In this document: positions 1 through 64,000 of the stretch, in pieces
Layout of the letters: the number at the start of each line of letters is the position of its first letter
How positions within the stretch are numbered: position 1 is the first letter of the stretch
NCBI RefSeq assembly: GCF_023015615.1
Contig: NZ_JALKAJ010000002.1
Span: 496,001 to 560,000, forward strand
Direction of reading: 5' to 3'
Source: Qipengyuania sp. S6317L1
GTDB lineage: Bacteria > Pseudomonadota > Alphaproteobacteria > Sphingomonadales > Sphingomonadaceae
DNA length: 64,000 bases
Made by a program: the position numbers and the translations under genes
Notes under the pieces: model-generated
The model's input: the letters and a program-made list of their open reading frames with translations, nothing else
Databases searched by the model: none
Told to the model about the DNA's origin: nothing

Positions 1-1603
1 TGTGCGCGCGGCCTGCTTTCGCCTGCTCAAGCGCCTTTGTCATGATTTCCTGCGTGATGCCGGCAACCTTGATGTCCATCTGAAGCGAGGTGATGCCTTC
101 TTCAGAGCCAGCCACCTTGAAGTCCATGTCGCCAAGGTGATCTTCATCACCAAGGATGTCTGAAAGAACTGCAAAGTCGTCGCCCTCAAGGATAAGGCCC
201 ATGGCGATACCCGATACCGGGCGAGTCAATGGAACGCCTGCGTCCATCATCGACAATGCGCCGCCGCAAACGGTGGCCATCGAAGACGAGCCGTTTGACT
301 CGGTGATGTCTGACAGAACGCGGATGGTGTAAGGGAAATCCTCAACCGTTGGCAGAACCGGACGAAGCGCGCGGAAGGCGAGCTTGCCGTGACCGGTTTC
401 GCGGCGGCTGGTGAAGCCGAAACGGCCCACTTCGCCGACCGAATAGGGCGGGAAGTTATAGTGCAGCATGAAGTTGCTGTAGCTAAGCCCTTCAAGACCA
501 TCGATCATTTGCTCGGCATCTTTCGTGCCAAGCGTGGTGGTGCAGATCGCCTGCGTTTCACCGCGCGTGAAAAGCGCCGAACCGTGGGTGCGTGGAAGCA
601 GACCAACCATCGCTTCGATCGGGCGAACCTGATCCAGCTTACGACCGTCGATACGGGTGCCGTCTTTGATGATAGCGCCGCGAACGATTTCGCTTTCCAG
701 CTTCTTGACCGCTTTGTTGGCGACCATTTGCGTTTGTGGCTCTTCGCCTGCGAACGCCTCTTTCGCTTTGGCGCGCGCTTCGTTCAGAGCGTCCGAGCGA
801 GCCGATTTGTCGGTCAGCTTGTAAGCAGCGGCGATATCATCACCGACGATGCCGCGCAGCTTTTCCTTGATGTCGGACGTGTCGTCAGAAACGTCGACTT
901 CCCATGGATCTTTCGCAGCTTTTTCAGCCAAGTCGATGATCGCGCCGATAACCTTGCGGCTCTCTTCGTGGGCAAACATCACAGCGCCGAGCATTTCTTC
1001 CTCGGTCAGTTCCTTGGCTTCCGATTCCACCATCATCACTGCGTCTTGCGTCGCTGCGACTACGAGGTCGAGGCGGCCATCTTCGCCGAGCGCTGATTCA
1101 ACAGTCGGGTTGAGGACGTATTCGCCGTCAGTGTTAAAGCCAACGCGCGCAGCGCCAATCGGGCCCATGAATGGAACGCCCGAAATGGTGAGTGCAGCAG
1201 AAGCTGCGATCATTGCGACGATGTCTGGCTCGGTCTCGCCGTCATAGGAGAGAACCTGACAGATCACGTTGATTTCGTTGTAGAAACCTTCAGGGAAGAG
1301 CGGGCGGCAAGGACGGTCGATAAGACGCGATGTGAGCGTTTCTTTTTCCGTCGCGCGGCCTTCGCGCTTGAAAAAGCCACCCGGAATACGGCCAGCAGCC
1401 GAGAATTTTTCCTGATAGTGGACGGTCAGAGGGAAGAAATCCTGGCCTTCCTTGACTGACTTGGCGGCGGTCACGGCGCAAAGCACCACGGTTTCGCCAT
1501 AAGTGGCCAGTACGGCGCCGTCTGCTTGACGGGCAATACGACCTGTTTCCAGAGTGAGGGTCTTTCCGCCCCACTCCAGCGATACGGTTTTCGTGTCGAA
1601 CAT
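1..1603 (-). CDS. pnp: Polynucleotide phosphorylase (PNPase), C-terminal part cut off by window edge
   Basis: Phosphorolytic 3'-5' exoribonuclease of the RNA degradosome. The visible 534 codons cover the first RNase PH domain, the linker helices and most of the second RNase PH domain. FTRGETQ and [15 protein letters not shown], the family's phosphate-binding and catalytic regions, are readable. The KH and S1 RNA-binding domains (family length about 700-770 aa) lie outside the window. The start ATG at 1603 is preceded by AAGGAAA, a good ribosome-binding site. It lies downstream of rpsO in the same direction, the common rpsO-pnp arrangement. Identification is secure; only completeness is limited. 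Confidence 0.97.
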
Positions 1604-1774
1604 TGATTTTCCTTTTGAACCCACACGGCCTTATTGCGGTGCGGGGCCTACTTTTACCGGGAGTGCCCGCCCGGTCGGGTGTGGGGCGTGGTTTGCTAAG
1701 CCCCAAGGCTGGACCACCGAATTGTGACCCTTGCCCCTCTTTAGAGAGCCTCGTCCATATGAGGCCCATAAGCA

Positions 1775-1801
1775 AGAAGCGGCCCCGTTGGGACCGCTTC
1801 T
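1775..1801 (-). terminator. 12-bp hairpin after rpsO
   Basis: Perfect stem of 12 bp (one G-U on the minus-strand RNA) with a 3-nt loop, starting 8 nt after the rpsO stop codon. The following minus-strand sequence (TTGCTTAT) is only weakly T-rich, so it may be a leaky terminator or an RNase processing site between rpsO and pnp. In enterobacteria the rpsO-pnp intergenic hairpin is cleaved by RNase III for PNPase autoregulation; a similar role here is inference. Confidence 0.6.
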
Positions 1802-1809
1802 CAAAACTC

Positions 1810-2079
1810 TTACTTACGAAGACCCAGTTTCTGGATCAGCGCGTTGTAACGCTCCACATCTTTCTTCTTGAGATAGGCAAGAAGATTACGGCGCTTGTTC
1901 ACCATCATAAGGAGACCACGACGTGAGTGATTGTCCTTGTGGTTGGATTTGAAGTGCTCGGTGAGGTTGCGGATACGCTCGGTCAGGATCGCGACTTGCA
2001 CTTCTGGCGAACCGGTGTCGCCTTTGGCTTGCGCGTTGTCCTTGATGATTTCTGCTTTGCGTTCAGGTGCTACTGACAT
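1810..2079 (-). CDS. rpsO: 30S ribosomal protein S15
   Basis: 89 aa, the normal length for S15, a primary 16S rRNA-binding protein of the small subunit platform. The sequence shows the conserved GDTGSPEVQ and HSRRGLL segments and ends LIQKLGLRK as expected. It follows truB by 12 bp on the same strand and precedes pnp, an order conserved in many proteobacteria. Confidence 0.98.
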
Positions 2080-2091
2080 GTATTTCTCTTT

Positions 2092-3030
2092 CTACTCAGC
2101 GACATCGGGTAGGTTAAAACCCCTCACCACCTTTGCGGCGCCCTCCTTGATCTCGACTAGAGCAATGGGACGCATGTCCAGCATCGCACAGTAAAGCCCG
2201 GGAGATTGGGGCAATCCAGACACGACCCGCCCTTGTTGGAGCGCCTGCGCGTCAGTCTGGGAGAGGGAAAGGGCCGGGATGTCGTCCAGCCCTGCCTCCA
2301 ACGGCAGGAGTAGGTCAGATAATTGCGCGCCATTAGCGATTTCGTTCAATTTGTCCAGAGAAATCGCTTGGGCCTCGGCAAAAGGTCCGGCTTTGCTGCG
2401 ACGCAGATAGGTAACGTGCCCGCAAGTTCCAAGGGCGCGGGCGATATCTCGTGCAAGCGAGCGGATGTATGTGCCTTTCGACACATGGGCCTGGAGGGTC
2501 ACTTCATCCACTTCGTCATTATCGCGCAGGCTGGAATGACGGATTGAAAGCGCATGAATTGTCACCGCCCGCGTCTTTAATTGCACCTCTTCCCCCGCCC
2601 GCGCGAGATCGTAGGCCCGCTTTCCATCGATTTTTAGCGCTGAATACGCCGGGGGCACCTGTTCGATTGCTCCGGTAAACTGGGGCAGCACCGCCTCGAT
2701 CTTTGCCAAGGTGGGTCGGACATCCGAACGCTCTACGACCTCACCCTCGGTATCGAGCGTCTCTGTCTCCACCCCGAACTGCACCATGAACTCGTAGATC
2801 TTGCTCGCATCCAGCATCCGCCCGGCAAGCTTGGTCGCCTCACCCAAGGCAATCGGCAGCACCCCTTCGGCCAATGGATCGAGTGTCCCGCCATGCCCCA
2901 CCTTGGTCTTCGCATAACCACCTTCGCGCAAATTGCGCTTGACCGCGCCCACAGCTTGCGTCGAGCCAAGCCCGCGCGGTTTGTCGAGGATGATCCAGCC
3001 GTTTGGCGCAGGTTTCTTGTCGCAAGTCAC
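2092..3030 (-). CDS. truB: tRNA pseudouridine-55 synthase
   Basis: 312 aa enzyme that isomerises U55 in the T-loop of tRNAs. The catalytic-Asp motif GGTLDPLAEGVLPIALGEAT (residues about 46-65) is present, along with the downstream YIRSLARDIA motif and a C-terminal PUA-like part. The gene begins 40 bp from the divergent glpD TTG/ATG region, so its promoter must overlap the glpD start region. It is followed closely by rpsO and probably co-transcribed with it. Confidence 0.96.
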   Translation of the reverse strand: MTCDKKPAPNGWIILDKPRGLGSTQAVGAVKRNLREGGYAKTKVGHGGTLDPLAEGVLPIALGEATKLAGRMLDASKIYEFMVQFGVETETLDTEGEVVERSDVRPTLAKIEAVLPQFTGAIEQVPPAYSALKIDGKRAYDLARAGEEVQLKTRAVTIHALSIRHSSLRDNDEVDEVTLQAHVSKGTYIRSLARDIARALGTCGHVTYLRRSKAGPFAEAQAISLDKLNEIANGAQLSDLLLPLEAGLDDIPALSLSQTDAQALQQGRVVSGLPQSPGLYCAMLDMRPIALVEIKEGAAKVVRGFNLPDVAE

Positions 3031-3079
3031 ACGCGCCCTCTAGCCAAACGCAAACGCTTTCGCCAAGCATTTGCCCGCA

Positions 3080-4567
3080 ATGGAAAATCATTTCGACCTT
3101 TTGGTGATCGGCGGGGGGATCAATGGCGCTGGTATCGCGCGCGATGCGGCAGGGCGCGGCCTATCGGTATGCCTCGTCGAAAAGGACGATCTGGCAAGCG
3201 CGACATCCAGCGCCTCCACAAAGCTCATCCATGGCGGTCTGCGCTATCTTGAACATTACGAATTCCGCTTGGTGCGCGAAAGCTTGATCGAACGCGAGCG
3301 CCTGCTTCAAATGGCGCCGCATATCATCTGGCCCATGCGATTTGTGCTTCCCCATGATGAGGGCCTTCGCCCTTCGTGGATGCTGCGCCTTGGCCTTTTT
3401 CTCTATGACAATCTGGGCGGCCGCAAGATCCTCCCCGGCACGAGCAGCGTCAACTTGCGCGACGAACCGCATGGCCGCGTGCTGAAAGACCGCCTGACCA
3501 AGGGTTGGGAATATTCCGATTGCTGGGTCGAGGATTCGCGCCTTGTCGTGCTCAATTGCATGGATGCAAAAGAGCGCGGAGCCGATATTCGCACCCGCAC
3601 CGAGTGCGTGGGGCTGGAGAGGCGCGAGGACAGCTGGATCGCGACGCTGAAAACCGCCGATGGCCACGATGAAAAGGTTATCGCTCGCAAGGTGGTCAAT
3701 GCCGCGGGCCCGTGGGTCGACACGGTTTTGGGCCGCGCCATGCCGGAGGAAACGCATCAGAACCTGCGCCTAGTCAAAGGAAGCCACCTGATCTTCCCCA
3801 AGCTGTTCGAACATGACCGCAGCTATATTTTCCAGAACAAGGATGACCGGATCATCTTTGCCATCCCCTATGAGCGCGATTACACGCTTGTCGGCACCAC
3901 CGATCAGGCGTTCAAAGGCGATCCCAAGGGCATCGACATTTCGCCCGAAGAGGCGAGCTATATATGCGATGCGGCGAACGAATATCTCAAGGTCGGCGTG
4001 GCGCCCGATCAGGCGGTCGCAAGTTATGCCGGGGTGCGCCCGCTCTACGAAGATAAAGCTGCGTCCAATTCGACTGTCACCCGCGATTATCAGTTTGAGG
4101 TGGAAGAGGACGGCCCTCCTCTTCTCTCGATCTTCGGCGGAAAGCTCACGACCTATCGCAAGCTGGCGGTGCACGCATTGAAGCGCCTAAACATCGGCGG
4201 CGAGGACTGGACCGCAAGCAAGCCTCTACCCGGCGGCGGGATTGATCCGCTACACTTCGACGACTTCGTAGCCGACCAATGCGCGCGGTACGATTGGGCG
4301 CCGCGTGATACACTGCACCGGATGGCTCGCGCCTATGGCACGCGGATGATCGACGTGATCGGTGATGCGCGGGGCGTGAATGACCTTGGCGAGCACATGG
4401 GCGGCGGGCTCTATGCGCGCGAGGTTGAATATCTGGTTGCCCACGAATTCGCGATGACGGCTGAGGATGTGCTGACACGCCGGTCAAAGCTGTATCTGCA
4501 CCTCACGAGTAAAGAACAGGCCCGCGTCGAGGCCTGGTTCGCGGCGAGACCGACAGTCATTGCCTAA
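3080..4567 (+). CDS. glpD: Aerobic glycerol-3-phosphate dehydrogenase
   Basis: 495 aa FAD flavoprotein that oxidises sn-glycerol-3-phosphate to dihydroxyacetone phosphate and feeds electrons to quinone at the inner membrane. The N-terminus carries the dinucleotide-binding motif VIGGGINGAGIARDAAGRG, followed by STKLIHGGLRYL, a family signature. The C-terminal helical domain is complete. The ATG at 3080 is chosen; an in-frame TTG nine bases upstream (3071) is possible. It converges with the M50 protease gene, the two stop codons overlapping by four bases. There is no glycerol kinase or transporter next to it, so it stands alone here. Confidence 0.95.
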   Translation: MENHFDLLVIGGGINGAGIARDAAGRGLSVCLVEKDDLASATSSASTKLIHGGLRYLEHYEFRLVRESLIERERLLQMAPHIIWPMRFVLPHDEGLRPSWMLRLGLFLYDNLGGRKILPGTSSVNLRDEPHGRVLKDRLTKGWEYSDCWVEDSRLVVLNCMDAKERGADIRTRTECVGLERREDSWIATLKTADGHDEKVIARKVVNAAGPWVDTVLGRAMPEETHQNLRLVKGSHLIFPKLFEHDRSYIFQNKDDRIIFAIPYERDYTLVGTTDQAFKGDPKGIDISPEEASYICDAANEYLKVGVAPDQAVASYAGVRPLYEDKAASNSTVTRDYQFEVEEDGPPLLSIFGGKLTTYRKLAVHALKRLNIGGEDWTASKPLPGGGIDPLHFDDFVADQCARYDWAPRDTLHRMARAYGTRMIDVIGDARGVNDLGEHMGGGLYAREVEYLVAHEFAMTAEDVLTRRSKLYLHLTSKEQARVEAWFAARPTVIA

Positions 4568-5280
4568 GCCGTGGCAATCGCGATCGCGATACCTTCGTAA
4601 AAGGACATCACCTTGGTGACGAGCGGCAGAACCGTCACTTCGAGCCAGCCAGTGCCAAACACCCAGCTAAAGCCGATTACGCCAAGGATCAGCACCATGC
4701 CAAGCCGCTGGAGCCGCTCCCATTGGTAACGCAGCTTTGCAGGCAACAACCCTCCGACGATATGCGAGCCGTCAAACGGGGGAATCGGTAAAAGGTTGAA
4801 CAGGCCCAAGAACACGTTGATCGTGATGAAGAGATAAAGACCGGTTGCAATCGGCAATGCCGCGCCATCGGCTCCCATCAACATCGGCAATCCAGATGCG
4901 CTTTCCGACCACGCCGCGCCCGGCACAATCGTCAGTCCGAACAAAACCGCGCCGACCAATGCGAGCACAAAATTGCTAGCGGGACCTGCGGCGGCGACCG
5001 CCATCATGCCAAAACGCGGGTTGGAAAGCCGCCATTTGTTGACCGGCACAGGCTTTGCCCAGCCGAATGCAGGCGCGCCCATCAGCAATAGCCCTCCGGG
5101 AACCAGCAGGGTGCCAATGGGATCGACATGGCGAATGGGGTTGAGCGTCAACCGCCCCCGCTCACTCGCGGTGGGATCGCCCAATGCTTTGGCCGCCCAC
5201 CCGTGCGCGACCTCGTGGAACACGATGGCTACGATCAGGCAGGGGACGAAGATGAGCGCAAATGTGAGGGTTTCGGACAT
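4564..5280 (-). CDS. Site-2-protease-like membrane metallopeptidase (M50 family)
   Basis: 238 aa polytopic membrane protein. The zinc-binding motif HEVAHGW (HExxH) lies in the first transmembrane helix (residues about 22-28), and the second metal ligand motif NLLPIPPFDGSH lies near residue 163-174. The middle contains PAFGWAKPVPVN, typical of the rhomboid-sized M50B subgroup. Substrate unknown; members of this compact subgroup lack the PDZ domain of RseP and have been linked to membrane-protein or regulatory proteolysis. It sits downstream of tdk on the same strand. Confidence 0.88.
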   Translation of the reverse strand: MSETLTFALIFVPCLIVAIVFHEVAHGWAAKALGDPTASERGRLTLNPIRHVDPIGTLLVPGGLLLMGAPAFGWAKPVPVNKWRLSNPRFGMMAVAAAGPASNFVLALVGAVLFGLTIVPGAAWSESASGLPMLMGADGAALPIATGLYLFITINVFLGLFNLLPIPPFDGSHIVGGLLPAKLRYQWERLQRLGMVLILGVIGFSWVFGTGWLEVTVLPLVTKVMSFYEGIAIAIATA

Positions 5281-5326
5281 CGACCTTTATGTAGGGTCGC
5301 AAGTCGTTACTCGCTAGGCCCCAGCG

Positions 5327-5920
5327 CTAGCCTAGCGAACCGGCCTCACCGCGAAGGCTTGCGCTAAAATGTCTGCGGCACAAAGCGACATAGCGGTCAT
5401 TGCCCCCGATTTCGGTCTGCGCGCCCTCTTTGACGGGACGGCCATCGCTATCAACGCGCAAGTTCATCGATGCCTTGCGCCCGCACCAGCACACCGCCTT
5501 CAATTCCACCAGGGAATCGGCAATACCAAGCAGCGCGGCTGAGCCGGGAAACAGCTCGCCCTGAAAGTCGGTTCGCAAACCATAGCAAAGCACCGGAATG
5601 CCGTGATCATCGGATAGATGGGCAAGCTGCCAGACCTGCGCCGGGGTCAGGAATTGCGCTTCATCGACAAGTACGCAATCAAGCGCTTTATCGGCGTGCG
5701 ATTTGAGGATCTGCGCCTTCAGGTCGGTTTCGGGCGTATAAAGGTGCGCATCCGCCTCCAGCCCAATGCGGCTTTTCACCAGCCCTGCCGAGCGGGTGTC
5801 GAGTTCGGCTGTCCACACCATCGTTTGCTGCCCGCGCTCGCGGTAGTTGAAGTCCGCTTGCAGAAGGGTCGTCGATTTGCCGGCATTCATGCTGGAATAG
5901 TAAAAGTAGAGCTTGGCCAT
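5327..5920 (-). CDS. tdk: Thymidine kinase
   Basis: 197 aa class II thymidine kinase of the deoxythymidine salvage pathway. The Walker A region YYSSMNAGKST, the catalytic/Walker B DEAQF and zinc-site cysteines (CWCG and the C-terminal CRRHF) are all visible. The ATG at 5920 (MAKLYFYY) is the typical family start; a GTG nine bases upstream is less likely. The stop codon lies inside an 8-bp inverted repeat (5312-5337) that could form a hairpin without a T-tract. It is transcribed divergently from the AbgT-family gene. Confidence 0.96.
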   Translation of the reverse strand: MAKLYFYYSSMNAGKSTTLLQADFNYRERGQQTMVWTAELDTRSAGLVKSRIGLEADAHLYTPETDLKAQILKSHADKALDCVLVDEAQFLTPAQVWQLAHLSDDHGIPVLCYGLRTDFQGELFPGSAALLGIADSLVELKAVCWCGRKASMNLRVDSDGRPVKEGAQTEIGGNDRYVALCRRHFSASLRGEAGSLG

Positions 5921-6075
5921 GCGTTGCACCTAAGCTTCGCCAGCGCAAAAAGTCGAAGGGCGAAAAGCATTGGTCTGTGCAAAGCCCTGTTGATTTCTCT
6001 GTATTCATTGATGTGACAGGCGGTTTGCGCAATGTTAGCCCCAAGCCAATCGAGACAAATTGACGGGGAACACAT

Positions 6076-7707
6076 ATGGCATCGGCTGCCGAGGGGAATA
6101 CGCATCAAAGCATGACCGGCTTTCTGGGCTGGGTTGAACGCTCCGGCAACAGACTGCCCGATCCGGTGTTCCTGTTCTTCTATCTGATCATCGCGCTTGT
6201 GGCGATTTCGGTCCTGTTGTCGGCGCTTGGCGTGTCGGCCCTGCACCCGACCAGCGTGGATGAAGCGGGCAACCCGCAGGTGATCCAAGCGGTCAGCCTG
6301 TTATCGCCTGACAACATTCAAAAACTCTGGGTCGAAATGCCCAAGACTTTCACCCACTTCCACCCGCTTGGTTATGTTCTCGTAGTGATGTTGGGGGCAG
6401 GCGTTGCCGAGCGTTCGGGATTTTTTGCCGCCGGTATGTCGAGCGCGGTTCGTAGTGCGCCAGTAAGCCTGCTCACCCCCGTGGTGGCCTTGGTGGCGAT
6501 GATCGGCAACCACGCAGCCGACGCTGGCTACGTGGTACTGATCCCGCTAGCAGGCATTCTTTTTGCTGCCGCTGGGCGCCATCCGCTTGCAGGGATTGCG
6601 GCCGCATTCGCGGGCGTCTCGGGCGGTTTCTCGGCCAATATCTCGCCCGGCCAACTCGACGCGCTGCTGTTCGGCATCACCGAAGAGGCCGTGGGCGCAA
6701 GCGCTCTCGACCCGGTCTGGACCGCCAACCTTGCCGGCAACTGGTATTTCATCGCGGCGATGACCGTGCTCTATCTCCCGATCATCTGGTATGTCACCGA
6801 CAAGGTGATCGAGCCCAAGCTCGGCCCGTGGACGGGCGGCGCAAAGGCAGGGGCCAGCGCCGAAGACGATGCGATTGCCGAAGCCTCACCCGAAAACGCG
6901 AGCAAGGGCCTTCGCAATGCAGGTTTTGCCGCGCTTGGCGTTGTGGCGCTTTGGGCGGTCATGGTGTTTGCACCGGGCACTCCCTTGATCAACGAAGCAG
7001 CCTGTTTGACCGATACCGGAGAGCGTATCGCCGATTGCTCCATCCACGGAGAGCTGCGCCCGTTCTACCAATCGCTCGTCGCCGCCTTCTTCATTCTCTT
7101 CCTTGCCTGCGGCTGGGCCTACGGCAAAGCGGTTGGCACGATTAAGAACCACCGCGATCTTGTGAACATGATGGCCGAGGCGATGAAGGACATGGGCTAT
7201 TACCTCGTCCTTGCCTTTGCTGCGGCGCACTTCGTCGCCATGTTCGCATGGTCGAACCTTGGCCTTATCTCCGCTGTACATGGGGCCGCCGCGATCCAGT
7301 CGACCGGTCTGCCGCTGCCCATCGTTATCGGGCTGATGGTGATCTTTGCAGGGTTACTGAACCTGTTCGTGGGCTCCGCCAGCGCCAAATGGGCCCTTCT
7401 TGCGCCGATCCTGGTGCCGATGCTCATGCTGCTTGGCATCAGCCCCGAAGGCGCGACCGCGGCCTACCGCGTAGGCGACAGCGCAACCAATATCATCACC
7501 CCGCTGATGGTGTATTTCCCGCTGATCCTTATCTTTGCGCAGCGCTGGGTGCCGAGTTTCGGACTTGGAAGCCTGACGGCGACCATGCTGCCTTATTCCA
7601 TCTGGCTGCTGATTTCAGGAACCGTGCTGATCGTGATCTGGTTCTACCTCGGTATTCCGCTTGGTCCCGATGCGCCGGTGGGATACACGCTTCCCGGCCA
7701 AACATAA
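6076..7707 (+). CDS. AbgT-family transporter
   Basis: 543 aa integral membrane protein with about a dozen hydrophobic segments and the AbgT family landmarks: the start region WVERSGNRLPDP, the NHAADAGYVVLIPLAG hairpin and the C-terminal GDSATNIITPLMVYFPLIL. Characterised homologues import p-aminobenzoyl-glutamate (AbgT) or export sulfonamide-type antimetabolites (YdaH, MtrF). The substrate here cannot be read from sequence. ATG 6076 is preceded by the purine-rich GGGGAACAC. Confidence 0.93.
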   Translation: MASAAEGNTHQSMTGFLGWVERSGNRLPDPVFLFFYLIIALVAISVLLSALGVSALHPTSVDEAGNPQVIQAVSLLSPDNIQKLWVEMPKTFTHFHPLGYVLVVMLGAGVAERSGFFAAGMSSAVRSAPVSLLTPVVALVAMIGNHAADAGYVVLIPLAGILFAAAGRHPLAGIAAAFAGVSGGFSANISPGQLDALLFGITEEAVGASALDPVWTANLAGNWYFIAAMTVLYLPIIWYVTDKVIEPKLGPWTGGAKAGASAEDDAIAEASPENASKGLRNAGFAALGVVALWAVMVFAPGTPLINEAACLTDTGERIADCSIHGELRPFYQSLVAAFFILFLACGWAYGKAVGTIKNHRDLVNMMAEAMKDMGYYLVLAFAAAHFVAMFAWSNLGLISAVHGAAAIQSTGLPLPIVIGLMVIFAGLLNLFVGSASAKWALLAPILVPMLMLLGISPEGATAAYRVGDSATNIITPLMVYFPLILIFAQRWVPSFGLGSLTATMLPYSIWLLISGTVLIVIWFYLGIPLGPDAPVGYTLPGQT

Positions 7708-7785
7708 AAACGCGCGACATTAAAATCGGGGCCAGTGAAACCTTTTGGCCGCCCCAAGGGTAGTATCAAGGTGAGGAGACTTTGA

Positions 7786-8376
7786 ATGATCCCGCTTTTG
7801 AAACGCACCTTCTGGCTTCCGCTGCTCGCCGCACTGCTCGGGCTCGGGGTTACGGCCAATACATCTGCGCCAGTGAACTATCGCCTCGATGAAGGTAGCT
7901 CACTGCTCAGTGCGAAGGTGCCCTTTTTCGGCATCGCCAGCAAAACCGCCACCTTTCCCAAGATGCGCGGGACGGCACGGATCGAGGGCAATAACCCCAG
8001 CCAGGCCGCCATCGACGTCACATTTGATGCAACCGCGATCACCGCGCCTGACGATGTGACCCTCGGCCGGCTCAAGAGCGAGAAGTTCTTCTGGGTCGAA
8101 CAGCATCCGAACATTCGCTTCAAGGGCCGCGGATTGACCATGACGAGCGCGACCAAGGGCACCATCACCGGACAATTGACCGCGCGCGGCGTAACCCGAA
8201 ATCAGACATTGAAGGTAACATTTGACCGCGACCCGCTGACCGCGGGGCCCGGTGCGCCGATCAGTTTCACCGCAAACGCCGAGATTGACCGGCGCGATTA
8301 CGGCATGAAAAGCTTTCAACTGATCGTCGGGAATACGGTCGATATCACTTTCGACGCGCGGATTGTGCCGACTTAG
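7786..8376 (+). CDS. YceI-family periplasmic lipid-binding protein
   Basis: 196 aa with a signal peptide (hydrophobic stretch about residues 8-24, cleavage near ANTSA), then a YceI beta-barrel domain. YceI proteins bind long-chain polyisoprenoid or amide lipids in an extended lipocalin-like pocket. Visible family landmarks are [18 protein letters not shown] and RRDYGM near the C-terminus. The ribosome-binding site GGTGAGGAG lies just upstream. Its stop overlaps the convergent rbfA stop by four bases. Confidence 0.9.
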
Positions 8377-8774
8377 TCCTCGTCTTCAAGGTCGCGCGTG
8401 ACTTTCGGATCGCGCAAAAGAGTTTCAATCCGGTCGGCTTCCGCAAAGCTTTCATCCTTGCGAAATTTCAGCTTGGGCGCAAATTTGAGGCCCAGGCGCT
8501 TCGCCACCTCGCGTTGAAGAAAAGCGGTGTTCTGGCGCAGCGCCTTCACCACATCGTCCTCTGCATTGCCTAAAAGCGGTTTCACATAGGCGGTTGCATT
8601 GCGAAGGTCCGGCGTCATGCGCACCTCGGTCACCGCGATATTTGACGCGCTTACCACGTCATCGTGCACTTCCTGTCGCGACAAAAGCTCGGACAGGATG
8701 TGACGCACGCGCTCCCCCACTTTGAGGACGCGGACCGATTGCTGTTCGCTTGTGAAGTCTTGTCGCTTCGCCAT
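8373..8774 (-). CDS. rbfA: Ribosome-binding factor A
   Basis: 133 aa KH-fold protein needed for late 16S rRNA 5'-end maturation and cold adaptation of the 30S subunit. Family features are [19 protein letters not shown] at the N-terminus and the [16 protein letters not shown] stretch. It lies downstream of infB, thioesterase and DUF1697 genes on the same strand. In many alphaproteobacteria truB follows directly; here truB is 5.3 kb away (see findings). Confidence 0.96.
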
Positions 8775-8794
8775 GGGCAGCGAAATAGGGACCC

Positions 8795-9328
8795 TTAGCC
8801 CATTTTGCCAAGGATATTCTTGAGGCTGTTCATATTGCGCGCTGTGCCCCGCACGCCGAGCCGCCGTTCCAGCAGCTTTCCGGTAATATCTGAGTTGCTC
8901 ACCCCGTGGACGTAATTGAGATAAAGCACGCGCGGCCCGATCGACAGCGTCTCATCTCCCTTGGCTTTGCGCTCTTGCTCAAACGCTTCGAAAAGGCCGG
9001 GGGCAGGATCATCAGCCAAGAATATCGAGTGCACCATCTTGTCCGACCCGATGCCGCGGAACGGATTGTCTTCGATTGCCGAGCGAACCTCGCCTTGCGT
9101 GCGAAGCATGACGCAGGATTTGAAACCGAATTGGTCCTTGAGGAGCGTTTCGATCGCGGCTTCGACCGCCTTGGGCTCGCGATCATCGTCGAGGATCACA
9201 TTGCCGCTCGCAGCAACCGTGGTCACTTCACCAAATCCGGCTCTGGCCATAGCCGCCTTGAGGTCCACCATCTTTACCCGGTTGCCGCCGATATTGATCG
9301 AACCGAGCAGCGCGAGATAAAGGCTCAC
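8795..9328 (-). CDS. DUF1697 family protein
   Basis: 177 aa cytosolic protein with the family's hallmark opening [16 protein letters not shown], the [10 protein letters not shown] segment and the C-terminal [10 protein letters not shown]. Molecular function is unknown. The start codon overlaps the thioesterase stop by four bases (ATGA), so translation is probably coupled within the infB-rbfA transcript. Confidence 0.88.
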
Positions 9329-9768
9329 GCGTCGAGGCCGGTGTTGGTCGGACTTGGCCGAGAAGTCGGAAGCGCGGTTGAAGTCGCCCGCGCCATCAGC
9401 TTACCGTCCTCGGAATAAAGCTCGCCTTCAAGGATGACGACCTTGCGCCCTCCCTTCACCACGCGACCCTTGCCGATAAGCGGCCCTTCGGGGATGAGGC
9501 GGATAAGGCTCATCGAAATCTCAAGATTGAGCGGTGCCATCTCGCCCTTGGTCGCAGCCACGTAAGCATAGCCCATCACATCGTCGAGATAGCCTGCAAC
9601 CAGCCCGCCTTGCACCCCGCCGCGCCATGTCGTCATTTCGCTACGCACGATGAAGTGCATGGTCGCGGTCTGCGTCGCTTCGTCGAAGGAGACGAATTTA
9701 GAGCCGAGCAGATTGGAATGCGGCGACCCTTCAGCCCCCGCCTGGATTTGGGTTTGCCAATCTGTCAT
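9325..9768 (-). CDS. PaaI-type hotdog-fold thioesterase
   Basis: 147 aa single hotdog domain. The central helix region GGVQGGLVAGYLDDVMGYA matches the PaaI/YbgC-like active-site helix, with Asp in place of the usual acidic catalytic position. It likely hydrolyses an acyl-CoA thioester, substrate unknown. It starts four bases after the preceding small gene and overlaps the DUF1697 start. Confidence 0.87.
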   Translation of the reverse strand: MTDWQTQIQAGAEGSPHSNLLGSKFVSFDEATQTATMHFIVRSEMTTWRGGVQGGLVAGYLDDVMGYAYVAATKGEMAPLNLEISMSLIRLIPEGPLIGKGRVVKGGRKVVILEGELYSEDGKLMARATSTALPTSRPSPTNTGLDA

Positions 9769-9772
9769 CGCC

Positions 9773-10003
9773 TCAAAGGCCTTCCGGAAGGAATACCACC
9801 TTCAAATGTTCGACCCGGTTGCACCCGTCAGCGGCAGCGTTGCCCATGAGCTCGCCATCTCCGCCCCATTCTTGGGACATGAAGTGATCGTGATCAAATT
9901 TGCCCTCTTTCCTGAGGCGAGCGAGAGTCCGCATCAGGGCATCCGCACCATCTTGATCAAGCACGAGATGAGCCTGCTGATCCTCCACCTCAAGATAGAG
10001 CAC
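9773..10003 (-). CDS. Small conserved-looking cytosolic protein (Imm32-like?)
   Basis: 76 aa, GTG start at 10003 only five bases after the infB stop and ending four bases before the thioesterase start. Tight packing in both directions supports real coding. The sequence is acidic and soluble, with a central FDHDHFMSQEWGG segment rich in His and Asp. The overall pattern recalls small Imm32-type proteins, but that is a weak resemblance from memory. No toxin partner is adjacent. Function unknown. Confidence 0.6.
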   Translation of the reverse strand: MLYLEVEDQQAHLVLDQDGADALMRTLARLRKEGKFDHDHFMSQEWGGDGELMGNAAADGCNRVEHLKVVFLPEGL

Positions 10004-10008
10004 TGACC

Positions 10009-12576
10009 CTACCCAACCTCCAGCGTGCGCTCGCGTTCTTCGACTTCGAAGACCTCAAGCTGGTCGCCCGGCTTGATATCGTTCGTGTCTTCCAGAACGA
10101 CACCACATTCGAGGCCCGAGCGGACCTCGTCCACGTCGTCCTTGAAGCGGCGCAAGCTTGCGATGGTCGTCGCCGAGACAATGACATCGTCGCGGGTGAG
10201 ACGCGCGAACAGGCCTTTGCGGATAACGCCCTCTTCGACGAGGAGGCCAGCAGCCTTGTCCTTCTTGCCAGAACGGAAAACCTCTTTGACCTGAGCACGG
10301 CCAACGACGGTCTCGATCCGCTCTGGACCAAGCTCGCCTGCCATCTCTTTCGCCACGTCTTCGGTGAGGTGATAGATCACATCGTAATACATCATCCGCA
10401 CACCGTCGCGCTTGACCAGTTCGCGTGCTTTTGCGTTCGGACGAACGCCAAAGCCGATGATCGGCGCGTTCGAAGCGGCGGCAAGCGTCACATCGCTTTC
10501 AGTGATTGCGCCGACGCCAGCGTGAAGGACGCGCGCCTTGATCTCGTCATTCGAGATATTGTGCAGCGCGTTTACAATTGCTTCGACCGAACCTTGCACA
10601 TCGGCTTTGACCAGAACCGGCCATTCGATGACGTTCGACGCCAAATTGTTGAACATCGTATCGAACGACGTCGGCGCAAGCGCGGTGCGTTTTTCGGTCG
10701 CCTTTTCCTGACGGTATTGAGCGACTTCGCGAGCGCGCTGTTCGTTCTCAACCACGGTCAGACGATCGCCTGCCGATGGCACGCCGCCAAGGCCTAGAAC
10801 CTCGACCGGCATGGATGGGCCAGCTTCCTTAATCTGCTTACCCGCATCGTTGACGATGGCGCGCACACGACCGCTCTCGGTGCCGACAACGAAGGTGTCG
10901 CCACGCTTCAAAGTCCCGCGCGTCACAAGGACAGTCGCGACAGGACCGCGGCCCTTGTCAAGCTGTGCTTCGATCACGGTTGCATCCGCATCGCGGTCTG
11001 GACGGGCTTTCAGCTCAAGCAGCTCCGCCTGGACATTGATCGCTTCGAGCAGATCATCAAGGCCGGTCTTCTTGACCGCTGAGATCTCGACATCCTGCAC
11101 ATCGCCCGAAAGCTTTTCGACGATCACTTCGTGTTCGAGCAGGCGGTTGCGCACATTGTCCGGGTTCGCCTCTGGCTTATCCATCTTGTTTATCGCAACG
11201 ATCATCGGAACGCCGGCGGCCTTGGTGTGATTAATTGCCTCGATTGTCTGCGGCATGATGCCATCGTCTGCTGCAACGACGAGCACCACGATATCGGTCA
11301 CATTGGCCCCGCGCTGACGCATCTCGGTAAAGGCTGCGTGGCCCGGCGTATCGAGGAATGTAATCTTCTGCTTGTCTTTGGTGGTGACCTGATAGCTGCC
11401 GATATGCTGGGTGATACCGCCCGCTTCGCCCTTGGTGACATTGGCACCGCGAAGCGCGTCGAGCAGCGAGGTTTTCCCGTGGTCGACATGTCCCATGATG
11501 GTAACCACCGGCGGACGCGGTTTCAGCGTCTCTTCCGGATCACCATCTAGCTCTTCCTGAATATCGACATCGGCTTCAGAAACTTTCTGAATGTTGTGGC
11601 CAAATTGCTCGACGAGAAGTTCCGCTGTGTCCTGGTCGATGGTCTGGTTGACCGTGACCATCATATCGAGGTTGAACAGCTCTTTGACGAGGTCCGCGCC
11701 TTTTTCGCCCATCCGTTTAGCGAGTTCACCAACGGTGATGGCCTCTGGCACGATAACGTCGCGCGTTTGCTTCTCACGCGGCTTGGACGAACCGCCGCCT
11801 TGCATCCGGCGTTCTTTCTCACGCGCACGCTTGAGCGCGGCGAGAGAACGCGCGCGGCGCCCCTCATCCTCGTTCAACGCCTTGGTCACAGTCAGCTTGC
11901 CGGAGCGGCGTTTGTCCTTGCCACCGCCGGTATTGGCAGCCGCGCTCTTGTCGTCCTTCTTCTTGGAAGGTTTCTTTTCAGGCCGCTTGGGTTCGGGCCG
12001 GGAAACCGGGGTGAATTTGCGCGCCGCAGGGGTGGGCGTGCTCTTGGATTGCGTTGGCGCAGGGGCCGGAGCCGGCGCTGATGCTTCCTCAGCGTCGGCC
12101 TTGTTGGCTACTGCCTCTGCCTCTGCCTCTTCCTTGGCGCGTGCCTCGGCTTCCGCCTTGGCCTTGCGGTTGTCTTCTTCGCGCTTCTTCGCTTCTTCAG
12201 CGTTCTGTTTGGCGCGTTGGTCATCACGCTTGCGATTTTCCTCCGCGAGACGCAGGCGCTCTTCCTCAGCTTCGCGCTGCAGGCGTGCGACCCGTTCTTG
12301 CGGCGTTTCGTCAGAAACGGCCGGCTTCTTGGGCGCAGGCTTGTTGGCCGCTGGTGCGGGGGCAGGAGCCGGAGTTGGCGCGGGCGCAGGAGCCGGGGCC
12401 GGCTCTGGCGCAGGGGCGGGCGTTTCGCCGGGCTTCAGAAGCTTGCGGCGACGCTTGACCTCGACCGCCACCTTATTGGTCCGGCCGTGGCTAAAGGTCT
12501 GCTTTACCTCACCCGCTTCCACTGCCTTTTTCAGGCCAAGTGGTTTGCGGGCTGGTTTTTTCTCTTCGTCGCTCAT
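10009..12576 (-). CDS. infB: Translation initiation factor IF-2
   Basis: 855 aa GTPase that positions fMet-tRNA on the 30S subunit. The N-terminal 270 residues are a long Pro/Ala-rich and then highly charged linker (heptad-like Glu/Arg/Ala coiled coil). The G domain follows with [12 protein letters not shown] (G1), DTPGHAAF (G3) and [12 protein letters not shown] (G4), then domains II-IV ending in the tRNA-binding C2 domain. It lies between the ylxR/L7Ae gene (78 bp) and the 76-aa gene. The Pro-Ala repeat tract is at about 12325-12425. Confidence 0.98.
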
Positions 12577-12654
12577 GCTTGCTTCTATAGTCCTTCAAAA
12601 ATCTCATTTTTTCGCGCGATTGACCCGCGCGTTTTGTCGTGTCGGTCCTGGCGA

Positions 12655-13389
12655 CTAGCTCGGGGGATCATTCCCCAAAAACCGCGAGAGGCGTGTGACC
12701 GCCTGGGCAACGCGCCCAGACGCAGATCTGCTGGAGCCAGAGCCTCCGGCGCGCGCCGAAATCCCCAAATGCACGACATTTTCGCGGCCCAATGCCACAG
12801 ACAGAGCATCCCGGTCCAGTGGCAAGACCATTCCGCGCACACCTGATCCTTCCTGATCGGTGCCCACGCGCCATGCCTGGTCCAGCTTCTTGCGCCCATC
12901 CTCGCTGCTATTGCTCGCATGCAAGAGCAGCGCGATGCGACCGGATCGAGCGTGTTCACCAAGCTTTGCAGAGCCCATCACGACGTTGCCACCGCGTAGC
13001 TCGAGGCCGAGCCTGTCCAACAAGGTGCGTTTGAGCGCATCCTCGATCTGTTGCGCAAGATTGTCGCTGTAGGAAAGTCTGGTTCCGTCAGGGCCACCCT
13101 TGAAGCTGCGCAAAAGCGCCTTCTTTAAGTGGCCATCAGCCATTGCCGTTTCAAGGGCCGCGCGGTTGGGCGCGATCCATGCACCACGCCCCGGGGCCTT
13201 GGCTTGCGGATCGGGCAGCACTTCGCCGTCTGGCGAAATGGCGAGCCGGATTAGCTCCTCGCGGGGAAGAGTTTCCCCCGAAAGAACGCAGCGGCGTGTC
13301 GCGCAGGACTTGGCACTCCCGGAATTGCTTCCGGAAGCGCCAGTTTCAGTGATGTCGGAGCTTACGCACTCATTGTGGGGAGTCCGCAT
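12655..13389 (-). CDS. YlxR (DUF448) / L7Ae-like RNA-binding fusion protein
   Basis: About 244 aa if started at ATG 13389, which overlaps the nusA 3' end by 20 bases. The N-terminal half is a YlxR domain (CATRRCVLSGETLPREELIRL, then GRGAWIAPNR); the C-terminal half resembles the L7Ae/L30e/YbxF fold. The fusion is usual in alphaproteobacterial nusA-infB operons. YlxR proteins bind RNA and have been linked to RNase P or transcription regulation in other bacteria; the role here is inferred. The open frame continues upstream into nusA, so the start is the main uncertainty. Confidence 0.85.
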   Translation of the reverse strand: MRTPHNECVSSDITETGASGSNSGSAKSCATRRCVLSGETLPREELIRLAISPDGEVLPDPQAKAPGRGAWIAPNRAALETAMADGHLKKALLRSFKGGPDGTRLSYSDNLAQQIEDALKRTLLDRLGLELRGGNVVMGSAKLGEHARSGRIALLLHASNSSEDGRKKLDQAWRVGTDQEGSGVRGMVLPLDRDALSVALGRENVVHLGISARAGGSGSSRSASGRVAQAVTRLSRFLGNDPPS

Positions 13390-15019
13390 CGGCGGCCTCC
13401 TGAGTTGGGGCTTCTGCCGCTGCCGGTTCTTCGTCGTCGAACCAGTGTGCGCGTGCAGCCATGATGATCTCGTTGCCCTGCTCTTCGGTGAGGCCATACT
13501 CACCAAGGACGCCGCCCTTATCCTGCTCACGCTGCGGACGGCGCATTGGCGGACCATCGGCGTTATTGCGGCGGCGAGGTGCCTCGCGTTTCTTGGCGAT
13601 CAGCTCGTCAGTGGCAAGGTCAGCCACATCATCGAGCGTCTTCAGCCCTGCCTTACCCAGCGTGACCAGCATCGCTTCGGTGAGATGCGGCAGTTCGGCA
13701 ATCGCGTCTTCAACGCCGAGTTCACGGCGAGTGGCGCGGTGACCTTCTTCGGCACGCTCGATCGCTTCTAGAGCGCGACTTTGAAGTTCTTCGGCAAGCT
13801 CGTCGTCAAAGCCTTCGATCGAAGCCAGTTCAGCGAGTTCAACGTAAGCCACTTCCTCAAGCTCTGCGAAGCCTTCGGCCACGAGAAGCTGTGAGAGCGT
13901 TTCATCAACGTCGAGCTCTTCTTCGAACATCTTGGAGCGCTCGGCAAATTCCTTCGAGCGTTTCTCGGACGCTTCTTCCTCGGTCATGATGTCGATCTGC
14001 TGACCGGTCAACTGGCTCGCAAGACGCACGTTCTGACCACGGCGGCCGATTGCAAGACTGAGCTGGTCATCAGGGACAACCACTTCGATCCGGCCATCGT
14101 CTTCGTCGAGGACCACGCGGGCAACCGTTGCCGGCTGGAGCGCGTTCACGATGAAGGTCGCGGTATCTTCCGACCACGGTATGATGTCGATTTTCTCGCC
14201 CTGAAGCTCTTGAACCACGGCTTGAACGCGCGAGCCCTTCATACCCACACAGGCGCCGACGGGGTCGATGCTGGAATCGTGGCTGATCACGCCGATCTTG
14301 GCGCGCGAACCCGGATCACGGGCAGCAGCCTTGATCTCAATGATGCCGTCATAAATCTCTGGCACTTCCTGCGCGAAAAGTTTGCGCATGAAATCAGGGT
14401 GCGCACGGCTGAGGAAGATTTGCGGTCCGCGATTGTTGCGTTCAACCTTGGTGATGAGGGCGCGTACACGCTCACCCACACGGGCAGCTTCACGCGGAAT
14501 TTGCTGATCGCGGCGGATCACGCCCTCGGCGCGGCCAAGGTTCACGATCACGTGGCCGAATTCAACCGACTTGATAACGCCGGTGATGACTTCGCCAGCG
14601 CGGTCCTTGAATTCGTCAAACTGACGCTCACGCTCTGCATCACGGACCTTCTGGAAGATCACCTGCTTTGCGCTTTGCGCATCGATGCGACCAAGGTCGA
14701 CCGGAGGCAGCGGGTCAACGATGAAGTCGCCAATCGCGGCACCATCCTGAAGTTTTTGCGCCTGCTTCAGATCAACCTGCTTGAAGTAGTCATCGACCTC
14801 TTCGACCACCTCGACCACACGCCACAGCGTCAGATCGCCTGTATTGGGGTCCAGCTTTGCGCGGATGTCGTTTTCGGCACCATAGCGGTTGCGCGCGCTT
14901 TTCTGGATCGCCTCTTCCATCGCTTCGATAACGATGGATTTGTCGATCATCTTCTCGGTTGCCACCGAGTTCGCGATCGCAAGGAGTTCTGCCTTATTGG
15001 CGGAAATGGCACTGGCCAT
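13370..15019 (-). CDS. nusA: Transcription termination/antitermination factor NusA
   Basis: 549 aa RNA polymerase-associated factor. In order: N-terminal RNAP-binding domain (starting near LLAIANSVATEKMIDKSIV), S1 domain (GEVITGVIKSVEFGHVIVNLG), two KH domains with the GACVGMKGSRVQAVVQEL motif and LAIGRRGQNVRLAS, and acidic C-terminal helix-hairpin-helix repeats. The start codon overlaps the rimP stop by one base (TGATG), so the two are translationally coupled. Confidence 0.97.
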   Translation of the reverse strand: MASAISANKAELLAIANSVATEKMIDKSIVIEAMEEAIQKSARNRYGAENDIRAKLDPNTGDLTLWRVVEVVEEVDDYFKQVDLKQAQKLQDGAAIGDFIVDPLPPVDLGRIDAQSAKQVIFQKVRDAERERQFDEFKDRAGEVITGVIKSVEFGHVIVNLGRAEGVIRRDQQIPREAARVGERVRALITKVERNNRGPQIFLSRAHPDFMRKLFAQEVPEIYDGIIEIKAAARDPGSRAKIGVISHDSSIDPVGACVGMKGSRVQAVVQELQGEKIDIIPWSEDTATFIVNALQPATVARVVLDEDDGRIEVVVPDDQLSLAIGRRGQNVRLASQLTGQQIDIMTEEEASEKRSKEFAERSKMFEEELDVDETLSQLLVAEGFAELEEVAYVELAELASIEGFDDELAEELQSRALEAIERAEEGHRATRRELGVEDAIAELPHLTEAMLVTLGKAGLKTLDDVADLATDELIAKKREAPRRRNNADGPPMRRPQREQDKGGVLGEYGLTEEQGNEIIMAARAHWFDDEEPAAAEAPTQEAADADSPQ

Positions 15020-15597
15020 CAGTCGTCTGCCTTCTCTTCGTTGACTTCTTCAATTTCATCAGCGCCGGTGGCGTCGATGGGTTTTGTAGCAGCGATCAGC
15101 TTGTCAGTCAGAACAAGCTTTGCGCTGTGAATTTCATCGCGGGGGAGGGCAACCTCACCCGTCTTGGTATCGGTGACCTGCACCATACCATCATTGATAC
15201 CGGTAAGCTCACCTTTAAAAACGCGCTTTCCATTATCATCGCCCGACCATCCTTTGGTCATCACGATGCGCGCCTCGTGCCCTGCCCAATCGGCAAAGTC
15301 TTTTTCGCGCGTCAGCGGACGGTCGATACCCGGCGACGACACCTCCAGATGATATGCGCCTTCGACCAAGATTTCGCCAGCCTCCTCGCGCTCGTCGATC
15401 ATGTCGGAAACGCGGCGCGAGAGTGCAGCGCACTGTTCGATCACCAGCTGGCCCGTTGCAGGATCCTCAGCCATGATCTGCAGAGCCATTCCGCCGTCCC
15501 CGGCCTCGGACGGCATCATTGCAACGCGCACCAATTCAAACCCAAGCGCCTGCGCTTCAGGTTCAATCAAGGTGGTAAGGCGGGCAATATCGGTCAT
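15019..15597 (-). CDS. rimP: Ribosome maturation factor RimP
   Basis: 192 aa protein for 30S maturation and first gene of the nusA-infB operon. ATG at 15597 (MTDIARLTTLIEPEAQALGF) is chosen because similarity starts there, although the frame stays open upstream to 15738 and no strong ribosome-binding site is visible. Family motifs are DISRRVSD-like CAALSRRVSD and YHLEVSSPGIDRPL. The C-terminus is unusually acidic. The operon promoter should lie in 15598-15764. Confidence 0.94.
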   Translation of the reverse strand: MTDIARLTTLIEPEAQALGFELVRVAMMPSEAGDGGMALQIMAEDPATGQLVIEQCAALSRRVSDMIDEREEAGEILVEGAYHLEVSSPGIDRPLTREKDFADWAGHEARIVMTKGWSGDDNGKRVFKGELTGINDGMVQVTDTKTGEVALPRDEIHSAKLVLTDKLIAATKPIDATGADEIEEVNEEKADD

Positions 15598-15764
15598 ATG
15601 GTCGGAGTGATACTCGCTGTTTGTGACAATCTGTTGAGACAAAGCCGTTTGGTGCCGGCCCCTTGCGGCGCCAGCCCTTGTTGTGTTCGACAATGTCGGG
15701 ATGAAAAGGCAGATAGGCGCAAAGCCCGCGCTTGGCAAGCTTCAATCGCCGACAAGCCTGTGCG

Positions 15765-16250
15765 CTATTTGATGCCGTCGACCCACATGCGGACCTCGGC
15801 GCGCAGCGCGAGCATTTCATCACGCTGGTAATTCTCGGCATAGGACCTGATTTTGAGGACGTCGGCCGGATCAAGGGGCGGATCAAAATGCAACCCGTTG
15901 ATGCCGCCGGTCTTGCGACGAATGGTCCGCACGACTTCGCCGAACGGTTCCAGATCGCCGATCTGCAGAACAGCGGTTTCCTGAAGGGCTAGCGGCTCTT
16001 CCAGTCCCACTTGCGCCCCTGTGTTGGAGACGTCGATCAAAATGCAGCGATGGCTAGCGTAGCGCGATACCAGCGTTGCAGGGATCGACAGTCGCAGGCG
16101 CGGCGCGCTGCGTTTACCGACGGGGATAGGCTCGGATTTTGGTGTGGGGCCCGGCACAGGCTCCGAGCCGTGTGCAAATCGCTCCTTGGAGGCGCGGGCC
16201 TTGATCGAATGCACGCGTGAACCGCGGGAAAAGGGTAGAGGTGCGCCCAT
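15765..16250 (-). CDS. PilZ-domain protein
   Basis: 161 aa. The first 50 residues are a basic linker, then a PilZ-like beta-barrel with CILIDVSNTGAQVGLEEPL, which corresponds to the D/NxSxxG part of the c-di-GMP binding motif. The preceding arginines (RLRLSIPATLVSRY) are a loose RxxxR-like element, so c-di-GMP binding is possible but not certain. The start could be internal. It stands alone upstream of rimP. Confidence 0.75.
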   Translation of the reverse strand: MGAPLPFSRGSRVHSIKARASKERFAHGSEPVPGPTPKSEPIPVGKRSAPRLRLSIPATLVSRYASHRCILIDVSNTGAQVGLEEPLALQETAVLQIGDLEPFGEVVRTIRRKTGGINGLHFDPPLDPADVLKIRSYAENYQRDEMLALRAEVRMWVDGIK

Positions 16251-16362
16251 AGCCCAGCTTCGATAGCTGGTGGAATTTCAAACTATGGGAAACTCTGGGT
16301 TAGGTATCCGCCCTTAGATGCCGGGCGCGTTGGTTGCCTGAAATTCGGCTCTGAAAGTTTCG

Positions 16363-16689
16363 TCAGCGCGACGTATCGCCCCAGCCGTCGCCATAATCTG
16401 CGCTTTGCTGGCGCCGCGAACCGGTTTCTCTATCGACCGAACCAGCAGAGCCATAGCCCCAGCCGTCCTGTGCAAGTTCCGCCTCGCGCATTTCGAGGCG
16501 GGCCTCCGCTATGGCCTTTTCGCCAAAAGCCGCAGCTTTCTCGGTCGCATCTTCCGACACTTTGGGTGCCATATAGCTTGCGCCTGCAATGATCACGAAA
16601 ATGACGGCGAACACGCCCAAAACGAGCAGCCCCACCACAAAGCGTACTGTGCTTGTGACGCTATCAATCATATCCACCAATGCACGCAT
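16363..16689 (-). CDS. Small single-pass membrane protein next to pspF
   Basis: 108 aa with one strongly hydrophobic helix (about residues 16-38), a short Lys/Glu/Ala helical region (about 43-70) and a Gly/Tyr/Arg-rich polar tail. No family recognised. It lies 127 bp downstream of pspF on the same strand and could be co-transcribed with it. The composition (one helix plus a charged helix) is broadly like the small proteins of the psp operon, but the ERI..TD/EIEALR signature is absent. Confidence 0.65.
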   Translation of the reverse strand: MRALVDMIDSVTSTVRFVVGLLVLGVFAVIFVIIAGASYMAPKVSEDATEKAAAFGEKAIAEARLEMREAELAQDGWGYGSAGSVDRETGSRRQQSADYGDGWGDTSR

Positions 16690-16816
16690 GGTCGCATCCT
16701 TTGTAACGCCTCAGCGCCCAAAACGCGCTGATACGGCAATGGGGGTGCGATAGGAGAAAGCCGTAAACTTCAGGTAAAACTTGAATATCCGCGAGCGTTC
16801 CCGAGCGCCTTGATGG

Positions 16817-17896
16817 CTACTCCTGTTCTTCCATAAGCCCATGTTTTTTGATCGCGTGCCGCAGCTGGTCATAGCTCAACCCAAGCGCCTTTGCCGTCTG
16901 TCGCTGGTTCCAGCGATGCTTGCCAAGCGCGTGTTCAAGAATCGCGCGCTCGTGCGCCTCAACGGCAGAGCGAAGGTCATCGACCTTGTCCAGCTGTTCG
17001 CTTGGCGGGCCCTTGCTGGCAGAAACTGTGCCGTCGTCAGTTGCGATAGCGCCTGCTGCAGCGCCGGATGCGGCGCCAGAAACGGTGCCAGCAGAGCGCC
17101 GGTGCGAAGGTGCCGCGGGCTTCCACGGGCTTTCAAACGGGTCGAACTGCACATGGCCGATGGGGCGTCCCGGATCATCCCAGCGATAAACCGCGCGCTC
17201 GACCACATTGCGAAGCTCGCGAACATTGCCGGGCCATTCGTAGTTTTCGAGCTGCTCCGTCACATGAGAGGCAAAACCGGGCCAGTCGTGCCAGCGCAGC
17301 TCGCTTGACATGCGCCGCGCAAAATATTCCGCCAGCACCGCCACATCCCCTTCGCGCACCCGCAACGGAGGCAAGGTGATCACCTCAAAGCTCAACCGGT
17401 CGAGAAGGTCAGCGCGAAATTCGCCACTTTTGGCAAGTGTGGGAAGATCATCATTGGTCGCCGCCACAATGCGAACGTCCACCCGTACGGGGCGTGATGA
17501 ACCTATGCGTGTGACCTCGCCATATTCAACCGCTCTGAGCAACCGTTCCTGCGCACCCATCGATAGCGTGCCGAGCTCATCGAGGAATAGCGTGCCCTTG
17601 TCAGCCTCCTCGAAACGTCCGGCACGCGCTTTGGTCGCTCCTGTAAAGGCTCCGGCCTCGTGCCCGAAAAGCTCTGCCTCGATCAGGGTTTCAGGAAGGG
17701 CTGCGCAATTCATGGTGACGAGTGGCTCGCCCCAGCGGTCGGAGAGACGGTGGAGACGTTCGGCGATAAGTTCCTTGCCGGTCCCGCGTTCGCCAATGAC
17801 GAGCACCGGGCGGCTCATGGGCGCGGCCCTGGACGCGCGCTCGACCGCATCAAGGAAGGCGCCTGACTGGCCGATAAACTGGTTTTCGCGCTCCAC
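16817..17896 (-). CDS. pspF: Psp operon sigma-54-dependent activator PspF
   Basis: 359 aa from GTG 17896, which has a strong ribosome-binding site (GGGGAGGGACA). It is an AAA+ bacterial enhancer-binding protein without an N-terminal receiver or GAF domain, like enterobacterial PspF. Walker A GERGTGKE is at residues 35-42 and the sigma-54 contact loop GAFTGA at 82-87. LFLDELGTL (Walker B) and a C-terminal Fis-type HTH (WNQRQTAKALGLSYDQLRHA) follow. In the known system PspA binds and inhibits PspF until membrane stress. It is divergent from the psp operon it presumably activates. Confidence 0.93.
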   Translation of the reverse strand: MERENQFIGQSGAFLDAVERASRAAPMSRPVLVIGERGTGKELIAERLHRLSDRWGEPLVTMNCAALPETLIEAELFGHEAGAFTGATKARAGRFEEADKGTLFLDELGTLSMGAQERLLRAVEYGEVTRIGSSRPVRVDVRIVAATNDDLPTLAKSGEFRADLLDRLSFEVITLPPLRVREGDVAVLAEYFARRMSSELRWHDWPGFASHVTEQLENYEWPGNVRELRNVVERAVYRWDDPGRPIGHVQFDPFESPWKPAAPSHRRSAGTVSGAASGAAAGAIATDDGTVSASKGPPSEQLDKVDDLRSAVEAHERAILEHALGKHRWNQRQTAKALGLSYDQLRHAIKKHGLMEEQE

Positions 17897-18009
17897 TGTC
17901 CCTCCCCTGGGAATTGCAGCTCCAATCGGCCATTCGGCCCCACCCGCCAAGATATAGGAATTTTTCCCAATGCTTGGCAATAGTCGCCAGATGCAATATC
18001 GCGGAAAAA

Positions 18010-18040
18010 TGCAAAAGTGATTTTAAATCAGACATTTGCA
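18010..18040. promoter_or_regulatory. Inverted repeat upstream of the sigma-54 promoter, candidate PspF enhancer
   Basis: TGCAAA (18010-18015) and TTTGCA (18035-18040) flank an internal near-palindrome GATTTTAAATC (18019-18029). The element ends five bases before the promoter's -24 region, closer than typical enhancers, so it might instead be an IHF or repressor site. It lies in the shared pspF/psp intergenic region. Confidence 0.4.
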
Positions 18041-18045
18041 CATTT

Positions 18046-18061
18046 TGGCACACCCCCTGCA
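18046..18061 (+). promoter_or_regulatory. Sigma-54 (-24/-12) promoter of the psp operon
   Basis: TGGCACACCCCCTGCA: GG and GC dinucleotides separated by exactly ten bases, matching the sigma-54 consensus TGGCAC-N5-TTGCA with one mismatch. It lies 47 bp upstream of the first small gene and opposite pspF, as expected for a PspF-dependent operon. Confidence 0.85.
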
Positions 18062-18107
18062 ATGTATCGGGCAAGACTTAATCATTCACCCAGAGGGGAC
18101 CACACCG

Positions 18108-18275
18108 ATGTACACCAAAGCATTCTTCCAAACCAAACTTGGCCAAGCCTCGCTCGCCAGCATCGTTGCCACGACAGCTATGGTTGCGCTCACCACGCAG
18201 ATGAACATGGTCGCCGCCGACAGCCACTTCGCGCAGCCCCACATCGCGTCCCCGATCAGCGTTGAGCTGGCGTAA
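18108..18275 (+). CDS. 55-aa membrane or exported peptide, first gene of psp operon
   Basis: ATG 18108 follows AGAGGGGACC. The peptide has a basic N-terminus (about residues 1-11), one hydrophobic segment (about 12-32, SLASIVATTAMVALTT) and a short polar tail ending SPISVELA. It resembles an uncleaved anchor or a signal peptide. No family recognised. Position directly behind the sigma-54 promoter and before pspA implies induction with the phage-shock response. Confidence 0.6.
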   Translation: MYTKAFFQTKLGQASLASIVATTAMVALTTQMNMVAADSHFAQPHIASPISVELA

Positions 18276-18289
18276 GCCCGATCCTTGAA

Positions 18290-18631
18290 TTGAGCAGGCA
18301 CCTGACCTTGACCAAGAAAGACGATCTTCCACTCGGACCGGAGCGCACGGGCGAAACCCCTACGCCCGACAAGAGCCTCGATGATGCGTTGTCCCCCGCA
18401 GGAGACGGCTCTTCAAAAAGCGCTCCGGTCCAAACGGAAGAAGAGGATGATCGTTTTATCCCTATCCTTGGCAAGAGGCTGTCGCGCCTCGACAAGGAAA
18501 TCGAGGCCTTGCGCACCAGCCCCACTCCGACGCAAAGTGAGTACCGGGCGTATGACGAGATCGACTCAGGCCAAGAAGTCGGCTCAAATGCGCAGAACAA
18601 AACAAACCCGTTTCTTGATGGAGTAGCCTTC
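18290..18631 (+). other. In-frame open upstream extension of pspA (possible alternative N-terminus)
   Basis: From TTG 18290 the frame is open through 114 codons into the pspA ATG without a stop. The predicted segment is acidic and low in complexity, but contains RLDKEIEALR, echoing the xEIEALR ending of the small downstream psp proteins, and its codons look like coding sequence. Canonical PspA starts at 18632 with its own ribosome-binding site, so this is either a longer PspA isoform or a decayed/fused small gene. Confidence 0.45.
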
Positions 18632-19318
18632 ATGGGCATTTTCAGCCGCACCAGAGATATTATCGCTGCAAACTTCACCGATATGCTCGACAAAGCGGAC
18701 GACCCGCAAAAGATGATCCGCATGATCATCCTCGAAATGGAGGAGACCCTGGTCGAAGTGCGCGCCTCTGCTGCGCGGACCATTGCCGACCAGAAAGAGA
18801 TGCACCGCCATGTGGTGAAGCTTGACCGCTTGCAGGCCGATTGGGCCGACAAGGCGCAGCTTGCCTTGTCAAAAGATCGCGAAGACCTCGCCCGCGCGGC
18901 TCTGGTCGAGAAGAAGAAAGCGGTCAGCATGGCTGATCAGCTGAAAGAAGAGATCGCTGTCCTCGACGATGCCCTTCGCGCTTACGAAGAGGACATTCAA
19001 AAGCTGCAGCACCGCCTCCGCGAGGCGCGCAGCCGCCAGACGCAGATCGCAGCGCGTCTTGAGAGCGCCGAGAACCGCGTGAAGCTGCGCTCGCTGATGA
19101 GCACAGAACGCACCGATGAAGCATTGAGCCGCTTCGACCAGATGGAACGCCGCGTCGATTACGCCGAAGGCCGCGCCGATGCGATTGCGATTGGCAATGA
19201 GGGCCCGCCCTCGCTGTCAGACGAAATCGCCGCGCTCGAAGGCCAGGATGCGATCGATGATGAACTTGAAGAGATGAAGAAGCTGCTCGGCAAGCCCGAC
19301 GCAGACAAAGGAGCGTAA
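18632..19318 (+). CDS. pspA: Phage shock protein A
   Basis: 228 aa ESCRT-III/IM30-family protein that binds stressed inner membrane and inhibits PspF in the resting state. It starts MGIFSRTRDIIAANF, the classic PspA amphipathic helix, with GGAG eight bases upstream. The rest is a long coiled coil (MADQLKEEIAVLDDALRAYE) and an acidic C-terminus. Two bases separate it from pspB. See the separate entry on the open frame upstream. Confidence 0.94.
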   Translation: MGIFSRTRDIIAANFTDMLDKADDPQKMIRMIILEMEETLVEVRASAARTIADQKEMHRHVVKLDRLQADWADKAQLALSKDREDLARAALVEKKKAVSMADQLKEEIAVLDDALRAYEEDIQKLQHRLREARSRQTQIAARLESAENRVKLRSLMSTERTDEALSRFDQMERRVDYAEGRADAIAIGNEGPPSLSDEIAALEGQDAIDDELEEMKKLLGKPDADKGA

Positions 19319-19320
19319 AC

Positions 19321-19626
19321 ATGGACGGAGACCTGATCATCATTTTCGGAGTGCTGTTCATCGCGCTTCCCTGGCTGATCCTGCACTACACCACGAAATG
19401 GAAAACAGCCGCGACCATCACTTCGGACGACGAAGTGCTTCTGGAAGAGCTCTACAATCTCGCCAAGCGCCTTGATGAGCGCATGGATACGGTCGAGCGC
19501 CTCGTCGCCCATGACGACCCCAGTTACACCCCGGTCAAGCGCCTTCAGGCCGACCAGGAACAGGACAACCAGCAACTGCGTGAGCTTGAACAGCTTATCG
19601 CCGAGAAGAAAGGAACCAGCGCATGA
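19321..19626 (+). CDS. pspB: Phage shock protein B
   Basis: 101 aa: one N-terminal transmembrane helix (about residues 4-23) followed by a coiled coil. LDERMDTVERLVAHDDPSY corresponds to the RIQALESILDAEHPNW region of enterobacterial PspB. It works with PspC to relieve PspA inhibition of PspF. The tail beyond residue 75 is longer than in E. coli. Its stop overlaps the pspC start by four bases (ATGA). Confidence 0.92.
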   Translation: MDGDLIIIFGVLFIALPWLILHYTTKWKTAATITSDDEVLLEELYNLAKRLDERMDTVERLVAHDDPSYTPVKRLQADQEQDNQQLRELEQLIAEKKGTSA

Positions 19627-20000
19627 ACCGCCGCACGACGCTTTACCGCGACAAGCACAACGCCAAATTGATGGGTGTTGCCGCGGGCATCGCAGATTAC
19701 ACCGGGGTCGAGGCCATTTGGGTGCGCCTTGGCATGGTGGCCCTCACCGTCTTTGCGCTGGGCCCGATTGGCTTCCTTGCCTATTTCATCATGGGCTTTC
19801 TGCTCCAGAAGAAACCGCCACACCTTTATCGTGACAGCGAAGAAGAGGTGTATTGGCAGCGCGTTCGCCAGAGCCCGAAGCGCACCGCCCGCGAAATCCG
19901 CGCGCGCTTCCGCGACATCGACCGCCGGCTTGCAGACGTGGAAACCCACTATGTGAGCAGCAACCAGCGCCTCACCGCCGAAATCGAGCAACTGCGCTAA
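19623..20000 (+). CDS. pspC: Phage shock protein C
   Basis: 125 aa with the PspC domain (LYRDKHNAKLMGVAAGIADY, then two hydrophobic segments near residues 33-60) and a basic, helical C-terminal tail. Envelope-stress sensor that acts with PspB. The last residues, LTAEIEQLR, match the ending motif of the six small proteins that follow, a likely shared interaction element. Confidence 0.93.
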   Translation: MNRRTTLYRDKHNAKLMGVAAGIADYTGVEAIWVRLGMVALTVFALGPIGFLAYFIMGFLLQKKPPHLYRDSEEEVYWQRVRQSPKRTAREIRARFRDIDRRLADVETHYVSSNQRLTAEIEQLR

Positions 20001-20027
20001 AGCGCTCGCAACAGGGGAGTAAGACCA

Positions 20028-20294
20028 ATGCCAGCCGCAGAAGCCGTCGCAATGATCTTCGTTTGTGTTGCATTCTTTGCCGGATGCTGGGGGATCATCG
20101 ATTCAGTGCTCAAGCACCGCCGAAAGATGTTCGAGATGAAACATGAGCACGGTGCGGCAGGCAAAACGCTGACCCACGAAAACACCGAGCTTCGCGAAAC
20201 CGTGAGCCTGATGCAGGACCGTATCGCCGTGCTCGAACAGATCGCCACCGATCCCGCCCGCCGCACGGCGGATGAGATCGAGAAGCTGCGCTAA
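20028..20294 (+). CDS. PspB-like small membrane protein 1 of 6
   Basis: 88 aa. One transmembrane helix (about residues 6-26), basic KHRRKMFEMKHEHG, then a coiled coil with LMQDRIAVLEQIATD and the terminal TADEIEKLR. The DRIxxLExI core aligns by eye with RERIQALESI of E. coli PspB. It ends exactly at the EIEKLR motif, the shortest form in the array. It follows pspC by 27 bp. Confidence 0.75.
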   Translation: MPAAEAVAMIFVCVAFFAGCWGIIDSVLKHRRKMFEMKHEHGAAGKTLTHENTELRETVSLMQDRIAVLEQIATDPARRTADEIEKLR

Positions 20295-20339
20295 CCCGCA
20301 GCCGCCAACCGAACCTCACAAACTTGAAAGCTTGAACCC

Positions 20340-20654
20340 ATGGGCCCCGAACAACTTGTCTTCATGATCCCGATCCTTGGCATCCTGCTTGGATTCTTCG
20401 GTGTCTGGACCAAGCACAAGGAAAAAATCGCCACGATGCAACTCGATGCAACCGCGGATGCGACGGCGGAAAAAGCGGCGCAATACGCATCGCAGATCGC
20501 CAAACTCGAAGACCGTGTCCAGGTGCTCGAACGCATCGTGACGGACGGCGGATATGATGTTGCCACCCAGATCGAGGCGCTTCGCGATACCCGCTCGGTT
20601 GAAGACACTGGCTCAGGCGTTGCGCTCAATGTTTCCTCAAGGGAGAAAGCATAA
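20340..20654 (+). CDS. PspB-like small membrane protein 2 of 6
   Basis: 104 aa. Transmembrane helix about residues 6-24, then KHKEKIATMQ, an Ala/Thr-rich helix and LEDRVQVLERIVTDGGYDV with TQIEALRD. It continues into a tail GVALNVSSREKA, which recurs in relatives 3 and 5. The start of protein 3 overlaps its stop by one base (TAATG). Confidence 0.78.
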   Translation: MGPEQLVFMIPILGILLGFFGVWTKHKEKIATMQLDATADATAEKAAQYASQIAKLEDRVQVLERIVTDGGYDVATQIEALRDTRSVEDTGSGVALNVSSREKA

Positions 20655-21001
20655 TGGATTGGGGAAGCCCTGAATTCGTGATCGGGATCATCGCCGTCAG
20701 CTATGGCGCGTGGATCATCAACAACTGGATCCGCGCGAAGCACGGCTATGAACTCGAAGACGAGTGGGGCGGCAAGTCGACCCCCAAGGCCGACAACGCC
20801 GAAACCAAGCGTCTCAAGGCCGAAAACGCCGAGCTCAACAGCAAGCTGGATCATATGCAGGACCGCATGATCGTGCTTGAAAAGATCGTCACCGACAAAG
20901 GTTATGGCCTTGCCGACGAGATCGAGGCACTTCGCGATGTGCCGAGCAAATCTGATGCCGGCATCCCCCTTAACCTCAATACAAAAGAGAAACAGTCATG
21001 A
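20654..21001 (+). CDS. PspB-like small membrane protein 3 of 6
   Basis: 115 aa. Transmembrane helix about residues 8-25, then the juxtamembrane IRAKHGYELEDEWG also seen in protein 4 and a coiled coil with MQDRMIVLEKIVTDKGYGL. LADEIEALRD and the tail GIPLNLNTKEKQS follow. Its stop overlaps the start of protein 4 by four bases (ATGA), so the products are translationally coupled. Confidence 0.78.
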   Translation: MDWGSPEFVIGIIAVSYGAWIINNWIRAKHGYELEDEWGGKSTPKADNAETKRLKAENAELNSKLDHMQDRMIVLEKIVTDKGYGLADEIEALRDVPSKSDAGIPLNLNTKEKQS

Positions 21002-21357
21002 GCCCTGACGCAGCAGCCGTTATCATTCCCAATCTGCCGTGGATCATCGGCGGCGCTCTGGCGGTTGGCGGAGCAGGCGTGATGGGGTGGATCTACACCA
21101 CGCGCCTTCGCATCAAACATGGCTATCCTCTTGAGGGCGCTTGGGGTCAGGCAATCAAGCCTGTTTCCGACCACGAAGCCAAACAACGCGTGACCTTGCT
21201 GACACAGGAAAACGCCGAGCTTCGCGCAGAGTTGGGCGCGGTGAAAGACCGCCTCTCCAATGTCGAGCGCATCGTCACCGATGGCAGCTATCAATTGTCG
21301 AGCGAGATCGATCAGCTTCGCTCGCTCGAGAACCAGAAGGATGCAGGGAGCGCATAA
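20998..21357 (+). CDS. PspB-like small membrane protein 4 of 6
   Basis: 119 aa. Transmembrane helix about residues 14-33, RLRIKHGYPLEGAWG, then ENAELRAELGAVKDRLSNVERIVTDGSYQL (as separate heptads) and SSEIDQLR. It has the same juxtamembrane block as protein 3, indicating recent duplication of these two. Stop and next start overlap by one base (TAATG). Confidence 0.78.
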   Translation: MSPDAAAVIIPNLPWIIGGALAVGGAGVMGWIYTTRLRIKHGYPLEGAWGQAIKPVSDHEAKQRVTLLTQENAELRAELGAVKDRLSNVERIVTDGSYQLSSEIDQLRSLENQKDAGSA

Positions 21358-21707
21358 TGAGCGGCTGGGTCATCGTTGCCATCATCGGGATCGTGGTTTG
21401 GGGCATCGTCCAGGCCGCCAAGGCAAAGGCCGGGATCATCTCGGATGAAGACGGTAACGAAACCTATATCGGCACATCGGACGGCGCAACGCGCGAAGAG
21501 ACCGAGGCAATGCGCGCCGAGATGAAGCAGCTTCGCGAGCGCCTTCAGGTGCTGGAGCGGATTGCCACGGATAACAATTCCCTCGATTCCCGCGAACGCG
21601 CGCGCATTTCGGCCGAGATTGAAGCTTTGCGGGACACGAAAGACACTCCAAATGACAGTGGAGCTCCCCTCCCCGCCGCGTCAAAGAAAAAGGAGCAGAG
21701 CCAATGA
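21357..21707 (+). CDS. PspB-like small membrane protein 5 of 6
   Basis: 116 aa. Transmembrane helix at the very N-terminus (about residues 4-21), an acidic spacer, then LRERLQVLERIATDNNSL, closest of the six to the enterobacterial PspB RERIQALESI core, followed by ISAEIEALRD. The tail (GAPLPAASKKKEQSQ) is related to those of proteins 2 and 3. A longer frame is open upstream, but the ATG at 21357 fits the gene packing. Overlaps the next start by four bases. Confidence 0.78.
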   Translation: MSGWVIVAIIGIVVWGIVQAAKAKAGIISDEDGNETYIGTSDGATREETEAMRAEMKQLRERLQVLERIATDNNSLDSRERARISAEIEALRDTKDTPNDSGAPLPAASKKKEQSQ

Positions 21708-21961
21708 TTATGGACCCGACACTTGTCATTACCGCTGCTTGTCTGGTTGGAATTTGCGTGGTGGCCTTTGCTCTGCTGCGCGCATGGCAGGGTTGGCTTG
21801 ACTTGAAGCGTCAGGAACTCGAACGCGCGAATTCGCGCAAAGTCTTCGATGCCCCCGAAATCGAAGGCGGCGCGGGCGCAGGAGCGGCGCGGATTGAACT
21901 GGCCGACATGAAAGAGCGGATCAAGAAGCTCGAAGCGATTGCGAGTGGTGTAGAACTCTAG
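21704..21961 (+). CDS. PspB-like small membrane protein 6 of 6
   Basis: 85 aa and the most divergent. Transmembrane helix about residues 7-28, a basic segment WLDLKRQELERANSRK, a Gly/Ala linker, then a short coiled coil MKERIKKLEAIASGVEL. The ERIxxLExIA core is kept, but the TD and the EIEALR ending are lost. Likely last gene of the psp transcript; no clear terminator is seen before sufE, 47 bp away. Confidence 0.7.
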   Translation: MIMDPTLVITAACLVGICVVAFALLRAWQGWLDLKRQELERANSRKVFDAPEIEGGAGAGAARIELADMKERIKKLEAIASGVEL

Positions 21962-22008
21962 GCGGGCCTGAGTTTTAAGCTCTTTGCGAAATCCCGCGCG
22001 CACCCTAC

Positions 22009-22434
22009 ATGCGCACCATGCGATCACTTGATGACATTCTGGAAGAATATGAATTTCTCGAAGGCGATGAGCGGTACGGCCTGCTGATCGAGCTTGGCCG
22101 TGAGTTGGAGCCAATGCCCGATGCGCTTAAAACCGATGCGACGCTGGTGCGCGGATGTTCGGCCTCGGTCTGGGTCTATCCCACCGATACCGACGGCGAA
22201 GGTTCGCTCCACTTCCTCGCCGACAGCAACGCCGCGATTACCAAGGGCATCGTCAGCCTTGTGATTTCGGCGGTGCAGGACAAACCCGCGAGCGAAGTGG
22301 CTGAGATGGACGTAGCAGGCGCCCTCGCCCCGTTTGACCTCAAGAACCAATTGTCCAGCAACCGCACTCAAGGCGTCCCCAACATGATCGCGCTGGTAAA
22401 AGAGCACGCCGCCCGGCTCGCCGAGGCAGGGTAA
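22009..22434 (+). CDS. sufE: SufE-family cysteine desulfurase activator
   Basis: 141 aa. SufE accepts persulfide sulfur from the SufS cysteine desulfurase for iron-sulfur cluster assembly. The acceptor Cys is Cys50 in LVRGCSASVW, the expected motif. The rest (SLDDILEEYEFLEG, then GVPNMIALVKEHA) follows the family. A second Met three codons in (22018) is an alternative start. The DUF454 gene follows within nine bases. Confidence 0.9.
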   Translation: MRTMRSLDDILEEYEFLEGDERYGLLIELGRELEPMPDALKTDATLVRGCSASVWVYPTDTDGEGSLHFLADSNAAITKGIVSLVISAVQDKPASEVAEMDVAGALAPFDLKNQLSSNRTQGVPNMIALVKEHAARLAEAG

Positions 22435-22443
22435 GCGCGCGGG

Positions 22444-22791
22444 ATGCGGCGCGTCTATTTCGCCGCAGGGCTATTCTTCTTTGCGCTTGGCGCGGCTGGC
22501 ATACCCTTGCCGCTACTGCCCACTGTGCCCTTCTGGCTGCTTGCGGTCTTCTTTTTTGCGCGCAGCAACAAGGCATGGGAGGAGCGGCTCCTCAACCATA
22601 AGCAATTTGGTCCGCAAATCCGCGATTGGCGAACACGCGGAGCCATCTCGCGGCAGGCCAAGGTCATGGCAATCGGTTCAATCGCCGCAGGCGTGGTGTT
22701 CACCTGGGCGACGATCGGTTTCCCCTGGGCGTGGATCTCTGTGGGAGCGCTGGCCATTTTCGGCCCCTGGATTGCAACCCGGCCCGAATAA
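22444..22791 (+). CDS. YbaN-family (DUF454) inner membrane protein
   Basis: 115 aa with the DUF454 signature: hydrophobic start, LPLLPTVPFWLLAVFFFARS and LLNHKQFGPQIRDW, then two further hydrophobic helices. Function unknown; homologues often sit near iron-sulfur or heme genes. Probably co-transcribed with sufE. It converges with crtZ. Confidence 0.87.
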   Translation: MRRVYFAAGLFFFALGAAGIPLPLLPTVPFWLLAVFFFARSNKAWEERLLNHKQFGPQIRDWRTRGAISRQAKVMAIGSIAAGVVFTWATIGFPWAWISVGALAIFGPWIATRPE

Positions 22792-22811
22792 GGTGCGGCC
22801 AGCAAGGCCTA

Positions 22812-23345
22812 TTATAGCGTCGTCACCCGGTTTGCGGCATCCTCACGCACGGTTTTGCTGTCGCGCACCACGGCGACCCCCGATTTGGCCTGCTCCTTCA
22901 GCTCGGCTTTAAGCTTGGCCGGATCGCGCGCGATAACAAAGCCGAAGCTCACCCCGCCTTCCTTTCCAATGGTCGCATGGTGCAGCTTGTGCGCCTGTAC
23001 CAGCCGCTTGGCATAGCCCTTTTTCGGGACCCATTTGAAAAAGCGTTGATGAACCAGACCATCGTGCACAATCGCGTAAATTACGCCGTACAGATTGACG
23101 CCCAAAGCCGCCCACCACAGCCACTCCCAATAAAGGGCGCCAAAGATGTACATGGCGGCGTCTATCGTCCCGAAAACGGTCGCATAAAGGTCATTTTTTT
23201 CAAAGGTGTTGTTGTGCGGCTCGTGGTGATCGCGATGCCAGCCCCAGCCAAAGCCGTGCATAATGTATTTATGCGCAAACCAGGCGAAGAACTCCATGAA
23301 CACCAGAGCCCCGAGAGTTATCGAGATTGCCGCTAACCAGCTCAT
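22812..23345 (-). CDS. crtZ: Beta-carotene hydroxylase CrtZ
   Basis: 177 aa membrane di-iron hydroxylase that adds 3- and 3'-hydroxyl groups to beta-ionone rings (zeaxanthin/astaxanthin branch). The histidine motifs HKYIMHG, HRDHHEPH, HDGLVHQR and HKLHH are all present. Its start overlaps the crtW stop by four bases, so the ketolase and hydroxylase are translationally coupled. Confidence 0.93.
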   Translation of the reverse strand: MSWLAAISITLGALVFMEFFAWFAHKYIMHGFGWGWHRDHHEPHNNTFEKNDLYATVFGTIDAAMYIFGALYWEWLWWAALGVNLYGVIYAIVHDGLVHQRFFKWVPKKGYAKRLVQAHKLHHATIGKEGGVSFGFVIARDPAKLKAELKEQAKSGVAVVRDSKTVREDAANRVTTL

Positions 23346-24148
23346 TGTGAGCCCGCCTTTTCCTTTGTGTCCAGTCCAACACCAGCCTTATGCGCCGATG
23401 GCAATGCCCACCACGGGACATCGGGCCGGCGATGATGTTCGAGATGATAACCGAAGTGAAAGCAGGTGGCGAGGCTTAGCAGAGTGCCGAAATTGTCGCT
23501 TCGCGCATTGTTTTCATCGGCGAATGATGCGCCGTTCTTGTGGTGGTGCGGACGATAGGTACCGAAATAAAACAGCTGGAGCGAAGAGAGAAGCGCAGGC
23601 GCTCCGTAAAGCGCGACAATCTGGACCATCGGAATATCAAGCACCAGCCAATAGATGCCGACGACCGTGTGGACGAAAAGGAGCGATTGCCAGCCGAAAT
23701 AGCGTTTGAAGAAGGTCCAGTACCATTTGAAGAAATGCCCGGGGTTCTCTTCGTCAAAATCGGGATCACCCGCGCGCCCGGCAAGCCGGTGATGGGTGTG
23801 GTGCGCCTCGCGCAAAGTCTTCCAGCCAAAGCCTGCATAAAGGAAGAGCAGCACCGCTGCGGTCCGGTCTGCGAGCTTGGGAAAAGCCGGGGCCAATGTG
23901 CCGTGCATCGCATCGTGGCACACGATAAAGACGCCAACCGAAAGCCAGCACTGAACCACTGCCATCGCGAGCGCCACGGGCCAGTTCTGCCAGCTAAGTT
24001 CGAATACAAACATCGCATAGGCATGGATGCCAAGCCAAGTCCCTGCGACCAAAGCCGCGAGCACAATGCCGATCACGCTTTGCTGCTTTTGCGAAGGCAA
24101 AGAGAGGCGCGCTGATTGCATGGGATCAGATACGAAGGGCGAAAGCAT
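23342..24148 (-). CDS. crtW: Beta-carotene ketolase CrtW
   Basis: About 268 aa from ATG 24148; ATG 24121 is an alternative and neither has a strong ribosome-binding site. Membrane fatty-acid-desaturase-like di-iron enzyme that introduces 4-keto groups into beta-carotene or zeaxanthin. His boxes: CHDAMHG, HHTHH, RPHHH and HLEHH. With crtZ it could produce astaxanthin-type ketocarotenoids; no other crt genes are in the window. Confidence 0.9.
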   Translation of the reverse strand: MLSPFVSDPMQSARLSLPSQKQQSVIGIVLAALVAGTWLGIHAYAMFVFELSWQNWPVALAMAVVQCWLSVGVFIVCHDAMHGTLAPAFPKLADRTAAVLLFLYAGFGWKTLREAHHTHHRLAGRAGDPDFDEENPGHFFKWYWTFFKRYFGWQSLLFVHTVVGIYWLVLDIPMVQIVALYGAPALLSSLQLFYFGTYRPHHHKNGASFADENNARSDNFGTLLSLATCFHFGYHLEHHRRPDVPWWALPSAHKAGVGLDTKEKAGSQ

Positions 24149-24193
24149 CGGGCTTCGTATAGGCTGCAAGTTTCCTTCGCGCAAAGGGACGCT

Positions 24194-24607
24194 TTATTCG
24201 GCCGCCTTGTTTTGATCGGCAAAGAAGAATTCGCGCAAATGTTCGCCAATGCGCGCAGGCCGCAGTGTCTTGGCGTCGATGCAGCACCAGGAAGATTGCA
24301 CCTCGGCAAGCACATCCTCGCCCCGGCTGATCACCGTGCGATAAAAAGCGCGCGCGCCATTATAACGCTCGAGCACGGTCTGAGCGATAACCGCATCGTC
24401 GAGAAAGGCAGGCTTTCGGTAAGTAATCTCGTGCTTCAGCGCGACCCAAGCCTTGGCCGCGACTTCTTCTGCGGGCGCAACCTTTTGCCAATGGGCAAGC
24501 ACTGCGTCCTGCACCCAGTTGAGATAGCGCGCATTGTTCACGTGCCCCATGAAGTCGATGTCCTCGGGCAGGACTTTGATCGGAAATTGGAATGGCGTTG
24601 CTGACAT
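24194..24607 (-). CDS. YbgC/4HBT-type acyl-CoA thioesterase
   Basis: 137 aa single hotdog domain. The active-site pattern [15 protein letters not shown] (Asp/His-Asn-Ala-Tyr motif of 4-hydroxybenzoyl-CoA thioesterase relatives) is clear. Likely hydrolyses an acyl-CoA; substrate not predictable. It is divergent from leuC and ends 45 bp before the crtW start. Confidence 0.9.
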
Positions 24608-24731
24608 AGGTGTCAGTTATCACATGATCGGAAAATTTCTAGCAATAATGCTGCGACAAAAGCGACCAAATCTTGCAAGGCCGGTCAAAGGGCGGCTATC
24701 GGCTGCAATAAAGAGAAAAACGAGCACTCCA

Positions 24732-26174
24732 ATGTCCAAATCCCCCCAAACCAAACCGCGCACCCTCTACCAGAAAATCTGGGACGATCATGTCGTCGAA
24801 ACCCGCGATGACGGGACCGCGATCATTTATATCGACCGGCATCTGGTCCACGAGGTCACCAGCCCGCAGGCATTCGAGGCGCTGCGATTGGCGGGCCGCC
24901 CTGTTCGCCGGCCTGAACTCACTCTTGCCGTGCCCGATCACAATCTGCCAACCACCGCGCGCCGCGATGCGAGTGGCGGCAAAATCCCTATCGAAGACCC
25001 GCAAAGCGCGCAGCAATTGGCCGCGCTTGAGAAGAACGCGCCCGATTTTGGCATCCGCTACATCGGCGATGCAGACGCAGAACAGGGAATTGTTCACGTG
25101 GTGGGGCCTGAACAAGGCTTCTCGCTCCCTGGCACCACTATCGTTTGCGGCGATTCGCACACGGCCAGCCACGGCGGGCTTGGCGCGCTGGCATTCGGCA
25201 TTGGCACGAGCGAGGTCGAGCACGTGCTCGCGACGCAAACCCTGCTGCTCCAACAGTCCAGGTCGATGGAAGTGCGGATCGAGGGCGAAGTGGGCCCCGG
25301 CGTCACAGCCAAGGACGTTATCATGCACGTGATTGGTGTGATTGGCGCGGCGGGCGGCTCCGGCTACGTCATAGAATATCGTGGACCTGTGTTTAAGGCG
25401 ATGAGCGTCGAAGAGCGCCTTACCGTTTGCAATATGAGCATTGAAGGTGGCGCGCGCGCCGGCTTGATTGCGCCTGACGACACCACCTTTAGCTATCTCA
25501 AGGGCCGCCCGATGGCGCCCAAAGGCGAGGCTTGGGATGCAGCGCTTGCCTATTGGAAAACTCTGCACACCGACGAAGGCGCGGCATTCGACAAATCGGT
25601 CGTAATCGAGGCGGCCGACATTGCGCCAAGCGTCACCTGGGGCACCAGCCCGGAGGACGTGCTTCCCATCACCGGCCTTGTGCCCTCACCCGACAGCTTT
25701 GCGGATGCGACCAAGCAAGCAGCCGCTCAAAAGAGCCTGGAGTATATGGGCCTTACCCCCGGTACCCCGCTAACCGAGGTGGAGGTGCAGAACATCTTCA
25801 TCGGCTCGTGCACCAACAGCCGGATCGAAGACCTTCGCGCAGCCGCCGACGTGCTCAAGGGCCACACAAAGGCACACAATGTGCGCTGGGCCATCGTCGT
25901 GCCGGGCTCTGGCCTTGTAAAGCGCCAGGCCGAAGAAGAGGGCCTCGACAAAATCTTCATCGAGGCAGGCTTTGAATGGCGCGAGCCGGGATGTTCGGCA
26001 TGCCTTGGCATGAACCCTGACAAAGTCCCCGCCGGAGAACGCTGCGCTTCGACCAGCAATCGCAACTTCGTTGGCCGTCAGGGTCCCGGAGCACGCACGC
26101 ACCTTGTATCCCCGGCCATGGCTGCAGCAGCAGCGGTCAAGGGCAGGCTCACCGACGTTCGCACACTGGATTGA
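24732..26174 (+). CDS. leuC: 3-isopropylmalate dehydratase large subunit
   Basis: 480 aa from ATG 24732. Aconitase-family enzyme with a [4Fe-4S] cluster that isomerises 2- to 3-isopropylmalate in leucine biosynthesis. Cluster ligands are in [14 protein letters not shown] and the [10 protein letters not shown] segment; [12 protein letters not shown] is also diagnostic. The frame is open 198 bases further upstream, but similarity starts at [10 protein letters not shown]. It is followed by a small gene and leuD. Confidence 0.96.
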
Positions 26175-26222
26175 TTGCCGAGCCCACTTGAAACCCCACT
26201 TCAGCAGGAGCATGAGCATTTC

Positions 26223-26411
26223 ATGACTGACGAAAAATCCACCAACGGCCGCAAAGCTGCTATCGGCGCTGCGGCCACCATCGGCTCCGCTGCCATCGCC
26301 GCCGCACTTCTTTATGCAGGCAAGCGTTTTATGACCAAGGACAAGGACACGAGCCTTGGCAAAGGCCAGGCCGATACGGCGCCCTCGGGCGAACCACCAG
26401 AAACCGACTGA
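26223..26411 (+). CDS. Small membrane-anchored protein between leuC and leuD
   Basis: 62 aa: polar start, an Ala/Gly-rich hydrophobic helix (about residues 12-31), KRFMTKDKD and a short polar tail. No family recognised. Ribosome-binding site AGGAG is about 13 bases upstream, rather far. It lies in the leuC-leuD gap (48 bp after leuC, 17 bp before leuD), so it is transcribed with them if real. Confidence 0.5.
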
Positions 26412-26428
26412 ATTTTCAGGAAACGCAA

Positions 26429-27028
26429 ATGCAGCCCCTCTCCAAGGTCGAAGGCCGCGCCATTCCCTTTGGCGCGAAGAATGTCGATACAGATATCATC
26501 ATCCCGTCCAAATGGCTTAAGACCATCTCGCGCGAGGGGCTTGGCAATGGAGCCTTTGAGAGCATTCGTCAGGACCCGGACAACATCTTTGACGCGCCTG
26601 AAAACAAGGGCGCGCCGATCCTTCTTGCAGGCGACAATTTCGGCTGCGGGTCGAGCCGCGAGCACGCGGCTTGGGCAATCGGCGACCTCGGCATTCGCGC
26701 GGTGATCGCACCTTCCTATTCCGACATTTTCTCCGGCAACGCTGTCAAAAACGGCATCCTGCCAGTGGTTCTTCCGCAAGAGGCAGTCGACCGGTTGATG
26801 GAAGTAGCGCGTGGTGGTGATCCCATTGCAATCGACCTCGAAGCGCAAACCGTCACCACCCGGTTCCAGGACCGCTTCACCTTTGAAATAGACCCGTTTC
26901 GCAAGCACTGCCTTCTGGGCGGGCTCGACGAGGTGTCGCTGACGCTCGAAAGCAAGGAGGCGATTTCGACCTTCGAAGCAGGGCGCACTTCAGACAAAGC
27001 CTGGCTGATGGAAGGCACAGGCGCTTAA
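26429..27028 (+). CDS. leuD: 3-isopropylmalate dehydratase small subunit
   Basis: 199 aa swivel-domain subunit that pairs with Leu[15 protein letters not shown] and [16 protein letters not shown] are the classic substrate-binding loops. Length is normal for the bacterial type I LeuD. leuB is not in the window. Confidence 0.96.
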
Positions 27029-27061
27029 ACCAAATTCGAATACGAGAGAGGGATATAAATC

Positions 27062-28060
27062 ATGAAAGCCATCCAGACCCATGAAGTCGGCGGCCCGGAA
27101 ACGCTGAAGCTCGACGAAATCGACGCGCCGACCCCCGGAAAAGGCGAAGTTCTGGTCGATGTGAAGGCCTGCGCGATCAACTATCCCGACACGCTGATGA
27201 TCCGCGACCTTTACCAGTTCAGGCCAGAGCGCCCCTATTCCCCCGGCGGCGAAATCGCGGGCGTGGTCGAGGCCGTTGGCGAAGGCGTCACCAGCTGCAA
27301 GCCCGGCGACCGTGTGATCGGTATGCTCGGCAATGGCGGGCTTCGTGAAAAGGCAATTGTGGCCGATGGTCGCTTCTTCCCCATTCCCGACGGCGTACCG
27401 TTTGAAAAAGCCGCGTCGCTTCTCATGACATACGGCACCACCATCCACGGCTTCAAAGACCGTGGCCATATCAAGGAAGGCGATGTTGTCCTGATCCTTG
27501 GCGCGGCGGGCGGTGTGGGGCTGTCAGCAGTTGAGCTTGCCAAGGCTTACGGCGCGAAGGTCGTCGCGGCCGTTTCTTCCGAAGCCAAGGCCGAAATCGC
27601 GCGCAATGCCGGTGCAGACGATGTGGTGATCTATCCGCGCGAAGAAATGGACAAGGCCGCTTCCAAAGAACTCGCCAATGCGTTCAAATCGGCCTGCGGT
27701 CCCAATGGCGCAAACATCGTCTATGACATTGTCGGCGGCCAATATTCAGAACCTGCGCTTCGCTCGATCGCTTGGGAGGGCAAGTTTCTCGTGGTCGGTT
27801 TCCCGGCTGGCATCCCCAAGCTTCCACTGAACCTCACGCTTCTTAAATCATGCGATGTTTGCGGCGTCTTCTGGGGCGCCTTCACCGCGCGTGAACCGGC
27901 GAAATTTGTCGAGCAAGTCAAAGAGCTTTTCGCGCTTATGAAAGAAGGCAAGATCGACCCGCTGGTGTCCGAAACCTTCCCGCTTGAACGCGCAGGCGAT
28001 GCCATCGCCAAGCTTGAGGCCCGCGAGGCGGTCGGCAAGCTCGTCGTAACGATGGATTGA
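27062..28060 (+). CDS. Quinone oxidoreductase-type medium-chain reductase
   Basis: 332 aa medium-chain dehydrogenase/reductase fold. The NADPH-binding motif ILGAAGGVGLSAVELAKAYGA is at residues about 145-165. Zinc ligands of alcohol dehydrogenases are absent, which places it with NADPH:quinone oxidoreductases and zeta-crystallins. Substrate unknown. It follows leuD by 33 bp with a ribosome-binding site (GAGAGAGGGA), and may share the transcript. A hairpin terminator follows. Confidence 0.88.
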   Translation: MKAIQTHEVGGPETLKLDEIDAPTPGKGEVLVDVKACAINYPDTLMIRDLYQFRPERPYSPGGEIAGVVEAVGEGVTSCKPGDRVIGMLGNGGLREKAIVADGRFFPIPDGVPFEKAASLLMTYGTTIHGFKDRGHIKEGDVVLILGAAGGVGLSAVELAKAYGAKVVAAVSSEAKAEIARNAGADDVVIYPREEMDKAASKELANAFKSACGPNGANIVYDIVGGQYSEPALRSIAWEGKFLVVGFPAGIPKLPLNLTLLKSCDVCGVFWGAFTAREPAKFVEQVKELFALMKEGKIDPLVSETFPLERAGDAIAKLEAREAVGKLVVTMD

Positions 28061-28084
28061 ACCTCTTCGGAGACCGAGGCTTTG

Positions 28085-28108
28085 AGGCTCCCGTGAAAGC
28101 GGGAGCCT
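28085..28108 (+). terminator. Hairpin terminator after the quinone oxidoreductase gene
   Basis: AGGCTCCCG/CGGGAGCCT stem of nine pairs around a six-base loop, 24 bases after the stop codon. The trailing sequence is TGCTGTCC rather than a T-run, so efficiency is uncertain. Confidence 0.6.
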
Positions 28109-28376
28109 TGCTGTCCTACACACAGCAATCCTGCGATAGAGGCGCAATGAAGCAGTGCTGCGCCCCTCCCCCTCGTCGCGTCTAGGCCACGGCTTTTGGC
28201 CCGAGAGATTTTCGACCCTTGAACAGTGTCTCAAGTGTCTCAAACGTCAGGAAAGAGTGCGCGAACATGAACGTGGGCCGCCTTTGACTTAAAAAGCGGC
28301 ATCCAGAATTCTGTGCCTTGCAGCGCGCGCTTGCGCCCTCTATTTCTTCTAAGAACACTATCAAGGGATCGACCCA
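28109..28376. other. Intergenic region upstream of the DUF1476 gene
   Basis: About 270 bases with no supported gene. AAGGG ahead of ATG 28377 is the ribosome-binding site of the next gene. No recognisable promoter consensus, repeat or RNA structure was found. Confidence 0.5.
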
Positions 28377-28700
28377 ATGACCGACTTTAAAGACCGCGAA
28401 CGCGCCGAAGAAGCCAAGTTTGCAATGGACGAAGAAACTGCCTTCAAAATCGCTGCGCGCCGCAACCGCCTGCTTGGCGAATGGGCAGCGGCTGAAATGA
28501 AGCTGACGCAAGAAGAAACGGAAGCCTACAAGAAGGCCGTGGTTCAAGCCGACTTTGAAGAAGCGGGCGATGAAGACGTGATCCGCAAGCTCCTTGGCGA
28601 TCTCACCGCTGCTGAAACCAACATCAGCGAAGCCGACATTCGTGTCAAGCTTGAGGAAATGGCGATAGAGGCCAAGCGTCAATACATGAGCCAGAGCTAA
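28377..28700 (+). CDS. ATPase inhibitor subunit zeta (DUF1476)
   Basis: 107 aa all-helical protein typical of alphaproteobacteria. It starts FKDRERAEEAKFAMDEE and contains FKIAARRNRLLGEWAA, the family signature. In Paracoccus the zeta subunit inhibits hydrolysis by F1F0-ATP synthase; the same role is inferred. bolA starts five bases after its stop. Confidence 0.92.
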   Translation: MTDFKDRERAEEAKFAMDEETAFKIAARRNRLLGEWAAAEMKLTQEETEAYKKAVVQADFEEAGDEDVIRKLLGDLTAAETNISEADIRVKLEEMAIEAKRQYMSQS

Positions 28701-28705
28701 AACTC

Positions 28706-28939
28706 ATGCCCATGCCCGGCCACGAAATCGAGGCGGCGATCAAGGCCGCCCTCCCCGGCGCCATAGTCGAACTTACAGACCTTGCAGGCGATAACGACCA
28801 TTGGGCTGCAAAAGTGACCGCGCCGCAATTTGCAGGCAAATCGCGCGTTCAGCAGCACAAGATGGTCTATGCTGCCTTTGGCGACAAAATGGGCGGCGAA
28901 CTGCACGCCTTGCAAGTCACCACCGTGGTTCCCAACTAA
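28706..28939 (+). CDS. BolA-family protein
   Basis: 77 aa class II-fold protein with the BolA pattern: IEAAIKAALPGA at the N-terminus, then KSRVQQHKMVYAAFGD with the conserved His. It likely forms a [2Fe-2S] heterocomplex with the monothiol glutaredoxin encoded 55 bp downstream, the classic BolA-Grx4 pairing in iron homeostasis. Confidence 0.93.
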   Translation: MPMPGHEIEAAIKAALPGAIVELTDLAGDNDHWAAKVTAPQFAGKSRVQQHKMVYAAFGDKMGGELHALQVTTVVPN

Positions 28940-28994
28940 GACGCATTGAAGCGCAAGGACGCGCACCCACGAGATTTATCAAAGGTTCTCCGTA

Positions 28995-29327
28995 ATGTCT
29001 GACACCAACGCCCGTATCGCCTCCGTTGTTGGCGACAATGATGTGGTCCTTTTCATGAAGGGCACGCCCCTGTTTCCGCAATGCGGCTTTTCCAGCCGGG
29101 CGGTTGCGATCCTCGACCATTGCGGCGTTCAGTATGAAAGCGTCGACGTGCTTCAGGACATGGAAATCCGCCAAGGCATCAAGACCTACTCCGATTGGCC
29201 CACCATCCCGCAGCTTTATGTCAAAGGCGAATTCGTCGGCGGCAGCGACATCATGATGGAAATGTTCGAAGCGGGCGAGCTTCAACAGATGATGGACGAG
29301 AACAAGGTCGCCAAAGCCGAAAGCTAG
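28995..29327 (+). CDS. grxD: Monothiol glutaredoxin (Grx4 type)
   Basis: 110 aa with the CGFS active site (Cys30) preceded by FMKGTPLFPQ, and the later WPTIPQLYVKGEFVGGSDI with the cis-Pro. CGFS glutaredoxins carry and transfer [2Fe-2S] clusters using glutathione. Adjacent bolA supports this. Two hairpins follow. Confidence 0.96.
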   Translation: MSDTNARIASVVGDNDVVLFMKGTPLFPQCGFSSRAVAILDHCGVQYESVDVLQDMEIRQGIKTYSDWPTIPQLYVKGEFVGGSDIMMEMFEAGELQQMMDENKVAKAES

Positions 29328-29342
29328 AAGATAGGTTTTTTG

Positions 29343-29360
29343 AAGGCGCGCATGCGCCTT
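29343..29360. terminator. First hairpin after grxD
   Basis: AAGGCGC/GCGCCTT seven-pair stem with a four-base loop, followed by TTC. It lies 15 bases after the grxD stop and 24 bases before a stronger terminator. Confidence 0.5.
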
Positions 29361-29384
29361 TTCAAAACCAGTACCAAAACAAAA

Positions 29385-29420
29385 AACCGCCTTGCACCGG
29401 GTAATGCAAGGCGGTTTTTT
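29385..29420. terminator. Strong bidirectional-looking terminator after grxD
   Basis: AACCGCCTTGCA pairs perfectly with TGCAAGGCGGTT (12 bp, eight-base loop). It has TTTT directly after on the plus strand and a run of A before, so it could stop transcription in both directions. Confidence 0.88.
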
Positions 29421-29696
29421 CGTGGGGAGGCCAGACCCAGAGACCAGGAAGGGTCACGCCTCAATTCGAAGACCACTTTCTTCGCATCCCACTATGCATC
29501 CCCCGTGCCAAAAAGGCGGTTTCCTACTTTTCTGCGGGTTGCGATGGTTACCGCTGCAGTAACCTTGCCGGCTTTGTAAGAAATCTCGACATCGAGGCGC
29601 GCTCGACGCCAACTTTCGCCTAACACGGCTCACAGCGCCAGCCTGTGGATGCCCTGCTCTTGGCAAGAGCGGCGCAAGGCTGCATCATGCCAGGCA
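29421..29696. other. Intergenic region between grxD terminator and NUDIX gene
   Basis: About 276 bases. Several short open frames occur on both strands, none with a ribosome-binding site or recognisable sequence. Nothing supported. Confidence 0.5.
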
Positions 29697-30506
29697 ATGA
29701 CAAACAACACGCCAAAAACAGGGGAAACCGGCGCTCCGGATGGCATCCCCGCCGCGACGATCATCATCTTCCGCAACGCGCCCGATGGGGGGCCGCCGCA
29801 GGTCCTGATGACTGTGCGCTCGCGCAACATGGCTTTTGCAGGTGGCATGGCAGTGTTCCCGGGAGGCCGCATCGATCCCGCCGACTTCGAGTTGGGCGAG
29901 AAAATCGCCGGTGAAAGCGCAGGCGCCCTCACCCCGGACGAGGCCGCGCACCAGATCGGAGCCGTACGCGAGACTTTGGAAGAAACGGGGCTTGCCCTCG
30001 GTCTAAAGGGCGACATCAGCGCTAAAACCGCTCGGGAAGCGCGCAAGCTGCTCCAAGAGACGAAGACCCTCGCCCCTGTCCTTGATGCCTTCGGTTGGGA
30101 GTTGGACCTCGACCAGATCGTACCCTTCGCCCGCTGGTTTCCTCAAAACGAGAAGATCCCGCGTGTTTACGACACCCGCTTCTACCTTGCGAACCTTGGC
30201 ACGGGCGAAGTCGAGGTCTCGGCCGACCAGGCAGAAAACACCCGCCTCTTCTGGGTAAGCGCAAAGGGCGCACTCGAGATGGCCGACACGGACGAGATCA
30301 AGTTGATCTTCCCCACACGGCGGAACCTTGAAAGGCTGGCGCTCTTTGCAAGCTTCGAAGAAGCGCGCGCTCAGGCAGAAGCCATTCCGGTCAAAACGAT
30401 CATTCCCAAGATCGACACCGTCGGCGAAAAGCCGGTCCTGAGGATTTTGGAGGACGCAGGCTATCCTGTGACAAGCGAAGCGTTGGAGACGGTCTCGCGC
30501 GCCTAG
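29697..30506 (+). CDS. NUDIX hydrolase family protein
   Basis: 269 aa from ATG 29697. NUDIX box core RETLEETG (within IGAVRETLEETGLAL) is about residues 96-110, preceded by GGMAVFPGGRIDP. The length and the long C-terminal part match the NUDT19/RNA-diphosphatase-like coenzyme A hydrolase subgroup; the exact substrate is unknown. The frame is open further upstream without convincing sequence. Confidence 0.85.
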   Translation: MTNNTPKTGETGAPDGIPAATIIIFRNAPDGGPPQVLMTVRSRNMAFAGGMAVFPGGRIDPADFELGEKIAGESAGALTPDEAAHQIGAVRETLEETGLALGLKGDISAKTAREARKLLQETKTLAPVLDAFGWELDLDQIVPFARWFPQNEKIPRVYDTRFYLANLGTGEVEVSADQAENTRLFWVSAKGALEMADTDEIKLIFPTRRNLERLALFASFEEARAQAEAIPVKTIIPKIDTVGEKPVLRILEDAGYPVTSEALETVSRA

Positions 30507-30540
30507 CGGCGGGTCAAATCCCGGGCAGTACATATATCGG

Positions 30541-30570
30541 TTGACACTACGACGTATGTCTCGCTATCGG
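30541..30570 (+). promoter_or_regulatory. Candidate promoter of the tRNA-Leu gene
   Basis: Perfect -35 TTGACA at 30541-30546 and TATCGG at 30565-30570 with an 18-base spacer, 48 bases before the tRNA. The -10 is weak, as is common for tRNA promoters in alphaproteobacteria. Confidence 0.5.
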
Positions 30571-30617
30571 CCCCCTCCTACCTGCTGCTCAAACCGCGAA
30601 GTTTGAGCGGCCCAAGT

Positions 30618-30704
30618 GCCCAGATGGCGGAATTGGTAGACGCACCGTCTTCAGGTGGCGGCGCTCGCAAGGGCGTGGAGGTTCGAGTCCTCTTCTGGGC
30701 ACCA
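30618..30704 (+). tRNA. tRNA-Leu (anticodon CAG)
   Basis: 87 nt including encoded CCA. Acceptor GCCCAGA pairs with TCTGGGC. The D-loop GGCGGAATTGGTAGACGC is typical of leucine tRNAs, and the anticodon stem CCGTC/GGCGG encloses loop TTCAGGT, giving CAG. A long variable arm (GGCGCTCGCAAGGGCG-like) and T-arm GGAGGTTCGAGTCCTC follow. Its 3' end is the integration site of the adjacent element. Confidence 0.95.
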
Positions 30705-30705
30705 T
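30683..30705 (+). repeat. attL: tRNA-Leu 3' end
   Basis: Starts TCGAGTCCTCTTCTGG in the T-arm and runs through CCA plus one T. The matching copy is at 39734-39755, which lacks one G in the GGG run. Integration kept the tRNA intact at this end. Confidence 0.88.
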
Positions 30706-30807
30706 TTACTCATTCATCACAGTCCGCTGACGGTTGAAAAAACCCCGGAATTCTGCCAATAACGGCCAGTTTCTGGTCGCTGGCGTTCGTGAAAGCTTGT
30801 CTACAGC

Positions 30808-30836
30808 TGGGGGCTCTTGGGGGCCACGGTGGGGGC
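30808..30836 (+). repeat. Three TGGGGGC direct repeats (integrase arm sites)
   Basis: TGGGGGC at 30808-30814, 30818-30824 and 30830-30836 (10- and 12-base periods, about one helical turn), between attL and the integrase start. Two more copies lie inside attR. This layout is typical of arm-type binding sites of tyrosine recombinases with an N-terminal arm-binding domain. Confidence 0.7.
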
Positions 30837-30889
30837 TTCTCAAGCAAATGTAGGGTAATTTATGCCGATTTTGACGAGAAAGGCCCCCA

Positions 30890-32119
30890 ATGCCTCTAAC
30901 GGACAATGCTATTCGAGCCGCTAAGCCACGGGAAAAGAACTGGAAACTGTCAGATGAGAAGGGTCTCTACCTGCTCATCACACCCAAGGGTTCGAAGCGG
31001 TGGAACATGAAGTTTCGATTCGCGGGTAAGGAGAAGAAGCTTTCCTTGGGTCTCTATCCTGATTTGAGCCTCAAAGAGGCGCGGCGTTTACGTGACGAGG
31101 CTAGAAGCGAACTCGCGCTGGGCATTGATCCGGCACGCCGAAAGCAAGAAGAGAAGGCGGCGGCCAAACTTGGTGCTGAGAACAGTTTTGAGGCGGTTGC
31201 CGAGGAATATCTCGAAAAGCGTGAGAAAGAGGGCTTGGCAGCGACAACCTTATCAAAGAACCGCTGGTTTCTAGATCAGCTGCGCCCGAGCATTGGCAAG
31301 ATTCCCATTGCCGACATTACTCCACGAGAAGTGCTGCAAGCGCTCAAAAAGGTAGAGAATGCTGGGAAGCGAGAGACTGCCAATCGGATGCGCTCCTTCG
31401 CCAGCCGCGTGTTTCGCTACGCGGTGGCCACGGCACGCGCCGAGGCTGACCCTGCTCACGCTCTAAGAGGTGCGCTGGCCGCACCGGTCGTGAAGCACTT
31501 CGCTGCGATCACTGACGCGACGCGGCTGGGAGAGCTTCTAAGGGCTATCGGCGGCTACTCTGGCGAGCCAGCGACCATGATTGCTCTTAAGCTAACCCCT
31601 CATCTGTTCCAACGTCCGAGCGAAGTTCGTAAGATGCGCTGGGCGGAATTGGACTTAGACAACGCAATCTGGATCATTCCGGCCAGCCGAATGAAGCAAC
31701 GACAAGACGATCACGCGGTGCCACTATCAAGACAATCGGTTGAGCTTTTGCGTTCGATGCAAAGTATCTCCAGTCACTCAGAATACGTATTTCCGTCTGC
31801 TCGCACAAAGCTGCGACCGATGTCAGAGAACGCAATCAACGGCGCGCTTAGGCGGCTGGGCTTCGCGGGGAGCGAGATGACTGCCCACGGTTTCAGAACA
31901 ACGGCCAGCTCTTTGCTAAACGAGTCTGGGTGGTGGAACCCAGACGCAATTGAACGCGCACTATCTCACAAAGACAAGAACGCGGTTCGTGCAACCTACA
32001 ACCGTTCGCCATACTGGAAAGAGCGCGTCGAGATGGCGCAATGGTGGAGTGATTTTCTCGATACATTGCGAGATGGTGGCGAGGTCCTTGAATTTCCGAC
32101 TAGGTCTACTTCTAGATGA
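30890..32119 (+). CDS. P4-type tyrosine integrase
   Basis: 409 aa site-specific recombinase. N-terminal arm-DNA-binding domain (DUF4102-like, LTDNAIRAAKPREKNWKLSD ... GLYLLI), central core-binding domain (about residues 90-190) and C-terminal catalytic domain. That domain shows Arg in LFQRPSEVRKMRW, HGFRTT (HxxR), LSHKD and the nucleophile Tyr in RATYNRSPY. It faces away from the tRNA it uses for integration, the standard arrangement. A degraded copy of its 5' part lies beyond attR. Confidence 0.93.
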   Translation: MPLTDNAIRAAKPREKNWKLSDEKGLYLLITPKGSKRWNMKFRFAGKEKKLSLGLYPDLSLKEARRLRDEARSELALGIDPARRKQEEKAAAKLGAENSFEAVAEEYLEKREKEGLAATTLSKNRWFLDQLRPSIGKIPIADITPREVLQALKKVENAGKRETANRMRSFASRVFRYAVATARAEADPAHALRGALAAPVVKHFAAITDATRLGELLRAIGGYSGEPATMIALKLTPHLFQRPSEVRKMRWAELDLDNAIWIIPASRMKQRQDDHAVPLSRQSVELLRSMQSISSHSEYVFPSARTKLRPMSENAINGALRRLGFAGSEMTAHGFRTTASSLLNESGWWNPDAIERALSHKDKNAVRATYNRSPYWKERVEMAQWWSDFLDTLRDGGEVLEFPTRSTSR

Positions 32120-32192
32120 ACTGAGGATTGTTCAGGACTGAGCGTCTAAGCTCGCTTGCGTTCAATGTTCCCCATACTTTAGCCAAGGCGAC

Positions 32193-33152
32193 ATGGCTGT
32201 TGAATGGATTAAAGCAAATCTCGCATTGAAGTATGCGTCGTTTGGCGATGACGAATACTCTGTTCGAAAGAGAATAATCGAGCGTGCTAATGCAGGATTG
32301 ATTGCCGCAAAGGCGGATACACTTATTTGGGAAAGAGAAGAGCACCGCAACAACCGTATACCACCCGCATTCTGGCGAACTGATCCTTTGGACGACGATC
32401 TAGATGAAGACTGGGAACAAGGCGATTTTGAGCGCCGTTCCCGCTTTGAAATCGAAGAACAAGCATTTGGCGTCAGCTTCGACTTTGTCGCTATCTCTGA
32501 GTTGGTCCCTGCACACAGACAAGCCGACGCGATGCGCCAGATCAGCCTATCCTCTAACAAGGATTGGATCAGCGCCCGCGAGCTTCGTGAAAAGATGTAT
32601 GCAAACCACAATCCAATGAAGGCTGGCAGCGCAATTATCGAAGCCTGCCAACTTGGACATCTTGCAGGCCGTGCCGAAAGAATGACAGGGGAATCATCTA
32701 CAAGTCCCAGTAAGCTCGACCCTTCATCAAGATACTCGTCGATGGCTTGGGATGTGCCGCTTTGGTTTTGGCGTGAGTTTATTGATGACGGAGACGTTCA
32801 AGACTGGACCTTGAGCAAGATAAAGGGGGATGGCCGACGAGAAGGTAGGTGGATCAAAATAGTCCTCCAAGGCGTGCACTTTCATCGTTCGGGCTTGGCG
32901 AACTTGGGACTTGCGGCAGAATTAACGCCCAAGAAGGAGATGCCTAAGACCGGGCGCAAACCAACCTATGATTGGCCAAAAGCCTGCTTGGCAGTTTTCG
33001 GCGAAATACACCGGGGTAACCTTAAGCCAGAAGTCCAAGCCGATGTTGAACGCGCACTAATGTTGCACCTAAGTGACGGAGATAATGGGCCTTCTGAGAG
33101 TACGGTGAGGCCCTATGCAAAGCAAATCTGGGAAGAAGCCTGCAAGGCCTGA
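32193..33152 (+). CDS. Element-borne protein of unknown function
   Basis: 319 aa soluble, acidic protein. The C-terminal 60 residues (YDWPKACLAVFGEIHRGNL ... STVRPYAKQIWEE) look like a helical domain often seen at the end of mobile-element proteins in alphaproteobacteria, possibly DNA-binding. The N-terminal half is rich in Asp/Glu/Arg with no motif recognised. A position between integrase and a putative excisionase suggests a regulatory or cargo role, unproven. Confidence 0.7.
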   Translation: MAVEWIKANLALKYASFGDDEYSVRKRIIERANAGLIAAKADTLIWEREEHRNNRIPPAFWRTDPLDDDLDEDWEQGDFERRSRFEIEEQAFGVSFDFVAISELVPAHRQADAMRQISLSSNKDWISARELREKMYANHNPMKAGSAIIEACQLGHLAGRAERMTGESSTSPSKLDPSSRYSSMAWDVPLWFWREFIDDGDVQDWTLSKIKGDGRREGRWIKIVLQGVHFHRSGLANLGLAAELTPKKEMPKTGRKPTYDWPKACLAVFGEIHRGNLKPEVQADVERALMLHLSDGDNGPSESTVRPYAKQIWEEACKA

Positions 33153-33272
33153 AATTGACCGTCTAGCAGATATTGGCCTTAGTTCGGCCTTTTCGTCCGA
33201 CAATCCCGATACTTTCACAGATGAATCCCTGCATCCGCTGGCGTTCGTTGGCACCATGCAAGGACACTACGA

Positions 33273-33440
33273 ATGGAACCTCTCCTCGTCTCGATCAATG
33301 AAGCCGCTAAGGCGCTGAACCTTGGCCGCAGTTCGATCTATGAACTGATCAAGCAAGATAAGTTGGATACCCGCAAGATGGGGCGTCGCCGCATGGTGAC
33401 TACCGCTTCGATCCGCCGTTTGGTGGATGGCGAGGAATAA
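33273..33440 (+). CDS. Small helix-turn-helix protein (excisionase/AlpA-like)
   Basis: 55 aa, MEPLLVSINEAAKALNLGRS followed by SIYELIKQDKLDTRKMGRRR. This is the winged-helix MerR/AlpA pattern (INEAAKALNLGRSSIYELI) of excisionases and small element regulators. Stop and the next start are four bases apart (TAAGGATATG). Likely controls excision or the neighbouring recombinase. Confidence 0.82.
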   Translation: MEPLLVSINEAAKALNLGRSSIYELIKQDKLDTRKMGRRRMVTTASIRRLVDGEE

Positions 33441-33444
33441 GGAT

Positions 33445-33924
33445 ATGCCCGCGCGCCGGGTCAACCCCAATAAGGTCAAGACCCATTACAGCTACACTGC
33501 GAGCGAGCTTGCTGATTGCTTAGGCGTTCACAAGAACACTGTGCGCAATTGGCAACGCCAAGGCTTAGAGCCGAATGACGATTGCCGCCCATATCTTTTC
33601 CAAGGCGCAGTGGTCCGCTCGTTTCTCAAGAGCCGCCGTGCCAGCCGCAAGCGTACTTGTCCTGATGGCACGCTCTTCTGTGTGTCCTGCCGAGAGCCTC
33701 GCAAGCCCGCTGATGGAATGCTGGATTATCTCCCCGTGCGCGAGACTAGCGGCAACCTGCGCGGCATTTGCGAAGTGTGTGATAGCATCATGCATCGTAG
33801 TATCCGCGAGGCAGAAATCGCGGTCAAAATGCCGGGTTGTGATGTCAAATTTCAGGAAGCCCCCTCAAGCCTAAGTGGGCGGGCTTCTCCTTCCCTAAAT
33901 TGTGACTTGAAGAAGGAGGGCTAG
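33445..33924 (+). CDS. HTH plus zinc-finger-like DNA-binding protein
   Basis: 159 aa from ATG 33445 (ribosome-binding site AAGGA); an ATG at 33427 overlapping the previous gene is the alternative. The N-terminal region YTASELADCLGVHKNTVRNW is a helix-turn-helix. Four cysteines in CVSCREPRKP and ICEVCDS form a likely zinc ribbon. It ends four bases before the recombinase. Probably an accessory factor of the recombinase module. Confidence 0.75.
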   Translation: MPARRVNPNKVKTHYSYTASELADCLGVHKNTVRNWQRQGLEPNDDCRPYLFQGAVVRSFLKSRRASRKRTCPDGTLFCVSCREPRKPADGMLDYLPVRETSGNLRGICEVCDSIMHRSIREAEIAVKMPGCDVKFQEAPSSLSGRASPSLNCDLKKEG

Positions 33925-33927
33925 GTC

Positions 33928-35016
33928 ATGGCAAAACACAATGCTGCGAATGAGCGCATCAAGCGCGAATATTTTGCCTTTTTGAAAGAAGCTAAAGGCC
34001 GCGATGTGGCCACGATTGACCGGGTGGCACAATCGCTAGCACGCTTAGAAGCCTCAACGCGATACAAGGACTTCAAGCGCTTTCACAAAGAGCAAGCCGT
34101 TGCCTTCAAGAAACGGCTGACAGAGGCGGTCAACGCCAAGACCGGCGAGCGGCTTAGCAAAGCAACTGTTCAATCCATCTTGCGCGATCTGAAAGCCTTT
34201 TTTGAGTGGCTTTCACGTGAGCCAGGTTATCGCTCCCACTTGTCCTACTCTGACGCTGATTATTTCAATTTGAGCGACAAAGATAAGACGATTGCCCGCA
34301 CGCCTCGTGAGAAGCGCGTGCCTTCGCTGGAGCAAGTGGGGCGGGTGTTAGCAGCCATGCCAGCCGATACGGTGATTGAGCGCCGCGACCGGGCTCTTGT
34401 GGCCCTTACGGCAATTACAGCCGCTCGGGTCAACGCGATTGCCAGCCTTTGCTTGGAGCACATTGATCTTAAGAATGGTGTGGTGAAGCAAGATGCTCGC
34501 ACGGTACGTACCAAGTTTGCGAAGACCTTTGAGACCTACTTTATGCCTGTTTGCGATGGCGCTTTGGAAATGGTGTCCGACTGGGTGCGCGAGCTAAGGG
34601 AAGAGCATCTATTCGGCCCCACTGATCCGCTCTTTCCGGCCACTCAGATGGGCATTGGAGAGAATGGCGGGTTCCAGCCGACGGGCCTCGCCCGCAAGGG
34701 CTGGGCTTCGACTGGACCTATTCGTGACATCTTCCGCAAAGCCTTCGCGGCGGCTGGCTTGCCCTACTACAATCCGCACTCTTTCCGCGATATGCTGGTG
34801 CGTCATGCAATGAGCTTGAACTTGTCCATAATGGAGATGAAGGCTTGGAGCCAAAACCTCGGCCATGAAGAGGTTCTTACAACGCTGACAAGCTACGGCA
34901 AAGTGCCCGCTCACAAGCAGGGAGAATTGATTCTTGGAGCAAGCGATAGAGCCAGCCAAGGAAGTTCTGAAATGCTTTTGAGGGATCTGCAGGCTGTCCT
35001 CCAAAGGCATCGTTAG
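33928..35016 (+). CDS. Second tyrosine recombinase
   Basis: 362 aa. The N-terminal SAM-like core-binding domain (about residues 10-105) and catalytic domain show Arg in TAITAARVNAIASL, HSFRDM (HxxR), LGHEEV and Tyr in TLTSYGK. It is not close to the P4-type integrase and has no arm-binding domain. Together with the two upstream DNA-binding genes it forms a tightly packed three-gene unit, which may be a transposon-like insertion or excision machinery. Confidence 0.88.
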   Translation: MAKHNAANERIKREYFAFLKEAKGRDVATIDRVAQSLARLEASTRYKDFKRFHKEQAVAFKKRLTEAVNAKTGERLSKATVQSILRDLKAFFEWLSREPGYRSHLSYSDADYFNLSDKDKTIARTPREKRVPSLEQVGRVLAAMPADTVIERRDRALVALTAITAARVNAIASLCLEHIDLKNGVVKQDARTVRTKFAKTFETYFMPVCDGALEMVSDWVRELREEHLFGPTDPLFPATQMGIGENGGFQPTGLARKGWASTGPIRDIFRKAFAAAGLPYYNPHSFRDMLVRHAMSLNLSIMEMKAWSQNLGHEEVLTTLTSYGKVPAHKQGELILGASDRASQGSSEMLLRDLQAVLQRHR

Positions 35017-35068
35017 TTCGGTAGCGCATAGAATTCCGGAAAACCCTCGAAATGGACGTATCCTCTTG

Positions 35069-35097
35069 TTGACCCGGCGAATCAAAAGATTCATGAT
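35069..35097 (+). promoter_or_regulatory. Promoter with palindromic operator for the methyltransferase gene
   Basis: TTGACC (35069-35074) and CATGAT (35092-35097) are spaced by 17 bases. The palindrome GAATCAAAAGATTC (35079-35092) fills the spacer. The downstream product starts with an Xre-type HTH, so self-repression at this operator is plausible. Confidence 0.5.
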
Positions 35098-35118
35098 CTG
35101 TTCCAAAGGAGTATTCGA

Positions 35119-36369
35119 ATGGAACTTAGCTCACTTGTGCGCATCAAGCGCGAGAACCTCGGTTTGTCACAAAAGGAGTTTTCCGAACTGCTGGGGCTAA
35201 AGCAGGGGGGCGAGCGTACTATTCGAGGATGGGAACTGGGGGAGCACGTTCCATCACCTGCTCGAAAGGCTCAAATTGAAACTTTGCCTGACATCGCGCC
35301 ATTTAAGCATGAAGGTGAGGGTGAGTTCAAATTTATCGATCTGTTCGCTGGGATCGGAGGAACTCGACTTGGTTTCCAGCAGGAGAACGGCAAGTGCGTT
35401 TTTACGTCCGAATGGGACAAGTTTTCGAAGAAGACATATGCCGCAAACTTTGGCGAACTTCCTAACGGAGATATTACGCAGATTACCGCAGGATCGATCC
35501 CAGATCACGACGTACTGGTCGCGGGCTTTCCCTGCCAAGCTTTCTCAAATGCAGGTCTTAAACAAGGATTTTACGATACACGAGGAACCATGTTTTTCGA
35601 GATCCAGCGGATCTTGGCAGAAAAGCGGCCTGCAGCATTTCTTCTGGAAAACGTGAAACAGTTGCGAGGTCACGACGAGGGTAGGACGCTGCAAACTATC
35701 CTAGACATACTGAACGGGAATACGGATGCGACCGTTCCTCACAACATTCCCATGTCGGAGGAGGCTCGCGCCAGCCTATCGATTCCTTTGGACTACGAAA
35801 CCGGTTTTGCCGTTCTGAGCGCAAAGGACTTCGGAGTGCCTCAGAAGAGAGAGCGCATCTATCTCGTCGGTTTCTCTCGCAGCCTATTTCCGAGTTTGTG
35901 CATGAAAGACTTTTTCGCGGACTTGCCTGGTCGGGTCACTTCCCAGCCTCTTGGCTCCGTTTTGGAAGACAACCGCTTGGTCCCCGCAAATTACACGATC
36001 TCGGACCGGTTGCTTCAGGGGCATGAAAGGCGACGTATCGAGCATGCCAGAAAGGGGAATGGATTCGGTTACTCGGTTTTCAATGCAGAAAGTCCCTACT
36101 GCAATACCATTAGCGCGCGCTATTATAAGGACGGCAGCGAGATCCTGATCGACCAGTCGGACGTCGGCCGAAATCCGAGGAAGCTGACCCCCCGCGAGTG
36201 CGCGAGGATTCAGGGCTTTCCCGAGGAATTCGTTGTCGATGCGGTCTCCGCTTCGCAGGCTTACCGGCAATTTGGAAACTCGGTCTCAGTTCCAGTCATT
36301 CGGAGCATCGCCAAGCGGATGAAAGAGTGGGCTGGCGGTAGCCTCGCGGTGCGTGCGCCGGTCGTTTGA
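35119..36369 (+). CDS. HTH-fused DNA (cytosine-5-)-methyltransferase
   Basis: 416 aa. Residues about 1-60 form an Xre-like HTH (RIKRENLGLSQKEFSELLGL). Then m5C methyltransferase motifs: FIDLFAGIGGTRLGF (motif I), GFPCQAFS (motif IV catalytic Cys), LLENVK (VI), QKRERIYLVGF (VIII), variable target-recognition region, and QAYRQFGNSVSVPV (X). ATG has ribosome-binding site AAAGGAG. Its stop overlaps the TTG start of vsr by four bases. Protects the host DNA from the adjacent nuclease and may autoregulate. Confidence 0.94.
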   Translation: MELSSLVRIKRENLGLSQKEFSELLGLKQGGERTIRGWELGEHVPSPARKAQIETLPDIAPFKHEGEGEFKFIDLFAGIGGTRLGFQQENGKCVFTSEWDKFSKKTYAANFGELPNGDITQITAGSIPDHDVLVAGFPCQAFSNAGLKQGFYDTRGTMFFEIQRILAEKRPAAFLLENVKQLRGHDEGRTLQTILDILNGNTDATVPHNIPMSEEARASLSIPLDYETGFAVLSAKDFGVPQKRERIYLVGFSRSLFPSLCMKDFFADLPGRVTSQPLGSVLEDNRLVPANYTISDRLLQGHERRRIEHARKGNGFGYSVFNAESPYCNTISARYYKDGSEILIDQSDVGRNPRKLTPRECARIQGFPEEFVVDAVSASQAYRQFGNSVSVPVIRSIAKRMKEWAGGSLAVRAPVV

Positions 36370-36818
36370 CTGACATAGTTGATAGAGAAACCCGAAGCCG
36401 GATGATGTCCGGTATTCGGGGGAAGGACACCAAACCAGAGCTGGTGGTCAGGAGGTTCTTGCATAGTCAGGGCTTCCGTTTTCGCTTGCACCGTAAAGAC
36501 CTTCCTGGGCGACCAGATATTGTGCTTCCTCGATACAAAGTTGCCATTTTCGTAAACGGCTGTTTTTGGCATGGCCACCAAGACTGCAACCTATTCAAGC
36601 TGCCCAGTTCAAACACATCTTTCTGGCAAGATAAAATCAGCAAGAACCGGCTGCGGGATCGAGCAAAATGGGACGAGCTCCAACAGATCGGCTGGTCCGT
36701 CGTGGTGGTGTGGGAATGTGCTGTAGCCAAGAAGCACAGGCTATCACCCGACGCGCTGACTTCAGTTCTTGTAGGTGCTATTAGGAATCCGGCTCCATTG
36801 ACACATATCAGGTCTTGA
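36366..36818 (+). CDS. vsr: Very-short-patch mismatch repair endonuclease
   Basis: 150 aa. It nicks next to T:G mismatches that arise by deamination of 5-methylcytosine. Motifs GKDTKPELVVRRFLHSQGFR, GRPDIVLPRYKVAIFVNGCF and FWHGH match the Vsr fold (catalytic Asp in PDIV). TTG start overlaps the methyltransferase stop, so translation is coupled to the enzyme whose lesions it repairs. Confidence 0.95.
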   Translation: MTDIVDRETRSRMMSGIRGKDTKPELVVRRFLHSQGFRFRLHRKDLPGRPDIVLPRYKVAIFVNGCFWHGHQDCNLFKLPSSNTSFWQDKISKNRLRDRAKWDELQQIGWSVVVVWECAVAKKHRLSPDALTSVLVGAIRNPAPLTHIRS

Positions 36819-36915
36819 TACCCGCCAAGCGATAAAAGCCGTTGTGGAATCTATTTATTGGCGGCATTTTCTCAAATCCAATTGATGAGAATCGCCAAGA
36901 TTAAGTGGGGTCCGC

Positions 36916-38349
36916 TTGCAACAAGAATCAGACAATGCTGTCGCCGAGCTTCCAGAGCGCGTTAGCAAAAGCTTCGCAGGGCAATCCTATCGCCTCTATG
37001 CTGAGAGCTTTGAAACTACTTGGGGCTTTCGCAGCACATCGGGCAAATATTTCAAGATCTCAAACGCGGATCTTGCTGCGGCATTCCAAGACATCCTGAC
37101 CAACTGGGATGAGTGGACTGGAAAGAAACTAAACCAGAACTCGATCAATCCAGACGTAACTCTAAACGACTTTTCAAAATCGAACTTTTCCGAGGGCGCG
37201 CACAAGGACCTTGCTGAGGTTCAGCGCCGAGGCTTCCTGCATCTAATCAATGCAGTTGCCTACGCCGCGAGGCATGATGATCCCTACACCTCGTCGAGGT
37301 GGCTGCATGCATTAACGAAGGAAGACTACGAGAAAGCACTCGAAGCGATTATCGAGTTGTCCGAGGAAAGTTCAAAAATATCAGGCTCTATTGGTGACGC
37401 GGAACCGTCTCCCTACAATCCCGATCGTATGACAGGTGGCAGCAATGTCCTGTTTTACGGAGCGCCTGGGACTGGCAAAAGCTACTCGGTCTGGAACCGA
37501 ATTGAAAATAAGAAGCATGCCAAAGTCACTGTTTTCCACGCTGACCTTCAGAATAGTGATTTTGTCGGCACCCTAAAGCCACGTTCCGATGGCGATGCCA
37601 TCACCTACTCCTTTCAGCCCGGTCCCTTCGCTGCCGCAACAACGATGGCTTGGAGCCAGCCGAGCGAAAAGATCTTTCTCGTTATTGAAGAACTTAACCG
37701 CGCTGCAGCCGCTTCGGTGTTCGGAGAGCTTTTCCAGCTGCTTGACCGTGAAGATGACGGAAGCAGCTGTTACGAAGTGGATTTCCCTTCGCCTGAATTC
37801 CGAGACTGGTTCAACGCCGAGACCGGCCTCGATCATGACAAGTTATCAATTCCAAGCAATCTCTGGATACTAGCGACGATGAATTCTGCCGATCAGGGCG
37901 TGTTCCCGCTGGATACAGCCTTTAGACGGCGATGGGAGCAGTTATATCTCCCGATACGGTACGAAGATGACTACGGGGCGGTAATAAAGATTCATGACGG
38001 AAGTACCAACCTCGATCTGCCGTGGGGAGAGTTTGTCAGGGGTCTCAACGCAATTCTGACGGATCGTCTCGATATAGAGGAAGACCGGCTGGTTGCCCCA
38101 CGGTTTGTGGGAGAGTCCGAACTCGCAAATGGTCAGCTGCCGGGAAAGCTACTGATTTATCTTTGGGACGACCTTCTCCGTCATGGCGGACGTGAGGAGC
38201 TATTCCGTTCGGGGATCAAGACCTACGGCGACCTTCATGCAAAGGTTGAGAAAGGCGCAGCAATCTTCTCGGATGGCTTTCTGGCTAATCTCGCCGAGCA
38301 AGCGAAGGCAGAAGGCGAGGCGTCCGAGGTCGCGACCACGGAGGCCTGA
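36916..38349 (+). CDS. McrB-like AAA+ NTPase of a restriction system
   Basis: 477 aa from TTG 36916 with GGGG upstream. The N-terminal 170 residues are an unassigned domain, possibly DNA-recognising. The AAA+ module has Walker A GAPGTGKSYSV (about residues 180-190), LVIEELNRA (Walker B region) and MNSADQGVFPLDTAFRRRW, which matches McrB GTPases. It most likely drives the LlaJI-like nuclease encoded two bases downstream. No McrC name is given because the partner is of LlaJI type. Confidence 0.9.
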   Translation: MQQESDNAVAELPERVSKSFAGQSYRLYAESFETTWGFRSTSGKYFKISNADLAAAFQDILTNWDEWTGKKLNQNSINPDVTLNDFSKSNFSEGAHKDLAEVQRRGFLHLINAVAYAARHDDPYTSSRWLHALTKEDYEKALEAIIELSEESSKISGSIGDAEPSPYNPDRMTGGSNVLFYGAPGTGKSYSVWNRIENKKHAKVTVFHADLQNSDFVGTLKPRSDGDAITYSFQPGPFAAATTMAWSQPSEKIFLVIEELNRAAAASVFGELFQLLDREDDGSSCYEVDFPSPEFRDWFNAETGLDHDKLSIPSNLWILATMNSADQGVFPLDTAFRRRWEQLYLPIRYEDDYGAVIKIHDGSTNLDLPWGEFVRGLNAILTDRLDIEEDRLVAPRFVGESELANGQLPGKLLIYLWDDLLRHGGREELFRSGIKTYGDLHAKVEKGAAIFSDGFLANLAEQAKAEGEASEVATTEA

Positions 38350-38351
38350 CA

Positions 38352-39629
38352 TTGGCAATCAGGTTCCTACCCGACCGAGTGCCAAAGGCCGTTCTTTTCG
38401 CCGAGTATCCGGAGGTCGCAGAGAATCTCAGTCGAAGAAAAGCGGCCGTAATGGAAAACAGTCGGGAAACGGTCGCTTGGGTCGGAATAGCGCATGTCGA
38501 TTCAGACAACTCTACGGTGTTCCTACCTCACGGTGTTTCCGAAAGCTCCGCTGGTCAAGACCGTTTCGCGGAAAAGCTGATGCGGGCCATTGTGCGTTTC
38601 GCACGAGAATACTCGCGACCCGGAGAAGGCCGCAGTAGCGAGGGACCAAATCACGCGGCTTTGCTTGCGGAACTCGCAACGGATTATCGGGAAAATGGTT
38701 TGTTCTCTCAAAGAAAGCGAATCCAGACTTCTGCCGACGGTAAGCCGGATTGGGCAAGGACGGTCAAAAGATCGATCGTTTACCCGATGGATGACGGAAC
38801 ACCGATCTTTCTCGATCTCAAGACTACAAAACTGTCCGCCGAGACTTCGAACTTGATAGCCATGATCCAGTCCGAGGTCTTAGCCGAAATAGACAAGAAC
38901 CACGGTTGGTGGATAGCCAGCTACTTCGGCAACAGGAAGCCGCCAAAAAGAGGGGCCGCCAGAGGGCTAGCGAGATCAAAATGGATCAAGTTCCTTAGGC
39001 TGACCCTGAGAATGCTATTCGAGCAACGCGCGGTGCGACTAGTACATCTCTTGATCGACTATCTGGAAAGCAAGGCTGGTAGGGGAGCTGGTCAGACTAT
39101 TTGCGGCATCTCCGATTTCTCGACGATGTGGGAAGAGATGCTGCGCAAGGCCCTCCCCAATGTCGACGAAGGGTGGAATTCAAAGCTTCCCAGAGCATAC
39201 TACTATCAAAGCAATGGAAGCCGTCATGAGGGTGGGCGGATGGAGATTGACATCGTCCTGCGCAGAACGGGTCATTTCTGCATATTGGATGCGAAATACT
39301 ACAAGGCTACTAGCAGCAACGTTTCGCCTGGAATGCCCGATGTCTCGAAGCAGATAATGTACCAGATGGCTTTTGAGAGCATTCAGGGCGAGGGAACTCC
39401 CCCTCCAAAGAACGCATTCATATTTCCCGCGCGGGAGACTGGAGCGGGCCCATTCCAAAGGGTTGAGATCACAGATCAAGATCCGACGAAGGCACGCCGG
39501 TTCAAGCCTGTTGATTGCCTATATGTTTCAACGGCAGAAATTATCGAGGCATATGCCGAGCGCAGGAAGATCGATGGTTCCGGCTGGCTTGACGGCCTGT
39601 TGTCGGCCGGAGCACCTGCTATTTCGTGA
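38352..39629 (+). CDS. LlaJI-like restriction endonuclease subunit
   Basis: 425 aa from TTG 38352; GGAGG seven bases upstream lies inside the mcrB end. The nuclease core is a PD-(D/E)xK type: E298/D300 in MEIDIVLRR and D313-A-K315 in ILDAKYYK. The arrangement with a McrB-like NTPase matches the two-subunit LlaJI restriction enzymes and, more distantly, McrC. Recognition sequence unknown. Confidence 0.82.
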   Translation: MAIRFLPDRVPKAVLFAEYPEVAENLSRRKAAVMENSRETVAWVGIAHVDSDNSTVFLPHGVSESSAGQDRFAEKLMRAIVRFAREYSRPGEGRSSEGPNHAALLAELATDYRENGLFSQRKRIQTSADGKPDWARTVKRSIVYPMDDGTPIFLDLKTTKLSAETSNLIAMIQSEVLAEIDKNHGWWIASYFGNRKPPKRGAARGLARSKWIKFLRLTLRMLFEQRAVRLVHLLIDYLESKAGRGAGQTICGISDFSTMWEEMLRKALPNVDEGWNSKLPRAYYYQSNGSRHEGGRMEIDIVLRRTGHFCILDAKYYKATSSNVSPGMPDVSKQIMYQMAFESIQGEGTPPPKNAFIFPARETGAGPFQRVEITDQDPTKARRFKPVDCLYVSTAEIIEAYAERRKIDGSGWLDGLLSAGAPAIS

Positions 39630-39658
39630 CCAATTCTCGCACATAAGTATATCCGATT

Positions 39659-39677
39659 TGGGGGCTTTATTGGGGGC
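39659..39677 (+). repeat. Two TGGGGGC direct repeats inside attR
   Basis: TGGGGGC at 39659-39665 and 39671-39677, period 12, same orientation and motif as the trio near attL. Presumed arm sites for the P4-type integrase. Confidence 0.7.
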
Positions 39678-39733
39678 ATTGAATTTTGAATAGAAAATTT
39701 AATGATTTCAAATCAAGTATCTATCTTACGTAA

Positions 39734-39755
39734 TCGAGTCCTCTTCTGGCACCAT
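39734..39755 (+). repeat. attR: copy of tRNA-Leu 3' end
   Basis: TCGAGTCCTCTTCTGG then CACCAT; identical to attL except for one missing G. Sequence similarity to the region after the tRNA continues past it, see the remnant entry. Confidence 0.85.
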
Positions 39756-40012
39756 CTACACATTCATCACAATTCGCTGACGGTTGCAAAAACCCCGGCA
39801 ATTTGCGCAGAATGGTTAGCTTCTAGCCGCTGGCGTTCGTCAAAGTTCGCCGACGACTGGGACCAATGTAGGGGCGTCTCAATCCGATGTTGGGCAATTT
39901 ATACCGATCTAGCGTGAAAGCTTCGCCTCCAAGGCCTCTAACATGCGAAGCTGTTTACGCCGCGAAGCCGCGGGAAAAGAGGTGGAAATGGTCAGACAAG
40001 ATGGGGCGCTAC
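39756..40012 (+). pseudogene. Degraded remnant of a second integrase locus
   Basis: Continuing from attR this block is a diverged copy of 30706-30970: the leader (CTGACGGTTG, GCTGGCGTTCGT) and the first codons of the integrase. From 39932 it reads PLTCEAVYAAKPREKRWKWSD against PLTDNAIRAAKPREKNWKLSD in the intact gene, but the start codon is changed (AGG instead of ATG). Similarity stops near 40012. It indicates an earlier related element at the same attachment site. Confidence 0.82.
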
Positions 40013-40373
40013 CCACCACCATTTGGCTGGACAAGAGCGTTCAGCTAATCGTTGTACGAACGCTTTGGATCAGGTGCACATCCGCTGCCTCTGCCTGACT
40101 GTGATGATCTGATGCAGATATCGAAATATCCACCTGTCCAACAATCGTCTTCTTTTGCAGCCAAGTGAGCTGAGACTTTGGAAGCGGATACGTTCCGGAG
40201 CCAGCTCAACTTTCTCTACCTGACAGCCTGACCAGTGAACCAAACTTGCCTCCCGGTGATTGTTTGGCCTAGGCTCCCACCAGAGGTATCGTGCGTTTCA
40301 GTTCGATTGTCCGAAGCTTGCTCGCAAGGCGGCATGCGTTCGGTCCGTTCAACGCCTCACCTTGGGGGGATAT
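40013..40373. other. Intergenic region after the integrase remnant
   Basis: No supported gene. An inverted repeat AGCGTTC/GAACGCT (40036-40042 with 40058-40064) could form a weak hairpin. GGGGGGA at about 40365-40371 is the ribosome-binding site for the TIR gene. The sequence may be element debris. Confidence 0.5.
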
Positions 40374-42323
40374 GTGAGCGGCGACAATTCCATTGCGGAT
40401 GCCCGGGCATCGATCTTCGTCAGCTATTCGCGAAGCGATCGCGACCGCGTTCTTCCTGTCATTACCGCGCTTTGCGATAGGGGGCATTCGGTATGGTGGG
40501 ACGGTCTCCTCGAAGGCGGCGACCGTTTTTCGCAAGTAACCGAGACCGCGCTTGAAACAAGCGATGTGGTGCTCGTTGTTTGGACCAGGACCTCGATCAA
40601 CTCGCATTGGGTGCGCGATGAGGCCACGCGAGGGCGCGACCGTGGGCGGATGGTGTCGGTCTCGCTCGACGGGACCGAGCCACCGCTTGGGTTTCGACAG
40701 ATCCAGTATATCGACCTGTCGGGAAGCGGCGACCCTGCAAAACGCTCGCGCTTTGCCGAGGTTACAGCGGCACTCGACAAGGTCGAAGATAAGGCGGGGA
40801 CGGATCTCAACTTCGGCAGCGCCGGTGTATCTTCATCGACCACCGGATTATCACGCCGCAATGCCATTTTTCTTGCTGGAGGAGGGTTTCTCGCTGCCGG
40901 GGCCGGGGTTGCCTTGTGGCGAAGCGGACTGGTGAGCGGCTCAGGAACGCCCGGCAGCGTGGCGGTGATGACCTTTGAGGACCTTACCGGAGGCCCCGGG
41001 ACCGACTACCTGTCCGCCGGATTGTCAGAGGAATTGCGCGCAATTCTCAGCCGCCATCGCCAACTTGCCGTAGCGGCCCAGACCTCGTCTGATAAATTCA
41101 AGGAAAGCGACGCTACCGCTGGCGAGATTGCGTCCGCGCTCGGCGTTCAACATGTGCTTGAGGGCAGTGTCAGGAGCGAGGGCGATGAACTGCGAGTGGC
41201 AGCGCGGCTGATAGACGGGACGAGCGACCTTGATGTCTGGTCGGATGTCTTCTCGGGCCAGATCGACAATGTCCTTTCGGTGCAAAGCGAGATCGCCACG
41301 CTGGTGGTGGATTCCTTGCTCGCCAGCTTTTCTTCAGGCGAGATTGCGGGAACCGAAAGGATCGGAGGCACCGACAATCCAGAGGCGCTCAACCACTATC
41401 TTCGCGGGACAGCGCTTTACCAACAGATCAGCTCCAATCAGGCGACAGACGAAGCAGCCCTCGCCGCTCTGGATGATGCCATTGCTCTCGACCCGCAATA
41501 TGCCGCAGCTCACGCATATCGTGCACGTGTCCTGACGGCGCTTGGCAATCGCTATGCGAGCGGCGAGACGCTCGCATCGTATTACGAAAGGGCGATGGAG
41601 GCAGCGCGACGGTCAATCGAGCTGGAGCCTGATTTGGCGCAGGGCTACGATTCGCTGGGTTCGGTGCTCGCCAATGGCAAGCTTGACCTCGCTTCGGCGA
41701 AACGGCCTTATGAGCGCAGTTTCGAACTCGGCTATGGCAACGCCGATATTCTCACTGGCTACACCTTTTTCGCGTCATATATTGGCGAATTTGATGACGG
41801 ACGCGCGGCGATTGCACGCGCGGAACGGCTTGATCCACTCAATGCAGGTGTGTTTCGGGCAGACTCGTTTCTGGAGTTCGCGGCGCGTGATTACCCCGCA
41901 GCGGCGGCTGCGGCGCGACGGGCATTGTCGCTCACTGAAGGGATCAGCATCGCCAACCGGATTTTGGGAGATATTGCCCGATATGAGGGGCGGCTTGACG
42001 ATGCGCGAGAGCTTTACGCGGTTGAGCCAAGCACGCTGTCTCGCTTGCCAAGTCTGGCAATCCTCGAGGCACAGGAGGGCAACCGCGCAGCCGCCGATCA
42101 GGCATTCGCCGAGATGGTTGACGCATTTGGCGACAACAGCCTCTACCAGCAGGCGCAGGTTCAGGCGCAGTGGGGGCAGGCACAAGAGGCCATCGCCACA
42201 TTAGAGCGCGCGTTGGATGCCGGTGATGCCGGGCTGGTTCTGTCGCGCTCAGATCAAAACCTTGACCCAATTCGACACGATGCCACCTTTGTGGCTATAC
42301 AAAAGAGGCTCGGATTTGAGTGA
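40374..42323 (+). CDS. TIR-domain membrane protein with TolB/FlgO-like and TPR domains
   Basis: 649 aa from GTG 40374. TIR domain at about residues 10-150 (ASIFVSYSRSDRDR; SHWVRDEATRG holds a candidate catalytic Glu of NAD-cleaving TIRs). A transmembrane segment follows (about 163-185), then a TolB/FlgO-like domain (SVAVMTFEDLTGG ... LEGSVRSEGDELRVAARLID) and TPR-like helical repeats to the end (AYRARVLTALGNRY, YDSLGSVLANGK). Cytoplasmic TIR, periplasmic repeats is the predicted topology. The function is unknown; see findings. Confidence 0.85.
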   Translation: MSGDNSIADARASIFVSYSRSDRDRVLPVITALCDRGHSVWWDGLLEGGDRFSQVTETALETSDVVLVVWTRTSINSHWVRDEATRGRDRGRMVSVSLDGTEPPLGFRQIQYIDLSGSGDPAKRSRFAEVTAALDKVEDKAGTDLNFGSAGVSSSTTGLSRRNAIFLAGGGFLAAGAGVALWRSGLVSGSGTPGSVAVMTFEDLTGGPGTDYLSAGLSEELRAILSRHRQLAVAAQTSSDKFKESDATAGEIASALGVQHVLEGSVRSEGDELRVAARLIDGTSDLDVWSDVFSGQIDNVLSVQSEIATLVVDSLLASFSSGEIAGTERIGGTDNPEALNHYLRGTALYQQISSNQATDEAALAALDDAIALDPQYAAAHAYRARVLTALGNRYASGETLASYYERAMEAARRSIELEPDLAQGYDSLGSVLANGKLDLASAKRPYERSFELGYGNADILTGYTFFASYIGEFDDGRAAIARAERLDPLNAGVFRADSFLEFAARDYPAAAAAARRALSLTEGISIANRILGDIARYEGRLDDARELYAVEPSTLSRLPSLAILEAQEGNRAAADQAFAEMVDAFGDNSLYQQAQVQAQWGQAQEAIATLERALDAGDAGLVLSRSDQNLDPIRHDATFVAIQKRLGFE

Positions 42324-42344
42324 GCAAGCAAACAGGGGGATTAC

Positions 42345-42602
42345 ATGAGAAAACAATTTGCAATCGGGTCAGCAATTGCTTTGGCATTTGGTGTCGCGGC
42401 CTGCACACCGCCCGCAGAAAACGAAGGCGACAATGCGGCTGAAGAAGCGATGGAAGAGGTTGAAGAAACTGGCGCCGAAGCAGATGCGGCCATGGATGGC
42501 GAAATGATGGACGGCGAGATGACGCAAGAAGCCAGCGAGGCTGAGGGCGAAGGCGACGTTTCCACCGGCGTCGATCAAGATGGCAACCCCGTCCACGACT
42601 GA
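42345..42602 (+). CDS. Small acidic lipoprotein
   Basis: 85 aa. Signal peptide with lipobox FGVAAC (Cys20), then a very acidic low-complexity tail (Glu, Asp, Met, Ala) that ends GVDQDGNPVHD. Such proteins are annotated only as hypothetical. Ribosome-binding site CAGGGGG upstream; 21 bp after the TIR gene, likely co-transcribed with it. Confidence 0.72.
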   Translation: MRKQFAIGSAIALAFGVAACTPPAENEGDNAAEEAMEEVEETGAEADAAMDGEMMDGEMTQEASEAEGEGDVSTGVDQDGNPVHD

Positions 42603-44079
42603 TCACTTTCACAAAGCGAACAGGCCCGGAAGATTTCGTTTTTCGGGCCTTTTCGTCTGGCTCGCCATATGGGCATCGCTCGCCCTTGCACCCACCGCCC
42701 AAGCCCAATCCACGCTCTCAGCCGGCGAAAGCTATCACCGCATTGTCGCAGAGCTTTACCCTGAGGAAACAGGGGCTTTTGATAGTTTTTATGCTGGGCT
42801 CGATGCCTATGATCGCCTCGCTCTGGCACGGGTAATAGAGCGCCTTGATGCGGGCGAACTGGGAATGTTCGCTCATCTCCTGACAAACACGGACACGCCC
42901 ACAGCGATCAAGACTTTGCGCTTGCTGGGCGGCTATAGCGACGAACAGCTGACCTTTGTCACGGAACTGCTCAAGGAACGCGACTATGACCGTTGGGAAG
43001 CAATCCCGCTGCTGGTTCGCAGCGAAAGCTATGCGAACGCACGCGATATGCTGCTGGGGTCCGAGGCGGAAAATCCCTGCGAATATCCGCAGGACGGAGA
43101 TCTAATCGGATCCGGCGTTGACGCTGATGCCTTTGCGGTGCGCTATTGCAGCGAAGCTGAGAACAGGTTCAAGCAGACTTTTTTCAATACAAGCAGCGAA
43201 TATGTCAGCCATGGGAAGCTTGCCAATGATGGAGAAATCCCCTGGCAGGTTCAATTTTCGCTTCACGGCGCAAGCACCCGTGCGCACAAGGGGCAGAGCG
43301 CGCGCGCAAGGCAGGTCGAACGGTTCGGGCGCGAGCTGATGGATTGGGAAATCAACCATACCTGCGGCGGCGTTTATCTCGGTGCGAAATTTGTTCTGAC
43401 CGCTGCGCATTGTATCGGCGAACTGGCGGACACACGGTTTTTTGCTGGCCGACGCATCCATCTGGGCTCGGTAAAAATCGACGGCCAACGCAACCTTTAC
43501 AAAATCAGGAATGTGCTGGTTCATGCTGATTTCAAAGGCGAGACCCTGCAGAACGATATCGCTCTCATCCAACTTGAAAAAGTGCCAACTGGGTTTCGAC
43601 GCAATCTCCGATCGGTCAGACCGGCAAGAGCACCAGCACAACCCTCTGGTCGTGTTCCGCTATTGCTGAGCGGTTGGGGGTTTAACCGCCCTGCCTCCAG
43701 TTCGAACGCGATCTTTGCCTTGGACGGTCAGCGACAGGCCGCTGCCCAACCCACGCTTCTCAAGGGCGACGTTTGGGTCCAGAAAATCTCTCTGTGCAAG
43801 AACAACCGCCACTTCAGGCGCAGACAGATACAATTGTATCCGGGACAAATTTGCGTTGGTTCACCGCGGGGCATCGACAGTTGCCGCGGTGATAGTGGAG
43901 GTCCTCTGGTCAATCCACGATCCGAAGTCCTGGTCGGCCTCGTCTCGGGCAGCGCAGGGTGCGGGCTGACAGGCACGCCTTCGATTTTCACCGATGTCGG
44001 ATATTACCGCGACTGGATCGACCGGGCAAAGGCCGCTGCCCCGCGCCTCAGGCAAAATCGCAAGCATCGCTTTCGATAA
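42580..44079 (+). CDS. Secreted trypsin-like serine protease (S1)
   Basis: 499 aa. Signal peptide (about residues 22-43, ending PTAQAQS), an unassigned helical N-domain (about 50-210) and a chymotrypsin-fold domain. The catalytic triad is His277 (TAAHC), Asp326 (NDIALIQ), Ser439 (CRGDSGGPL). GWGF and the Cys pairs fit disulfides in the periplasm or outside. ATG 42580 overlaps the lipoprotein end by 23 bases and a hairpin terminator lies in its signal-peptide coding region. Substrate unknown. Confidence 0.85.
   Translation: MATPSTTDHFHKANRPGRFRFSGLFVWLAIWASLALAPTAQAQSTLSAGESYHRIVAELYPEETGAFDSFYAGLDAYDRLALARVIERLDAGELGMFAHLLTNTDTPTAIKTLRLLGGYSDEQLTFVTELLKERDYDRWEAIPLLVRSESYANARDMLLGSEAENPCEYPQDGDLIGSGVDADAFAVRYCSEAENRFKQTFFNTSSEYVSHGKLANDGEIPWQVQFSLHGASTRAHKGQSARARQVERFGRELMDWEINHTCGGVYLGAKFVLTAAHCIGELADTRFFAGRRIHLGSVKIDGQRNLYKIRNVLVHADFKGETLQNDIALIQLEKVPTGFRRNLRSVRPARAPAQPSGRVPLLLSGWGFNRPASSSNAIFALDGQRQAAAQPTLLKGDVWVQKISLCKNNRHFRRRQIQLYPGQICVGSPRGIDSCRGDSGGPLVNPRSEVLVGLVSGSAGCGLTGTPSIFTDVGYYRDWIDRAKAAAPRLRQNRKHRFR
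42622..42653 (+). terminator. Hairpin terminator within the start of the protease gene
   Basis: AGGCCCG (42622-42628) pairs with CGGGCCT (42644-42650), extended by A/T pairs, and is followed by TTTTCG. It would end the lipoprotein transcript, or attenuate expression of the protease whose signal peptide it encodes. Confidence 0.6.
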
Positions 44080-44177
44080 GAGCTTTTGCCCGAAATGGCT
44101 TTCCGGTTGTGCTCGGTCGCTGGCATGGATAGCGTCGGGTAGTTGCAAGGTAGGGGGACGTTGCGATTTCAAGTGAA

Positions 44178-46151
44178 GTGAAACGATCCGCTGGTCCGCA
44201 GGCCCTGTCATTACCGGTTTCGAGATTTTCGGTAGGCGTCACCGGACACCGCGAAGCGCACGCCTCTTTCCCCGATGATCCTGGCGACCTCATCGACGTC
44301 CTGCGCGCAATCACTGATCGGATCGAAACCAATCTCGCCAATATAGGGGGTGCTGATCCAAAAGGCAGGTTGCTCACGCTGCTGTCGGATGGGACGGATC
44401 ACCTGGCCGCGAAACTGGCAATTGAAAGGGAGTGGGAGCTAACCGTCCCCCTCCCCTTTGGCCGAAGGCTCAATGCCGCCATCAATTCAGGTTCATCAGA
44501 CCCGACGATCCTTCGCTCGATACTTTCGGGCAATGTTCCATCCCATCCTGAAATAGCGCAGAAGATCGCAACAATCGAAAAACTTGCCGAGCAAAGTGCG
44601 CTGTTCGAATTGGCCGATGATGACGCAAAGATCGAACGACTTCTTCTCGAAGCTGTTGATGATCCGGGGAGCCAGACTGCTCAGAACGCATTTGCCACCG
44701 CCACCGCGCTGCGCGCTGCGCTTGCGGGGCAAATCCTGATTGAGCAAGCCGATGTCCTCATCGCCGTTTGGGATGGGCAATCGACCGCCAATATCGGTGG
44801 GACCGGGCACACCGCCCTGAGCGCTCTGGAACGCGGAGTGCCCGTGATCTGGATTGACCCGATGAGCCCGGATGCCTGGAACCTCCTCACCACTCCCGAA
44901 GAACTGTTCGGGACCTCGAAAATTAAGCAAAGTGATGCTGTGACCGCCCGTCTGGACCGCTTGGTCGCGCAGGCTTCAGCTGGTTTCGATACCAAGACAA
45001 GCGCAATGCTCGGCAGCCTGAAACTGCGGGAAAAAAGCAGCCTTTCAGCCCACGCTTTCCGGCGCGTCGAGGCGCTTTTTGGGGAGCGCAAATTTGCGCG
45101 CAAGCTCGGCTCTATTCGGCAGAATTATGAACAACCCGCCGAGGTCGCAAACGGAAGCGGCAAATCGGTCATCACAGCGATCGCATCATTCACACCCGAA
45201 AATAAACGGTTCTCACAAAAGGTTAGCTCGCTGATTTTGCAGCGGCACATCTGGCTCGATGGGATAGCCTCGCATTTTTCCGACCGTCACCGTTCAGGCA
45301 TGATCATCAATTTTCTTCTGGGCGCCGCTGCGATCATTGTCGGCGTGCTTTACCTGCCCCTGGTCGACCCTGAGCAAAAATGGATGTTTGCCGCAGCCGA
45401 GCTGGCTCTTCTTCTCGCGATTGTGTTGAACACCTCAATCGGACGCAAGCGCGAATTGCACAGCCGCTGGTTCGAGACCCGGCGCGCTGCTGAATATCTG
45501 CGTCACAATCCGATCCTGGCAAGCTTGGGCGTTGCCCGGTCCAAAGGCGAATGGCCACAAACCATGGGCACGTCATGGCCCGAAAGACTTGCCCGGAGTG
45601 TCTCACGCGAAGTCAGCTTGCCCGAGGCGCGCGTCGACGAAGATTATCTGAGAAGAGCCCTCGGCGCACTTCGCGATCACCATATAGATGCCCAGCGTCG
45701 CTACCATCATGACAAATCGCAATTTCTCGAGCGCGTTCATCACGGGCTCGACCACTTGTCAGAACGCCTGTTTGCAGGTGCGATATTTGTTGTTGCGACC
45801 TTTCTTGTCCTTACCGCGGCAAGCCAGTTGGGCTGGGTGAGTGCGGCGCTGGTAACCGGCACGGCAAAATGGTTTACCGTCCTCGCAGTTGCATTGCCGA
45901 CGCTCGGCGGCGCGCTTGCGGGCATGCGCTACTTTGGCGATTTTGAACGCTTTGCAGAAATTTCGGCAGTGACGCAGGCAAAGCTTGACGTTGTAGCGGC
46001 ACGGATCGACATCTTGCTGGCCACTGCGCAAGGCGCGGTCACATACGATAAGGTTGCCGATATTGCCCGCGCAACCGATCAGATTGTTTTCGACGAAATT
46101 CAAAGCTGGCAGTCGGTCTTCAGCAGCAAGATCCTGACCGTTCCGGCCTGA
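44178..46151 (+). CDS. SLOG-like nucleotide-sensor domain fused to a four-helix membrane region
   Basis: 657 aa from GTG 44178. The N-terminal Rossmann-like domain contains FSVGVTGHRE (residues 17-26) and DGTDHLAAKLAIE, resembling SLOG/LOG domains that bind nucleotide-derived ligands. GHTALSALERGVPVIWID continues the fold. Helical pairs at about residues 375-397/402-420 and 530-550/564-582 flank a cytoplasmic helical region with RWFETRRAAEYLR, similar in style to SLATT-type effectors. Family assignment is from memory. Confidence 0.72.
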   Translation: MKRSAGPQALSLPVSRFSVGVTGHREAHASFPDDPGDLIDVLRAITDRIETNLANIGGADPKGRLLTLLSDGTDHLAAKLAIEREWELTVPLPFGRRLNAAINSGSSDPTILRSILSGNVPSHPEIAQKIATIEKLAEQSALFELADDDAKIERLLLEAVDDPGSQTAQNAFATATALRAALAGQILIEQADVLIAVWDGQSTANIGGTGHTALSALERGVPVIWIDPMSPDAWNLLTTPEELFGTSKIKQSDAVTARLDRLVAQASAGFDTKTSAMLGSLKLREKSSLSAHAFRRVEALFGERKFARKLGSIRQNYEQPAEVANGSGKSVITAIASFTPENKRFSQKVSSLILQRHIWLDGIASHFSDRHRSGMIINFLLGAAAIIVGVLYLPLVDPEQKWMFAAAELALLLAIVLNTSIGRKRELHSRWFETRRAAEYLRHNPILASLGVARSKGEWPQTMGTSWPERLARSVSREVSLPEARVDEDYLRRALGALRDHHIDAQRRYHHDKSQFLERVHHGLDHLSERLFAGAIFVVATFLVLTAASQLGWVSAALVTGTAKWFTVLAVALPTLGGALAGMRYFGDFERFAEISAVTQAKLDVVAARIDILLATAQGAVTYDKVADIARATDQIVFDEIQSWQSVFSSKILTVPA

Positions 46152-46341
46152 AAAACTGGGCCGATCCTTCTCCTCGAAAAATCACGGAAACTGATCGCTT
46201 GCGCTTTGCGAAACCACGCGCGCCAGGGCACGCCTCGATGCGATTTGCGAACTGGCCCGACTACATAGATCTGCGAAATTCATTTGGAACGATCGTCGTG
46301 CCCGCCCCTAAGCAAAGTATCGACAACGCAGGAGATTACAC

Positions 46342-46497
46342 ATGCTTAACTGGGCAATCGCATTCATCGTTTTGGCAATCATAGCAGCCGTTCTCGGCTT
46401 TGGTGGCCTGGCCGGTGCAGCGACCAATATCGCTTACATTCTCTTCGTTGTTTTTCTTATTCTCGCAGTCGTGAGCTTTTTGCGCCGCGCTGCATAA
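46342..46497 (+). CDS. DUF1328-family small membrane protein
   Basis: 51 aa, [20 protein letters not shown] then [15 protein letters not shown]: two transmembrane helices with the typical central Gly-rich turn. Homologues are small stress-inducible inner membrane proteins of unknown function. Ribosome-binding site GCAGGAG upstream. Confidence 0.88.
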
Positions 46498-46582
46498 TCC
46501 GCGTCCCGGTCGCGAACGCGATCAACCGCGTATCGTCAATCCACGCGGTCGGGACAACCTACCCAGTTAAAAGGAGATCACC

Positions 46583-47080
46583 ATGGCAATCGCCACACTC
46601 AAAGACGTTTACATCGACCAACTTCAGGACCTCTACAGTGCCTGTTCGCAGAGCAAGAGCATGACCGACAAGCTTGCCGAGGCAGCGACCAATCAGGAAT
46701 TGAAAGACGCACTCAAAGCAGGCTCGAGCGGTATTGTTTCGGGCATGGGTGTTGCGACCGATATCGCTCGTTCGCACAACGCCGAACCAACCGACGAGTT
46801 CTGCAAAGGCATGGAAGGCCTTGTCAAAGAAGCGAAGGCCCACGCGCTTGACGCCGAGTTCACTGACGATGACGCACGCGATGCAATGATTATCACCCAG
46901 TATCAGCGAATGGCACACTACGCGATTGCGGGTTGGGGCTGCTTGGTAGCCTTTGCCGGTCGTCTTGGACTTCAGGACGAAGCAAAGCGTCTGCAGGAAT
47001 GTCTCGACGAAACCTATGGTGGTGACCAACGTATGACGCGCATCGCCACAGGCGAAGTCAACAAGGCGGCAGCTGCATAA
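46583..47080 (+). CDS. Ferritin-like DUF892 (YciF-type) protein
   Basis: 165 aa four-helix protein. LKDVYIDQLQDLYSACSQS is the typical DUF892 start, with ferritin-like acidic and His positions (later YQRMAHYAIAGWG). Homologues are induced by osmotic or general stress. Ribosome-binding site AAAAGGAG. Followed by a hairpin terminator. Confidence 0.88.
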   Translation: MAIATLKDVYIDQLQDLYSACSQSKSMTDKLAEAATNQELKDALKAGSSGIVSGMGVATDIARSHNAEPTDEFCKGMEGLVKEAKAHALDAEFTDDDARDAMIITQYQRMAHYAIAGWGCLVAFAGRLGLQDEAKRLQECLDETYGGDQRMTRIATGEVNKAAAA

Positions 47081-47155
47081 ACCGGCAAACCGATCTTAGC
47101 TGCGATGCCGGGTTATGGCTTGGCGCTGCGGCTTGTCGAAACAATTCGATTTCTC

Positions 47156-47192
47156 AAAGCCCTGCTCCACACTGATGGAGGCAGGGCTTTTT
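47156..47192 (+). terminator. Terminator after the DUF892 gene
   Basis: AAAGCCCTGC pairs with GCAGGGCTTT (ten pairs, 15-base loop) and is followed by TT. Confidence 0.75.
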
Positions 47193-47305
47193 GCCGGGTA
47201 CAACCTACCGCCAACGCTTCGTGATGTAGGGGGGGCAAGCGTGCCATCGCAGCGGCCAATGCGACTTTGCTTCGAAAAATTCGCAAGCCGAGCATCAAAC
47301 TTCTC

Positions 47306-47330
47306 GGAACAAACTTCGTTCTCGAGCGCT
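47306..47330 (+). promoter_or_regulatory. GGAAC-type (ECF/EcfG-like) promoter
   Basis: GGAAC (47306-47310), 16-base spacer, then CGCT (47327-47330). The general stress EcfG consensus in alphaproteobacteria is GGAAC-N16-17-CGTT, so one mismatch. It precedes the sigma factor gene and would allow autoregulation. Confidence 0.4.
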
Positions 47331-47370
47331 GTATCTTGCAGTTCTTACAACTGTGAACAGCGAGATTTCA

Positions 47371-48153
47371 ATGACGCCTAGCCTCAATTCCAATGCAGAG
47401 TCTCACCCCCTTATGAAGAGCGCTGTTTCGGCCTCTCACAGCGAGGCCCTGCTTGAAAAAGAGGTGAAGTCCACCGACCGGCAACGTCACTCCTGGTCGA
47501 AGGCTGATCTTAAACCAGCCAAACGCAAACCCGTTTCCACGCGGGCTTTCAAACGCCAGATGGTGTCAGCACAAGATCCCTTGAGGAAGTTTGCGCTTCG
47601 CCTTTGTGGGCGCGAAGACATGGCAGAAGACCTTGTGCAAGAGACCCTGCTTAAAGCCTGGCAGGCTCGCGAGCAGTTCAAGCCAGGCAGCAAGTTTTTG
47701 AGCTGGGCTTTCACCATTTTGCGCAACACCTGGATCAACCAGCTGCGCAGGGGCAAAAAGTTCGTACCTGACTATGATGAACAGGCCGCCGAACAAATGC
47801 TGTCCGCGCCGGCATCGCAAACGACCACGTTCAATCTCGCTGACTTGCAGCGGGCAATGTCCGAATTGCCGACAGATCAACTGGAAGCCGCGCTCTTGGT
47901 GGGCCCAGGAGATCTTACCTATGACGAGGCAGCAGAAATTCTCGGGTGCGCGCCAGGCACAGTGAAGAGCCGGGTTTCACGCGCTCGTACTACTTTGGGC
48001 GATATCTTTGAAAGTGGCCGGGTTAAAATGCCGCTGGCCGATACTGAAGATGCGACAAACATCGCAGAAACCTTCGTTGCTGCGGTCAAAACGGTCGAAG
48101 AAGGTGGAAACATCGAAGACGTGCTCAATCTGGATCAGGCTTCGCCTGCCTGA
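47371..48153 (+). CDS. ECF-family RNA polymerase sigma factor
   Basis: 260 aa from ATG 47371; an in-frame GTG at 47353 is possible. Region 2 is DPLRKFALRLCGREDMAEDL, VQETLLKAWQAREQFKPGSK and FLSWAFTILRNTWINQLRR. Region 4 is LPTDQLEAALLVG ... YDEAAEILGCAPGTVKSRVS. The 70-residue basic N-terminal and 35-residue acidic C-terminal extensions are unusual. It resembles EcfG-type general stress sigma factors, but no NepR or PhyR gene is adjacent. Confidence 0.88.
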   Translation: MTPSLNSNAESHPLMKSAVSASHSEALLEKEVKSTDRQRHSWSKADLKPAKRKPVSTRAFKRQMVSAQDPLRKFALRLCGREDMAEDLVQETLLKAWQAREQFKPGSKFLSWAFTILRNTWINQLRRGKKFVPDYDEQAAEQMLSAPASQTTTFNLADLQRAMSELPTDQLEAALLVGPGDLTYDEAAEILGCAPGTVKSRVSRARTTLGDIFESGRVKMPLADTEDATNIAETFVAAVKTVEEGGNIEDVLNLDQASPA

Positions 48154-48183
48154 ACCGATGGAAAAGTCGGGGCCGCTAGCAAT

Positions 48184-48954
48184 TTATAGCATGGCGCCCC
48201 TATACAGATGCCATGTTGCATGGCCCAGCACGGGCAGAGCAATAAACAGGCCAAGAAACGCAGGGATCATTGCTATAAAAAGCAGCGCGCCGATGCACGA
48301 AGCCCAGACCAGCAACACTGCGAAGTTTGACCTGACAACAGCAAGACTTGTGAATATCGCCGTGAGGACATCCACCTCCCGATCGACAAGCATGGGAAGG
48401 CTGAAAACGGTAGTGGCGAAAAAGCCTAGCGCGATAATCGCGCCGAAAATGCTTCCGACACCCATCATTGCAAGCCCTGCGCCAGTGAGCAGAAAGCCTA
48501 GCGATTCAGACCCCGCCCCTGCTTCGACGAGGAAGATCGAAAAGATCAGGTGAGCGATAATCACCCAGAATCCAAAGCCTACGAAAATGAGTACACCCAA
48601 GCTGAGAATTTGGTCGTCGTTGCGCGTTCGTATCGCGCCAAGAACCGCTTTCCAGCCAATGGGGATGGCCTGCTCCTTCCGGCGACTGACCTCGTAGAGG
48701 CCAACCGCCGTGAACGGAGCAAGAAGCGGAAAGCCCGCTGCGGCCGGGATCAGCCACGACACCTCGCCGCGTGCAAGCAGGAGATAGGTGAGAACTATTC
48801 CGGAGGCTGCAAAAAGTCCTCCAAAAAAGAGCCCATATTGCGGCTTGGCCAGAAAATCAGCCCACCCCAAACGCAGCGCCGCCCGCAAATCAGCGGTCGT
48901 CAGGCCGCTTTTGCCATGAAGCAATGCTCCGTCCGATTGGCTGACTTTGGCCAT
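48184..48954 (-). CDS. DUF2189 integral membrane protein
   Basis: 256 aa with six predicted helices and the DUF2189 pattern (LRLGWADFLAKPQYGLFFG, PLLAPFTAVGLYEVSRR, GHATWHLYRG). Function unknown; homologues are often near cytochrome oxidase or respiratory genes. Converges with the sigma factor gene. Confidence 0.87.
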   Translation of the reverse strand: MAKVSQSDGALLHGKSGLTTADLRAALRLGWADFLAKPQYGLFFGGLFAASGIVLTYLLLARGEVSWLIPAAAGFPLLAPFTAVGLYEVSRRKEQAIPIGWKAVLGAIRTRNDDQILSLGVLIFVGFGFWVIIAHLIFSIFLVEAGAGSESLGFLLTGAGLAMMGVGSIFGAIIALGFFATTVFSLPMLVDREVDVLTAIFTSLAVVRSNFAVLLVWASCIGALLFIAMIPAFLGLFIALPVLGHATWHLYRGAML

Positions 48955-49005
48955 ATGCCGCTCTCCCTACCCCGCTGCGAGCTTGTCATCTCAAGTGGGC
49001 GCTCA

Positions 49006-49677
49006 TCAAAAGCGGTAGGATACACCCGCGCTGACAACCCACGGGTCCAGCTTGTGGTCGGTTTCAAGCACCACCGTATTGCCCGCGCTCACCTGAAGCG
49101 TCGTATCGATGAAATAACGCTTTGCATCGAAAGTGATCCCAAGCCCGCTATCGTTCACCGGAATATCGACGCCGGCTTGCAGCACGAGGCCAAATTCGTT
49201 TGAAAGATCGGCGTCGGTCGCGCCCAGCGGCACAATGCCTGCGCCAGGTTTGTCCTGCAGCCAGATAAAGTAGGCGCCACCTGCCCCTACGTAAGGCTTC
49301 ACCCCGCCCAGATCGAAATGCGCCTTGGCGGTAACGGTTGCTGGCAGAAGCAGCGCGTTTGAGACGACCTCGGTGCCAGCCGGTAGGCCCGAAACAGCAT
49401 CGACATCGTGCTGGGTGGTGCCTGCGATGGTTTCGATCGAGAAGTTTTCAGAGACGAAATACTCAATCGCGATAGTCGGCACGAAGTTGTCATTGGCCGC
49501 GGTATCGGTGCCCGCGGGCAAGCCAACCGCATCGGTCACGACGTCCTCGATGCCGCCATCCGGCGCAACGAGCGTGCCCACCACTTTAACCTGAAAATCG
49601 CCGGCTTCTTGTGCCAGAGCAGGTGAGCTTACACACGCCATTGCAACTGTTGCGGCGCCAAAAAGTACTCTCTTCAT
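49006..49677 (-). CDS. ompW: OmpW-family outer membrane protein
   Basis: 223 aa. Signal peptide (first 22 residues, ending SSPALA), then an eight-stranded beta-barrel pattern ending VSAGVSYRF with a C-terminal Phe. IAIEYFVSENFSIE and VKPYVGAGGAYFIW are family motifs. OmpW channels small hydrophobic molecules. In enteric bacteria it is FNR-regulated; an FNR-type box lies 228 bp upstream here. Confidence 0.92.
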   Translation of the reverse strand: MKRVLFGAATVAMACVSSPALAQEAGDFQVKVVGTLVAPDGGIEDVVTDAVGLPAGTDTAANDNFVPTIAIEYFVSENFSIETIAGTTQHDVDAVSGLPAGTEVVSNALLLPATVTAKAHFDLGGVKPYVGAGGAYFIWLQDKPGAGIVPLGATDADLSNEFGLVLQAGVDIPVNDSGLGITFDAKRYFIDTTLQVSAGNTVVLETDHKLDPWVVSAGVSYRF

Positions 49678-50003
49678 TTATCAAATCCCTGATTAAGCTT
49701 GAAAATTAGGAAGGGGGCTGGTCCTGCAAACTACTCAATTGCGCTTCGGGATCGTCAGCCAGGTGGACTGCCGAAAGGCCTAAGCCGCCTGCAATTCCGC
49801 TGAATTCTCTGTCGCCTCGTTCCCATCAACAGCAGTGGCCACCCATCGCGGCCCAGGATGTTTGCTGTTGAGGACCCGAATAAAGCTGCACAAATTCGAC
49901 AGCATTGATTCAGATCAATGTGAGGCGCACAAACTCACCTCAAAAGTCATGGTGCAATGTTGGCGGATTTTGCCAGCACGACTGATATCGAGGGCATCAG
50001 GCC
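49678..50003. other. Divergent ompW / Crp-Fnr intergenic region
   Basis: 326 bases between divergent genes. The only recognised element is the FNR-type box at 49905-49918. No further gene or hairpin is supported. Confidence 0.55.
49905..49918. promoter_or_regulatory. FNR/FixK-type box upstream of the regulator gene
   Basis: TTGATTCAGATCAA is a perfect match to TTGAT-N4-ATCAA. It is 86 bases upstream of the Crp/Fnr gene, so autoregulation or control of ompW is possible. Confidence 0.8.
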
Positions 50004-50702
50004 ATGACTTTCCCAGACTTGTTCGAGCGCTTTGCCACAGGGGTTCTGCCGCTCGACATCTCAGATGCGATCCATCTCAAATTTCAATCCGTCGCCCGCT
50101 ATGCGAGCGCGCGCGAAGGCGATGCACCCTTTCAAGGTGCGGGGCTCGACCAGATTATTTTTGTAGCGCGCGGGAGCACCAAGCTTGTGGCGCAGGCCTC
50201 GCAAGGGCGCGAACAAATCGTCGCTTTCAACTTCGACGGGGATCTGGTTTCCGTGCCAGCAAAAGCGGCGCACTCATATTCGCTGATCGCGCTCGAAGAC
50301 TGCGAGCTTATCTACTTTCCGGCAAACGAATTTTTCCAGTTGGCCGGTGAAGAGACGGTGCTCGTTTACGACATGCTCGAGCGCGCATTGAAAGCGCTTG
50401 CGAGATGCCGGGAAAAGACCATCGCGCTCGGACGCAAAACCGCAGGAGAGCGCATTGCCGGCTTCATTCTCTCTATGGCTGACCGGATCGGGACCAAAAC
50501 GCATGACGGCATTGCGATCGTCCTGCCCATGTCGCGCCGCGACATCGCCGATAGCCTTGGACTCACCATCGAGACCGTCAGTCGCCAGTTGACCGAACTG
50601 CGCAGCGCCAATGTGATTGAAACACCGGGCCGGTCGCAAGTGCTGCTGCGCGATGTTGCCGCACTCAAATCGCGAGCGGGACACATACAGGAAGCCGCCT
50701 GA
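50004..50702 (+). CDS. Crp/Fnr-family transcription regulator (FixK/FnrL-like)
   Basis: 232 aa. cNMP-binding-like beta roll (GQIIF-type LDQIIFVARGSTKLV ... EDCELIYFPANEFF), long dimer helix and a winged HTH. The recognition helix SRRDIADSLGLTIETVSRQL has the ExxSR pattern for TTGAT half-sites. The N-terminal region has no cysteines, so the FNR [4Fe-4S] sensor is missing. Adjacent to cco genes, whose upstream region contains two more boxes. Likely regulator of the microoxic module. Confidence 0.9.
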   Translation: MTFPDLFERFATGVLPLDISDAIHLKFQSVARYASAREGDAPFQGAGLDQIIFVARGSTKLVAQASQGREQIVAFNFDGDLVSVPAKAAHSYSLIALEDCELIYFPANEFFQLAGEETVLVYDMLERALKALARCREKTIALGRKTAGERIAGFILSMADRIGTKTHDGIAIVLPMSRRDIADSLGLTIETVSRQLTELRSANVIETPGRSQVLLRDVAALKSRAGHIQEAA

Positions 50703-50717
50703 ACGGATTTTTGGAAG

Positions 50718-50731
50718 TTGATGCAAATCAT
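50718..50731. promoter_or_regulatory. FNR-type box 1 upstream of ccoN (degenerate)
   Basis: TTGATGCAAATCAT: first half-site perfect, second half-site with one mismatch to ATCAA. Confidence 0.5.
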
Positions 50732-50818
50732 CGAGCCCAGTCCGGCCATTTGCTCCATCCAGCCGGTCTGAATTCACAAGGGCTGGCCTGAACAAAAATG
50801 CCTCGCATCCGCCCCAGT

Positions 50819-50832
50819 TTGATTTGAGTCAA
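50819..50832. promoter_or_regulatory. FNR-type box 2 upstream of ccoN
   Basis: TTGATTTGAGTCAA fits TTGAT-N4-ATCAA with one mismatch and lies 57 bases before the ccoN ATG, compatible with an activating site near -40. Confidence 0.75.
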
Positions 50833-50888
50833 ATACGCGGACCTTCGGCTTCACCAAAAGATCATCAGATCAACAAGGGATCAACAAC

Positions 50889-52565
50889 ATGGAAGCTGTC
50901 CTTAGTCGGCTGGGCCTCTACGCGCTCACCCTACTCGCTGTAATTGCGGCTATCGCTGGTGCACAGGACACCGGCTTTGCCGTTCATATGGGTATTATCG
51001 GCCTTGTGCTTGTCATCATGATGGTGGCAACGCTCGGCGCGTTCGACCCGCTTGCCAAAGCGCAAAGCATTTTCAGAATGCCCTCCGGACCTGAACGATA
51101 CGACGACGATGTTGTGCGCTGGGGTGTCATTGCAACGATGTTCTGGGGCCTTGCTGGCCTGCTTGCTGGCGTGTTTATCGCAGCGCAGCTAGCTTTTCCC
51201 TGGTTGAATTTTGAACCCTACTTGAACTTTGGCCGGGTTCGCCCGCTGCACACTTCGGCGGTCATTTTTGCCTTTGGCGGAAACGCATTGATCGCGACCA
51301 GCTTCTACGTCGTTCAGCGCACTTGCCGCACGACGCTGGCGCTGCCTGGCCTCGCCCGCTTTGTATTCTGGGGTTATCAGCTTTTCATCGTGCTGGCGGC
51401 GACCGGATACTTGCTCGGCGTTACGCAATCGAAAGAATATGCCGAACCCGAATGGTATGTCGATTTGTGGCTCACCATTGTCTGGGTCGCCTATCTGGCT
51501 GTGTTTGTGGGCACGCTTCTGAAGCGTAAAGAGCCGCACATCTACGTTGCTAACTGGTTCTATCTCGCCTTCATCATCACGGTGGCGATGCTGCACGTGG
51601 TGAACAACCTCTCCATGCCGGTCAGTCTTCTGGGATCGCGCAGCTATTCTGCCTTTGCGGGCGTCCAGGATGCTCTGACGCAGTGGTGGTATGGCCACAA
51701 TGCGGTGGGCTTCTTCCTGACCGCAGGCTTCCTGGCGATGATGTATTACTTCGTCCCCAAGCAGGCGAACCGTCCGGTTTACTCTTACCGTTTGTCGATC
51801 ATCCACTTCTGGTCGCTGATCTTCCTGTATATCTGGGCGGGTCCTCACCACCTCCACTACACCGCGCTTCCCGACTGGGCGCAGACCCTTGGCATGGTGT
51901 TTTCGATCATGCTGTGGATGCCGAGCTGGGGCGGGATGATCAACGGCCTGATGACGCTCAATGGCGCATGGGACAAAATCCGCACCGACCCGATTATCCG
52001 CATGATGGTCATGGCGCTCGCCTTCTACGGCATGAGCACTTTCGAAGGGCCGATGCTGTCGATCAAGGCGGTGAACTCGCTCTCGCACTACACCGACTGG
52101 ACGATTGGCCACGTGCACTCCGGCGCGCTTGGATGGAATGGCATGATTACCTTTGCCTGTGTCTACTTCCTCGTGCCCAAGCTCTGGAAGAAAGAGCGTC
52201 TCTATTCGCTTCGCATGATCAATTGGCACTTCTGGCTCGCGACCCTTGGCATCGTTCTTTACGCCGCCAGCATGTGGGTCGCCGGGATCACGCAAGGGTT
52301 GATGTGGCGCGAATATGGCGCGGACGGATATCTGGTGAACAGCTTCGTCGACAGCGTCGCAGCGCTTCACCCGATGTATCTGATGCGCGCTGCTGGCGGC
52401 CTTCTCTACCTCTCGGGTGCGGTCATCATGTCCTACAACATCTGGATGACGATCGCTGGATACCAGCGCGCCGAAGCCCCGATGAGCGACATGGAATATG
52501 ACGAAGAAGCGGATCGTCCGCTGCCACCGCATGGCGCCCGACCTCAAGCCGAACCAGCAGAATAA
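50889..52565 (+). CDS. ccoN: cbb3-type cytochrome c oxidase subunit I
   Basis: 558 aa, 12+ membrane helices. Heme-copper oxidase catalytic core with the high-spin heme/CuB site: [16 protein letters not shown] contains the active His and cross-linked region, [16 protein letters not shown] supplies further CuB ligands, and later [11 protein letters not shown] binds hemes. High-affinity terminal oxidase for microoxic growth. It begins ccoNOQP, with ccoO 12 bp downstream. Confidence 0.97.
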
Positions 52566-52577
52566 GGAGCTTAACCT

Positions 52578-53357
52578 ATGAGCACGACCTCACCAGACAA
52601 CGCTCCCGACCAGGGCGCATTCGAAGGCCACAAAAGGCTCGAGAAAAACGTCACACTGCTGGCCGCGGCCACGCTCGTGACAGTCGCCATCGGCGGCATC
52701 GTCGAAATCGCACCACTTTTCTGGATCGACAACACGATCGAGGAAGTAGACGGGATGCGGCCCTACACCCCGCTGGAGCAAGCGGGCCGTGACATCTATA
52801 TCCGCGAAGGGTGCTACACTTGTCACAGTCAGATGATCCGCCCGTTCCGCGACGAGGTGGAGCGTTACGGCCACTATTCGCTGGCGGCCGAAAGCATGTT
52901 CGACCACCCCTTCCAGTGGGGTTCGAAACGCACCGGGCCGGACCTTGCACGGGTGGGTGGACGGTATTCGGATGAGTGGCACGTCCAGCACTTGAAGGAC
53001 CCGCAAAGCGTGGTGCCGCAGAGCATTATGCCAAGCTACAGCTTCCTGGCGGACACCAAGCTTCAGATTGCCGACATTTCCGCCAATCTCACCGCCTTGC
53101 AGCGCGTGGGCGTGCCCTACACCGCGATCGACATCGAGATGGCGGAAAATGACATGTATGCGCAGGCCAATCCGGACCTTGATGCCGGCGATCTTCAGGA
53201 GCGCTATCCCAAATCACAAATCCGCGATTACGACGGCGATCCGGCCCGTGTGACCGAGATGGATGCGCTTGTTGCTTACCTTCAAATGCTTGGCACGCTG
53301 GTCGATGTCGACAGTGCTGCCGCCCAAGCGGAACTTGCGGAGGAGACGGGCCGATGA
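52578..53357 (+). CDS. ccoO: cbb3-type cytochrome c oxidase subunit II (monoheme cytochrome c)
   Basis: 259 aa. One N-terminal membrane anchor (about residues 26-48), then periplasmic domain with heme motif CYTCH (Cys79, Cys82, His83) and Met ligand region QSIMPSYSF. Passes electrons from CcoP to CcoN. Its stop overlaps the ccoQ start by four bases. Confidence 0.96.
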
Positions 53358-53515
53358 CCCTTTATGAAACCTTGCGTCACCTCGCTGACAGCTACGGCCT
53401 CGTGGTGATCTTCGCGCTCTACCTTGTGCTTTGCGGGTGGAGCTTCCTCCCGAATTCCAAAGCCAGGGTCGAACAGGCCAAAAACTCGATCTTCGAGGAG
53501 GACCAAGATGTCTGA
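53354..53515 (+). CDS. ccoQ: cbb3 oxidase small subunit
   Basis: 53 aa: [20 protein letters not shown], a single helix to about residue 32, then a polar tail ending FEEDQDV. Too short for routine gene calls but in the normal place between ccoO and ccoP, overlapping both (ATGA at its start; the ccoP ATG lies eight bases inside it). CcoQ stabilises the complex. Confidence 0.9.
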
Positions 53516-54461
53516 TAAAACCCGGATCGACGAACCCACCGGCACCGAACTTGTCGGCCATGAGTGGGACGGTATTGAAGAACTCAACACTCCGCTGCCG
53601 CGCTGGTGGCTCTGGACATTTTACGCAACGATTGCCTGGGCGGCCGTCTATGTCGTCCTTTACCCGGCCTGGCCAATGGTTGAGAAAGCGACCGACGGCG
53701 TCCTCGGCTGGTCTTCGCGCGGCGAACTGGCTGAAGAATTGTCGGCAGCCGACCTGGCGCGTCAAAGCACCTTTGAACGGATCGCCGCAACCGACATCAC
53801 CAAGTTACCAGCCGATCCCGAACTTTTGGGGCAGGCCATTTCTGGCGGTGCATCGGCATTCAAGCAACACTGCGTCCAATGCCACGGCGCGGGTGCGGCG
53901 GGCTATGAACAATTTGGCTATCCCAACCTAAATGATGATGACTGGATTTGGGGCGGCGACCTTGAAGCCATCCAATACACCCTGACCCACGGTATTCGCT
54001 GGGAAGGCTCGGACGAGACCCGGTTGAGCTACATGCCCGCCTTTGGCGAGATTTTCGACCAAGGTCAGATTGATGCGTTGGTAGCACACGTCAAATCGCT
54101 CAGCGGCACTGGTCCGGGAAGCGCGGCAGGTGCTGAACTGTTTGAGACAAATTGCGCCGCTTGCCACAATTCGAGTGGTTCAGGCGACCGCATTCAGGGC
54201 GCGCCAGCCTTGAATGATGCGATCTGGCTCTATGGCGACAGCGAGGCGAGCATTCGCCAACAGATCAAAGCGCCGCGCCACGGTGTGATGCCAGGGTGGA
54301 GCGACAAGCTTGATCCTGTAACAATCAAGATGCTGGCTGCCTATGTGCACTCTCGCGGTGGCGGTGAATATGCAGGCGAGGCAAATGATGAAGTCGCGCC
54401 GGATCTCGAAGCCGACGACGTAGCCGCGGTGTCAGGAAGCGCAGAGAATGACAACTCCTGA
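53508..54461 (+). CDS. ccoP: cbb3-type cytochrome c oxidase subunit III (diheme)
   Basis: 317 aa from ATG 53508. N-terminal cytoplasmic tail, two hydrophobic segments with a WDGIEELNTPLPRWW start typical of CcoP, then two cytochrome c domains with CVQCH and CAACH. Receives electrons from soluble cytochromes. An open frame extends upstream but starts within ccoQ. Confidence 0.95.
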   Translation: MSDKTRIDEPTGTELVGHEWDGIEELNTPLPRWWLWTFYATIAWAAVYVVLYPAWPMVEKATDGVLGWSSRGELAEELSAADLARQSTFERIAATDITKLPADPELLGQAISGGASAFKQHCVQCHGAGAAGYEQFGYPNLNDDDWIWGGDLEAIQYTLTHGIRWEGSDETRLSYMPAFGEIFDQGQIDALVAHVKSLSGTGPGSAAGAELFETNCAACHNSSGSGDRIQGAPALNDAIWLYGDSEASIRQQIKAPRHGVMPGWSDKLDPVTIKMLAAYVHSRGGGEYAGEANDEVAPDLEADDVAAVSGSAENDNS

Positions 54462-56001
54462 CAATCTCGAAAAGACCGGCGATAACAAGCCGGTGGGCCG
54501 CGACTGGGGCGGAGCGTTGAATGCCAGCGAGGCAGAGCCCCTCGCCGCAACACAGCGTCACGCCCCATCGCAGCCGTCGCCCAAGCTCTACGAAGCGCGC
54601 AAACAGGTCCACAACAAGAGGATCGACGGACCGTTTCGCCGGTTCAAATGGGCGATTATGATCGTGACCCTGGCGATCTATTACGTGACCCCGTGGATCA
54701 GGTGGGACCGGGGTCCATACGCACCCGATCAGGCGGTGCTCATCGATCTTGCCAACCGCCGCTTTTACATGTTCGACATCGAGATTTGGCCGCATGAATT
54801 TTACTTCGTGGCGGGCCTGCTCATCATGGCCGGGATTGGTTTGTTCCTCGTCACTTCAGCTGTAGGCCGCGCATGGTGCGGCTATGCCTGTCCGCAAACG
54901 GTGTGGACCGATCTTTTCCAGCACGTCGACCGTTTCATCGATGGTGACCGCAATGCCCGAATGCGGCTCGACAAGGCACCTTGGACCGCGTCGAAGATCG
55001 CCCGGCGCGGCGGCAAATGGACTATCTATCTTCTGATCGCAATGGTCACAGGCGGGGCGTGGATCCTCTACTTTGCCGATGCGCCCACTTTGTTTCGCGA
55101 CTTTTTCACCCTGAACGCTGACCCTGTTGCCTATATGACGGTGGCGGTTCTTACCGGCACCACCTTCTGGCTGGGCGGGTTCATGCGTGAGCAGGTTTGC
55201 ATTTACATGTGCCCGTGGCCGCGCATCCAAGGGGCGATGCTTGATGAAAAATCGTTGATCGTCACCTACAAGGATTGGCGCGGGGAAGAGCGCGGGAGCC
55301 TTAAAAAAGCAAAGAAAAACCCTGCAAAATACGGCGACTGCATCGATTGCCGCGAATGTGTGTCGGTGTGCCCCACCGGGATCGACATTCGCGAAGGCCA
55401 GCAAATCGGCTGCATCACTTGCGGATTGTGCATTGATGCCTGTGACCGGATCATGAAAGATGTGGGCCGCCCGCGCGGCTTGATCGATTATGCTACCCTC
55501 GACCAATGCGAGGCAGAGGCGGCGGGCGCTCCCGCTCAACCTGCCTACAAGGCCCTTCTTCGCCCGCGCACCTTCATCTATTTCGGGGTCTGGGCAGCAA
55601 TTGGCGCTGGTTTGCTGTTCTCGCTTGGCACGCGCACCCACACCGATCTTACCGTGTCGCCTGAACGCAATCCGCCTTTCATGCTGATGAAAGACGGCTC
55701 GGTGCGAAATGCCTTCACGCTGCGCCTGCGCAATATGGAAGCGCGCCCGCGCGATATGCAAGTAGCGCTCGTGGGGCTTCCCGAAGGGTCTGTCATGTGG
55801 ACCGACCGGATCGGGCGCGAGGCGGCGGCGCCAACCCAGACAATCCTGGTGCCCGCCGACCAAACGCGGATTGTGCGCACCTATGTGAGCGTGCCCGCAG
55901 GCACCACAACCGACGCTTTCTCTTTCGAACTGACCTCACTCGACGAACAGCGCGAGCGTGATGTCGAAGAGACGATTTTTACCCTGCCAGGAGCGGAATA
56001 A
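54448..56001 (+). CDS. ccoG: Cytochrome c oxidase accessory protein CcoG (FixG-type)
   Basis: 517 aa membrane iron-sulfur protein. GRAWCGYACPQTVWTDLF, then two ferredoxin-type cluster motifs CIDCRECVSVCPTG and CITCGLCIDACDRI. A C-terminal periplasmic IgG-like domain (residues about 380-517) follows. CcoG reduces Cu(II) for CcoN metallation. ATG 54448 overlaps ccoP by 14 bases. Confidence 0.95.
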   Translation: MTTPDNLEKTGDNKPVGRDWGGALNASEAEPLAATQRHAPSQPSPKLYEARKQVHNKRIDGPFRRFKWAIMIVTLAIYYVTPWIRWDRGPYAPDQAVLIDLANRRFYMFDIEIWPHEFYFVAGLLIMAGIGLFLVTSAVGRAWCGYACPQTVWTDLFQHVDRFIDGDRNARMRLDKAPWTASKIARRGGKWTIYLLIAMVTGGAWILYFADAPTLFRDFFTLNADPVAYMTVAVLTGTTFWLGGFMREQVCIYMCPWPRIQGAMLDEKSLIVTYKDWRGEERGSLKKAKKNPAKYGDCIDCRECVSVCPTGIDIREGQQIGCITCGLCIDACDRIMKDVGRPRGLIDYATLDQCEAEAAGAPAQPAYKALLRPRTFIYFGVWAAIGAGLLFSLGTRTHTDLTVSPERNPPFMLMKDGSVRNAFTLRLRNMEARPRDMQVALVGLPEGSVMWTDRIGREAAAPTQTILVPADQTRIVRTYVSVPAGTTTDAFSFELTSLDEQRERDVEETIFTLPGAE

Positions 56002-56459
56002 TGGCGACGAAACTAATCAGGCAACGGCTGACCGGACGGCGCGTCGCGATGATCTTTATCGCAGGCTTTGGCATTGTTGCGGCGGTCAATTTTTACATGG
56101 CGAGCCTTGCCGTGGGTGGCTTTCACGGGGTGGTTGTCAAGAACTCCTATGTAGCAAGCCAGAAGTTCAACGGCTGGCTCGAAGCTGCCGAAGCGTCCGA
56201 GGCGCTCGGGTGGAGAGCCTCGGCTGAACGCGATGCTACAGGGTTCGTGACCATCACCACAAAGGGCGTGCCCGAAGGAGCGCAAGTCAGCGCCAAGCTG
56301 CGCCGTCCGATCGGCGAACACGCCTTTGCGAGCCTGTCATTCGTGCCCGATCGCAATGGCACATTTGTCTCGAAAACGCCCGTCGATGCTGGCCGCTGGA
56401 CCATGCGCCTTACCATCACCTCGGGCGAAGATGTCTGGATGAGCGAGAGCGAGCTTTAA
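56001..56459 (+). CDS. ccoH: CcoH (FixH) assembly protein
   Basis: 152 aa: one membrane helix (about residues 13-32), then a periplasmic domain with WTMRLTITSGEDVW near the end, the usual FixH closing. Needed for stable assembly of the oxidase. Start overlaps the ccoG stop by one base (TAATG) and ccoI starts immediately after the stop. Confidence 0.92.
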   Translation: MATKLIRQRLTGRRVAMIFIAGFGIVAAVNFYMASLAVGGFHGVVVKNSYVASQKFNGWLEAAEASEALGWRASAERDATGFVTITTKGVPEGAQVSAKLRRPIGEHAFASLSFVPDRNGTFVSKTPVDAGRWTMRLTITSGEDVWMSESEL

Positions 56460-58598
56460 GTGAACGCCCCCAACGCCCTTTCCCGGCAGACCGCGCAGGC
56501 GCTGAACTCCACACGTTTTACCGTGCCCGGCATCAAATGCGCTGGCTGCATCGCAAAGATCGAACGCGAGCTTGTGAAAGTGGACGGTGTCGCCAGCGCG
56601 AGGGTCAATTTCTCGGCCAAGCGGGTGGCCATTGAGCACGACCCAAGCGTGGACGAAGCGTCCCTCACCCGCGCGCTTGGGCAACTCGGGTTTGAAGCGC
56701 AAGCGGTTGAAGAGAACCCACTGGGCAGCGACGATAAAGAGCGCACCAAGCTTGTTCGTGCGCTTGGCGTTGCGGGATTTGGCATGATGAACATCATGCT
56801 TCTGTCGGTCAGTATATGGTCGGGCGCACAAGGGGCTACGCGGGAGCTTTTCCACTGGCTCTCTGCTCTCATTGCCCTCCCCGTCATCGCCTATTCCGGG
56901 CGGCCCTTTTTTGCCTCCGCGCTCATGGCGTTAAAGCACGGGCGCACCAATATGGACGTGCCCATTTCAATCGGCGTTGTGCTGGCCACCGCGCTCAGCC
57001 TGTATGAAACCGCCACAGGCGGCGAGCACGCCTATTTCGAAAGCGCGGTGATGCTTCTCTTCTTCCTTCTCGCAGGGCGCGCGCTTGATGCCGTGATGCG
57101 CGACAAGACCCGCGCAGGGATCGGTGCGCTTCTTGGCCGGATGGGCAAATCTGCCCAAATTCTTGGCGAAGATGGTTCGACCCGCACGCTCGCCGCCAGC
57201 GACCTTCTACCCGGCATGGTCGCGCTTGTCGCAGCAGGAGAAGCGTTGGCGGCCGATGGTGAGATCATCGAAGGCACCAGCGCAATCGACAATTCCATGC
57301 TGACCGGTGAAAGCCGGCCAGAACCGGTCGCAACAGGAAGTCATGTGCTGGCAGGGGCGGTCAATATCTCCAGCCCAATTCGCGTGCGACTGACGGCTAC
57401 AGCTGACGACACTGCGATTGCTGATATTTCGCGGTTGATGGATGAAGCGGGGCAATCGCGCGGCTCTTATGTGCGTATCGCCGACCGCGCCAGCCGCGCT
57501 TACGCGCCCGCGGTGCACAGCCTTGCAGCGCTCGCCTTTGTGGGCTGGATGATCGCAGGCGCTGGCTGGCACCAATCGCTCGTCATTGCGATTGCGGTTC
57601 TCATCATCACCTGCCCTTGCGCCATGGGTCTCGCCGTCCCGACTGCGCAAGTGGTGGCATCGGGCGCACTTCTCAAACGTGGGCTTCTGGTCAAGGATGG
57701 CAGCGCATTGGAGCGGCTCGCCGAGTGCGATACAGCCTTGATGGACAAAACCGGCACCTTGACCGTCGGCGAGCCGGTACCGCAGATTTCCGGACTTAGC
57801 GCAGAGCAGCAATCCATCGCCCTGGCCCTGGCCCAAGCGAGTGCTCACCCTTTGAGCAAAGGGCTTGCAAAAAAGTTGCGGGCCGAGGGTGTTGAGCCAG
57901 CACCACTCACGAAGATCACCGAAGCCGCAGGCGAAGGGATGCGCGGGCTATGGGAAGGGCAAACCGTCACTCTGGGCCGGCCAACAGACGGCGCGCAAGC
58001 GTGCCAGCCCGCCGGCCTTTCCAGCACCCTCGTCATTGGCGATACGGCCCATCTCATCACCTTTCACGACCCGCTTCGCAGCGATGCTGCCCAAACGCTT
58101 CGGATGATGCGCGATCTCAACATGGAGGCCGCCATTGTCTCCGGGGACCGCACCGCAAGTGTCCAAGCGCTTGCTATCGACCTTGCAATCGAAGGGTATG
58201 GCGATGCCAGCCCCAAAGACAAATTGGACATCCTCGACCAGTTGAAAGCACAAGGACACAAACCTTTGATGGTGGGTGATGGCCTTAACGATGGTCCAGC
58301 TTTGGCAGCCGCCCACGCTTCCATCGCACCGGGCACCGCTAGCGATGCGAGCAAGCAAGCCGCCGACGCGGTGTTCCTTGGCGAAAAACTTCTGCCGGTT
58401 GCGCTCGCCATCAAAACCGCGCGCGCAACAATGCACATTGTGCGACAAAACTTCGGCTTTTCAATTATCTACAATGTACTCGCCGTACCGCTTGCGCTGT
58501 TTGGATATGTCACCCCGCTCATCGCTGCGATCGCCATGTCGGTGAGCAGTCTTGTCGTGGTCGCCAATTCCCTGCGCCTTAATGGAGCTGCCAAATGA
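56460..58598 (+). CDS. ccoI: Copper-exporting P1B-type ATPase CcoI (FixI)
   Basis: 712 aa from GTG 56460. N-terminal heavy-metal domain with GIKCAGCIAKIE, eight membrane helices, TCPCAMGLAVP metal site in helix 6, phosphorylation loop DKTGTLTVGE, and GDGLNDGPAL. Delivers copper to the periplasm for cbb3 assembly. The start directly follows the ccoH stop with no gap. Confidence 0.95.
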   Translation: MNAPNALSRQTAQALNSTRFTVPGIKCAGCIAKIERELVKVDGVASARVNFSAKRVAIEHDPSVDEASLTRALGQLGFEAQAVEENPLGSDDKERTKLVRALGVAGFGMMNIMLLSVSIWSGAQGATRELFHWLSALIALPVIAYSGRPFFASALMALKHGRTNMDVPISIGVVLATALSLYETATGGEHAYFESAVMLLFFLLAGRALDAVMRDKTRAGIGALLGRMGKSAQILGEDGSTRTLAASDLLPGMVALVAAGEALAADGEIIEGTSAIDNSMLTGESRPEPVATGSHVLAGAVNISSPIRVRLTATADDTAIADISRLMDEAGQSRGSYVRIADRASRAYAPAVHSLAALAFVGWMIAGAGWHQSLVIAIAVLIITCPCAMGLAVPTAQVVASGALLKRGLLVKDGSALERLAECDTALMDKTGTLTVGEPVPQISGLSAEQQSIALALAQASAHPLSKGLAKKLRAEGVEPAPLTKITEAAGEGMRGLWEGQTVTLGRPTDGAQACQPAGLSSTLVIGDTAHLITFHDPLRSDAAQTLRMMRDLNMEAAIVSGDRTASVQALAIDLAIEGYGDASPKDKLDILDQLKAQGHKPLMVGDGLNDGPALAAAHASIAPGTASDASKQAADAVFLGEKLLPVALAIKTARATMHIVRQNFGFSIIYNVLAVPLALFGYVTPLIAAIAMSVSSLVVVANSLRLNGAAK

Positions 58599-58747
58599 CT
58601 ACGCTCATGTTTCTGATCCCGATCGCTCTTGGTATGGGCGCGCTTGGGCTTGTCGCTTTCTTCTGGGCAATGAAATCAGGGCAGTATGAGGATCTGGAAG
58701 GGGCCGCCACCCGCATCCTTATCGATGATGAAGAGGACGAGGCATGA
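58595..58747 (+). CDS. ccoS: cbb3 oxidase maturation protein CcoS
   Basis: 50 aa: one membrane helix with the family's LGLVAFFWAMKSGQYEDLEG and an acidic tail. It overlaps the ccoI stop (ATGA) and the next gene (ATGA). Needed for cofactor insertion into CcoN in Rhodobacter. Confidence 0.92.
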   Translation: MTTLMFLIPIALGMGALGLVAFFWAMKSGQYEDLEGAATRILIDDEEDEA

Positions 58748-58959
58748 TCAAAGTCCTTCTGGCCTCACTTACCCTTCTGCCAGTGATTACAGGCCCCCTC
58801 CCCCACGAGGAAAAATCGCTTCTTATCGAGCTGTGCAGCGGAGGTCAGATCACCATTCCGCTGGGCCGCGATGAACCCGCAGACGATCACCCCTGCGACC
58901 CGCAGGCGTGTCATGCAGGCACCTGCCGCGAAAAGATCAAAAAGGCCAAATTGATCTAG
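58744..58959 (+). CDS. Cys-rich exported peptide at the end of the cco operon
   Basis: 71 aa. Signal-peptide-like start (MIKVLLASLTLLPVITGP), then Cys31 and a cluster HPCDPQACHAGTC with Cys51, Cys56, Cys61, His49 and His57, spaced C-x4-C-x4-C. No family recognised. The start overlaps the ccoS stop by four bases, so it belongs to the cco operon. It could be a periplasmic metal carrier or redox peptide, by inference only. Confidence 0.7.
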   Translation: MIKVLLASLTLLPVITGPLPHEEKSLLIELCSGGQITIPLGRDEPADDHPCDPQACHAGTCREKIKKAKLI

Positions 58960-59068
58960 CGCAAAGACGCAACTGGGCGCTCTCTTCATAAACAGGGTCC
59001 GGCATCCGCCCGTCGATCTTGCCTCAAGGGCGATGCCGGACACTATCCTTTTGGAGCGATCTTGAATC

Positions 59069-60379
59069 ATGTGGCCCTATTATCCTGACCTGCTCGAAAC
59101 GCCTGTACCGCGCTACACCAGCTATCCCACGGCAGCCGATTTTCGAGAATTGCCACCGCGCGTATTGGAAAAGCGGATAGAGCAGACCACGGGCGATGTA
59201 TCACTCTACATCCACATCCCGTTTTGCGAAAAAATCTGCTTTTACTGCGGCTGCAACACTGCGGCGAGCGGTCGGCGCCAGCGGGTCGAAAGCTATTTGA
59301 ATGCGCTTCACACGCAGATTGAGACGGTGGCAAAGCTGTTGCCGCGCGAGGCTAGCGTGCGCCGTATTGCCTTTGGCGGGGGCAGCCCCAACGCAATCCT
59401 GCCTTCGGAATTTATCGAGCTTGTCGATGCGCTCAACCGTCACTTCTGGCTGCGCGAAACACAGTGGTCGATTGAAATCGACCCGCGCACCATGACGGGC
59501 GAATGGGCGGATGCGATAGCCGAAGCTGGCATCACAAGGGCGAGCCTTGGTGTCCAGACCTTCGCTGCTCACTGTCAAAAGGCCATCGGGCGCGAGCAAG
59601 GCGACGGCCTTATCTGCCGCACGATCGACTGGCTGCGCGACGCCGGTGTTACCTCACTCAACTTTGATCTCATGTATGGCCTTCCGCATCAAAGCGAGGA
59701 GGATCTTGCCGGAACTCTTGAATATGCAAGCCTGCTTGGTGCGGACCGGATTGCGCTATTCGGTTATGCCCATGTGCCGCATTTGATCGCCCGCCAGAGG
59801 GTGATCGACGAAAGCGCCTTGCCGGATAAAGACGCGCGCTTCGCGATGGCCCGTCAAGGATATGAGTATCTTGCGGACCAAGGGTATCAGGCGGTCGGTT
59901 TTGACCACTTCGCACTGCCCCTTGATCCTGTGGCTGTGGCAACGCGCAATGGCACTCTCAATCGTAATTTTCAGGGTTTCACCGACGATCCTGCGCCTGT
60001 TCTGCTTGGCCTGGGTTCGTCGGCAATCAATGTTTTCCCAGACCTCATCGTTCAGAACGAGAAGAATTCCGGGCGCTATCGCATGGTGTCCTCACAAGGG
60101 CGCTTATCCGCGACTAACGGTATTGTGCGCAGCGCAAGAGACCAGATGATTGGCAAAGTGATCAAGGGTTTGCTGTGCCAGAATACCGCTGAATTAAGCC
60201 CGTGTCTGCTCGCCGCGCATCGTGAGAGCCTGATGATATTTCTCTTGCGCGATCTTGCCCGGCTCAATGGTTTGACACTCACCATCACACCCGAAGGTCT
60301 GCCTTACGCAAGAACAATTTCCAGCCTCTTCGATCCTTATCGCGAAGAGACTTCGCGGCGGTTCAGCTCCGCTATTTGA
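59069..60379 (+). CDS. hemN: Oxygen-independent coproporphyrinogen III dehydrogenase
   Basis: 436 aa radical SAM enzyme. Cluster motif IPFCEKICFYCGC (CxxxCxxC), then GGGSPNAIL (SAM binding) and the HemN C-terminal domain. Converts coproporphyrinogen III to protoporphyrinogen IX without oxygen, supplying heme for the oxidase under low oxygen. Ribosome-binding site TTGGAG. It follows the cco operon by about 110 bp. Confidence 0.95.
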   Translation: MWPYYPDLLETPVPRYTSYPTAADFRELPPRVLEKRIEQTTGDVSLYIHIPFCEKICFYCGCNTAASGRRQRVESYLNALHTQIETVAKLLPREASVRRIAFGGGSPNAILPSEFIELVDALNRHFWLRETQWSIEIDPRTMTGEWADAIAEAGITRASLGVQTFAAHCQKAIGREQGDGLICRTIDWLRDAGVTSLNFDLMYGLPHQSEEDLAGTLEYASLLGADRIALFGYAHVPHLIARQRVIDESALPDKDARFAMARQGYEYLADQGYQAVGFDHFALPLDPVAVATRNGTLNRNFQGFTDDPAPVLLGLGSSAINVFPDLIVQNEKNSGRYRMVSSQGRLSATNGIVRSARDQMIGKVIKGLLCQNTAELSPCLLAAHRESLMIFLLRDLARLNGLTLTITPEGLPYARTISSLFDPYREETSRRFSSAI

Positions 60380-60387
60380 CCAGCCGC

Positions 60388-61203
60388 CTACAATTCGTCC
60401 TTCACCTGAACCCATGCCAGCAACGCAAAGAGCGCCGTGCCGCCGATGACGTTGCCGATCAGCGTTGGGAGGACATTGTTGGCAAGCATCGCCAAAATCG
60501 GGCGCTCGCCCTCAAAGGCAAGCAGAAAAATCTCGCACGATCCGACGATGACGTGGGTGAAATCGCCAAGCGCGATCACATAAGTGATGAGGAAAACAAG
60601 CCCGAGGAAGCTGTTGCCAGAACTAGGCCGCATCCACACCAAGGCCGCAATCAGCAGACCTGATGGCATGCCTCTTACAAGCGATTCCCCAAAGCCCAGA
60701 TCAGCGACTTTTTCGCTTACAGCGATCATGGCATCGAAAGTGTGGGCTGTGACAATCGGTGTCGAAGCAAACAGCAAAGCCATGGTGGCGGTGCCGATAA
60801 AGTTACCGACGAGGCTAATTCCCCATACGCGCACTGTGTTCCAGATATTTGTGGAGCTGGGATTGCTAATGGTCGGCAAAACCGGAGTAATTGTGTTTTC
60901 AGTGAACAGCTGCAACCGGCAAAAGATTACAAGGATGAACCCGATGGTATAGCCCAGACTATCAATCGCGTGCCCGAACGGAAGATCACCTGTTTCAGCG
61001 TATAGCGCGGCCTTCACAATCAATGAAAAACTGACCAGCAGCCCGGCTGCGATTGCTGACCAGAAGAGCGAGACCGATGGGCGACCCATTTCCTCGATCC
61101 CCTCATGGACGATCTCCATGTAGATCTCTGGCGAGGTCGGTGCATCGTGGGGTTGATCAGCGCAGTTTTCCGATGCCGTCTTCGTCTTGTCATGGTCAGA
61201 CAT
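60388..61203 (-). CDS. FocA/NirC-family anion channel
   Basis: 271 aa, six helices with the FNT fold. VHEGIEEMGRPSVSLFWSAI matches the YfdC-like subgroup, with GNFIGTATMALL and VGNVIGGTALFALLAW in the repeats. Transports formate, nitrite or a related small anion. Converges with hemN; both fit low-oxygen metabolism. Confidence 0.9.
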   Translation of the reverse strand: MSDHDKTKTASENCADQPHDAPTSPEIYMEIVHEGIEEMGRPSVSLFWSAIAAGLLVSFSLIVKAALYAETGDLPFGHAIDSLGYTIGFILVIFCRLQLFTENTITPVLPTISNPSSTNIWNTVRVWGISLVGNFIGTATMALLFASTPIVTAHTFDAMIAVSEKVADLGFGESLVRGMPSGLLIAALVWMRPSSGNSFLGLVFLITYVIALGDFTHVIVGSCEIFLLAFEGERPILAMLANNVLPTLIGNVIGGTALFALLAWVQVKDEL

Positions 61204-61305
61204 ATCTGTTCCTGCGTCCTAATCTGATGGCAAATGATCGGCGGGCGGCCCAGTCAAAACCGAACCGCCCGCGCGCGTCAATTATAGTTTGCCAGATGCT
61301 CGATC

Positions 61306-62157
61306 TTATTCCGCTTCTTTGAGCGGCACCTTCTCTTTGAAAGTGTGGGTGACGTATGGGAATGGAATTTCAATCCCGGCATCATCAAGCGAGCGTTTGA
61401 TAGAACGGATAACCTTGTCACGATTGATTACGGCCTCGGGGCGATAGGCTGATGCCCACCAGCGGACACGGAAATCGACCGAGCTTGAGTTGAACGTATC
61501 TGCCAACACCTGAATAGGTTTGTCGGTATTCACAAGGTCGACCTTTTCGACCGCGGCGCGAATGACTTTATCCGCTTCGTCAAGATCAGTATCGTAAGAG
61601 ACGCCGACGATCACTTCGAAACGACGCTCGTCTTCTGCGGTTTCGACTTCGACCGGGTTCTTGAACAGCATCGAATTCGGGACCACGTGAAGCTCACCGG
61701 AAAAAGCACGGATGTGGGTTTCGCGAAGGCTGATGAATTGCACTTTGCCGTAGATGCCATCCGCCTTGATCACATCGCCGACCTGCATGTTATCGCGCAA
61801 CATGATCATCACACCTGACAGAAAATTCTCGAAGAAATCCTGAAACGCAAAACCAATGGCAACCGCACCGATGCCGAGCCCCGCGATTACTCCGGCAGGA
61901 CTGAAATTGGGGAAGACAACCATCGCGGCCAGAAGCGTACCGGCGATCCAGATGCCGAGGCGCACAGAAACCTCTGCAAGATTTCTCAGCGATGGCTTGA
62001 GATCGGTCTTTCCGGTGAGCTTGTGCGTGATCGAATTGCCGAATTTCGCAACGATCCATGTGATCACCAAGATAACAGCTGCAACGCCGAGTGCCGGCAG
62101 CAAGGCCACCGTGCCTTCGACTATGGAATTAATTTGATCTGTCAGCGTGTTGATCAT
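61306..62157 (-). CDS. mscS: Mechanosensitive channel of small conductance (MscS family)
   Basis: 283 aa. Three N-terminal helices, with TM3 containing GIGAVAIGFAFQDFFENFLSG, then the MscS beta domain (GDVIKADGIYGKVQFISLRET) and a C-terminal alpha/beta domain. Opens under hypoosmotic tension. Length and topology are standard. Confidence 0.93.
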   Translation of the reverse strand: MINTLTDQINSIVEGTVALLPALGVAAVILVITWIVAKFGNSITHKLTGKTDLKPSLRNLAEVSVRLGIWIAGTLLAAMVVFPNFSPAGVIAGLGIGAVAIGFAFQDFFENFLSGVMIMLRDNMQVGDVIKADGIYGKVQFISLRETHIRAFSGELHVVPNSMLFKNPVEVETAEDERRFEVIVGVSYDTDLDEADKVIRAAVEKVDLVNTDKPIQVLADTFNSSSVDFRVRWWASAYRPEAVINRDKVIRSIKRSLDDAGIEIPFPYVTHTFKEKVPLKEAE

Positions 62158-62273
62158 GAATCGAAAGGCTCCTCGTTTATCTTACAAATGGCTGGCGAGC
62201 GTGATTGTTCCAATATTGGCAAGGGTGCCTTGCCCCACCGACCAGGACCTCAAGGGGCAATAACCACGAGAAA

Positions 62274-62303
62274 GGACCGGTCCTCCTGAAAGAGCACCGG
62301 TCC
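62274..62303 (-). terminator. Hairpin terminator after the Gly/Ser/Ala-rich gene
   Basis: On the minus strand GGACCGGT pairs with ACCGGTCC (14-base loop), followed by TTTCTC. A second hairpin TTGCCCC/GGGGCAA (62230-62236 with 62254-62260) follows nearer mscS and may also stop transcription or sit in the mscS leader. Confidence 0.65.
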
Positions 62304-62402
62304 TGGGGGAACGCCGCACCAGCCGATAGCGGCAGCCGGCTGGCGTGGGGTGTGCGGTGATCCGAAGGCGTGCTTAACGCCGCCCTCGGCTTTCGCGGGG
62401 GG

Positions 62403-63332
62403 TTACTCGGTTCCCTCGTTTTGGGTCGGAGCAGGGCTCGAGGCGCTGGCTGAACCTGCGGCATTACCCGCGATCAGGGCATCGCCGCTGGCGCTGAACA
62501 TACCGGCCGGTAGCGTGCGTGTTACATTGCCCTGCGTCACCACAACCTGCTGAACTTCGCCGCGGCCATTAGCGACAATCTGGTCAACTTGCCCGAGCGA
62601 TGCGCCTTCGGGTGTCGTCACCGGCATACCCGGAGCAACCGTTCCGGCACCCTGAGCAGCAGACGCTGCGCTGCCTGCAACGGCAAGTGGTGCCGAAGTG
62701 AGTGAGGCAGCGCCATTACCTTCAGCCGAGCCAGAGCCGCTTGCTGAACCGGTCACCGAACCAAGGCCCGGGAGACCGGGGGTCGGGGCGCTTGGCAGGA
62801 CAGGCACGGAAGCGAGCGCCGTGCTGGCTGCGCCGGTTGCTTGGCCAGCGACGGTAGAAGATGCCCCACCGGCAATCCCTTGAGCTTGCCCTGCGACAGG
62901 CGCGATAGCACCAGTTACCGCATCGGTGCCCATCAATTGCGCGCTAGCGTTGCCATTGCCCGAAGCTTGGCCATTGGCGGAACCGTTTACCGCATTGCCG
63001 AGTGCAGGAACTGGAAGATTTGCAAGGCTTGCGGTCGAACCGGCGATCGATCCATTCGCGCTTCGGTTGGCAGCCACGCTACCATTGCGCGCATCGACAG
63101 ACTGGTCACCGCTGGTGGAAGCCGTGCCCTGAACCGTGTTGTCGACTGTGCTGCGAACCGAGCGGGTCGTTGTGTCGAGGCTTGAGCCGAGCGTCGAATT
63201 AACCGTACCGCCGAGCGATCCGCCCAGTCCGCCGCCGAGACCGCCCGTTAGCCCGCCACCACCCAGCAACTGAGCGCTGGCCGCTGCCGGGATAAGAGCA
63301 ATTGCACTTGCTGTAAGAATAAGCTTTTTCAT
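62403..63332 (-). CDS. Exported Gly/Ser/Ala-rich protein with C-terminal PRC-barrel-like motif
   Basis: 309 aa. Signal peptide (MKKLILTASAIALIPAAASA), a Gly-rich start (LGGGGLTGGLGGG), a long Ser/Ala/Gly/Asn repeat-like middle, and near the C-terminus PVTTPEGASLGQVDQIVANG then VQQVVVTQGNVTRTLPAGMF, which resembles a PRC-barrel fold. Likely outer-surface or periplasmic. Function unknown. Confidence 0.72.
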   Translation of the reverse strand: MKKLILTASAIALIPAAASAQLLGGGGLTGGLGGGLGGSLGGTVNSTLGSSLDTTTRSVRSTVDNTVQGTASTSGDQSVDARNGSVAANRSANGSIAGSTASLANLPVPALGNAVNGSANGQASGNGNASAQLMGTDAVTGAIAPVAGQAQGIAGGASSTVAGQATGAASTALASVPVLPSAPTPGLPGLGSVTGSASGSGSAEGNGAASLTSAPLAVAGSAASAAQGAGTVAPGMPVTTPEGASLGQVDQIVANGRGEVQQVVVTQGNVTRTLPAGMFSASGDALIAGNAAGSASASSPAPTQNEGTE

Positions 63333-63436
63333 GATGCGTTTCCTTTCAAAATTCTCAGCGAGCTCGGGGTCCTGTGCTCGCTCGAAAGGAAAACGGATGG
63401 GCGTTTTGGTTTAATCCATGCCTGCCCCAAAAAATT

Positions 63437-64000
63437 TCATTTCTTTTGTGCGCATCCTTCACAAAGCAGCCCGCGCCCGAAGATTTCATCCGGGCCGCGC
63501 TTACCCAAGTCGCGCGCTTCGGCATCGCTGCGTACGCGCCAATTGCGCCCGTGTTGCAGAGCATCTGCAATCCGCGCAGCAACAAGCGGAGTGGCAAAGG
63601 AGGTGCCGCGCCAGCGCTTCATCTTGCCACCCCGGTCATAGGCGTAAACACGCTCAGCGGGCGCCGCATAATCAAGATGAAAAGCGCGGCCCGCCTCGAT
63701 TAATGCGCGGTTGCGCCGATCGACACCGGTGACTGCAACCACACCATCATAAGAGGCAGGATAAGCGACGGGCGCGGCAGGGCCATCATTTCCAACGGCC
63801 GCAACGACAACAACGCCGCGTGCTTGCGCGGCCGCAACCGCACGGCCCAGCACCGGATTGCGCGGCCCGACCAGGCTGATGGTGACAACTTTGCTTCCCG
63901 ACTGCGTTAGCCAACCCAGCGCGCGGGCAATCGCCAAGGCATTGCCGCCTGCCGGATCTTTGCCATAGACATCCGCAACCCTGATCTTTTCGACACCGGC
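63437..64000 (-). CDS. Subtilisin-like serine peptidase (S8), N-terminus outside window
   Basis: The visible part of about 187 residues starts (reading from the edge) with AGVEKIRVADVYGKDPAGGN and carries SLVGPRNPVLGRAVAAA, VVVVAAVGNDGPAAPVAYPA (oxyanion Asn) and the catalytic Ser in RGTSFATPLVAA. The Asp and His of the triad lie outside. It ends with an odd Cys-containing tail (CEGCAQKK). Secretion is likely but the signal region is not visible. Confidence 0.85.
   Translation of the reverse strand, partial: AGVEKIRVADVYGKDPAGGNALAIARALGWLTQSGSKVVTISLVGPRNPVLGRAVAAAQARGVVVVAAVGNDGPAAPVAYPASYDGVVAVTGVDRRNRALIEAGRAFHLDYAAPAERVYAYDRGGKMKRWRGTSFATPLVAARIADALQHGRNWRVRSDAEARDLGKRGPDEIFGRGLLCEGCAQKK

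Follow-up and report, generated by a model that had tools for sequence, protein, structure and literature searches.

The Psp system, which includes the ESCRT-III relative PspA, has been studied mostly in enterobacteria, where PspB and PspC are each present as a single copy. PspB and PspC are reported to associate through their membrane regions (PMC3068692), and the C-terminus of PspC is described as recruiting PspA, a step that is thought to free PspF (PMC6003685, PMC3068692). According to the relevant passages of PMC6003685, this C-terminus binds PspA on stress and needs one particular residue, V125 in Yersinia and V105 in E. coli; how PspB and PspC pass the membrane-stress signal to PspA is described there as still open. 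Additional gene copies are in print as well. PspB duplicates in psp operons are mentioned in one clause of PMC11237479, with AOL22920.1 as an example, and the same source reports PspC proteins that have a divergent PspB domain at their C-terminus. PMC9241875 reports psp genes in every Qipengyuania strain that it covered.

An earlier note on the DNA analysed here had proposed an undescribed module, a claim that has to be qualified. Extra PspB-like genes in a pspFABC operon are what the clause in PMC11237479 and the present array have in common, but the clause comes without number, order, classes or spread, and in the compared passages of that source neither a tail motif nor a V105 link nor a PspA extension comes up. 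No paper on the ordered cassette itself was among the matches listed for open-licence work on psp in Erythrobacter, Sphingomonas/Sphingomonadales and Novosphingobium.

The window, by which we mean the whole stretch of 64,000 nucleotides that was analysed, belongs to an Erythrobacter-type genome of 3.14 Mb. Its nearest named PspA is that of Erythrobacter longus (97%), and AOL22920.1 is presumably from an Erythrobacter. From pspF to a SufE-type gene the locus reads as follows:

16817..17980, minus strand: pspF, sigma-54 activator, divergent (TIGR02974, 479.1 bits, cut-off 443.55)
18046..18061, plus strand: sigma-54 type -24/-12 site TGGCACACCCCCTGCA, a motif match between pspF and pspA
18108..18275, plus strand: conserved small ORF of 55 aa with a hydrophobic middle, in the promoter-pspA interval (relatives in 109/113 loci and 27/60 genus stretches)
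18308..18631, plus strand: putative N-terminal extension of PspA, in frame, TTG start here, contains SRLDKEIEALRTSPTPTQ (E[IV]E.LR in 89/95 distinct extensions)
18632..19318, plus strand: pspA from its canonical MGIF start (TIGR02977, 280.5 bits, cut-off 242.95)
19321..19626, plus strand: pspB (TIGR02976, 85.3 bits, cut-off 51.7)
19623..20000, plus strand: pspC, C-terminal end TAEIEQLR (TIGR02978, 125.8 bits, cut-off 104)
20028..20294, plus strand: array gene 1, class J, 88 aa (dN/dS 0.25-0.29)
20340..20654, plus strand: array gene 2, class A, a core class, 104 aa, V at the V105 position (class A in 111/113 loci; dN/dS 0.10-0.17)
20654..21001, plus strand: array gene 3, class E, 115 aa, with KHGYxLExxWG and V at the V105 position (class E in 49/113 loci)
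20998..21357, plus strand: array gene 4, class C, a core class, 119 aa, V at the V105 position (class C in 106/113 loci; dN/dS 0.07-0.09 in the 2 computable pairs of 3)
21357..21707, plus strand: array gene 5, class D, 116 aa, ATG at 21357, A at the V105 position (class D in 89/113 loci; dN/dS 0.06-0.11)
21704..21961, plus strand: array gene 6, class B, 85 aa, last, without TD and without the EIEALR tail (dN/dS 0.06-0.09)
22009..22434, plus strand: SufE-type gene, syntenic flank of the cassette (PF02657, 110.8 bits; in 56/60 genus stretches)

The first array gene follows pspC after 27 nt, and 47 nt separate the end of the array from the SufE-type gene. The site TGGCACACCCCCTGCA was judged against the -24/-12 consensus. 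The motif used is strict and missed 38 of the 108 loci; it was found between pspF and pspA in the other 70 and inside the pspC-sufE interval in none (0/108, duplicate genomes being included in both counts), with a background of 0.03 per kb and strand. PF04012 has a single match genome-wide, which is the PspA described here, and a second PspA was rejected on this ground as an explanation of the array.

The six genes have the lengths (88, 104, 115, 119, 116 and 85 aa) and positions previously given for them. They had also been described as nearly all overlapping, and their junctions of +45, -1, -4, -1 and -4 nt agree with this, 4 of the 5 being overlaps of 1 or 4 nt. The further claim of one membrane helix and a coiled coil in each protein is what hydropathy and charge pattern predict: every protein has a single N-terminal hydrophobic stretch, and K/R is absent ahead of it but occurs 2-5 times in the 15 residues that follow, from which a cytoplasmic coil is predicted. 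The threshold for a membrane stretch was a mean hydropathy of 1.6, and ORF3 lies slightly under it at 1.58. It is exceeded by 458 of 510 array proteins, which are thereby predicted to have an N-terminal helix and a cytoplasmic coil, a PspB-type trait. A structure model of ORF3 has helices at residues 6-30 and 48-94, at modest confidence (pLDDT 69, pTM 0.28).

The motifs are less uniform than had been thought. The core [DE]RxxxLExI[VA]TD, ascribed to all six proteins in the earlier note, is present in ORFs 1, 2, 3 and 5 and, with V for L, in ORF4; ORF6 has its first half only (ERIKKLEAIASG) and no TD. The EIEALR ending said to occur in most of the proteins is missing from ORF6 as well, and the GxPLN tail thought to be common to ORFs 2, 3 and 5 is only approximate in ORF5. 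The window has 555 open frames that are 60 codons long or longer, and the core, written as [DE]R...[LV]E.I[VA]TD, occurs in exactly 5 of them; as all 5 lie in the array, this is more than chance. In comparisons of the window with three close relatives, dN/dS of the array genes is 0.06-0.31 in 16 of 18 gene pairs, the other two being not computable and many of the dS values being near saturation. The array is therefore conserved under purifying selection, and chance ORFs were rejected.

Applied to the 3.14-Mb genome, the array profile matches the six genes, PspC (E 8.4e-5) and, marginally, one further place (E 0.018). A relative of solved structure was rejected as well, the search for one having given generic coiled coils, the best at E 0.0096. 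When databases were searched with the six-protein alignment, 7375 of 8000 scored candidates had E <= 0.01, so the family is large; among the 120 matches listed, those that have a name are annotated as hypothetical or uncharacterised and come from Erythrobacter, Aurantiacibacter, Croceicoccus, Sphingorhabdus and relatives.

Rather than a loose recent expansion, the array is a cassette whose six genes belong to orthologous classes and stand in a set order, and this cassette is real and conserved. The classes come from clustering 593 array proteins of 113 loci, and in the window they stand in the order J-A-E-C-D-B. Once 16 duplicates were taken out, 97 distinct operons remained of the 113, and 93 of them reach sufE (the 4 that do not were left out). 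In these operons, all from the window's lineage, class B closes the array without exception (93/93), and class A opens it, after an optional J, in 92. The order A...C...B holds in 88/88 operons having all three classes, and class E lies between A and C in 40/40 operons with both. Recent tandem copying was rejected, since the classes are kept in order. Both pspC and sufE were found in 76 of 80 named PspA-seeded loci, the other four (L030, L066, L074, L080) being on contigs of 5-9 kb. In these 76 loci the array has between 3 and 9 genes (three genes in 2 loci, four in 14, five in 27, six in 17, seven in 11, eight in 4 and nine in 1). Successive array genes overlap by 1 or 4 nt in 403 of 480 pairs, duplicate genomes included, as against 77 of 200 junctions in a sample of 60 genera, which indicates that the coupling is tighter in the window's own lineage.

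Within the window's genus, at least three matches to the six-gene profile were found in 35 of 37 genomes, the window's included; in the remaining two, which are 95% and 72% complete, the profile matches once and weakly. The family was surveyed in 249 genomes of 96 genera, with the array profile and the PspC model both at E <= 0.001. Each of the two was matched in 235/249 genomes (PspC above its cut-off in 229), both together in 234 and neither in 13, which belong to seven genera. The array without PspC was seen in one genome (G288, 66% complete), and PspC without the array also in one (G302, a weak match of E 3e-14 in an assembly of 660 contigs). As the array profile can match PspC itself, with 13 of the 235 array-positive genomes having only one or two matches, and as a few PspC matches are weak, e.g., G247 (E 3e-14) and G422 (E 1e-11), one locus per genus was read in 60 genera, each represented by one genome picked for a listed PspC match. 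At least one array gene follows pspC in 59 of these loci and at least three in 55; class B is last in 54 of the 59, and sufE lies within the stretch in 56 of the 60. The sole case without an array beside pspC is L248, which does have psp and sufE. Linkage to psp and joint absence, the marks of a psp accessory gene, are thus both found, with G288, G302 and L248 as exceptions. The earlier note was right in assigning the array to the psp locus, as borne out by the sigma-54 type site before pspA, the lack of such a site between pspC and sufE, the synteny and the joint absence with PspC.

Outside the family, the six-gene profile was applied to 24 genomes of the same order and has matches at E <= 0.01 in 18, some of them perhaps through PspC. 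PspC is present in 19 of the 24; two genomes with PspC, G041 and G054, lack an array match at this threshold. Six stretches (L136-L141) from five of the 24 genomes each contain a single relative, 74-90 aa in length. One of these relatives, in L139, is located after pspFABC and a second PspC-type gene, and the other five stretches (L136, L137, L138, L140, L141) contain no psp gene. Homologues without psp genes had been named beforehand as speaking against a psp module, and in part they exist: the single-copy relatives do lie in psp-free stretches, but their host genomes have pspC. In a class-wide sample of 190, the single-copy profile matches four genomes at E <= 1e-4, three of them in the window's family.

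The proposed expansion from pspB is possible rather than established, with profiles pointing to both PspB and PspC. Like the array proteins, PspB (PF06667/TIGR02976) is small, has one N-terminal membrane helix followed by a cytoplasmic coil with ER(I/V)xxLExI, and is encoded in the same operon. However, most array members continue into TD..[EQ][IV][DE]xLR, and the operon has a separate true PspB. The TD..EIExLR part is a PspC feature and is absent from the PspB sequences read. Core and tail align ungapped, V on V, with the C-terminal domain of PspC (TIGR02978 positions 77-121), whereas the array proteins have no PspC domain and only one membrane helix. None of the six reaches a PspB cut-off (best 14.0 of 25.6 bits for PF06667 of Pfam and 19.3 of 51.7 for TIGR02976 of NCBIfam); none matches the PspC domain PF04024, and the best score against TIGR02978 is 19.2 of 104 bits. 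ORF2 matches TIGR02976 over residues 5-69 (E 0.001).

At E <= 0.01, a profile built from the six proteins and nothing else picks up 66 of the 114 PspC ORFs in related loci (best E 1.2e-6) and none of the 114 PspB ORFs there. By class profile, 8 of 10 classes (A, B, D, E, F, H, I and J, with B leaning weakly at 19%) match PspB better than PspC, the exceptions being C and G. An iterated profile that had absorbed PspC gave E 1.8e-6 for E. coli PspB and E 0.0054 for E. coli PspC. In profile-profile comparison (hhalign), for which PspB and PspC were taken from outside the family and one of ten PspC sequences (L139) was dropped from the C-terminus profile, the combined array profile reached 89.6% with PspB (60 columns), 86.1% with PspC and 88.1% with the PspC C-terminus. 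The single-copy relatives reached 93.4-94.5% with all three; reversed array proteins, as a control, gave 1-3%, and PspA gave 8%. The array is similarly close to PspB, PspC and the PspC C-terminus and so bridges both, lying between PspB and the C-terminus of PspC, with descent from pspB possible. As an intermediate family it ties together two proteins whose own profiles barely match (6.6%). Coiled coils align easily, and the likeness of the array to PspB and PspC should be read with this caution in mind.

The single-copy relatives, which are 71-92 aa long (Emcibacter, Luteithermobacter, Hyphomonas and others), have the same core and tail and a 99.5% profile match to the array, from which they differ in occurring as one copy per stretch, mostly away from psp genes. 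They are annotated as hypothetical, and three as type II secretory component PulJ.

Residue 105 of E. coli PspC is the V of MERYVTSD, and in the ungapped profile alignment the V/A of the array's LExI[VA]TD is paired with the V of PspC ExxVTS. The core was recognised in 501 of 510 array proteins, 251 of which have A and 234 V at the V105 position. V is found there in classes A (89/95), E (42/42) and C (89/90); A predominates in classes J, F, H, D, B, I and G. In the lineage's own PspC the position is occupied by Y, and V comes one residue later (ExxYV) in 95/96. The canonical docking register can therefore not be assumed for that PspC, and this shift speaks against a simple reading by which the array does the same as PspC here. 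The tail [EQ][IV][DE]xLR is present in 401 of 505 distinct array proteins, with 0/91 in class B (a first tail count of 301/510 used another pattern). It ends PspC in 95/96, and the TAEIEQLR terminus pointed out before is indeed seen in the window. A model of this PspC has C-terminal helices at 85-113 and 115-124, with modest confidence (pLDDT 76, pTM 0.44).

Above MGIF, the reading frame of pspA stays open for 74 codons or more in 111/111 loci in which that start was found (of 113). The extension is conserved as protein (PLGPER ... SRLDxEIEALRxSPTPTQ ... FLDGVAF), and its dN/dS is 0.34-0.45 in four comparisons. The expression E[IV]E.LR, counted above, was worded after seeing the sequences, a first and narrower one having given 18/95; it does not occur in the 764,393 residues of the remaining mechanical ORFs in these loci, counted from a length of 150 aa upwards. 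A start codon lies at most 16 codons upstream in 81 of 82 extensions with GPE[RPS], and GGAG is found ahead of the internal MGIF start in 95/95. In the 60-genus sample the extension motif was seen in 23. This suggests that PspA exists in two forms, of which the long one would have the tail motif seen in PspC and in the array.

From these sequence features we infer that the cassette consists of translationally coupled, diversified paralogues of one small family accessory to the psp operon, built from one membrane helix (N outside, C inside) and a coiled coil that mostly ends in [EQ][IV][DE]xLR. With a like helix and in the same operon, the array proteins would most simply act in the same complex as PspB and PspC, and we put at about 0.5 the probability that they are additional membrane-anchored subunits of the PspB-PspC complex that dock PspA. 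They would be co-produced from the PspF/sigma-54 promoter, probably on one transcript, and would assemble via their membrane helices. Their PspC-like helices, those of classes A, E and C above all, may then be extra or substitute docking sites for PspA, and docking on them would tune the timing of PspA release from PspF and the site of PspA assembly on the membrane. Several observations count against docking: scores below every PspB and PspC cut-off, the shifted register of the lineage's own PspC, the ease with which coiled coils align, the predominance of A at the V105 position in seven classes, class B with neither TD nor tail, the leaning of 8/10 class profiles to PspB, which has no such tail, and psp without the array in G041, G054 and L248.

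The main rival of the docking-subunit view is a scaffold role for PspA polymers, with the array proteins as effectors and not regulators, serving PspA polymerisation or positioning at the membrane and taking no part in PspF control. The same anatomy and operon evidence fits such a scaffold, class B without a PspC-like tail agrees with it, and so does a gene number of 3-9 with the order kept, as structural subunits might have; part of the similarity, however, falls on the very piece of PspC that is reported to signal to PspA. We regard a scaffold as possible, if rather unlikely. The array genes could also be plain, redundant PspB duplicates kept by dosage or drift, as would accord with the mention of PspB duplicates in such operons in PMC11237479, with the match of ORF2 to TIGR02976 (E 0.001) and the PspB-leaning class profiles, and with the better match of the iterated profile to E. 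coli PspB than to E. coli PspC. But throughout the lineage the ortholog classes retain their order, and their dN/dS values are far from 1 on the low side, which speaks for distinct functions, and the TD..EIExLR part is in PspC and not in the PspB sequences read; mere redundancy is therefore improbable.

It is very improbable that the cassette serves some other task, e.g., one of the adjacent sufE or anti-phage defence, and is merely co-expressed with psp. sufE comes after it in 56/60 genus stretches, and there are weak matches of ORF5 to PHROG 20118 (function unknown there, E 2.7e-6) and of ORF3 to PHROG 502, a membrane protein (E 0.0061). Among PADLOC defence models, ORF5 weakly matches Avs3b (E 0.0067) and the other five match none at E <= 0.01. 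Against this stand the joint absence with PspC in seven genera and the motifs that the cassette has in common with PspC and the PspA extension, and no phage record matches ORF5 or ORF2, the two that were searched. A defence or phage origin was rejected, the PADLOC and PHROG matches being weak and phage records for ORF5 and ORF2 lacking.

The likeness of the extra small membrane proteins to PspB and to the PspA-binding part of PspC suggests a stress sensor in the sphingomonad psp operon that is richer than that of E. coli. Up to nine diversified proteins with a like helix, in fixed order and in a large family of environmental bacteria, are also natural variants by which PspA docking could be mapped. 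A more specific version of docking, doubtful when its parts are taken jointly, is that in this lineage the PspA-docking helix has been relocated and amplified within the psp operon. Because its own PspC is shifted and classes A, E and C keep V, these three classes may have taken over the E. coli-type register, and with it the docking, from PspC. The EIExLR helix would then be found on PspC, on the cassette except class B and, in cis, on the PspA extension. A second start at MGIF would give the short PspA, and the mimic in the extension would compete with the anchors for the docking site of PspA, such that recruitment would depend on how much long PspA there is relative to the short form and on the cassette members present.

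The PspC gene lies next to the array of six small membrane-protein genes that follows pspFABC, and other elements lie before and after them in the window:
18108-18275, small ORF of 55 aa with a hydrophobic middle, between the sigma-54 site and pspA; conserved
18308-18631, N-terminal extension of PspA, in frame and conserved, with an EIExLR motif
19623-20000, PspC gene, its C-terminal motif displaced in this lineage
22009-22791, SufE-type and DUF454 genes, directly after the array

Relatives of the small ORF were found in 109 of the 113 psp loci of the window's lineage and in 27 of the 60 stretches representing one locus per genus, and they frequently end in VE[LIM]A. Downstream of the PspA extension, the internal canonical start is preceded by GGAG, an arrangement from which long and short forms of PspA could possibly be produced, judging by the sequence. 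The C-terminal motif of the lineage's PspC reads ExxYV in place of ExxV/I (95 of 96), a shift of one residue relative to E. coli PspC and nine other PspC sequences. On the downstream side, sufE is present in 56 of the 60 genus stretches.

Single-copy relatives of the array proteins also occur apart from it, at four loci whose stretches carry no psp gene:
L137:6680-6904 and L140:6896-7168
L136:7092-7325 and L138:6833-7093

In the first pair, a gene that we take from its sequence to be rpoD-like lies nearby, and in the second pair the relative adjoins a gene that is presumably, by the same token, of GAF type and similar to free methionine sulfoxide reductase. Two genomes from another family of the same phylum hold short frames of 87 codons (G067:C40:132549) and 106 codons (G185:C6:454873), which the PspC model matched only over 42-120 and 72-121, respectively; from these frames, the free-standing family may extend outside the window's class.

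One genome (G437:C3) carries two array/pspC loci with equal scores, near 3580k and 3622k, approximately 41 kb apart and in opposite orientation, perhaps a duplicated psp operon.
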